From positions 20,645 to 53,079 of the forward strand of contig JAKLKA010000079.1 of NCBI GenBank assembly GCA_023150915.1: a DNA stretch of 32,435 bases, given 5' to 3'. This document shows positions 1-32,435 of the stretch, piece by piece (the stretch's first letter is position 1; the number at the start of each line of letters is the position of its first letter). This DNA comes from Polyangiaceae bacterium (GTDB lineage Bacteria; Myxococcota_A; Polyangia; Polyangiales; Polyangiaceae). Below the pieces are notes generated by a model that searched no databases, was not told the origin of the DNA, and saw only the letters and a list, made by a program, of their open reading frames with translations. The position numbers and the translations under genes are program-made.

Positions 1-722
1 GCGCCGTATTTCGCGCGGATGCCCAGGGCCTTGTTCAAGAGGTCGGTGGCTTCGGCGCCGGCGGGCAGCGCCGAGGCCAGCGCCAAGAGCGGCTCGGGCT
101 CGTCGGGCGCAGCCGCCACCGCCTTGCGGAGCGCCGCCACGGCTTCGCTGCCCTTGCCCATCCCCGAGAGCAGCTCGGCGTGGAACATCGGCGCCTCGTG
201 ACGCGCGCCGTCCTTGGCCAGCGCTGCCTGGAACGCGGCGTGCGCTTCGGTGTTCTGACCCAGCATGCGCAGCGCGCGGCCCTTGGCCACCAGCGCGTCG
301 TAGTCGTCGCTGGCCACGGCGAGCGCGCGGTCGGCCGCCGGCAGGGCCAGCGAAGCCCGCTTCCACAACAGTTGCGCCTCGGCGACGCAGGTCTCCCACC
401 GGACGGGCGTCTGGGCCTTGAGCGTGGCGCACTCTTTGAGCGCGTCTTTCTGGCGACTGGCGGCGATCAGCGTGCGCGCGGCCTCGGTGCGAGCGGCCAC
501 GACCACGGCGCCCTTGCCGCGCTGGGCGGCGCCACGCAACACGCGAACCCCGTCGTCGAACAGCCCCGCCCGCCGGAGCGCCCGCCCGAGCGCGAGGGCC
601 GCGTCCGGGTCCTTGGGCGGGTTCTTGGCGGCCGCTGCCAGGTCTTCGGCCGCGGCCGGGCCGGTCAGCGCGAGCACCAAGAGGCCCGCCCATGCGCGAT
701 TGATCCGTCGAATTCCGTTCAT
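1..722 (-). CDS. Secreted TPR-like repeat protein, 3' end outside window
   Basis: The frame is open from an ATG at 720-722 to the left edge with no stop, so at least 240 residues are present and the C-terminus is missing. The N-terminus has a basic start (MNGIRRINRAW), a hydrophobic stretch and a PAAA-ED cleavage-like site at about residue 25, so export is likely. The rest is Ala/Leu-rich helical sequence with TPR-like periodicity, for example DPDAALALGRALRRAGLFDD and a segment around ALVAKGRALRMLGQNTEAHA. This suggests a periplasmic scaffold or interaction protein. Several overlapping plus-strand frames are shadows of this gene. The function is not recognisable. The TPR call rests on pattern reading only. 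The gene is divergent from the lipoprotein at 927, with about 200 bp between them. Confidence 0.75.
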   Translation of the reverse strand, partial: MNGIRRINRAWAGLLVLALTGPAAAEDLAAAAKNPPKDPDAALALGRALRRAGLFDDGVRVLRGAAQRGKGAVVVAARTEAARTLIAASRQKDALKECATLKAQTPVRWETCVAEAQLLWKRASLALPAADRALAVASDDYDALVAKGRALRMLGQNTEAHAAFQAALAKDGARHEAPMFHAELLSGMGKGSEAVAALRKAVAAAPDEPEPLLALASALPAGAEATDLLNKALGIRAKYG

Positions 723-926
723 GATTGCTTCGCCCCCTGCTGCCCCCTCGGCCGAGCGGCGCGGGAATCTGCCACCAAACCGCCGCCCCTTCCAACCGGG
801 GCCCCGAATTCCATGCGATGCGCGGCTTTTTTCGCTAAGTTTCTGGCGACCGTCGCCCCGTCAGACGCGGGGCCCACGGGTTTCTTCAAGCGGGCGGGCT
901 CCATCCGCCCCGAGAGGTCCACCGCC

Positions 927-2174
927 ATGCGCTTCGTGATCCAGTCCGCCCTGTGCCTGCTTGCCGCGCTGCCCCTGAGCTGTTCCGACGACAAGAACCC
1001 CGCCGCTGCCGGCAGCGGGGGCTCGGGCAGCGGCAGCTACACGAACAACGGCGCCGGCGTGTGCGAGGGCTCGACGCGCCCGGCGAACGACGACTTCTGC
1101 CACGGCAGTTGCATGGGCGACCAGGCCTGCCCCAAGCGCCCCATCGACAGCTGCTGCGTCATGGTCGGCGAGCCCGGCAACTCGGCGTCGAGCAAGTATC
1201 TGAAGCGCACCACCGACACCACCGAGTACGCCGATCCGAACGGCGGCCCGCCCAACCTGAAGTGCTTCGACCCCGACGGCTACCCGAAGAAGCCCGCCGC
1301 CAGCAGCAAGAAGGTCAAGCTCACCGGCATCCTGCGGCCGTTCTCCAACGGCGGCTGCGAGAAGTACGACCTGGTGAACACCGAGGGCTCGGCGTGGTGC
1401 GCCGCGGGCAGCAACTGCCCCAGCGCCACCGCGCACGGCGGAGTGAAGATCGAGGTCTACGCCGTGCAGCGCACCGGCGACCCAGCCACGGATGGCTCAC
1501 TGGGCCAGCTGATCGGAACCACCGTCGAGGCCAGCGACTCGATGAAGCTGATCGAGACCGAGGTGAAGGACTCGTGCGTGGACAAGATCCGGTTCGACCG
1601 GCAGTACGAGTACCCCGACGTGCCGATGAACACCGAGCTCTTGATCAAGACCTACGGCGCCGGCTGGACGCCGCTCTACACGTACAACATCTACGTGCAC
1701 GAGGGCGATCCGGACTACGACGCCACCGCCGGGACCTTCACCTACAAGATCCGCGCGCTGGCCGAGGACGACTTCGGCACCATCCCCACGGCCGCCATTG
1801 GCAAGACCATCACCGACGGCAACGGCGTGATCGGCGGCGAGGTCCACGACTGCGACAACGTCCGCCTGCAATTCGCCCGCGTCGACGTGTCGCAGACCCG
1901 GGTGGGCCTCGAGTACTTCAACGACAGCGAGGACGACCCGCTGCCCGAGGGCAGCCGCCGCGAGGTCGGCACCGGTCGCACCGCGCTCTACTCCGCGTTC
2001 GACATCAAGGGTGGCGGCAGCGCCGGCACCTACACGCGCGTGGCGGGCACGGGCCTGGTGCCAGACGGCGACAAGGACAAGCTGGTGAGCTTGGGTTACT
2101 TCGACGTTCGCGTGTTCCCCAACAGCGTGACCAGCGTCACGCTGCGCGGGTACCGTCCGTTCCAAGTCCAGTGA
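927..2174 (+). CDS. Cys-rich secreted lipoprotein of unknown function
   Basis: 415 residues. The start ATG at 927 follows a GAGAGG ribosome-binding site. The N-terminus is a lipoprotein signal peptide (MRFVIQSALCLLAALPLSC) with lipobox LPLSC and Cys19 as the lipidated residue, then a Ser/Gly/Asn-rich linker. The next segment carries clustered cysteines (roughly residues 48-75: VCEG, DFCHGSC, ACPKR, SCC), which probably form disulfides. The C-terminal two thirds look beta-rich (KVKLTGILRPFSNGG, KIEVYAVQR, YNIYVHEGDPDYD), consistent with a surface or periplasmic Ig-like or carboxypeptidase-regulatory-like fold. No enzyme motif is visible. Its TGA overlaps the GTG start of the next gene (GTGA at 2171-2174), so the two may be translationally coupled, although a link in function is not obvious. 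Confidence 0.8.
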   Translation: MRFVIQSALCLLAALPLSCSDDKNPAAAGSGGSGSGSYTNNGAGVCEGSTRPANDDFCHGSCMGDQACPKRPIDSCCVMVGEPGNSASSKYLKRTTDTTEYADPNGGPPNLKCFDPDGYPKKPAASSKKVKLTGILRPFSNGGCEKYDLVNTEGSAWCAAGSNCPSATAHGGVKIEVYAVQRTGDPATDGSLGQLIGTTVEASDSMKLIETEVKDSCVDKIRFDRQYEYPDVPMNTELLIKTYGAGWTPLYTYNIYVHEGDPDYDATAGTFTYKIRALAEDDFGTIPTAAIGKTITDGNGVIGGEVHDCDNVRLQFARVDVSQTRVGLEYFNDSEDDPLPEGSRREVGTGRTALYSAFDIKGGGSAGTYTRVAGTGLVPDGDKDKLVSLGYFDVRVFPNSVTSVTLRGYRPFQVQ

Positions 2175-2899
2175 GCCGAGACGCGGACACGACCACCGAC
2201 GCGCTGTTCGACGGAGCAGTCACCGTCGTTCAGCCGCGCGGCGGCTACCGCTTCAACGTCGACGCCCTGTGGCTTGCAGACTTCGCGCTGCAGGGCCGCC
2301 GCTGTCGCCACCTGCTCGATCTGGGCGCCGGCGTGGGCGTGGTCACGCTGGCGGCGCACCACCTGGCCGGCGTCGGCCGCGCCACCGTGATCGAGCGTGA
2401 CCCGCTGATGGCCGAGCTGTGCGTGCGGAATCTGAAGCGCGCCCGGATCGACGCCCGCGTGCACGAGGCCGACGTGGCGCGCGCGCGCTTCGAGGGCCCC
2501 TTCGACCGGATCGTCTCGAACCCGCCGTTCTTCGAGCCGGGCGAGCGCCGGCCGGCGAAGAGCGAGCGCGAGCCGGCGCGGGCCGGTGCCCTGGAGCCCT
2601 TCGTGCGCGCCGCAGCGCGGGCGCTGACCGGGCCCCGCGCTCGGGCTGCGTTCGTCTACCCGGCCCGGAGCCTGATGCGGCTCTTGTCGCTGGCCGAAGG
2701 TCACGCCCTGGTGCCCAAGCGCCTCCGCTTCGTGCACGCCTTCGCCAGCGAACCGGCGCGCGTGGTCCTGGTCGAGCTGTGCCGGGCCAAGCCCGGGGGC
2801 CTGGTGGTCGAGCCGCCCCTGGTCGAGTGGGTCGGGCGCGGTCGCCCCGGCGCCGAGCTGTCGGCGCTCAGGGCGGGCCGAGCAAGCGGTCGAAGCTGA
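2171..2899 (+). CDS. TrmN6/YfiC-like tRNA1(Val) adenine-N6 methyltransferase
   Basis: 242 residues, GTG start overlapping the previous stop. The protein is a Rossmann-fold SAM-dependent methyltransferase. The early motif GGYRFNVDALWLADFA is characteristic of the TrmN6 (YfiC) and HemK-like N6-adenine group. Motif I is LLDLGAGVGVVTLA (about residues 48-61), the acidic ribose-binding loop is VIERDP, and the catalytic NPPF motif at residues 117-120 (SNPPFF) marks amino-group methylation. In E. coli this family modifies A37 of tRNA1(Val); the exact substrate here is inferred. The length matches the family (about 240-250). The 3' end overlaps by 32 bp the 3' end of the convergent RNA methyltransferase gene. 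The sequence can thus place two RNA-modifying genes tail to tail. Confidence 0.85.
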   Translation: MSRDADTTTDALFDGAVTVVQPRGGYRFNVDALWLADFALQGRRCRHLLDLGAGVGVVTLAAHHLAGVGRATVIERDPLMAELCVRNLKRARIDARVHEADVARARFEGPFDRIVSNPPFFEPGERRPAKSEREPARAGALEPFVRAAARALTGPRARAAFVYPARSLMRLLSLAEGHALVPKRLRFVHAFASEPARVVLVELCRAKPGGLVVEPPLVEWVGRGRPGAELSALRAGRASGRS

Positions 2900-3419
2900 T
2901 CGCCGCCGCGGCGCGCACGCTCAGGTGGTTGAAGCCGTCGGGCCGCGGGGAACGGATCGGCTCGAGCCGCTCGCCTGCGCGGGCGCTGAGCTCGGGCGCG
3001 AGCCCCCAGCCCGTGCCGAACACCAGCAGCACCGGCGGGCCGGGCTCGGCCAGCGCCTTTCGAGCCTCGGCGTACGAGCGCGTGGCGTTTGCGGCCTTCG
3101 CGCTGGTCACCCAGATCTCTGCCGGGCCCAGCGCCTCGAGCGCGGCGTCCAGCGACTCGACCACGCGCAGGCACTCCATCGGCGGCTTGCGGTCCGGAAT
3201 GCGGCGCGCGCCGCTGCCGGTCGTCCAGTGTTCGCGCACGCGCAGCGCCAGCTCGCGCTGCGCCGCCACCGGGTGCGCCACGAAGAAATCCGTCAGCCCG
3301 AAGGTGAACGCGCTGCGCGCAATGTCGTGCAAGTCGAGGTTGGTGATGGCCGTGGTCACCACGGCGCCCTGCCGATCGAGCACCGGGTGATGCGCGAGCA
3401 GCGCCGCGACCCGCCTCAC
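2868..3419 (-). CDS. SPOUT-type RNA methyltransferase (Methyltrn_RNA_4 family)
   Basis: 183 residues. The GTG start (3417-3419) overlaps the trmD stop as GTGA. The sequence matches the family found beside trmD in many deltaproteobacteria, Aquificales and Thermotoga (TM1570 type, Pfam Methyltrn_RNA_4). The diagnostic segments are an N-terminal HHPVLDR..GAVVTTAITNLDLHDIAR, the middle DFFVAHPVAAQ, and a C-terminal knot region LLVFGTGWGLAPE followed by a LSVRAAAAISFDRLL helix. Those last elements are expected to form the trefoil-knot SAM pocket. The RNA target of this family is not settled as far as I know. It is the last gene of the rpsP operon. rplS, which often sits at this place, is absent. 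Confidence 0.85.
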   Translation of the reverse strand: MRRVAALLAHHPVLDRQGAVVTTAITNLDLHDIARSAFTFGLTDFFVAHPVAAQRELALRVREHWTTGSGARRIPDRKPPMECLRVVESLDAALEALGPAEIWVTSAKAANATRSYAEARKALAEPGPPVLLVFGTGWGLAPELSARAGERLEPIRSPRPDGFNHLSVRAAAAISFDRLLGPP

Positions 3420-4114
3420 GACTCACCCGTGCCGGCGAGCAGATCCGGACGCCGGGCGCGGGTGCGTTCCAGGGCCCGCTCGTGACGCCAGGCCGCGATC
3501 TTGGCGTGGTCGCCGCTCTTCAAGATCTCGGGCACGCCCAGCCCGCGGAACTCGGCCGGGCGGGTGTATTGCGGGTACTCGAGGAGACCGCCATGCTCGT
3601 GGCTGAACGACTCTTCGCGCGGTGAGTCGGCGTTGCCCAGCACGCCGGGGAGCAGCCGCGCCGTGCCCTCGAGCAGCGCCATGGCGGCGACCTCGCCGCC
3701 AGTGAGCACGAAGTCGCCCAGGCTCAGCTCTTGGTCGACGAAGCTCGCGACGCGCTCGTCGAACCCTTCGTAGCGCCCGGCGATCAGCAGCACCGGGTCG
3801 CGCGCCGCCAGCGCTTGCAGGTGGTGCTGGACGAGCCGCTCGCCCACGGGTGTGAGCAGCACGCGGTGCGCGCGCGCACCCAGCGCAGCCTCCGCGGCCT
3901 CGATGGCGGCCACCAGGCAGTCGACCCGCATCACCATGCCCGCGCCGCCGCCATACGGCGTGTCGTCCACCGACAGGTGCTTGCCCAGCCCGTGGGGTCG
4001 CAGGTCTTCCAGGGTCACGCTGAGCTGGCCGCCCTCGATCGCCCGCCGCACGAAGCTGGTGGCCAGAAACGGCGTGAACAGCTCGGGGAACAGCGTGACG
4101 ACCGCGACCCGCAT
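3416..4114 (-). CDS. trmD: tRNA (guanine37-N1)-methyltransferase
   Basis: 232 residues. It uses SAM to methylate G37 next to the anticodon in tRNAs reading CNN/GGN codons, which prevents +1 frameshifting. The sequence is a textbook TrmD: N-terminal MRVAVVTLFPELFTPFL, the loop LSVDDTPYGGGAGMVMR, the knot strands VLLTPVGER, LIAGRYEGFDERV and SLGDFVLTGGEVAAMALLE, then the flexible linker and C-terminal RNA-binding domain with PQYTRP and LKSGDHAKIAAWR. The ATG at 4112-4114 gives the family length; the longer open frame upstream belongs to the rimM region and is not used. It is separated from rimM by 4 bp and overlaps the next methyltransferase, so it lies inside one operon. Confidence 0.97.
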   Translation of the reverse strand: MRVAVVTLFPELFTPFLATSFVRRAIEGGQLSVTLEDLRPHGLGKHLSVDDTPYGGGAGMVMRVDCLVAAIEAAEAALGARAHRVLLTPVGERLVQHHLQALAARDPVLLIAGRYEGFDERVASFVDQELSLGDFVLTGGEVAAMALLEGTARLLPGVLGNADSPREESFSHEHGGLLEYPQYTRPAEFRGLGVPEILKSGDHAKIAAWRHERALERTRARRPDLLAGTGES

Positions 4115-4118
4115 CGGC

Positions 4119-4619
4119 TCAGACCAGCCCGTCGGTGCTCGAAAGGACGATCCGGCCCGCGTCGACGTCGACCGCCTCGAGCCACGGCGGAGCCAGGGCT
4201 TGTTCGACCACGCGGCCATCGGCCAGGCGCACCACCACGGCGTCGACCGTGGGGTGGCTGCGGAGCTCGGTGACCTGGCCCAGGCGGCCCTCGGGCCCCC
4301 AGACCTCGGCGCCGATCAAATCGGCCAGGTAATACTCCCCCGGCTCGAGCGCCGGCAGGGCGCTCCGCGGCACCGCCAGCGGCGCGCCGCTCAGGGCCTC
4401 GGCTGCGTCGCGGTCGTCGATGCCCGCCAGCTTGAGCAGCACGCCTTTCGGCCCGGGGCGAACGTGCTCGATGGCGCGGGACGTGGCTTCGGCGCCCGCA
4501 CCGACGATCACGCTGTCGACCTCCGAGAGCGTGGTGCTGCCGTCCCAGTGCAGGCGCACCTTGAGCTCGCCCCCGAGCCCATGGGGCTTCAGCACGCGGC
4601 CGAGCTCGAGCGTCTTCAA
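4119..4619 (-). CDS. rimM: 16S rRNA maturation factor RimM
   Basis: 166 residues. RimM assists late assembly of the 30S subunit head and contacts protein S19. The N-terminal barrel domain begins LELGRVLKPHGLGGELKVRLHWD, the standard family opening with the KPHGLxGE loop. The C-terminal PRC-barrel contains EPGEYYLADLIGAEVWGPEGRLGQV and the final PWLEAVDVDAGRIVL. The start codon is TTG (4617-4619), which overlaps the stop of khpA as TTGA; translation is therefore probably coupled to khpA. Length and order (khpA-rimM-trmD) are standard. Confidence 0.95.
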   Translation of the reverse strand: MKTLELGRVLKPHGLGGELKVRLHWDGSTTLSEVDSVIVGAGAEATSRAIEHVRPGPKGVLLKLAGIDDRDAAEALSGAPLAVPRSALPALEPGEYYLADLIGAEVWGPEGRLGQVTELRSHPTVDAVVVRLADGRVVEQALAPPWLEAVDVDAGRIVLSSTDGLV

Positions 4620-4852
4620 TCGACGATGTCGAGGTGAGCGCGCCGTCCGAGCTTGGTCGAGGCGGCGGTCAAGATGGTCCGCATCGACTGCGCGGTGCGG
4701 CCGTCTTTGCCGATGACCTTCCCGATGTCGTTCTTCGCGACCTTGAGCTCGATCAGCGAGTTGTGGTCGCCTTCGATCTCGGTGACTTCGACCGCGTCGG
4801 GTTCGTCGACGAGAGCGCGCGCAATGGTGGTGATCAGTTCCTTGAGGGCCAT
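4616..4852 (-). CDS. khpA: KH-domain RNA-binding protein KhpA
   Basis: 78 residues, the usual size. It is a single KH domain: MALKELITTIARALVDEPDAV, then the beta strand LIELKVAKNDIGKVIGKDGRT with the GxxG loop (GKDG) that grips single-stranded RNA, then helix AQSMRTILTAASTK. KhpA proteins bind many transcripts, often with KhpB/EloR, and are encoded next to rpsP and rimM in very many bacteria. The ATG is at 4850-4852. The 107-bp gap to rpsP is the only sizeable gap in the operon and contains a hairpin (4877-4902), so khpA and downstream genes may be expressed at a different level from rpsP. Confidence 0.95.
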   Translation of the reverse strand: MALKELITTIARALVDEPDAVEVTEIEGDHNSLIELKVAKNDIGKVIGKDGRTAQSMRTILTAASTKLGRRAHLDIVD

Positions 4853-4876
4853 GAGTGAAAGAGCTCCGGGGTCGCT

Positions 4877-4902
4877 GGCGCGCCCCCGAAGAGGGGTGCG
4901 CC
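4877..4902 (-). other. Intra-operon hairpin between rpsP and khpA
   Basis: Two 10-nt arms (plus strand 4877-4886 and 4893-4902) pair except at one position and enclose a 6-nt loop. In the minus-strand transcript the mismatch is A opposite C. There is no U-run, so it is not a classical terminator. It could be a processing site or a partial attenuator that sets the ratio of S16 to the RNA-maturation proteins. The role is inferred from position only. Confidence 0.35.
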
Positions 4903-4959
4903 CGAAAAGGTGCTGGGAGGATGTCGAGGAGTTCGAGCGAGCTGCGACCCGAGGCTGAC

Positions 4960-5208
4960 TCACGCCGTGGTGGGAGCCGGGTGGCGCTTGATCAGGCGCG
5001 ACACCGTCTCCGACGGGCGCGCACCGCGCTCCGCCCAGTAGGCCAGCCGCGTGCGGTCCAGCTCGAAGCGCACCGGGGTCTCGTTCGGGTCGAACGTACC
5101 GATGTTCTCGATGTGGCGGCCGTCGCGCTTGTGGCGGTGGTCGGTGACGACGATGCGATAGAACGGCGCCTTGTTGCTGCCGTGTCGGGCAAGACGAATG
5201 GTAACCAT
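4960..5208 (-). CDS. rpsP: 30S ribosomal protein S16
   Basis: 82 residues, normal for S16. The sequence MVTIRLARHGSNKAPFYRIV, then DHRHKRDGRHIENIGTFDP and the tail RFELDRTRLAYWAERGARPS is the conserved S16 pattern. S16 is an early-binding protein of the small subunit that organises the 5' domain of 16S rRNA. The ATG at 5206-5208 follows a strong AGAGGAG ribosome-binding site. It is the first gene of the leftward operon and has a likely promoter at 5330-5359 with a leader of about 115 nt. Confidence 0.97.
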   Translation of the reverse strand: MVTIRLARHGSNKAPFYRIVVTDHRHKRDGRHIENIGTFDPNETPVRFELDRTRLAYWAERGARPSETVSRLIKRHPAPTTA

Positions 5209-5329
5209 GATCTCCTCTGAAACTTCGAATCGCGGGTCGCCCGGACCCTCTGGAAGGTAGCACCCGGCGCCTGCCGCGCCAGCGACCGACCGAACCGTGG
5301 GACGAGCCCCGGGCGGCGGCGGGGGGCGG

Positions 5330-5359
5330 AACGTAGAGTAAGGGTAGGAGGCAGGTCAA
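5330..5359 (-). promoter_or_regulatory. Candidate vegetative promoter of the rpsP operon
   Basis: On the minus strand TTGACC (5354-5359) is followed after 18 nt by TACGTT (5330-5335). The -35 is near consensus; the -10 keeps the T, A and final T. Transcription would start near 5323, leaving about 115 nt before rpsP. The promoter lies just upstream of, and divergent from, the Nfu-like gene at 5365. Confidence 0.45.
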
Positions 5360-5364
5360 GCGCC

Positions 5365-5649
5365 GTGGTAGCGTCGCTTCGTTCGATGGGTGCTCGCGAC
5401 GAAATCCTGCAGGTCGTGCGGGAAGTATTGGCCCCCCTGGTCCGGGCCGACGGCGGGGAGCTCTATCTGGTGCGCGTCGAGGACGACGCCGTGGCCCTGC
5501 ATCTGGCGGGCCGCTTCGCCGGCTGCCCGGGCAACGCGCTCGCCCGGCGGCAGATCATCGAGCCCGCGATCCGGGCGGTGGCGCCCAGCGCGCAAGTGAC
5601 CGTCTCGTCGGGCGCCCTGGTCCCCAAGGGCGCCCAGAAGCTGGCCTGA
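5365..5649 (+). CDS. Nfu/NifU C-terminal-domain-like protein, one motif Cys missing
   Basis: 94 residues from GTG 5365, or 87 from ATG 5386. AGGAGG at 5346-5351 is 13 nt before the GTG, so the start is uncertain. The sequence EILQVVREVLAPLVRADGGELYLVRVEDDAVALHLAGRFAGCPG matches the Nfu domain, which normally carries Fe-S clusters on a CxxC pair and hands them to target proteins. Here the motif reads RFAGCPGN: the first Cys of GxCxxCP is replaced by Phe or Ala in any alignment and only the second remains. A homodimer could still offer two cysteines, but cluster transfer of the usual type is doubtful. It may be a paralogue with a changed role. Confidence 0.75.
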   Translation: MVASLRSMGARDEILQVVREVLAPLVRADGGELYLVRVEDDAVALHLAGRFAGCPGNALARRQIIEPAIRAVAPSAQVTVSSGALVPKGAQKLA

Positions 5650-5664
5650 AGGCGGCAGCACGCC

Positions 5665-5682
5665 CCGGCGATCAGCCGCCGG
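5665..5682. terminator. Weak hairpin between convergent genes
   Basis: A 6-bp perfect stem (CCGGCG/CGCCGG) with a 6-nt loop lies between the ends of the genes at 5649 and 5701. No T-run follows on either side. It may serve both convergent genes, but short GC stems are common by chance in this DNA. Confidence 0.25.
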
Positions 5683-5700
5683 CGCTCGGCTGCCCGCGCC

Positions 5701-6585
5701 TCACTGCTTCGCCTTCGGCTTGTCCTTGGTCTTGGTCTTGGTCTTCGGCTCCGGCTTCTTCACCTCTTCAGGTGCCGGCTTGGCGGTGGCAGCCGCCACG
5801 TCTTTGTCGATCGCGTGGGGGTTCTTCGGCTTGTTGGGCCGGTGCTTGGGCAGGTTGAAGAACACGGTCGCGTCCTGGTACACGAGCGCGATCACGTTGC
5901 CGCGGTCGATCGCGCGGATCACCGTCGTGCCGTCGGTCCACAAGAGCTCGTTGAAGCTGCGCCCCTTGGCGAAATCGGCCTCGACCTTGAAGGGGGTGGC
6001 GCCGAACTTCTTGGTCAGAAGCTCGGTGGCTTCTTCCCAGTTCTCGCCGTAGGGGCCGCCCTTGCGCAGCTTGTGCTCGTCGTAGACCTTCCACAGCTTG
6101 TCGTCGAAGAAGAAGAAGTTGCGGGTGACCCCGGTGCGAAGCACCAGCTTGGTCATGCTCTCTTTGTTGCCGTAGGTGTACTCACCCTTGAGCGCGCTGT
6201 AGTCCACACCGGTGGGCAAATCCCCGAACAGGATCTTGTTCCGGCGCAGCAGCTGCTTCTTGTCGGCGACCTCGGCGTCCAGCGACTCCATCGCCGGGCC
6301 GGGCTGGACCTTCTTGTAGAGGGGCATGAACTCCTCGTCGAAGACCTTGTCGTAGATCTTCGCGAGGCCTTCGAGGGTGACGCTCCACGCCAGGCCCTTG
6401 GGGCTGAGCCCGAGCTTGCCCTTCATCTTGGCGGGGCCGGTGGGCGCGGGCTCTTCGCCCTTCTTGGCGCCGGCCTTGGCTTTGTCTGCCGCGGGGGCCT
6501 TGGCCTTCCCCTCGGCGGCGGCGGGGGCCGCGGCAAGGCCGACGGCGCTGGTGATCGCGAGCATCCCGAAGACGCGGAGCAACAT
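5701..6585 (-). CDS. Exported protein of unknown function with charged low-complexity ends
   Basis: 294 residues. The ATG at 6583-6585 is chosen because GGGAGGAT lies 7 nt upstream; the longer frame adds 20 residues without signal-peptide character. The N-terminus is a signal peptide (MLLRVFGMLAITSAVGLAAAPAAA-EG). A Lys/Ala-rich linker follows (to about residue 52). The central domain (about 60-250) is folded, with KIYDKVFDEEFMPLYKKVQ, TRNFFFFDDKLWKVYDE and TTVIRAIDRGNVIALVYQDA. The tail is a Lys/Pro/Thr-rich repeat (PKTKTKTKDKPKAKQ). The middle looks like the Thr/Lys-bracketed periplasmic proteins common in myxobacteria, but no family is recognised. A candidate promoter lies at 6636-6665. 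Confidence 0.8.
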   Translation of the reverse strand: MLLRVFGMLAITSAVGLAAAPAAAEGKAKAPAADKAKAGAKKGEEPAPTGPAKMKGKLGLSPKGLAWSVTLEGLAKIYDKVFDEEFMPLYKKVQPGPAMESLDAEVADKKQLLRRNKILFGDLPTGVDYSALKGEYTYGNKESMTKLVLRTGVTRNFFFFDDKLWKVYDEHKLRKGGPYGENWEEATELLTKKFGATPFKVEADFAKGRSFNELLWTDGTTVIRAIDRGNVIALVYQDATVFFNLPKHRPNKPKNPHAIDKDVAAATAKPAPEEVKKPEPKTKTKTKDKPKAKQ

Positions 6586-6635
6586 GTGGCTATCCTCCCG
6601 AAATCCTTGATAGGTGCAGTGCTGCGGGTGGCGGG

Positions 6636-6665
6636 ACGCTAGCACCGATGCGCTTCGGCGCTCAA
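6636..6665 (-). promoter_or_regulatory. Candidate promoter of the exported protein gene
   Basis: On the minus strand TTGAGC (6660-6665), an 18-nt spacer and TAGCGT (6636-6641) match the layout of the two other candidate promoters in this window. The predicted start near 6629 leaves a leader of about 43 nt before the ATG at 6585. Confidence 0.35.
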
Positions 6666-6742
6666 GCGGCCGCTCCGTTTAGACGCTGGACGACGTCAAA
6701 CGATGGAGCAAGCTCCCCCCGCCCCCGACCGTTCCCAACGTC

Positions 6743-7282
6743 ATGACCCTCCCCCGCTGGTGCCTGATCCTGATCCTTGCTCTGGGGGCCTGCGGAGGAA
6801 GCCGCGCGGGGCCCGCCGCGGACCCAACCCTTGCGAATCTGCCGCCTTACACCGCGGCCGACGCGGCCCTGCTCGATGATCGGCTGAGCCCCGAGGTGTT
6901 CGGCACCGAGGTCGACTCGTCCGATCCGGTCGCGCGCCGCGCGACCCTCGGCGACGGCATCGTCCGGGCCCGGATCATCACCGTGACCCGCGACAGCGCC
7001 GGTCAGGCCGAGCGCTTCGTGGTGACCTTGGCGCCGGTGCCCCCGGCGCTCAAGGGCCGGGACATCACCGAGGCGCTCAGCCTGTCGATCCCCACCACCA
7101 ACCCGAGCTTCGGGTTCGTGAAGAGCTTCGAGACCGAGCTAGTGGGCAGAAGCGTGATCGTGATCTACAAACGCTTTGCCGAAAACGGCGAGGCGACTCT
7201 GCGCTGGCACATCGAAGCCGATGGCCCGCGGGTGCTTCAGGCCATCGACCGCGCGCGCATCATGGGAGAGCTTCGGCAGTGA
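6743..7282 (+). CDS. Lipoprotein of unknown function
   Basis: 179 residues. MTLPRWCLILILALGACGGS is a lipoprotein signal peptide with lipobox LGAC and Cys17 as the lipidated residue. The mature part is a small alpha/beta domain (DDRLSPEVFGTEVDSSDPVA, VRARIITVTRDSAGQAERFV, VGRSVIVIYKRFAENGEAT). It contains no known catalytic motif. The ribosome-binding site before ATG 6743 is weak. Its end overlaps the GTG start of the methionine aminopeptidase gene by 4 bp, so the two are probably co-transcribed. Confidence 0.8.
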   Translation: MTLPRWCLILILALGACGGSRAGPAADPTLANLPPYTAADAALLDDRLSPEVFGTEVDSSDPVARRATLGDGIVRARIITVTRDSAGQAERFVVTLAPVPPALKGRDITEALSLSIPTTNPSFGFVKSFETELVGRSVIVIYKRFAENGEATLRWHIEADGPRVLQAIDRARIMGELRQ

Positions 7283-8118
7283 AGATCATGGGATTTCGCA
7301 GCACGTCCGTCGAGATCAAGGGCCCGAAAGAGATCGAGCGGATGCGCGAGGTGTGCCGCATGGCCGCCGAGACGCTCACGCTGGTCGGCGAGATGTTGCG
7401 CCCCGGAATCACCACCGAAGACATCAACCGCTTCGTGCACGAAGACACGGTGCGGCGCGGCGCGCGGCCGGCGCCGCTCAAGTACAAGGGCTTCCCCAAG
7501 AGCGTGTGCACCAGCATCAACGAGGTGGTGTGTCACGGCATCCCGGGGTCGCAGGTGCTGGCCGAGGGCGACATCATCAACGTCGACGTGACCCACATCT
7601 ACAAGGGCTTTCACGGCGACACCTCGGCGACGTTCTACGTGGGCACGCCCAGCCCGGACGCGATCCAGGTGACGGAGGTCGCGCGCCGCTCGCTCGAGCT
7701 GGGCGTGGCGCAGGTCAAACCCGGAGCACGCCTGGGCGACATCGGCGCCGCCATCCAGGAGTTCGCCGAGGCCCAGCGGTGCTCGGTGGTGCGCGACTTC
7801 GTCGGGCACGGCATCGGGCGTCAGTTCCACGAAGAGCCCAAGGTCAGCCACTATGGCACCTGGGGCCGCGGGATCCGGCTCCGGCCGGGGATGACCTTCA
7901 CCATCGAGCCGATGATCAACCTCGGCGGGTGGGAAGTGCGGGTACTGGACGACGACTGGACCGCGGTCACCGCCGACGGCTCGCTCTCGGCCCAGTTCGA
8001 GCACACCGTGCTGGTCACCGAAACCGGCGTCGAGGTGCTCACCGCGCGGGCCGGCACCTTGAAGGGCAGCGAGCTCTACCCGGAGTACTTCGCCGGGCCC
8101 CGCGGCGCCGAGCGCTGA
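7279..8118 (+). CDS. map: Type I methionine aminopeptidase
   Basis: 279 residues. It removes the initiator Met from nascent proteins using two divalent metals. The five metal ligands of the pita-bread fold are all present: Asp103 (INVDVT), Asp114 (HGDTSAT), His177 (VGHGIGRQFHEEP), Glu210 (FTIEPM) and Glu241 (AQFEHT). The substrate-binding His86 (EVVCHGIP) is also present. The GTG at 7279 is preferred over ATG 7288 because GGGAGAG lies about 10 nt upstream of it; the sequence then reads MKIMGFRSTSVEIKGPKEI. The N-terminus lacks the zinc-binding SH3-like extension. The length is slightly above the E. coli enzyme (264). Confidence 0.96.
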   Translation: MKIMGFRSTSVEIKGPKEIERMREVCRMAAETLTLVGEMLRPGITTEDINRFVHEDTVRRGARPAPLKYKGFPKSVCTSINEVVCHGIPGSQVLAEGDIINVDVTHIYKGFHGDTSATFYVGTPSPDAIQVTEVARRSLELGVAQVKPGARLGDIGAAIQEFAEAQRCSVVRDFVGHGIGRQFHEEPKVSHYGTWGRGIRLRPGMTFTIEPMINLGGWEVRVLDDDWTAVTADGSLSAQFEHTVLVTETGVEVLTARAGTLKGSELYPEYFAGPRGAER

Positions 8119-8156
8119 CGCCTGCCGCCCGATCGCGGCGGGGCAAACGATGCCTG

Positions 8157-8186
8157 TTGACGAATTGGTTGCGCCCCGACTAGCTT
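8157..8186 (+). promoter_or_regulatory. Candidate promoter of the Fic-fold gene
   Basis: TTGACG (8157-8162), 18-nt spacer, TAGCTT (8181-8186). It is the clearest -35 element in the window. Transcription from about 8193 leaves a 54-nt leader with GAGG upstream of the ATG at 8247. Confidence 0.5.
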
Positions 8187-8246
8187 TGAGCCCGACTTTT
8201 TCCGCGCTGCGCGACGCTCCGTCGCCCCGCGGCCGAGGCTTCGGCA

Positions 8247-9860
8247 ATGCCGGCCCGCACCAAGAAAAAACCAAACAAATCCGCTAAGAAGGCTCGCCCG
8301 GCGCCGAAGAAGAAGGCCCGCGCGGCGGCGAAAGCCCGTCGTGCGCCGGCCCGTCCGGCCAAGCGACCGAAGCCCAAAGCCAAGCCCAAGGCCACGCCCA
8401 AGGCGCGGCCGAAGGCCCGACCGAAGGCCAAGGCGAAGCCGATCCAACGCGCGAAGACCAAGGCGGCGAGCCCCGCTGCGCTCAAGCGGCAGCGCGAGCA
8501 AGAGCGCGCCCGGGCCCAGAAAGAGCGCGAGCGCGCCCAGAAAGAGCGCGAGCGCGAGCGCGAGCGGGCTCAGAAAGAGCGCGAGCGCGCCCAGAAAGAG
8601 CGCGACAAGGCCCGCGCCCGCGAGGCCAAGGCCCGCGAGGCCGAGCGCGAAGCCGAGCGAAAAGCCAAAGAGGCCGAGCGCGAGCGCCTGAAGGAAGCGG
8701 CCCGCAAGGCGAAAGAGGCCGAACGCCTCGCCCGCGAGGCCGAGCGCGAGCGCGTGCGCGAAGAAGCACGCAAGGCGAAGGAAGCCGAGCGCGCCGCCCG
8801 GGACGCCGAGCGCGAGGCGTATCGCAAGGCGAAAGAGGCCGAGCGCGAGCGGCTGCGCGCAGAGCGGGAAGCAGCCCGCCGCGCCCTCGAGGGGCGTGTG
8901 GCCCGGGCCAGCAAGCGTGCGCTCCGCGCGGGCGCCAAGGCATCGACCACCCGCGTCTACCGCCCGGACGCGATCCCCAACCAGGCCGGTACGACCCGTC
9001 GCACCGACTTGGCTCCGCTGCCCCGCCCGGTGGTGCAGCGCGCGGCGCCTCCGCCGCCCCCGCCGCCCCCGCCGCCCCCGTCGCCCCCGCCGCCGCCGGC
9101 CTCCATCGAAGAGCGCTACGCGCTGGTGGTGAAGCGGCTCAGTGAGTGCGACAGCGCCTTCCAGAACGAGTACGCCGAGAGCCTGGAGATGTCGTGGGTC
9201 TATCACGACAGCGCGCTCGAGGGCGTGGTCTACACCTACCAAGAGCTGCGCACCGCCATCGACCCCGGTGTCAACGTGGTAGCCGACTCGAGCATGCAGC
9301 CGGTGGTGGACGAGATCCGCCGCCACCGCCAGACGCTGGCGCTGGTGCGTGATCTGGGCGAGAAGAAGCGCGCGCCCATCACCGTCGACACGGTGAAGAA
9401 GATTTACCTGACGCTGCACCCCGAAGAGGGTGATCTCAAGAACCTGCGGTACCGCAAGGACATCCCGCAGCACCGCCTGTACTTCCACGAGTACGCGCCG
9501 CCCGACAAGATCGCCTACAAGGTGCGGCAGGTGATCGACTGGCTCAACGGGCCCGAGCCGAAGAAGATCAAGCACGCGATCCGCATCGCGGCCCGCGTTC
9601 ACTACGATCTGGTGCGCGTGTTCCCGTTCTCGAACGACAGCGGCAAGGTCGCGCGCATGCTGATGAACATCATCTTGCTGCGCGCGGGGCACCCGCCGGC
9701 GATCATCCACTCGACCGAGCGCCAGCGCTATTACGAGGCGCTGAAGAGCAGCCTGCCGACCTTGATCCAGATGATCACCGAGTCGATCACCAACGGCCTG
9801 GCCAGCATCGAGAAGCGCCTGGACGAACGCGACTCGCGCCTGCGAAGTTTCACGGCTTGA
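8247..9860 (+). CDS. Degenerate Fic-fold protein with H1-like tail and long charged helix
   Basis: 537 residues. Residues 1-78 are Lys/Ala/Pro/Arg-rich (PKPKAKPKATPKARPK), like histone-H1-type bacterial tails, and could bind DNA or RNA. Residues 80-215 are an uninterrupted Glu/Arg/Ala-rich stretch (QKERERAQKERERERER), expected to be a rigid single alpha-helix or coiled coil. Residues 268-284 are nearly all Pro. Residues 285-537 are Fic-like: an inhibitory-helix-like HDSALEG at 320-326, then VHYDLVRVFPFSNDSGKVAR at 451-470. The canonical HxFxxGNGRxxR becomes FPFSNDSGKVAR: catalytic His is Phe459, the first Gly is Asp464, Asn is Ser465, and the first Arg is Lys467; Phe461, Gly466 and Arg470 stay. 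AMP transfer by the normal mechanism is therefore unlikely. It is monocistronic, with its own promoter. Confidence 0.8.
   Translation: MPARTKKKPNKSAKKARPAPKKKARAAAKARRAPARPAKRPKPKAKPKATPKARPKARPKAKAKPIQRAKTKAASPAALKRQREQERARAQKERERAQKERERERERAQKERERAQKERDKARAREAKAREAEREAERKAKEAERERLKEAARKAKEAERLAREAERERVREEARKAKEAERAARDAEREAYRKAKEAERERLRAEREAARRALEGRVARASKRALRAGAKASTTRVYRPDAIPNQAGTTRRTDLAPLPRPVVQRAAPPPPPPPPPPPSPPPPPASIEERYALVVKRLSECDSAFQNEYAESLEMSWVYHDSALEGVVYTYQELRTAIDPGVNVVADSSMQPVVDEIRRHRQTLALVRDLGEKKRAPITVDTVKKIYLTLHPEEGDLKNLRYRKDIPQHRLYFHEYAPPDKIAYKVRQVIDWLNGPEPKKIKHAIRIAARVHYDLVRVFPFSNDSGKVARMLMNIILLRAGHPPAIIHSTERQRYYEALKSSLPTLIQMITESITNGLASIEKRLDERDSRLRSFTA
8487..8891 (+). repeat. In-gene repeats coding the Glu/Arg-rich helix
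   Basis: Short imperfect repeats of an AGAAAGAGCGCGAGCG-like unit (clearest at 8517-8605) and later AAGGCGAAAGAGGCCGAGCG-like units code the charged helix of the Fic-fold protein. Units stay in phase, so expansion or contraction would only change helix length. Confidence 0.7.
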
Positions 9861-9866
9861 GCCGGC

Positions 9867-9883
9867 GCCCGGCACGCCCGGGC
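9867..9883. terminator. Hairpin between convergent genes at 9860/9905
   Basis: A perfect 6-bp stem (GCCCGG/CCGGGC) with a 5-nt loop is followed by TTCTCG on the plus strand. A second CCCGGG copy (9893-9898) could make an alternative pairing. It lies in the 44-bp gap between the Fic-fold gene and the TolC-like gene and could end either transcript. Confidence 0.4.
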
Positions 9884-9904
9884 TTCTCGTGCCCCGGGTC
9901 TCAC

Positions 9905-11293
9905 TCAGTCCACCGGCGCGATCGAGTCCCAGCCGGTGGCCTGCGAGAGCTTCGAGATGGCGATGTTGTACTCGTACACCGCGCTCATCTGCGAAAAGCG
10001 CTTCAGCGCGTACTCCTTCGCCGGCGACACGATGTCTTCGTCGTCGAAGGTGCCGACGTCGATCCCCTGCTGCACCTTGATCAGCCACTGCCGAGCGTAG
10101 CCCTGGGCCCGGGTGTAGGCGTCGACGCGCTTCGCCGCGTCCGTGGCTTCGGCAAAGGCCTGCTCGACCTCGGTGCCCACGCCGCCCAGCGCGAAGCGTT
10201 CGGTGGCGCGGATCTCTTCCAGCTGCGCGCGGGCCTGCGCCACGCGCGCGCTCTGCGGCAAGAAGTCCAGCTTCCACTTCAGCGCCAACGCCGCGCCGTA
10301 ATAGAAGCGGTTGGCGCTGTCGCTGACGTACGGGTTGACCTGATTGGTCACCTCGGGCGCGCGTGCGTACCGACCGCTGAGCGCCAGGCCGAAATCCGGG
10401 AAGTATCGTGATTGCTCGAGCCGCACCTGGGCCTGACGCGCCAGCACGCCCGCGCGGGCCATGTTGACCTCGGGCCGGAAGAGCCGCGCCGCCTCCAGAT
10501 AGCGGCCCAGGGGCGCCAGCGTGTGCGGCACGCGGGCCAGCGGCTGGTCCGGAATGTCGATCGCGCCCTTCACCCCGGTCAAGAAGCGCAGGCCCGAGAG
10601 CGCGATCCGCTCCTGCTTCTGGGCCTCGCTCTCGCGCGCTTCCAGCTCGGCGCGATACATCTTGAGCTTCAAGAGCTCGATGTCGTCGCCGTCCCCGCTG
10701 GCCACGCGGGCCTCGAGCCGCCCCATGTGCTTGTCGATCTGCTTGGCCGCCTCGCGCACCAGCGCCAGCGAGTCGCGGGCCAGCTGGGCGCCGTAGAACG
10801 CGCGCCGGACCGACAGCTTGACGTCGTTCTTCTCTTTCTTGACCTCGTGCTCGCCGACCTTGACTTGCGCCTCGGCGGCGTCCCACAGGTTGCTGATCTT
10901 GCCGAAGGTCCAGAGCGGCACCACGCCGTCGATGCCCATCTGCCAGGCCAGCGCCATGTTCGACGTCAGCGCCACGTCGGTGTTCGGGCTATAGACGCTG
11001 GTGCCGCGCACGGTGGGTGCCGGGCCGATGCCACCGGTCAGCGTCCAGTCGCTGTACGGCGCGGTGTGCGCCTGGCTGAGCTGGGCCTCTTTCTGGCGCT
11101 TGCGCGCCTTGGCCTCGGCGATCTTCGGATAGTTCTGCTCGGCCAGCTCCAGGCACCGCCGCAGCGAGTGCACTGGCGCCCGCGACGCGGCTTCGCTCAC
11201 GCGCGGGGGCGGGGCCGGGGCCGGGGCCGGCTCGGCGCGGGCCATGAAGGGCGCGAGCAGCGCGCCCAGCAGCACGGCGGTCACGCGGCGCAT
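9905..11293 (-). CDS. TolC-family outer-membrane channel protein
   Basis: 462 residues. A signal peptide (MRRVTAVLLGALLAPFMARA-EP) is followed by the two-fold repeated architecture of outer membrane efflux proteins. The first half has HSLRRCLELAEQNYPKIAEAKAR and long helices (VKKEKNDVKLSVRRAFYGAQLARDS); the second has YLEAARLFRPEVNMARAGVL and RLEQSRYFPDFGLALSGRYA, the typical Tyr-Phe-Pro-Asp turn. The family forms trimeric channels across the outer membrane for drug or protein export. No membrane-fusion protein or transporter gene is adjacent, so the partner is unknown. It is the last gene of the leftward operon; a single base separates it from the response-regulator gene. Confidence 0.88.
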   Translation of the reverse strand: MRRVTAVLLGALLAPFMARAEPAPAPAPPPRVSEAASRAPVHSLRRCLELAEQNYPKIAEAKARKRQKEAQLSQAHTAPYSDWTLTGGIGPAPTVRGTSVYSPNTDVALTSNMALAWQMGIDGVVPLWTFGKISNLWDAAEAQVKVGEHEVKKEKNDVKLSVRRAFYGAQLARDSLALVREAAKQIDKHMGRLEARVASGDGDDIELLKLKMYRAELEARESEAQKQERIALSGLRFLTGVKGAIDIPDQPLARVPHTLAPLGRYLEAARLFRPEVNMARAGVLARQAQVRLEQSRYFPDFGLALSGRYARAPEVTNQVNPYVSDSANRFYYGAALALKWKLDFLPQSARVAQARAQLEEIRATERFALGGVGTEVEQAFAEATDAAKRVDAYTRAQGYARQWLIKVQQGIDVGTFDDEDIVSPAKEYALKRFSQMSAVYEYNIAISKLSQATGWDSIAPVD

Positions 11294-11294
11294 G

Positions 11295-12431
11295 TCAGCG
11301 CTTCCCCCCCGGGCGATCCGACAGCCGCCGCCGGCTGGGCACGCTCGACGGCGAGCGGCTGGGCGGCGGCCGGCTCGAGAGCGTCGCCGCGCGGACCTGG
11401 CGCGGGGCGCGCTCGTCGGACGTGGGGCCCACCACCGGCGTGTAGAGGTAGCCCTGCTGCTGGAAGACGCAGATCCGGTTGCCGCCGTCCCGCTTGGCCT
11501 GGTTCAGCGCCGAGTCCGAGGCGCGCAAGAGCGCGTCTTTCGAGCGCACGTCCCGCGAGGGGTAGAGCGCGACGCCCACCGACAAGGTGACCCGCGTGGG
11601 CCCGCTGGGGTCGCCGAAGAACGGGCGCTCGGTCACTTCGCGCCAGATGCGCTCGGCGACCGTGACCGAGCCCGCGAAGTGCGTGCTGGGCAAGACCAGC
11701 AAGAACTCGTCGCCGCCGTAGCGCGCCACCACGTCCACCTCGCGCACGCTGCGGCGCACCACGTCGGCAACGCCGCGCACCACGTTGTCGCCCAGCGCGC
11801 GACCGCCAGCCTCGTTCAGCGCGGCCAGCTGGTCGATGTCGATGATCACCGAGGCGAGCGGGTCGTGATAGCGCTCGGCGCGCTTGAACTCTTCGGCCAG
11901 CCGGGTGTGCAGGTAGCGGTAGTTGTACAGGCCGGTGAGCTCGTCGTGCACGCTGAGCTGCTCGAGCTTGGTGCGCGCCTTGGCCACGTGGTCGTGCAGC
12001 TTCTTGATGCGCAGCATGGCCTCGACCCGCGCCAAGAGCTCGCGCTCGTCGAACGGCTTGGCGACATAGTCGTCGGCGCCGATCCTGAGCCCGTCGACCC
12101 GGCTCTGGGTGTCCGAGCGGACCGTGAGCAAGACCACCGGCAAGAAGGCGTCCCCCGAGATGCTCTTGATGATGCGGCACGCCTCGAGCCCCGACAGCCG
12201 CGGCATGAGCACGTCGAGCAGCACCAGATCCGCGCCACCCTTCCCCACCCGCTCGATCAGCGCCTGGCCGTCGTCGAAGCCCTCCACCACGTAGCCGCTG
12301 CTGCGCAGCAGCGTGGCCAGCTGCTCGCGCCCCAGTCGCTCGTCGTCGGCGATCAAGATGGTCGAGCCGAGCACGCTCTTGTGTCCCGTCGACGGCGGCG
12401 GCTCGCTGATCTTCGACTCCGACTCGGACAC
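11295..12431 (-). CDS. Response-regulator diguanylate cyclase (REC-GGDEF)
   Basis: 378 residues, GTG start at 12429-12431. The REC domain (about 22-142) has the acidic pocket LIADDE, phospho-acceptor Asp73 (LVLLDVLMP), Thr103 and Lys125 (AKPFDE). A short helical linker leads to a GGDEF domain (about 155-320) with VHDELTGLYN, metal-site IDID, the catalytic GGDEF at 239-243 and an intact RxxD inhibitory site (REVD, 230-233). The signature motifs predict active cyclic-di-GMP synthesis, feedback-inhibited by product. The C-terminus is a low-complexity Ser/Pro/Arg tail. The kinase partner is not in the window. Position between lptD-like and tolC-like genes points to control of envelope or secretion functions. 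Confidence 0.93.
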   Translation of the reverse strand: MSESESKISEPPPSTGHKSVLGSTILIADDERLGREQLATLLRSSGYVVEGFDDGQALIERVGKGGADLVLLDVLMPRLSGLEACRIIKSISGDAFLPVVLLTVRSDTQSRVDGLRIGADDYVAKPFDERELLARVEAMLRIKKLHDHVAKARTKLEQLSVHDELTGLYNYRYLHTRLAEEFKRAERYHDPLASVIIDIDQLAALNEAGGRALGDNVVRGVADVVRRSVREVDVVARYGGDEFLLVLPSTHFAGSVTVAERIWREVTERPFFGDPSGPTRVTLSVGVALYPSRDVRSKDALLRASDSALNQAKRDGGNRICVFQQQGYLYTPVVGPTSDERAPRQVRAATLSSRPPPSRSPSSVPSRRRLSDRPGGKR

Positions 12432-12451
12432 GCGGCACCAGCGTAGTCACC

Positions 12452-14305
12452 TCAAGGCATCAGGTCGAGCGTCACGTCGACGTCGAAGCCGTCGCGGCCG
12501 ATGCGGTGGCCGGTGCGCCCCAAGAGCGCGAAGCAGCCGCACGGGTGGCGATAGCCGAGCGCGGCGCGCCAGGCGAGCACGCGTGCTTCCGTCGCGTCGG
12601 CCTCGGCCGCCACCTCCGAGGCCAGCTGCCGCGTCCAGGGCACGCCCACCCGCGCGCCCGCGGACCAGCCGGGTTGCTCCAGATACGGCCGCACCGACCC
12701 GGCGAAGTGATCCGTGAGCAGCGTGCGGGCGGCCAGCGGCGCGTCGCCCCGCCCGCCGGTGACGTGACTCTCGACGTGCAGGTCGTCGGCGCGCCCCAGG
12801 CGCAGCCGGCCGCTGGCGAACAGCTCGCGCGCCGAGTCGGGACGCGCGGCGCTCTCGACGCGCGCGCCAACCCACTCGCCGTCGGCGCAGAGCTCGCTGG
12901 CCAGCGCCGGCTCGACCCGCTCCGTGTCCAGATCTCCCAGCGCGCCACCGCGCACCTCGAGCTCGAGCGCTTCACGACTGCCGTAACGCCCCAGGGCGCT
13001 CGCGACGCCGGCCGAGCCGAGCGCCACGCGCCCCACGGGTGCGGCCTCGAGCGCGCGAAACACCTCCGAGCTGTCGCCGCGCCGCTCGGCGACGCGCACG
13101 CCCGCGTCCACGAACGGCTCGATGCGGTGCACCAGCGGATCACTGCCGACCCCGAACGCCCGGGCGAGCGGTGCGGAAGCGGCCAGCCGCGTGCCGGCGA
13201 ACGCCGAGGCCGACGCTTCCGTCTCGCGGCTGTCGACCACGCTGTGCTCGTCGAGCCGGGCCGAGAGCACGAGCGGACCCAGGGCGGTGGCGGCAGACAG
13301 GCTCGCGTGGTGCACGATCAGCGTGACGGCCGACTGGCCACGCTGGCGGATGGTGCTGGCCTCGACGTAGGTGTCGGCGGAGCTGCCGGCGCCCAGTGCA
13401 CCGCCGAACGAGAGCGCGGCCGCCGGTCCGGCCGCGACGCCGGCGTCGATCGCCGCGCCGCGCCGGGCGGTGGCCACCCCGCCGATCGCGCCGACCACGT
13501 GCTCGCCGCCGCCGCTGAGGGTGGCGCGCGCATGATCCCAGCGCCGCGACACCGGCTCGAGCTCGAGCGTTCCGGCGAGCCCCCGGGCGCCGCGGATTGC
13601 GTCGACCCGCACCGCAGCCGCCGCGCCGTCCCGGCTGGCGCCGGCGCCGTGGGCATCCACGGCCAGCAGGCTGTCGTGCAGGTGGTCCCAGCGCACGCGC
13701 GTGCTGGTGCCCGGGGTGGTCAGCCGCGTCTCGAGATCGATGCCGCCGCGCAGATAGCCCGCGGCGCCGAGATCGAGCGCCGACAGTGTGGGCCCCCGCT
13801 TGCCGGCGAGCGGCACGTGCACGCCCGCGCCGGCCACCAGCCCCTCTTCGCCGCGCCAGGCCAGCCTGGGCGGCAAGAGCCCGAAGCGGTCGGGCGAGCG
13901 CAGCCAGAGGATCGGCGTCCACAGCACCGGGACGTCGCCCACCCGCACCGTGGCACCCTGCACGAACAAGTCGGTGGGCGGCGCCACGATGGCTTGCTGG
14001 AACCCGAAGCTGACCGGTGCGTTCTCGCACGGGCAAAACGCCACCCGACCCTCGCCGTCGATCTCGACGCCGCGCTGGGTGCGGCTCAGGGTCAGGCGCT
14101 CGGCGGTCAGACGATAGCGATCGACCACGATCGTCACCTTGCGCGACAGCTCGAGCTTCATCAGCTCGGGATCGAGCTCCACGCGCCCGGCCTCGAAGTC
14201 GACCCAGTACGGCACCGGCTCGGGCGGCGGACCCGGCTCCGCACCGCGGGCGACGCCGGGAAAGGCGAGAAGCAGCGCCAGCGTCGGAAGCGTCGGGATT
14301 CGCAA
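12452..14305 (-). CDS. LptD-like LPS-assembly outer-membrane protein
   Basis: 617 residues, TTG start at 14303-14305 just 6 bp after the AMIN-like gene. A signal peptide (LALLLAFPGVARGA) is followed by an OstA/LptD N-terminal beta-jellyroll segment: DFEAGRVELDPELMKLELS, VVDRYRLTAERLTLSR, and RVAFCPCENAPVSFGF with Cys91/Cys93, then VGDVPVLWTPILWLRSPDRF and GLLPPRLAWRGEEGL, the family signature around the plug-to-barrel transition. The remainder is a long run of alternating strands typical of a beta barrel. LptD inserts lipopolysaccharide into the outer membrane. It is shorter than the E. coli protein (784), and its partner LptE is not recognised here, so the precise role is inferred. Confidence 0.78.
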   Translation of the reverse strand: MRIPTLPTLALLLAFPGVARGAEPGPPPEPVPYWVDFEAGRVELDPELMKLELSRKVTIVVDRYRLTAERLTLSRTQRGVEIDGEGRVAFCPCENAPVSFGFQQAIVAPPTDLFVQGATVRVGDVPVLWTPILWLRSPDRFGLLPPRLAWRGEEGLVAGAGVHVPLAGKRGPTLSALDLGAAGYLRGGIDLETRLTTPGTSTRVRWDHLHDSLLAVDAHGAGASRDGAAAAVRVDAIRGARGLAGTLELEPVSRRWDHARATLSGGGEHVVGAIGGVATARRGAAIDAGVAAGPAAALSFGGALGAGSSADTYVEASTIRQRGQSAVTLIVHHASLSAATALGPLVLSARLDEHSVVDSRETEASASAFAGTRLAASAPLARAFGVGSDPLVHRIEPFVDAGVRVAERRGDSSEVFRALEAAPVGRVALGSAGVASALGRYGSREALELEVRGGALGDLDTERVEPALASELCADGEWVGARVESAARPDSARELFASGRLRLGRADDLHVESHVTGGRGDAPLAARTLLTDHFAGSVRPYLEQPGWSAGARVGVPWTRQLASEVAAEADATEARVLAWRAALGYRHPCGCFALLGRTGHRIGRDGFDVDVTLDLMP

Positions 14306-14311
14306 GCGGGC

Positions 14312-15049
14312 TTACTGGGACGGGCCGCGCTTCGGCGCCGCCGCTCCGCTCTTGCCCGGCAGCACCTTGCCCGTGGCGCGGTGCGAGCGCGCGTCGGGGT
14401 CGAAGTCGTCGCGCCCCGAGTAAGACTTCTGCGACTTGGGCAGATCGATGTAGAGCACCATGCTGCCCCCGGGGCCGTCCACCACCCGGTGCTTGGCAGC
14501 CGCGCTCTCGCGCATCTCGAGCACCAGCTGCGCACCGGCCGCGTCGGGCTTGAGCTTGGCGCGGGCCAGCGGGGTGTCGAAGTACTCGGTGACCAGCGCG
14601 TTCGTGTTGTTGCGGACCGCCACCTGGGCACCCACCAGCACGAACGAGGTCGCAGCGGCGGTCACCGCCACCTTCTTGCTGACGTGCACCCAGAGCTGGC
14701 TCGAGCCATCCCCCAGCATGCGGAAGCCCGGGAAGGTGGCGATGGGCGCATTGGGATCCAGCTTCTTCTTGGGCTTCCACTTGCCGCCCTTGGCCGGCTT
14801 GTCCGACCAGGTGTAGCCGGGCGTCGGGCCTGCGGGCTTCTCGGGGGCCTTCGCGTCGCCGCCCTTGGCGTCGCCGCCCTTGGCGTCGCCGGCCTTGCCG
14901 TCCCCTGCCTTGGCGGCGGCTTTCGGCTCGGTCTTCTCGCTGGCCTTCGCTGGCGGTGAGCTCTCCGGCGCCTTCGTCTGGGCGCCCGCCACCGCCGCGG
15001 CCACCGCGACCGCCAGGGCGATCCCGACACTTGCACTTCGCACGCGCAT
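14312..15049 (-). CDS. Exported AMIN-like protein
   Basis: 245 residues. A signal peptide (MRVRSASVGIALAVAVAAAVAGAQ) precedes a Lys/Ala/Asp/Gly-rich linker with a short tandem repeat (residues 48-67, GGDAK units) and a folded domain at about 95-220. The domain reads IATFPGFRMLGDGSSQLWVH, VLVGAQVAVRNNTNALVTEY, and AAGAQLVLEMRES..MVLYIDLPK, which resembles the AMIN domain that anchors periplasmic proteins to peptidoglycan or outer-membrane machinery. The match is by eye and moderate. It is the first gene of the four-gene leftward operon. The upstream 321-bp region holds a strong inverted repeat 22 bp before the ATG. Confidence 0.65.
   Translation of the reverse strand: MRVRSASVGIALAVAVAAAVAGAQTKAPESSPPAKASEKTEPKAAAKAGDGKAGDAKGGDAKGGDAKAPEKPAGPTPGYTWSDKPAKGGKWKPKKKLDPNAPIATFPGFRMLGDGSSQLWVHVSKKVAVTAAATSFVLVGAQVAVRNNTNALVTEYFDTPLARAKLKPDAAGAQLVLEMRESAAAKHRVVDGPGGSMVLYIDLPKSQKSYSGRDDFDPDARSHRATGKVLPGKSGAAAPKRGPSQ
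14849..14908 (-). repeat. Tandem 15-bp repeats in the AMIN-like gene
   Basis: The plus strand shows a unit GCCCTTGGCGTCGCC repeated with small changes, coding a GGDAK-type linker in the minus-strand protein. It keeps the frame. Confidence 0.6.
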
Positions 15050-15370
15050 GCCGCAATTGGAGCACGAGCGCCCCGGTCCCGGCTACCTTGTGACGGGACC
15101 GGGGTGTGGCACGCGTGGCCCACTGGTCGTAAACGAATGGCTTCGCCAGGGCATCGGTGCCGCGGCCCCCACCGGTCCGTCCCCCGGGCCGAGCGGCAGA
15201 ACCCCGCGACACCATGGGAATTGCCCGCAGGGCCGCGGAGCCGGCACGCTGTGTGCAGGGTTCCGAACGTGACCGGCGGGCTTTACGAAACGAGCGCCAC
15301 TGGCCATGCTGGAAGCAATTCCGCGTTCCAGCCGTATGAGGCGATGAGCTGACATCGAGGAGCTTCGGAG
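15050..15370. other. 321-bp non-coding divergent region
   Basis: It separates the leftward AMIN-lptD operon from the rightward SRPBCC gene. It contains a perfect 11-bp inverted repeat at 15071-15104, a loose sigma-54-like pattern at 15243-15256 and a 6-bp inverted repeat (CTGGAA/TTCCAG) at 15309-15331. No clear coding frame with a ribosome-binding site was seen, and no standard -35/-10 pair was convincing. Confidence 0.6.
15071..15104. promoter_or_regulatory. Perfect 11-bp inverted repeat upstream of AMIN-like gene
   Basis: CCCCGGTCCCG at 15071-15081 is exactly complementary to CGGGACCGGGG at 15094-15104, with a 12-nt spacer. A symmetric 34-bp site 22 bp before the ATG at 15049 suits a dimeric regulator or a leader hairpin. 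Neither is proven. Confidence 0.5.
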
Positions 15371-15988
15371 ATGAACACGCGACGCACGCTGATGATGGTG
15401 GTGGCAACCTTGGGCCTGGCGCTCGTGGCGCCCGCGGCCAGCGCCGACGCGAACGAAGAAGCCAAGCGCCTGATGAAGCTGCGCGACGCCGAGCGCTACG
15501 AGGTCTCGACCGAGCACAGCGCCACCAAGGCCGGCGCGGCCCGCGTGCACATCGCGGCGCCGGTGGCCAACGTCAAGAAGACGGTCACCGACTTCAAGAA
15601 CTACTCCAAGTTCATCTCCAAGTTCGACAAGGCCAAGGTCGTCGGGCGCGACGGCGACAAGACCGACGTCTACCTGCAGGTGCCCATCCTCAAGGGCGCC
15701 GCCAAGATCTGGGCCGTGGTGCGCTTCTCGCCGATCAAGTCCGTCAACGGCGAAGAGGTGCTCGAGGGCCAGATGGTCAAGGGCAACGTCAAGCGCATGG
15801 ACGCGCGCTGGCGGATCAAGAAGATCGACGACGAGAACACCCAGCTGAACCTCGAGCTCTTGATCGTCCCCAAGCTCCCGGTCCCGGGCTCGATGGTCAC
15901 CGGCGAGGTGAAGTATGCCGCTGACGAGGCGGTGATGGGCTCGCGCAACAAGACCGAGACCGAGTGGGCCGCGAAGAAGAAGAAGTGA
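15371..15988 (+). CDS. Exported SRPBCC (START/polyketide-cyclase-like) protein
   Basis: 205 residues. The ATG at 15371 lies after GAGGAG and CGGAG. The N-terminal signal peptide (MNTRRTLMMVVATLGLALVAPAASA-DA) implies a periplasmic location. The mature part fits the helix-grip SRPBCC fold: ARVHIAAPVANVKKTVTDFK, YSKFISKFDKAKVV, DVYLQVPILKGAAKIWAVV, RFSPIKSVNGEEVLEG, and a C-terminal long helix region. The fold binds hydrophobic ligands, and periplasmic forms may carry lipids, so the neighbouring envelope operon could be relevant; this is inference. Its TGA overlaps the GTG start of the next gene (GTGA). Confidence 0.75.
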   Translation: MNTRRTLMMVVATLGLALVAPAASADANEEAKRLMKLRDAERYEVSTEHSATKAGAARVHIAAPVANVKKTVTDFKNYSKFISKFDKAKVVGRDGDKTDVYLQVPILKGAAKIWAVVRFSPIKSVNGEEVLEGQMVKGNVKRMDARWRIKKIDDENTQLNLELLIVPKLPVPGSMVTGEVKYAADEAVMGSRNKTETEWAAKKKK

Positions 15989-16563
15989 CGCTGCGCCCCC
16001 ACGGCCCAACGAGGCGAGCGCCCGCGGCTCGCCTCTTGGTTTTTGTCTGCCTGCTGGCGGCGTGTGACAAGACGCGAGGCTCCAGCGATCGGGCCCCGCC
16101 CGGCAGCGCGCGCGGGGCCGCGAGCGCGAGTGCCGCCCCCGGCCCTGCCGCCTCCGCCGCGCCGTCTGCCGCGCGCTTCACCGGCGACGGCTGTCACGCC
16201 GGCGTGCCGCCTCGGGGCAGCGCTGCCGAACGCGCCCGAGCGGTGGCCGAGGCATGCGCCCCCGGCTCCACGCCGCTCGGCCCAATGGGCACGTTTTCCG
16301 GCCCTGGCGAGCTTCGGCTCGAGCTGGGCGCCGGCGCCGCGTGCGTGCGGGTGATCGCCGTGGCTGAGCACGCCGACGCCGATCTCAGCCTCGAGCTGCT
16401 CGACGAGCGGGGCGCGAGCCGCGGCGCCGATGCGCTGCCCGGATCGGTGGCTCTGGTCGGCACCCAGGGCCCGGTGTGCTTCGCGGCCGAGAAGGCCTTG
16501 GTGGCCAAGGTCGGCTTCGTGCGGGGTGCGGGCAGCGTGGTGGTGAGCGCTCACCGATTGTGA
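15985..16563 (+). CDS. Lipoprotein of unknown function
   Basis: 192 residues from GTG 15985, which overlaps the stop of the SRPBCC gene and is preferred over an upstream in-frame start. The signal peptide ends in lipobox LLAAC, with Cys27 as the lipidated residue. A Ser/Ala/Pro linker (to about residue 66) is followed by a compact domain with paired cysteines (GCHAGVPP, EACAPG, ACVRVI, VCFAAEK), probably disulfide-bonded in the periplasm, and beta strands such as LRLELGAGAACVRVIAVAE. The function is unknown. Its 3' end overlaps by 13 bp the convergent membrane-protein gene. Confidence 0.75.
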   Translation: MTLRPHGPTRRAPAARLLVFVCLLAACDKTRGSSDRAPPGSARGAASASAAPGPAASAAPSAARFTGDGCHAGVPPRGSAAERARAVAEACAPGSTPLGPMGTFSGPGELRLELGAGAACVRVIAVAEHADADLSLELLDERGASRGADALPGSVALVGTQGPVCFAAEKALVAKVGFVRGAGSVVVSAHRL

Positions 16564-18128
16564 GCCAGCGTCCAGACCAGCGCGCCGTCCCGTCGCACCT
16601 GGGCGACGATTGCGCTGCTGCTGCGGCCGCGAGAAAGTGACAGTTCGCCCTGCCGGTCGAGCGTGACGCGGGTCCGCAGGCGGCCGGTGTGCAGCAGGCG
16701 CGCCCAGAGCTCGGCGGGCACTTCGGGCGGCGCCGCCAGCGTCACGCTGGGTTTGCCGAGCGCGTCGATCGCGCGCGCCAGCACCGCCAGCTCGCTGCCG
16801 TCGCCGACCGGCAGCACCCGACGCGCGACCCGCCCGCCACCGGTGATGGGGCTCGCGCTGGCGCTGGCGGTGGCCGCCTGGGTCAGCGCGGGCGTGGCCA
16901 GCGCCACCATCACGCACCCCAGGAACACGGGGCGCAGAGCTGGCCAGTGGACCCAGGTCGCCAGTCGATCGACGCCGATCGCCGCGCAGAGCGCCAGGAA
17001 CGGCACCAGCGTGACCACGCGCGGGGGAAATGTGGTGAGCACGTCCGGCATCAGCCAGAACCCGACGAGCCCCCCGACGAGCCCGATGGCTCCGAGCGCG
17101 CCGAGCGCGTGACGATCGGGCGGTGGCCGGCACGAGCCCGAGGCAAACCGGCGAGCGAGCAGCGCGTGCGCCGCGACTGCGAGCCCGAAGAGCGCCAGCG
17201 CCAGGACCGAGAACGGCACCGCGTGCAGCAGCCAGTGCAGCGACAGCGCCCCGGGCACCGGCAGCCGATCGACCACGGCCCCGCCGATCTCGGTCCGGAC
17301 GACGGTCGGCTCGAGCGGTGCGAGGAAGAACCGAGCGACGGCCGCCGGGCTCGCCCGCCACAGCGCCGGTTCGAAGGCCACCAGCACCAGCGGCGCAATC
17401 GGCAACGCCGCCAACACCAGCGCGGGGATGGGAAGGCGGCCCTGGCGGAGCAGGCGTCGAACGCTGGCGCGCCGTGCCCAGGCGAAATGGGTCAAGAGCA
17501 CCGGCAGCACCCACAGCACCCCGAGCGACAGCGACAGCCCGAAGCCGAGCGCCGCCGCTCCCACCACCGCCCAGGCGAGCGTGCGCTTCGCCCCGGCCCC
17601 GCCGGGAGCTGCCGGCCCCAGGGCGCGCACGTGCGCGGCCATCACCAGGCATCCGGCCGACGCCGCCAGCGCCGCTTCGTCGGCCACCACCACCGCGTGA
17701 GAGAAGCGCGGCACCAGCAGACACAGCGCCGCCGCCGTCAACGCAACCCGCCGCCCCCGCGACGGCCGCACCGCCAGGTAGAGCGAGAGCGGCGCGAGCG
17801 CACCCACCATCAACCCGGGCAGGCGCATCGCGGTGAGCGGGTCGAGCACGCCAATGCGACCCAGACTGAGCTTCGACCACGCTCCGGTCAGCACCAGCAC
17901 GCCCGACTCGAGCGCCGGGCGGTGCTCGGGCCGCCAGAGCTCGGAGAGACGCCCGGCGGCGATCCGGCGGATCAGATCGGTCTGCGCCTCGATGCTGGCG
18001 AGGCCGCCCAGCTCCCCGAAGGCGGGGCCGGTCTGGCGCGAGACGGCCACCAGCATCGCGAGCGCCACGGCCCACACTGCGAAGGCGATCGACACGGCGA
18101 CGGCGGTCTCGCGGCGCGGCATCTCCAC
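16551..18128 (-). CDS. Polytopic membrane protein, GT39/ArnT-like
   Basis: 525 residues with about 10-12 hydrophobic segments (first at residues 9-28). The first exoplasmic loop is followed by RPEHRPALESGVLVLTGAW, which resembles the EHxP region of ArnT/PMT-type glycosyltransferases that use polyprenyl-phosphate-linked sugars. The C-terminal 110 residues are soluble and periplasmic, with PEVPAELWARLLHTGRLR, as in that family. The donor and acceptor are unknown, and the expected acidic catalytic pair is not certain. Starts at GTG 18126-18128 (GGAAGTGAA upstream) or ATG 18120-18122. One base separates it from the candidate small ORF upstream, so coupling is possible. Confidence 0.7.
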   Translation of the reverse strand: MEMPRRETAVAVSIAFAVWAVALAMLVAVSRQTGPAFGELGGLASIEAQTDLIRRIAAGRLSELWRPEHRPALESGVLVLTGAWSKLSLGRIGVLDPLTAMRLPGLMVGALAPLSLYLAVRPSRGRRVALTAAALCLLVPRFSHAVVVADEAALAASAGCLVMAAHVRALGPAAPGGAGAKRTLAWAVVGAAALGFGLSLSLGVLWVLPVLLTHFAWARRASVRRLLRQGRLPIPALVLAALPIAPLVLVAFEPALWRASPAAVARFFLAPLEPTVVRTEIGGAVVDRLPVPGALSLHWLLHAVPFSVLALALFGLAVAAHALLARRFASGSCRPPPDRHALGALGAIGLVGGLVGFWLMPDVLTTFPPRVVTLVPFLALCAAIGVDRLATWVHWPALRPVFLGCVMVALATPALTQAATASASASPITGGGRVARRVLPVGDGSELAVLARAIDALGKPSVTLAAPPEVPAELWARLLHTGRLRTRVTLDRQGELSLSRGRSSSAIVAQVRRDGALVWTLAHNR

Positions 18129-18129
18129 T

Positions 18130-18216
18130 TCACTTCCAGAGCAGTGTCGCCGCCGACTCGGCCACCGCCAGGGCGACCACCAGCCAGGGCAAATACCGAC
18201 GCGCGCGGTCCGTCAC
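18130..18216 (-). CDS. Candidate 28-residue single-span membrane peptide
   Basis: The frame starts at GTG 18214-18216 with AAAGG about 8 nt upstream and reads MTDRARRYLPWLVVALAVAE, then SAATLLWK, then TGA one base before the GTG of the membrane-protein gene. The basic N-terminus and hydrophobic core suit a single transmembrane helix with an inside N-terminus. The close spacing suggests translational coupling. The frame stays open upstream for at least 16 more codons with no ATG, so a longer form from an upstream alternative start is possible. It is too short for usual gene finding and needs conservation to be accepted. Confidence 0.35.
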   Translation of the reverse strand: MTDRARRYLPWLVVALAVAESAATLLWK

Positions 18217-18305
18217 CCGCTGGCCTTTGCCCGGGTCTCGCCGCCGCCGCAAGCGCCACGCGAAGCGATTGGCGGGCGGCTCGGGGCCGTGTACGCTGCT
18301 CGGGC

Positions 18306-18788
18306 ATGCGGCTCGGTCCTCTCTTCACCGTCGCTCTGCTCGCCACCGTGGGGGCCACCGGTTGCGAGTCCGCCCACATCAAGGACGCCTACGTGTCGCT
18401 CGACTCGGACGGCCGGCGCCTGCCCAAGGACGACTGCATCCGGCCGACCAAGCTGGACGGCACCACGCCGAATCACTACTTCGTGTTCGTCGAGATGCTC
18501 TCGTTCCGCGACGACACCATCCTGACGCCGGTGCTCAAGAACGTGAAGGAAGGCCGATACATGGCCTGGGCCGAGAGCAAGCCCGGCAACGACGAGATCC
18601 TCGAGTTCGGCAACATCGCGCCGGGCAAGGGGGACCACGTCATCAGCTGGGAGCAGGTCGGGCCGCCGGTGGGCGACAACGACAACGGGCCGCTGCCCGA
18701 AGGGCTCTACACCTGGGAGTTCTACCTGGACGACCACGGCTCGGCGGACGCGGTGATCGATTTCGCGGTCAGCGCCGGCTGCAAGTAG
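18306..18788 (+). CDS. Lipoprotein of unknown function
   Basis: 160 residues. A signal peptide (MRLGPLFTVALLATVGATGC) ends at lipobox ATGC, Cys20. The mature domain looks like a beta sandwich: HIKDAYVSLDSDGRRLPKDD, FVFVEMLSFRDDTI, ILEFGNIAPGKGDHVISWEQ, GLYTWEFYLDDHGSADAVI. The last part, a strand with a Trp-Glu-Phe-Tyr motif, is similar to accessory domains that carry carbohydrate or peptide ligands, but the match is not specific. The ribosome-binding site is weak. It is convergent with the lipoprotein gene at 18794, with 5 bp between the stops. Confidence 0.78.
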   Translation: MRLGPLFTVALLATVGATGCESAHIKDAYVSLDSDGRRLPKDDCIRPTKLDGTTPNHYFVFVEMLSFRDDTILTPVLKNVKEGRYMAWAESKPGNDEILEFGNIAPGKGDHVISWEQVGPPVGDNDNGPLPEGLYTWEFYLDDHGSADAVIDFAVSAGCK

Positions 18789-18793
18789 CCCGG

Positions 18794-19549
18794 CTACTCC
18801 TCGTCCTTCGTCTTCTTGATCGCCGCCTGGTAGCGCTTGTCTTTGCGCAGCGGTCCAAACTCGCTCTGGGTCTGCGAGCGCCGAATCCAGTCGTCCAGCG
18901 AGTTGTGCGAGCGCAGGAACTTCGGGCGGCGCAGGCTCTTGGCCACCTCCAGCGATTTTTCGAAGTTCGTCGCGCACTGATCGACGTCGTTCTTCAGGCA
19001 GTACCCCCGCGCCAGGTGATAGAAGACCTCGGCGCTGTTGTCCCACTGCTTCCGGGCGATATCCAGGTGCCGGATGGCGTCGTCCGCGTTCTTCTTGCGG
19101 AGCAGGGCGTACGACACGCCCATGCGCAGGTAATAGTGCTCGTACTCGGGCAGCTTGCAGCCCTTGTCGTGCAGCTTCTCGGCCTCTTCGTAGAACGGGA
19201 TCGACGCCTCGGCGGCCTCGCTCTCTTTCAGGCTCTTGTCGAACAGCGCCGAGTCGCCGCGCCACACCCGCACCGTCGCGCTGTTCGGGTGCTGCTTGGC
19301 CAGGTGATCGAGCAGGCGCTGCGCGGTCTTGTAGTCCTTGTCCTTGAAGGCGGTGACGGCGGGGCGGAACTCGCCCTGCCCCGGGTCCATGCTGGCGCCG
19401 CCCGGGCACACGCCGGGGGTCACCGCGGTGGCCGTGGGTGCGGTGGCCGGCGGGGGCGGCGGCGGGTCGGACTTGCTCTTGCAGGCGAGCAGCGCAGCGA
19501 CGATCAACACCAGGGCGGCGCTTCGGTCAGCGAAGGTCATCGGCGCCAT
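18794..19549 (-). CDS. Lipoprotein with TPR-like helical repeats
   Basis: 251 residues from ATG 19549; ATG 19540 also gives the signal peptide, and the upstream 19582 start is less likely. The lipobox is ALLAC in [21 protein letters not shown] Pro/Thr/Ala linker follows. The helices [57 protein letters not shown] and [20 protein letters not shown] look like three or four TPR-type repeats, consistent with a scaffold on the inner face of the outer membrane. The function is unknown. It is divergent from gltB, about 118 bp away. TTTTGACG on the minus strand near 19608 could be a -35, but no good -10 follows. Confidence 0.72.
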
Positions 19550-19667
19550 CAAACGTCGAGTCGCGGGGTCTCCGCAAGCCACCCTCAGTGGCGCCTTGCG
19601 CGGCGCGTCAAAACGTGGCCCAATACCGGGCCGCCATGCCCCGCCATCCGTTCAGAGCGCCACCGCG

Positions 19668-24251
<4,584 letters not shown>

Positions 24252-24253
24252 AC

Positions 24254-25663
24254 ATGGGCAAGGTCACCGGCTTCCTCCAGTATCCACGCCTGGCTGCCCC
24301 CAAGCGGCCGGTCGCCGAGCGTCTGAAAGACCACCGCGAGATCGAGCTGCCGGTGGTGAGCGAGCGTCTGGCCGAGCAGGGCGCGCGCTGCATGGACTGC
24401 GGCATTCCGTTTTGCAACACCGGCTGCCCGCTCGGCAACCTGATCCCCGAGTGGAACGACCACGTTTACCGCGGGCAGATGACCGAGGCCGTCCAGGCGC
24501 TGCACGCGACCAACAACTTCCCCGAGGTCACTGGGCGCGTGTGCCCGGCGCCGTGCGAGGCAGCCTGCGTCTTGGCCATGGTCGCCGAGCCGGTGAGCAT
24601 CAAGCTGCTCGAGCGCTCGATCGCGGACCACGCCTTCGCGCGTGGGCACATCTTGCCCGAGCCGCCTCTCAGCCGCACCGGCAAGAAGGTCGCCGTGGTG
24701 GGCTCGGGGCCGGCGGGGCTGGCGGCCGCGCAGCAGCTGAACCGTGCCGGCCACAGCGTGGTGGTCCACGAGCGCGCCGACCGCATTGGCGGGCTCCTCA
24801 CCTATGGCATCCCGGACTTCAAGCTCGACAAGCGCCTGGTGCAAGCCCGGGTCGAGCAGATGCGCGCCGAGGGGGTCGAGTTCCGCACCGGCGTCGTGGC
24901 CGAAGCCGGCGAGCTTCGCACGCGCTTCGACGCCGTGTGCCTGGCCATCGGCGCGCGCGTTCCGCGCGATCTGCCGCTGCCCGGCCGCGAGCTCTCGGGC
25001 ATCCACTTCGCGATGGACTACCTCGAGCAGCAGAACCGGCGCGTCAGCGGTGATCGCATTCCCGATGAACGGGCCATCACTGCCGCCGGCAAGCGGGTGG
25101 TGGTGATCGGCGGCGGAGACACCGGCAGCGATTGCATCGGCACCGCGCTGCGCCAGGGCGCGGCCGCCGTCGTGAGCCTCGAGATTTTGCCGCGCCCGCC
25201 CGAGTCGCGCGACCCGACCACGCCCTGGCCGCTCTGGCCGCTGATGCTGCGCACCTCGACCAGCCACGAAGAGGGCGGCGAGCGCACATGGAGCGTGTCC
25301 ACCGAGCGCTTCGCCGGCAGCGCCGGCGCGGTCGAGCAGCTCCACCTGGTCGAAGTCGCGGAGCGTGCCGGTCGCTTCGAGCGCATCGCCGGCACCGAGC
25401 GCACCCTGGACGCCGACCTGGTGCTGTTGGCCCTCGGCTTCATGCATCCGGAAAAGAGCGGGCTGCTCGATGAGCTCGGCCTCACCCTCGACCGGCGCGG
25501 CAACGTCGCGGTCGATGTCAATTGCATGACGAACGTCAGCGGGGTGTTCGCGGCCGGGGACTGCCAGCGCGGGCAAAGCCTGGTGGTCTGGGCGATCGCC
25601 GATGGCCGGCGCGCGGCGCGGGCCATCGACGCGTTCCTGATGGGCAAGACCGAGCTGGGCTAG
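24254..25663 (+). CDS. gltD: Glutamate synthase (NADPH) small subunit
   Basis: 469 residues. It passes electrons from NADPH through FAD and Fe-S clusters to GltB. The N-terminal Fe-S domain has Cys46, 49, 54 and 58 (CMDCGIPFCNTGC), then Cys97, 101 and 105 (VCPAPCEAAC). The FAD-binding motif is VAVVGSGPAGLAAAQQL (146-162) and the NADPH motif is VVVIGGGDTGSDCIG. A C-terminal FAD motif NVSGVFAAGDCQRGQSLVVW is intact. The ATG at 24254 is preferred to the GTG at 24248, which overlaps the gltB stop; the protein then begins MGKVTGF as in close relatives. The length is standard. Confidence 0.96.
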   Translation: MGKVTGFLQYPRLAAPKRPVAERLKDHREIELPVVSERLAEQGARCMDCGIPFCNTGCPLGNLIPEWNDHVYRGQMTEAVQALHATNNFPEVTGRVCPAPCEAACVLAMVAEPVSIKLLERSIADHAFARGHILPEPPLSRTGKKVAVVGSGPAGLAAAQQLNRAGHSVVVHERADRIGGLLTYGIPDFKLDKRLVQARVEQMRAEGVEFRTGVVAEAGELRTRFDAVCLAIGARVPRDLPLPGRELSGIHFAMDYLEQQNRRVSGDRIPDERAITAAGKRVVVIGGGDTGSDCIGTALRQGAAAVVSLEILPRPPESRDPTTPWPLWPLMLRTSTSHEEGGERTWSVSTERFAGSAGAVEQLHLVEVAERAGRFERIAGTERTLDADLVLLALGFMHPEKSGLLDELGLTLDRRGNVAVDVNCMTNVSGVFAAGDCQRGQSLVVWAIADGRRAARAIDAFLMGKTELG

Positions 25664-25711
25664 AGGGCGCGCTTTCCCCTGCGCCCCGCCCGTGGGATAC
25701 TGCCTGCTGGT

Positions 25712-26440
25712 TTGACCCAGGCCCCGAAGAAGCGCCCGCCGAAGCGTCCGCCGCGTCCCCTGCCTCGGGGCGCGCCGCCCAAGAGCGAGGATTCGTCTCC
25801 CGAGATCCAGGTCGGCTTCGCGCCCGTGGGCCGCGAGACCTTGGCGGCCATCACCACCAACGTGGCGCCGAAGGCCGAGGGCCCCGAGCTCGAGTTCCAT
25901 CTGGTGCCGGCGGGCCGCGAGACGCTGGCTGCGATCACCGCCGAGCTGGTGCCGCCCTCGGGCCGCGCCGGTCAGGCGGATCTGTGCGACGAGCCGACCA
26001 CCGGGGTGCGCCAGCGGCAGCGCACCCACGGCTACTCGGAGCCGCCGCCCCAGGCGCTGACCGCAACACCCCGCATGACCATGCCGGGCGTGGCGCCGCC
26101 GGCCAACGCCCCCCCGAAGTCGAAGGCCGACCGGGTCAGCAAAGACACCATCGACGCGCTGGCCTCGGCCATGCTCGAGGTCGGCCCGCCGCCGCCCAGC
26201 GCGCGCTCCCGCGCGCAATCCCTCGAGGTGTTCGAGCTCGTGACCTTCGTGGTCAAGGGCGACGATCTGGGCCAGCTCTCCACCGAGGCCACGCGCCGCG
26301 AGTTCGTGGTCGAGCGGCTGATGCACCGCCTGCCGATCGCCGCCGTCGATCAGATCGACCGCGTGGACGTCACTCCGTGGACCGTGCGCGGCACGCTGAT
26401 CTTGCGCGTGTGGTGCAAGGTCCGCTCCCCGCTGCGGTGA
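25712..26440 (+). CDS. Unknown protein with two GRETLAAIT repeats
   Basis: 242 residues from a TTG start, 48 bp after gltD; the start is not certain, because no good ribosome-binding site is visible. The N-terminus is Pro/Lys/Arg-rich (PKKRPPKRPPRP). Two copies of GRETLAAIT lie at residues 40-48 and 68-76, 28 apart, each preceded by a conserved Pro and hydrophobic residues (VGFAPVGRETL, FHLVPAGRETL). A Pro-rich linker follows. The C-terminal 80 residues (SLEVFELVTFVVKGDDLGQL, then RREFVVERLMHRLP, TPWTVRGTLILRVWCKV) could be a small folded domain, not recognised. There is no signal peptide, so it is probably cytoplasmic. Its TGA abuts the convergent stop of the Sel1 gene (TGATCA). Confidence 0.65.
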   Translation: MTQAPKKRPPKRPPRPLPRGAPPKSEDSSPEIQVGFAPVGRETLAAITTNVAPKAEGPELEFHLVPAGRETLAAITAELVPPSGRAGQADLCDEPTTGVRQRQRTHGYSEPPPQALTATPRMTMPGVAPPANAPPKSKADRVSKDTIDALASAMLEVGPPPPSARSRAQSLEVFELVTFVVKGDDLGQLSTEATRREFVVERLMHRLPIAAVDQIDRVDVTPWTVRGTLILRVWCKVRSPLR

Positions 26441-27352
26441 TCAGCGCCCCAGGCGCTCGAGCCGTTCGCAAGCCACGGCGTCCCCCAGGTTGCAGGCCCG
26501 CTCGAACATCGCCTTGGCGCGCACCGGATCGGGCGGCGTGCTGCCCTTCTCGTCCGAAAGCAAGAGGCCCAGGGCGCGGCAGCCGGTGACCGCGCCGCCC
26601 TCGCACGACCGCTCGAACAGCTTCATCGCCCGCGCTTCGTCCTTCTGCACGCCCCGGCCGCCCAGCACCATTCGACCAAAGCCATGGCAGCCCTCGGCAT
26701 CGCCGCCGTTGCAGGCCTTCTCGAACAGCGCCACCGCCTGCTCCACGTTCGGATCGGTGCCCATGCCGATGTACTTCGCCAGCGCCAGCCCGCCGCAGGC
26801 TTCGGCGCTGCCGAAGTCACAGCCCCGCTGGTAGTACTCCAGAGCTTTCTCTGGGCTCTTGGCCGTGCCCCGGCCCTTCTCGTGGCGCTTGCCCAGCGCC
26901 GCGCAGGCCTCGGCCTGCGAGCCCTGACAGGCGCGCTCGTAGAGCGCGATCACCCGCGGCTGATCGACGTTGCCGGTGCGCTCGGCCTCGAGGGCCTTGG
27001 CGAAATGCAGACACGCCGTGACGTCGTTCGCGTTGCAGGCGCGCTCGAACAGCTCGAACGCGCGCTTGTCGTCCCGCGGCCCGTCCAGACCGATCTGGTG
27101 TGACAGCGCCAGCTGGCGACACGCGATCATCTCGCGGCGCTCGCAGCGCGCCTCGAGCTCGGCATTCAGCCCCTGAGCGCGCCGGGAACCCAGCAAGCTG
27201 GCGGCAAGCGCGGCCACCACGCCCACCGCCAGGCCCGCGGCAAACGGCAGCACCGGCGTGCGCCGTGGCGCCGGCGCCCGGGGCAAGCGCGAGGGCGGCG
27301 CCCGGCGGGCGCGCTGCGGCGCGGGGTGTTCGTCGCTTTCCGTGTTCGACAC
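26441..27352 (-). CDS. Cys-rich Sel1-like repeat protein with one membrane anchor
   Basis: 303 residues from GTG 27350-27352, chosen because the frame upstream shows no domain and runs into the PlsB gene. The N-terminus is Pro/Arg-rich; one membrane segment (about 34-55, LPFAAGLAVGVVAALAASLL) anchors it. Residues 60-300 contain about six or seven Sel1-type repeats of about 36-40 residues. The repeats carry paired cysteines (ERACNGGDAEGCHGFGRMVL, FERSCEGGAVTGCRALGLLL), C-x7-C in each unit, as in the Hcp disulfide-stapled Sel1 proteins. This implies folding outside the cytoplasm. Such proteins usually scaffold complexes. The gene is divergent from the PlsB-like gene with 99 bp between them. Confidence 0.85.
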   Translation of the reverse strand: MSNTESDEHPAPQRARRAPPSRLPRAPAPRRTPVLPFAAGLAVGVVAALAASLLGSRRAQGLNAELEARCERREMIACRQLALSHQIGLDGPRDDKRAFELFERACNANDVTACLHFAKALEAERTGNVDQPRVIALYERACQGSQAEACAALGKRHEKGRGTAKSPEKALEYYQRGCDFGSAEACGGLALAKYIGMGTDPNVEQAVALFEKACNGGDAEGCHGFGRMVLGGRGVQKDEARAMKLFERSCEGGAVTGCRALGLLLSDEKGSTPPDPVRAKAMFERACNLGDAVACERLERLGR

Positions 27353-27451
27353 GCCCCAGGGCCATAGCGCAGCGCGCGCGTATTCGCGAGAAAAACCGCG
27401 GCCCCAGGACTGTCCCCGCGCCGGGCCGGGTCGTTGTAGGCTCGGGCTCCC

Positions 27452-29086
27452 ATGCGACCCGAGCACCGCGAACGCGCCCGAATCGAGGCAGCCACGCGCG
27501 TGGTCGACCGCCACGTGGCTTCGCTGCGCCCGCCGGAAGAGGTGGGGCTCGAGGCGCTGGTGAACGACACGCTTTACCACGAGCGCCGCCGCCTGGAACG
27601 CGAGCGGGGCGGCGACCCGCGCGGCGCGGAAGACAGCGCCTTCTACCATCGCATCCAGAAGCGCCTCAGGCACGCCTCGGCGCGCGACCTGCGCGAGATG
27701 CTGGACCAGATCGCGCTGCGCTTCGCCTCGGAGATCGTCGGCAACTTCGACGACCGCGTGTACAAGCTCTCGACCACGGTCGTGCCCACGGGGCTCAGCG
27801 TGCTGCTCACCGCCATGTCGCCGGGCAAGCTGGGCTCGCTGTCGTCGCTGCGCCACGGGCTGTCCGACCACGTGCAGATCCAGGGCTCGGTCGACCACGT
27901 GCGCAAGCTGCTCGACAAGGGCACGCTGGTGGTGGTGCCCACTCACTCGTCGCACCTCGACAGCATCGTGCTCGGCTACGCGGTGCACTTGATGGGCTTG
28001 CCGCCCCTGCTCTACGGCGCGGGCCTGAACCTGTTCAAGAACCCGGTGACGTCGTTCTTCATGAACAACCTCGGGGCGTATCGCGTCGACCGCAAGAAGA
28101 CCGCAGGCCTGTACAAAGACGTGCTCAAGGAATACGCCACCGTCGCCCTCGAGCTCGACTACAACAACTTGTTCTTCCCCGGCGGAACCCGCTCGCGCAG
28201 CGGCGCGGTGGAGCAGAAGCTGAAGCGGGGCCTGCTGGGCACGGCGGTTCGCGCCTATGTGGGCAACCTGCAGAGCCGGCGCGACAAGCCGAACCTGTAC
28301 GTGGTGCCCTGCACCATTTCGTACAAGCTGGGGCTCGAGGCCGAGACGCTGATCGACGACTACCTGAAAGAGGTCGGCAAGAACCGCTACATCATCGAAG
28401 ACGACGAGTTCAGTCGGCCGCGGCAGGTGCTCAACTTCATGTCGAACCTGGTGAGCCTCGACAGTCGCGTGGTGATCACCTTCAGCCGGCCGCTCGACGT
28501 GGTCGGCAACTACGTCGACGAGGAGGGTCGCAGCCTGGATCCGCGGGGGCGCGTGGTCGATGCGGCGTCATACGTGTCGGACGGCGGCGCGCCGGTGCAC
28601 GACGCGCAGCGCGACGAGGAGTACACCAACGAGCTTTCCTCGGCGATCGCCCGGGAGTTCCTCCGCGACAACCTGGCGATGAGCACCCACGTGGTGGGCT
28701 ACGCGCTGCTCGACATGATCCAGCGCGAAAACCCCGACATGGACCTGTATCGCCTGCTCCGCACCGGCGGCCGCTCGCCCAGCGTCACCGCTTCGGACCT
28801 GGCCACCGAGACCGAGCGCGTGGTCGGCGCGCTGCGGCGTTCGGCAAAGGGGCCGCGCATGTCCGACGAGCTGGCGCGCGACCCGAAGGCGATCGTCGAC
28901 GACGCGCTCCGCGCCTTCGCCAGCTATCACACGCACCCCGCGGCGGTGCGGCGCGGCGACCGGGTCTTCCACGAGAACCGCAATTTGCTGCTCTATTACG
29001 GCAACCGCCTGAAGGGCTACGACCTGGGCCGCAACCTGTCACGCGCCGAGGGCGCCACGGCCGAGCCGGCGGGAGCACGGGCATGA
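27452..29086 (+). CDS. PlsB-like glycerol-3-phosphate acyltransferase
   Basis: 544 residues. It would acylate sn-glycerol-3-phosphate at position 1, the first step to phosphatidic acid. Motif I is THSSHLD (HX4D, His165-Asp170); motif II-like GAGLNLFKNPVTSFFMNNLG and AYRVDRKK (GAYRVDR); motif III-like FFPGGTRSRSG (241-251); motif IV-like YVVPCTISYK. The general length is shorter than E. coli PlsB (807), and the long N-terminal extension is missing. The usual Glu of EGxRS is Gly here. The ATG at 27452 is the first good start. The next gene, gpsA, overlaps by 4 bp and makes the acyl acceptor, which supports the call over a generic lysophosphatidic acyltransferase. Confidence 0.85.
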   Translation: MRPEHRERARIEAATRVVDRHVASLRPPEEVGLEALVNDTLYHERRRLERERGGDPRGAEDSAFYHRIQKRLRHASARDLREMLDQIALRFASEIVGNFDDRVYKLSTTVVPTGLSVLLTAMSPGKLGSLSSLRHGLSDHVQIQGSVDHVRKLLDKGTLVVVPTHSSHLDSIVLGYAVHLMGLPPLLYGAGLNLFKNPVTSFFMNNLGAYRVDRKKTAGLYKDVLKEYATVALELDYNNLFFPGGTRSRSGAVEQKLKRGLLGTAVRAYVGNLQSRRDKPNLYVVPCTISYKLGLEAETLIDDYLKEVGKNRYIIEDDEFSRPRQVLNFMSNLVSLDSRVVITFSRPLDVVGNYVDEEGRSLDPRGRVVDAASYVSDGGAPVHDAQRDEEYTNELSSAIAREFLRDNLAMSTHVVGYALLDMIQRENPDMDLYRLLRTGGRSPSVTASDLATETERVVGALRRSAKGPRMSDELARDPKAIVDDALRAFASYHTHPAAVRRGDRVFHENRNLLLYYGNRLKGYDLGRNLSRAEGATAEPAGARA

Positions 29087-30099
29087 CCCGAGACGAGTGC
29101 ATCGGAGTGATCGGCGCTGGCAACTGGGGCACGACCCTGGCCAAGGTGCTGGGCGACAACGACAAGCGGACGCTGCTCTGGGCTCGGCGCGACGACCTGT
29201 GTCGCGAGATCAACGAGACGCGCCAGAACTCGAAGTACCTCCCCGGCTTCAGCCTGGGGCCCAGCGTGGAAGCGACCTCGGACCTCGAGCGCATCTGCAA
29301 GAGCACCTCGCTACTGATCGCGGTGGTGCCCTCGCACACCATGCGCGAGACCGCCCGCGAGCTGGGCAACCACGTGAACGGCGAGCACGTGATCGTGCAC
29401 GCCACCAAGGGCATCGAGCAGGGCACCTTCAAGCGCATGAGCGAGGTGCTGCGCGAAGAGACCTGCGTACGAAAGATCGGCGTGATCAGCGGCCCCAACC
29501 TGGCCAAAGAGCTGGCCGCACGGCAGCCCGCCGGCACGCTGGTGGCCAGCCGCTACGACGAGGTCTTCGAGCGGGCGCACGCGGCGCTCCACAACGACTA
29601 CTTCCGGGTCTATCAGGGGCGCGACGTGATCGGCGCCGAGATCGGCGGCGGCTTCAAGAACATCATCGCTCTCGCCGCCGGGGTGGCTGCCGGCCTGGGC
29701 CTCGGCGACAACACCAAGGCGTTGCTGCTCACGCGCGGCCTGTCCGAGATGGCGCGCTTTGGCGTGGCGATGGGCGCCGAGGTGATGACCTTCGGCGGCA
29801 TGGCGGGGATGGGCGATCTGATCGCCACCTGCTCATCGCCCCTCTCACGCAACCACCAGGTCGGGGCCCGGCTTGCCCGGGGCGAGAAGCTGGAAGACAT
29901 CCAGCGCGACATGGCCATGGTGGCCGAGGGCGTGAAGATGGCGAAGGCCGCCCACGACTTTGCCCTGCGGAAGCGGCTGGATCTGCCCATCGTGCGCGCG
30001 GTGCACAACCTGCTCTACGGCCACCACGAGGTGCCGCTGTTGCTCAAAGAGCTGATGAACATCCCGGCAGGGCCCGAATTCGCTGCGCTGACGGTGTGA
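29083..30099 (+). CDS. gpsA: Glycerol-3-phosphate dehydrogenase [NAD(P)+]
   Basis: 338 residues. It reduces dihydroxyacetone phosphate to sn-glycerol-3-phosphate for phospholipid synthesis. The NAD-binding motif is GVIGAGNWGTTLA (8-20), the conserved ATKGIE lies at about 107, the catalytic Lys192 in GGGFKNIIALAAG is present, and TCSSPLSRNHQVG occurs near residue 245. The start ATGA overlaps the stop of the acyltransferase gene, so coupled translation is likely. The operon ends with a strong hairpin at 30184-30219. Confidence 0.97.
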   Translation: MTRDECIGVIGAGNWGTTLAKVLGDNDKRTLLWARRDDLCREINETRQNSKYLPGFSLGPSVEATSDLERICKSTSLLIAVVPSHTMRETARELGNHVNGEHVIVHATKGIEQGTFKRMSEVLREETCVRKIGVISGPNLAKELAARQPAGTLVASRYDEVFERAHAALHNDYFRVYQGRDVIGAEIGGGFKNIIALAAGVAAGLGLGDNTKALLLTRGLSEMARFGVAMGAEVMTFGGMAGMGDLIATCSSPLSRNHQVGARLARGEKLEDIQRDMAMVAEGVKMAKAAHDFALRKRLDLPIVRAVHNLLYGHHEVPLLLKELMNIPAGPEFAALTV

Positions 30100-30183
30100 C
30101 CGATCGGTCGTGAGGAATGGGGGGGCGCGCGAGGATTCTCTCGCTCCGCGGGCAGCCCGAGCGCCGCGCGACTTGCGCGAGCA

Positions 30184-30219
30184 GAGAAACAGCCGGCGCC
30201 CGGCCTCGCCGGGTTTCTC
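30184..30219. terminator. Bidirectional intrinsic terminator after gpsA
   Basis: An outer stem GAGAAAC (30184-30190)/GTTTCTC (30213-30219) and an inner stem CCGGCG (30193-30198)/CGCCGG (30207-30212), with a 2-nt bulge and an 8-nt loop. The A-rich and T-rich arms flank the GC core, so the structure could terminate in both directions. An alternative core CCCGGC/GCCGGG (30199-30213) has the same T-rich tail. Confidence 0.65.
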
Positions 30220-30258
30220 GCACTCGGGTCTCCGTGGCGGATCGTGGGCTGCTCTGAG

Positions 30259-30277
30259 CAAGACCCAAGAGGTCTTG
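30259..30277. repeat. Inverted repeat abutting the left hexamer array
   Basis: CAAGACC (30259-30265), spacer CAAGA, GGTCTTG (30271-30277); the 7-bp arms are perfect. The next base begins the GCGAAC-type array. It may mark the end of a repeat element. Confidence 0.6.
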
Positions 30278-30421
30278 GCGACCGCGAACGCGACCGCGAC
30301 CGCGAACGCGAACGCGAACGCGAACGCGAACGCGAACGCGAACGCGAACGCGACCGCGAACGCGAACGCGAACGCGACCACGACCACGACCGCGACCGCG
30401 AACGCGAACGCGAACGCGAAC
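30278..30421. repeat. Left hexanucleotide array, 24 units
   Basis: Twenty-four contiguous hexamers of the form [G/A]CGA[A/C]C: mostly GCGAAC, with GCGACC and two ACGACC interspersed, and a pure run of eight GCGAAC at 30302-30349. Period 6 means that copy-number changes never shift a reading frame. In the plus frame of the downstream gene the array reads Arg-Glu/Arg-Asp. It is not a CRISPR, since there are no spacers. Confidence 0.95.
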
Positions 30422-30457
30422 GCGGACGCGGAGGCCAGCGCGGACGCGGAGGCCAGC
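30422..30457. repeat. 18-bp unit in two exact copies
   Basis: GCGGACGCGGAGGCCAGC occurs twice without interruption, directly after the left hexamer array. It begins with a hexamer variant (GCGGAC) that also occurs near the end of the right array, so the two repeat types may be related. Confidence 0.9.
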
Positions 30458-30475
30458 GCTCGACCACGGCTCCCT

Positions 30476-30617
30476 CCGGCGTTCGCGCCGGGCCCCCGCC
30501 CGTTGGCGCACCTCGCGCGCCAACGGCCCTGCGATCGGCGCGGGGGGCTCGGTGTTGCGTGGCTCGCGCAGGGCCCTTGTCACGCGAGCTGCGCCGGGAG
30601 GGGCGAAAGCCCGGCGC
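30476..30617 (+). other. Cluster of four perfect hairpins before the four-helix-bundle gene
   Basis: 30476-30491: CCGGCG-TTCG-CGCCGG. 30500-30526: CCGTTGGCGC, 7-nt loop, GCGCCAACGG (10-bp stem). 30562-30589: GCTCGCG/CGCGAGC. 30591-30617: GCGCCGGG/CCCGGCGC with an alternative GGGC-GAAA-GCCC inner hairpin. The last ends 22 bp before the ATG and just before the GGAGGG ribosome-binding site. It could be a structured leader RNA, a regulatory element, or part of a repeat cassette. Confidence 0.6.
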
Positions 30618-30639
30618 GATCGCCGGAGGGACAACCGCC

Positions 30640-30984
30640 ATGACCGACCATCGCCTGCCGTTCCAACGTCTCGACGCCTACGTAGTCGCGAAAGAGCTCG
30701 CCGAGCGCATGCACGCCGCCAAGATCGCCGACCGCGAGCTTCGCGATCAGGCCACCAGCGCCGCCAAGAGCACCTTCTTGCGCCTCAGCGAAGGCCTGCC
30801 CCTCGACGGCGCCGCCATGCGCCGCAAGTACTTCAACGAATCCAACGGCAGCCTCCACGAAACCCTCGCCGCCATCGATCTCGCCGCCGCCATCGGCGCC
30901 GCACGAGCCGCGGACGCCGCCGCGGTCCAGCTGCTCGGCGCGCGGCTCAAGAAGATGCTGCGCGCGCTCATGCACTCGCGGTGA
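30640..30984 (+). CDS. Four-helix-bundle protein (23S rRNA intervening-sequence family)
   Basis: 114 residues. The ATG at 30640 follows GGAGGG (30625-30630). The sequence FQRLDAYVVAKELAERMHAA, IADRELRDQATSAAKSTFLR, LSEGLPLDGAAMRRKYFNES and GSLHETLAAIDLAAAIGAAR shows the LSEG and SxxEt landmarks of the S23/IVP family (Pfam 23S_rRNA_IVP), which forms small four-helix bundles that oligomerise. The same fold includes Avd, the accessory protein of diversity-generating retroelements, but no reverse transcriptase is here. Family members are often encoded in insertions within 23S rRNA genes; this copy lies elsewhere. Function is unknown. Hexamer arrays flank it on both sides. The frame is also open upstream through the left array to 30244. 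Confidence 0.82.
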   Translation: MTDHRLPFQRLDAYVVAKELAERMHAAKIADRELRDQATSAAKSTFLRLSEGLPLDGAAMRRKYFNESNGSLHETLAAIDLAAAIGAARAADAAAVQLLGARLKKMLRALMHSR

Positions 30985-30990
30985 GCTTCG

Positions 30991-31218
30991 GCGACCGCGA
31001 CCGCGACCACGACCGCGAACGCGACCGCGAACGCGAACGCGACCGCGACCGCGACCACGACCGCGACCACGACCGCGACCGCGACCACGACCGCGAACGC
31101 GAACGCGAACGCGAACGCGAACGCGACCGCGACCACGACCGCGAACGCGAACGCGAACGCGAACGCGACCGCGACCGCGACCGCGACCACGACCGCGACC
31201 GCGGACGCGAACGCGAAC
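30991..31218. repeat. Right hexanucleotide array, 38 units
   Basis: Thirty-eight contiguous hexamers of the same [G/A]CGA[A/C]C type and orientation as the left array, with GCGACC more frequent and one GCGGAC near the end. It begins 6 bp after the stop of the four-helix-bundle gene and ends 15 bp before the HNH stop. It fills most of a 248-bp region without any other gene. Confidence 0.95.
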
Positions 31219-31232
31219 GCGGGGCTCAGCGC

Positions 31233-32372
31233 TCAAGCCAAGACCGCCAAGGCCGCCCGAAGCAGCGGCTCGACGTCGAGGGCAACGCCTTCGTTTCGCA
31301 CCCGCTCGACGGCCTGCTTCGCCTGTTTCGAGCGGAAGCCCAAGTGCGTCAGCGCTGACAGCACCTTGGAGCACGTCTTGTCTTCGGCCTGCTTCTTCGC
31401 AATGTACGCTTCCCCGAAGACCTCGCGCGCGCGATGGGCATTGTGAGCCTTGCAGAGCAAGGCGAGGTTGTCGATCGTGGGCGGGCCTCCCCGCGCGAAG
31501 GGCTGCTTGTGCTCGAGGGTGATGTAGCGCTTCTCACTGCACCGATGACCGTGCTCGTCGACGAAGGTGCACTGGAAGGCGTCGCGTTCCCAGACCGCAC
31601 GCGAGACTTCGACCGGCACGTGTCGTGACCCCGCCCGGAGACTCCGGCGCGCTCGCGGCCTCTCGGCGCCCAACCGGCGCTTCAGCTCCGCGGCGAGGAG
31701 CTCGTCGAGGGCGCGCTCGAAGAGGGCGGCCAGGTCCCCGGTCGACACGGCATGACTCAGGAGGTTCTGCGCGAGCTCGAGCTTCTGGCGAAGCTCGGCG
31801 CTGGCCGTGAACTCGACGCGGAAGCTCGCCGCCGAGAGCGGCTCGACCCGTGGTCTGGGCACCGTCGACCCGGCGGAGTGCGCGACCTGCTCCGACTGGG
31901 TGACGGGGACCGAGTTACCCTGCTCGAGCAGGGTTGGTTGCAGCGGAGCGATGCTCGGCAGCACGTCGGGGCGGGGGAACCGGCGAGCCAACAGGGCCTC
32001 GATTTCCCTCCGGGTCTTCCCCCGTGCTTCGTCGAGCAACTCGTGCACGTTCGCCTGGGTCACCTTGGGGCAGAGCAATGCGAGGCCGGTCAGGTGAACG
32101 GATCCGCTCTCGAGCGCCTCGAGCGCCGCGGGGAACTGCGAGCACAGGCGGGCCACCTGAAGCCGGGTGTGAGCTTCGTTCTCGGAGTAGCCCAGTCGCT
32201 CGATGCAGAACGTGTACATCGAGGAGCAGGCCTCTGCCAGGTAGAGCCGCCGCCGCTCGACCTCCGCGAGATGGGCGATCACTTCCGCGATGGCGCGGCG
32301 CTCGAGCCCACGAACCTCGGGGAGGCGGGCGAGCAGTTCTCGATCGCTGAGGGCAGAGACGAGCGCGTTCAT
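31233..32372 (-). CDS. HNH endonuclease (DUF222-like N-terminus)
   Basis: 379 residues from ATG 32370-32372; the frame is open to the right edge, where an earlier GTG exists, but the ATG has GAGAAG upstream. The N-terminal helical part (SDRELLARLPEVRGLERRAI, YTFCIERLGYSENEAHTRLQ) matches proteins of the DUF222/HNH group common in Myxococcota. The HNH core is complete: RDAFQCTF..HRC (Cys268, Cys278), TLEHKQPFARGGPPTIDNLA with His288 and Asn302, and LLCKAHNAH (Cys307, His310, His313). The cysteines probably hold zinc. The C-terminus (KVLSALTHLGFRSKQAKQAV) resembles the RuvA C-terminal three-helix domain. The target is unknown. It is convergent with the four-helix-bundle gene, with the right array between them. 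Confidence 0.88.
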   Translation of the reverse strand: MNALVSALSDRELLARLPEVRGLERRAIAEVIAHLAEVERRRLYLAEACSSMYTFCIERLGYSENEAHTRLQVARLCSQFPAALEALESGSVHLTGLALLCPKVTQANVHELLDEARGKTRREIEALLARRFPRPDVLPSIAPLQPTLLEQGNSVPVTQSEQVAHSAGSTVPRPRVEPLSAASFRVEFTASAELRQKLELAQNLLSHAVSTGDLAALFERALDELLAAELKRRLGAERPRARRSLRAGSRHVPVEVSRAVWERDAFQCTFVDEHGHRCSEKRYITLEHKQPFARGGPPTIDNLALLCKAHNAHRAREVFGEAYIAKKQAEDKTCSKVLSALTHLGFRSKQAKQAVERVRNEGVALDVEPLLRAALAVLA

Positions 32373-32435
32373 GCTTCTCGCATACCATGCGTTTTTCTGG
32401 CCTCGCTGTTGACTCCGGGCGCTCGCTTCGACCAC

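What the first reader, a model, noticed from the sequence alone, without database searches (positions are those of the whole stretch)
8247..9860. Fic-fold protein without the catalytic His, fused to H1-like tail and rigid helix
Seen: the HxFxxGNGRxxR motif becomes FPFSNDSGKVAR (459-470), losing His, the first Gly, Asn and the first Arg, while the fold-specific segments remain. The protein also has a Lys/Ala/Pro tail, a 135-residue Glu/Arg-rich helix and a Pro run. Known: some Fic proteins lacking His have other activities or none (for example AvrB-type). Inference: it may be a nucleic-acid-bound pseudoenzyme or a sensor.
Basis: partly seen in the sequence, partly recalled or inferred. Interest (0 to 1): 0.75.

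Follow-up and report, generated by a model that had tools for sequence, protein, structure and literature searches.

The report
Conserved Fic family lacking catalytic histidine
A protein shaped like an AMP-transferring enzyme has lost its key histidine, yet relatives across this bacterial group share the loss and a rebuilt site, so the site is most likely still used, for binding or for a different chemistry.

Summary
ORF 8247-9860 (+) encodes 537 aa with a Fic domain whose motif reads FPFSNDSGKVAR. It is not decay. A profile finds relatives in 146 of 377 Myxococcota genomes, 100 of 104 in the window's class (own genome included). In 130 aligned rows position 459 is F, Y or W, never His, and the motif Asn is always replaced. 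They form one clade apart from His-bearing Fics (96/95, motif columns removed). The domain is under purifying selection. AlphaFold models of a near and a distant member match human FICD (Z 25.7 and 29.5).

The site is remodelled rather than eroded: inhibitory Glu325 and its partner Arg470 are kept, the inhibitory Ser/Thr is Asp321, flap Tyr412 is nearly invariant, and neither model shows a flap hairpin. My best reading is a non-AMPylating FICD-like module that binds a phosphorylated ligand or partner. A different chemistry, as in AvrB, stays open. The long basic tail and charged helix occur in only part of the window's family; other members have short stubs. Function is inferred; nothing biochemical was tested.

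The parts
8247..9860 (+). Whole gene, 537 aa: basic tail, charged helix, Pro run, His-less Fic domain
   Evidence: the start is supported by L004 and L005, whose reading frames contain the same MPARTKKKPNKSAKKA at their first Met
8247..8480 (+). Residues 1-78, Lys/Ala/Pro/Arg tail without acidic residues (H1-like composition)
   Evidence: relatives range from long tails (up to about 470 aa before the domain) to stubs of about 20-50 aa (crude starts)
8481..8930 (+). Residues 79-228, Glu/Arg/Ala/Lys-rich segment with single-alpha-helix-like charge pairing
   Evidence: shuffle control
8958..9002 (+). Residues 238-252, linear motif YRPDAIPNQAGTTRR, shared by some relatives with a long tail
   Evidence: 9 loci by pattern, and L004, L005, L035 as printed
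9048..9098 (+). Residues 268-284, proline run
9102..9857 (+). Residues 286-537, Fic domain of FICD-like fold
9207..9224 (+). Residues 321-326 DSALEG, altered inhibitory motif: (S/T)xxxE(G/N) with Asp for Ser/Thr, Glu and Gly kept
   Evidence: position 321 D 122, E 6, gap 2 of 130; E325 126 of 130; G326 130 of 130
9450..9503 (+). Residues 402-419 YRKDIPQHRLYFHEYAPP, lid where the flap hairpin would be
   Evidence: R403 130 of 130, Y412 129 of 130, H409 and R410 116 of 130, H414 113 of 130; no strand there in either model
9621..9656 (+). Residues 459-470 FPFSNDSGKVAR, remodelled Fic motif
   Evidence: 459 is F 91, Y 34, W 5 of 130; 465 is S 114, P 8, T 7, A 1; G466 128 of 130; R470 129 of 130

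Best explanation
It is a member of an old Myxococcota family of FICD-like Fic proteins that do not AMPylate. Shown by comparison: the catalytic His and the motif Asn are gone in every row examined; the metal acid is replaced in most rows; the inhibitory Glu and its Arg partner are kept; an aromatic residue always sits at the His position; the flap hairpin is absent from both models. Inferred: E325 and R470 stay engaged, ATP is not used for AMP transfer, and the pocket that should be lined by R403, R470, R492, Y495, N474, Y412, D321 and E325 binds a phosphate-bearing ligand or an already modified partner, so that the protein is a sensor or reader rather than a writer. Where the long basic tail is present it would tether this module to nucleic acid, with the charged helix and Pro run as a spacer. 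Ligand, partner and tethering are unproven.
For: No His and no motif Asn in 130 rows, and F 17, Y 14, W 5 at 459 in 36 rows under 60% identity. One clade with the motif columns removed (96/95; 98 by a quick method). dN/dS in the Fic domain 0.05 with the nearest relative and 0.14-0.26 with three others. Present in 100 of 104 genomes of the window's class, own included. The most conserved columns are G326, R403, R470, R492, Y495, then Y412, H452, P460, N474, L477; the inhibitory stretch 317-328 is matched in conservation by 3 of 241 windows of its length. FICD fold in two separate models, pLDDT 93.9 and 94.8. In FICD the Glu234-Arg374 salt bridge opposes AMPylation (passage of PMC12974487), and deAMPylation needs both Glu234 and His363 (passage of PMC8373988).
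Against: The pocket-type residues are more strictly kept than a passive pseudoenzyme needs, which equally fits a new enzyme. No neighbour gene shared across lineages points to a ligand or partner. No model coordinates were available to me, so distances in the pocket were not measured and its lining is inferred by alignment. His loss need not abolish activity: PMC4454073 (passage) reports residual AMPylation by an IbpA His-to-Ala mutant. At least 13 of 130 rows keep Glu at the metal position. The motif and flap stretches are only moderately more conserved than the rest (29 of 241 and 41 of 235 windows as conserved).
Confidence: 0.5

Rival explanations
1. It is an active enzyme with different, probably metal-independent, chemistry: the general base moved from the motif His to another residue (flap Tyr412 or His409/His414, or D321/E325), as AvrB is a glycosyltransferase without the standard motif.
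For: New, nearly invariant polar residues: Y412 in 129 of 130 rows against A 7, S 4, T 3, V 3 and others in 20 ordinary Fics, and D321 in 122 of 130 against S/T in 18 of 20 (the flap alignment to ordinary Fics is uncertain). AvrB precedent: a rhamnosyltransferase that needs no divalent cation (passages of PMC10866546).
Against: His409, Arg410 and His414 are lost in part of the distant members (116, 116 and 113 of 130 kept). The hairpin that docks target peptides is not seen in the models. No substrate is known.
Confidence: 0.3
2. It is a scaffold or regulator that works only through protein contacts, for instance by pairing with ordinary Fic enzymes.
For: FICD works as a dimer or monomer (abstract start of PMC6826200); the fold is kept.
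Against: In at least 7 of 59 class genomes the His-less protein is the only Fic match at E up to 1e-6 (G049, G118, G141, G169, G315, G348, G361; against places), so an ordinary Fic partner is not obligatory. Conservation peaks at residues expected in the pocket.
Confidence: 0.15
3. It is a decayed Fic gene.
For: Motif residues are lost.
Against: The same losses in 130 of 130 rows, purifying selection, and presence in 100 of 104 class genomes.
Confidence: 0.02

Closest known systems
FICD/HYPE and class II Fic proteins with an N-terminal inhibitory helix
   Same: Fold over the whole domain (6i7g_B: Z 25.7, rmsd 2.7, 239 residues, 23% identity); inhibitory Glu and Gly; second motif Arg; Pro and second Gly of the motif; Tyr495.
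   Different: No His, no Asn, metal acid mostly replaced, first Arg mostly Lys; Asp for Ser/Thr in the inhibitory motif; no flap hairpin in the models; Pfam finds no domain but Fic in the whole protein, so no TPR match.
AvrB (Fido protein without the Fic motif)
   Same: Lacks motif residues but keeps small Pro and Gly residues of the loop (passage of PMC2686095).
   Different: Much weaker structural match (2nud_A: Z 11.8, rmsd 3.6, 179 residues, 11% identity).
Doc clade D2 with Gln for His (passages of PMC4454073)
   Same: A clade in which the motif His is replaced.
   Different: Doc subfamily, Gln, NKR retained; here F/Y/W with mostly SGK in a FICD-like domain.
Coxiella CbFic2 (passages of PMC10628234)
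   Same: Class II Fic fold joined to a nucleic-acid-binding part.
   Different: CbFic2 has a motif His (H205 in the passages) and a helix-turn-helix; here a low-complexity basic tail and no His.

Membership tests
Fic/Doc family (PF02661) | Match to the family profile over the curated cut-off | tested here: met
   42.9 bits (whole protein) and 45 bits (domain) against 24; 48 of 48 members of alignment A1 match at E up to 0.01
Fic/Doc family (PF02661) | Fido fold | tested here: met
   AlphaFold pLDDT 93.9, FICD Z 25.7; distant member pLDDT 94.8, Z 29.5
Catalytically competent Fic AMP transferase | HxFx(D/E)GN(G/K)R with His, metal acid and Asn | tested here: not met
   His in 0 of 130 rows, Asn in 0 of 130; position 463 is T 24, N 18, K 17, S 13, E 13 and others
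Class II Fic (N-terminal inhibitory helix) | Glu and Gly/Asn of (S/T)xxxE(G/N) at an N-terminal helix | tested here: met
   E325 126 of 130, G326 130 of 130; in the model helix 303-324 ends just before them
Class II Fic (N-terminal inhibitory helix) | Ser/Thr of (S/T)xxxE(G/N) | tested here: not met
   D 122, E 6, gap 2 of 130
FICD deAMPylase | Glu and His both present (both needed in FICD, passage of PMC8373988) | tested here: not met
   Glu kept, His absent; the activity itself was not testable here
AvrB family | AvrB-like structure | tested here: inconclusive
   Z 11.8 to 2nud, far below FICD
Doc clade D2 | Qx(F/Y)x(D/E)(G/V)NKR motif | tested here: not met
   No Gln at 459 in 130 rows
Histone-H1-like tail (label recalled) | Lys/Ala/Pro-rich basic low-complexity tail | tested here: met
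   K 28%, A 29%, P 18%, no acidic residue in 78 aa
Histone-H1-like tail (label recalled) | Nucleic acid binding | not testable with these tools
   needs a binding assay

The most novel reading that the evidence does not exclude
A separate class of Fido enzyme, fixed across much of a bacterial phylum, that works without the motif His, and in most members without the metal acid, using a rebuilt site (D321, E325, R403, Y412, R470, R492, Y495) for a reaction not yet known for Fic proteins.
Probability: 0.28. Interest if true: 0.82.

Novelty: new variant of a known kind. Interest (0 to 1): 0.6.

Why it matters
The motif His is treated as the defining residue of Fic enzymes. A family that appears to have lost it once and then kept a new site, in 100 of 104 genomes of one class and with a single match in 138 of the 146 genomes that have it, is unusual for Fic proteins, which are better known (recalled) from toxin-antitoxin pairs and effectors. 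It gives a natural test of what the Fic fold can do without AMP transfer, and a candidate housekeeping function in myxobacteria. A plain 'Fic family' annotation would mislead, since AMP transfer is what it most likely does not do.

Tried and rejected
Decay was rejected and so was another fold. A partner gene was sought by clustering neighbours of 87 loci (8 more family loci were dropped because the crude gene caller missed the gene). The commonest neighbour, peptidase M24 (map-like), is in 21 loci and none of the distant ones; a response-regulator-type cluster is in 20, one of them distant; a RecN-like one is in 16; RsmH-like and FtsI-like ones are in 8 distant loci each. M24 rests for the window; RecN, HisF, RsmH and FtsI are my reading of printed N-termini, not a family search. 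A mobile origin found no support: the profile scan of viral contigs gave no relative; 36 plasmid records match, the 15 listed are 24-31% identical, and the 4 fetched carry HPF..GNGR. PHROGs gave two phage families without known function, best 65.7 bits. Long ORFs in distant members look like upstream read-through of stop-to-stop frames, not domain fusions. A promoter scan found nothing, and terminator-like sites were at chance level. NCBIfam matches to XopAC and others lie far below cut-off.

Literature: nine searches. No title or abstract start that I saw is about this family, but the lists (15 of 106; 12 of 765; 8 of 29; 8 of 1002) were capped, and only an open-access library is held. Six papers were read in passages only.

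Limits: the one genome-contig scan used exact peptide patterns, so relatives outside Myxococcota were not sought with a profile except in viral contigs. The motif was read only in fetched members, not in all 146 genomes. The ordinary comparison loci were mostly the best PF02661 scorers. The two trees carry warnings about long branches and odd letter make-up, and the root is not inferred. No ordinary Fic was modelled as a control for the missing flap hairpin. Whether H1-like tails are common in this genome was not tested.

Full report
Observation. The ORF at 8247-9860 (+) encodes 537 aa and its C-terminal half matches Pfam Fic over the cut-off. Residues 459-470 are FPFSNDSGKVAR. Relative to HPFx(D/E)GNGRxxR the His, metal acid, first Gly, Asn and first Arg are changed; Pro, Phe, second Gly and second Arg remain. 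The first 78 residues are K/A/P/R-rich with no acidic residue; residues 79-228 show charge pairing beyond shuffles (2 of 2000 as high).

Is it decay? No. A search with the Fic domain matched 56 of 59 genomes, own included; two of the 56 are poor evidence (G030 only a weak 25% hit, G023 a piece at a contig end), and weak second hits elsewhere look like ordinary Fics. A pattern scan of genome contigs gave 75 loci, whose record titles name Myxococcota or Deltaproteobacteria. A profile search of 377 Myxococcota genomes hit 146 at E up to 1e-15. From its listing I count 3 of 3 in the genus (own included), 29 of 32 others of the family, 35 of 36 others of the order and 33 of 33 others of the class, which makes 100 of 104 in the class, and 46 of 273 in other classes. 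The last figure includes at least one ordinary Fic (G087, locus L139).

Motif state. In 130 aligned rows (near-copies included; the window's own domain is present as query and as L114) position 459 is F 91, Y 34, W 5. The Asn position is S 114, P 8, T 7, A 1. The metal position is mixed, with E in 13. G466 is kept in 128 and R470 in 129. In 36 rows under 60% identity position 459 is F 17, Y 14, W 5. For contrast, all 31 ordinary Fic/Doc loci examined carry the His (20, whose pattern demanded it, and the other 11 with a pattern that did not): 29 best PF02661 loci, the own-genome Fic, and L139. So do the 4 plasmid relatives fetched.

Descent. With the 12 motif columns removed, a tree of 76 rows put the 20 His-bearing rows on one side of a branch (SH-aLRT 98, quick method). 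A careful tree of 46 rows separated 37 His-less from 9 His-bearing rows at 96/95, and in 96% of 200 bootstrap trees. One origin of the loss is thus supported; the root is not inferred. Gene context changes between lineages while the gene stays. No relative was found in viral contigs.

Selection. Nei-Gojobori dN/dS against L004, L005, L006 and L035 is 0.05, 0.14, 0.26 and 0.22 for the Fic domain and 0.11, 0.16, 0.46 and 0.30 for the tail; synonymous distances run up to 1.06 and 1.30, so the later values are rough.

Structure. AlphaFold of the window domain with 48 rows: pLDDT 93.9, pTM 0.91; best PDB match FICD 6i7g_B, Z 25.7, rmsd 2.7 over 239 residues. A distant member, L141, with 37 rows: pLDDT 94.8, pTM 0.91; FICD 4u0u_A, Z 29.5, rmsd 2.1 over 243 residues. 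Neither model has a strand in the flap region (model block 121-130, mean pLDDT 81 and 87), whereas FICD engages its target through an intermolecular sheet with the flap (passage of PMC8373988). I modelled no ordinary Fic as a control for this point.

The rebuilt site. Nearly invariant residues are D321, E325, G326, R403, Y412, P460, G466, R470, N474, R492 and Y495. Twenty ordinary Fics mostly share E325 (18), G326 (15), R403 (17), G466 (20), R470 (20), R492 (14) and Y495 (17), but have Ser/Thr at 321 (18 of 20) and mixed residues at 412 (alignment across the flap is uncertain). The nearer members further fix H409, R410 and H414 (91 of 91); a distant branch has Pro-Gly and others there. So what nearly all members share is the inhibitory Glu-Arg pair plus a new Asp and a new Tyr; what is lost is the equipment for AMP transfer.

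How it most likely works. Shown: fold, losses, retained pair, conservation. From the papers: in FICD the Glu-Arg pair opposes AMPylation, and deAMPylation needs His as well as Glu. Inferred: AMP transfer and FICD-type deAMPylation are both unlikely, and the pocket serves binding of a phosphorylated ligand or partner. An alternative chemistry remains open at about 0.3, since AvrB acts without the motif and without divalent cations.

The tail. The window has 285 residues before the domain. Among order relatives the region ranges from more than 400 aa to stubs of about 20-50 aa, including short ones within the window's own family, and distant members have little or nothing (starts are crude). Some relatives with a long tail share the linear motif AIP(N/S)Q(S/T/A)GT (9 loci by pattern; L004, L005 and L035 as printed); the Sorangium tails printed do not show it. 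Nucleic-acid binding is a guess from composition; a DNA-bound Fic enzyme is known (CbFic2, passages).

Known or new. By profile and fold it belongs to the Fic family; it fails the definition of an active Fic AMP transferase and half meets the class II inhibitory motif. Fido proteins without the His have been described (Doc clade D2; AvrB), so the kind is known and this is a new variant. The nine searches listed under Tried and rejected showed no paper about it.

Noticed in passing
window 8958-9002: Linear motif YRPDAIPNQAGTTRR between the charged helix and the Pro run is shared by some relatives with a long tail, in several followed by (K/R)FANLR or (K/R)LVGVR.
   Followed up: partly
   Followed up: no
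L136, L137, L138, L141, L144, L146, L147, L152: A distant branch in which most rows have Glu at the metal position (for example FPFDERTG) and rows printed have Pro-Gly instead of His-Arg in the flap; its site may differ from the window's.
   Followed up: partly
window 9905-11293 (-) and 11295-12431 (-): Outer membrane efflux protein gene, convergent with the Fic gene, beside a response regulator with a GGDEF domain; relatives of the first are neighbours in 9 and of the second in 20 of 87 loci.
   Followed up: no
window 7279-8118 (+): Peptidase M24 (methionine aminopeptidase-like) gene directly upstream; relatives are neighbours in 21 of 87 loci, none distant.
   Followed up: no
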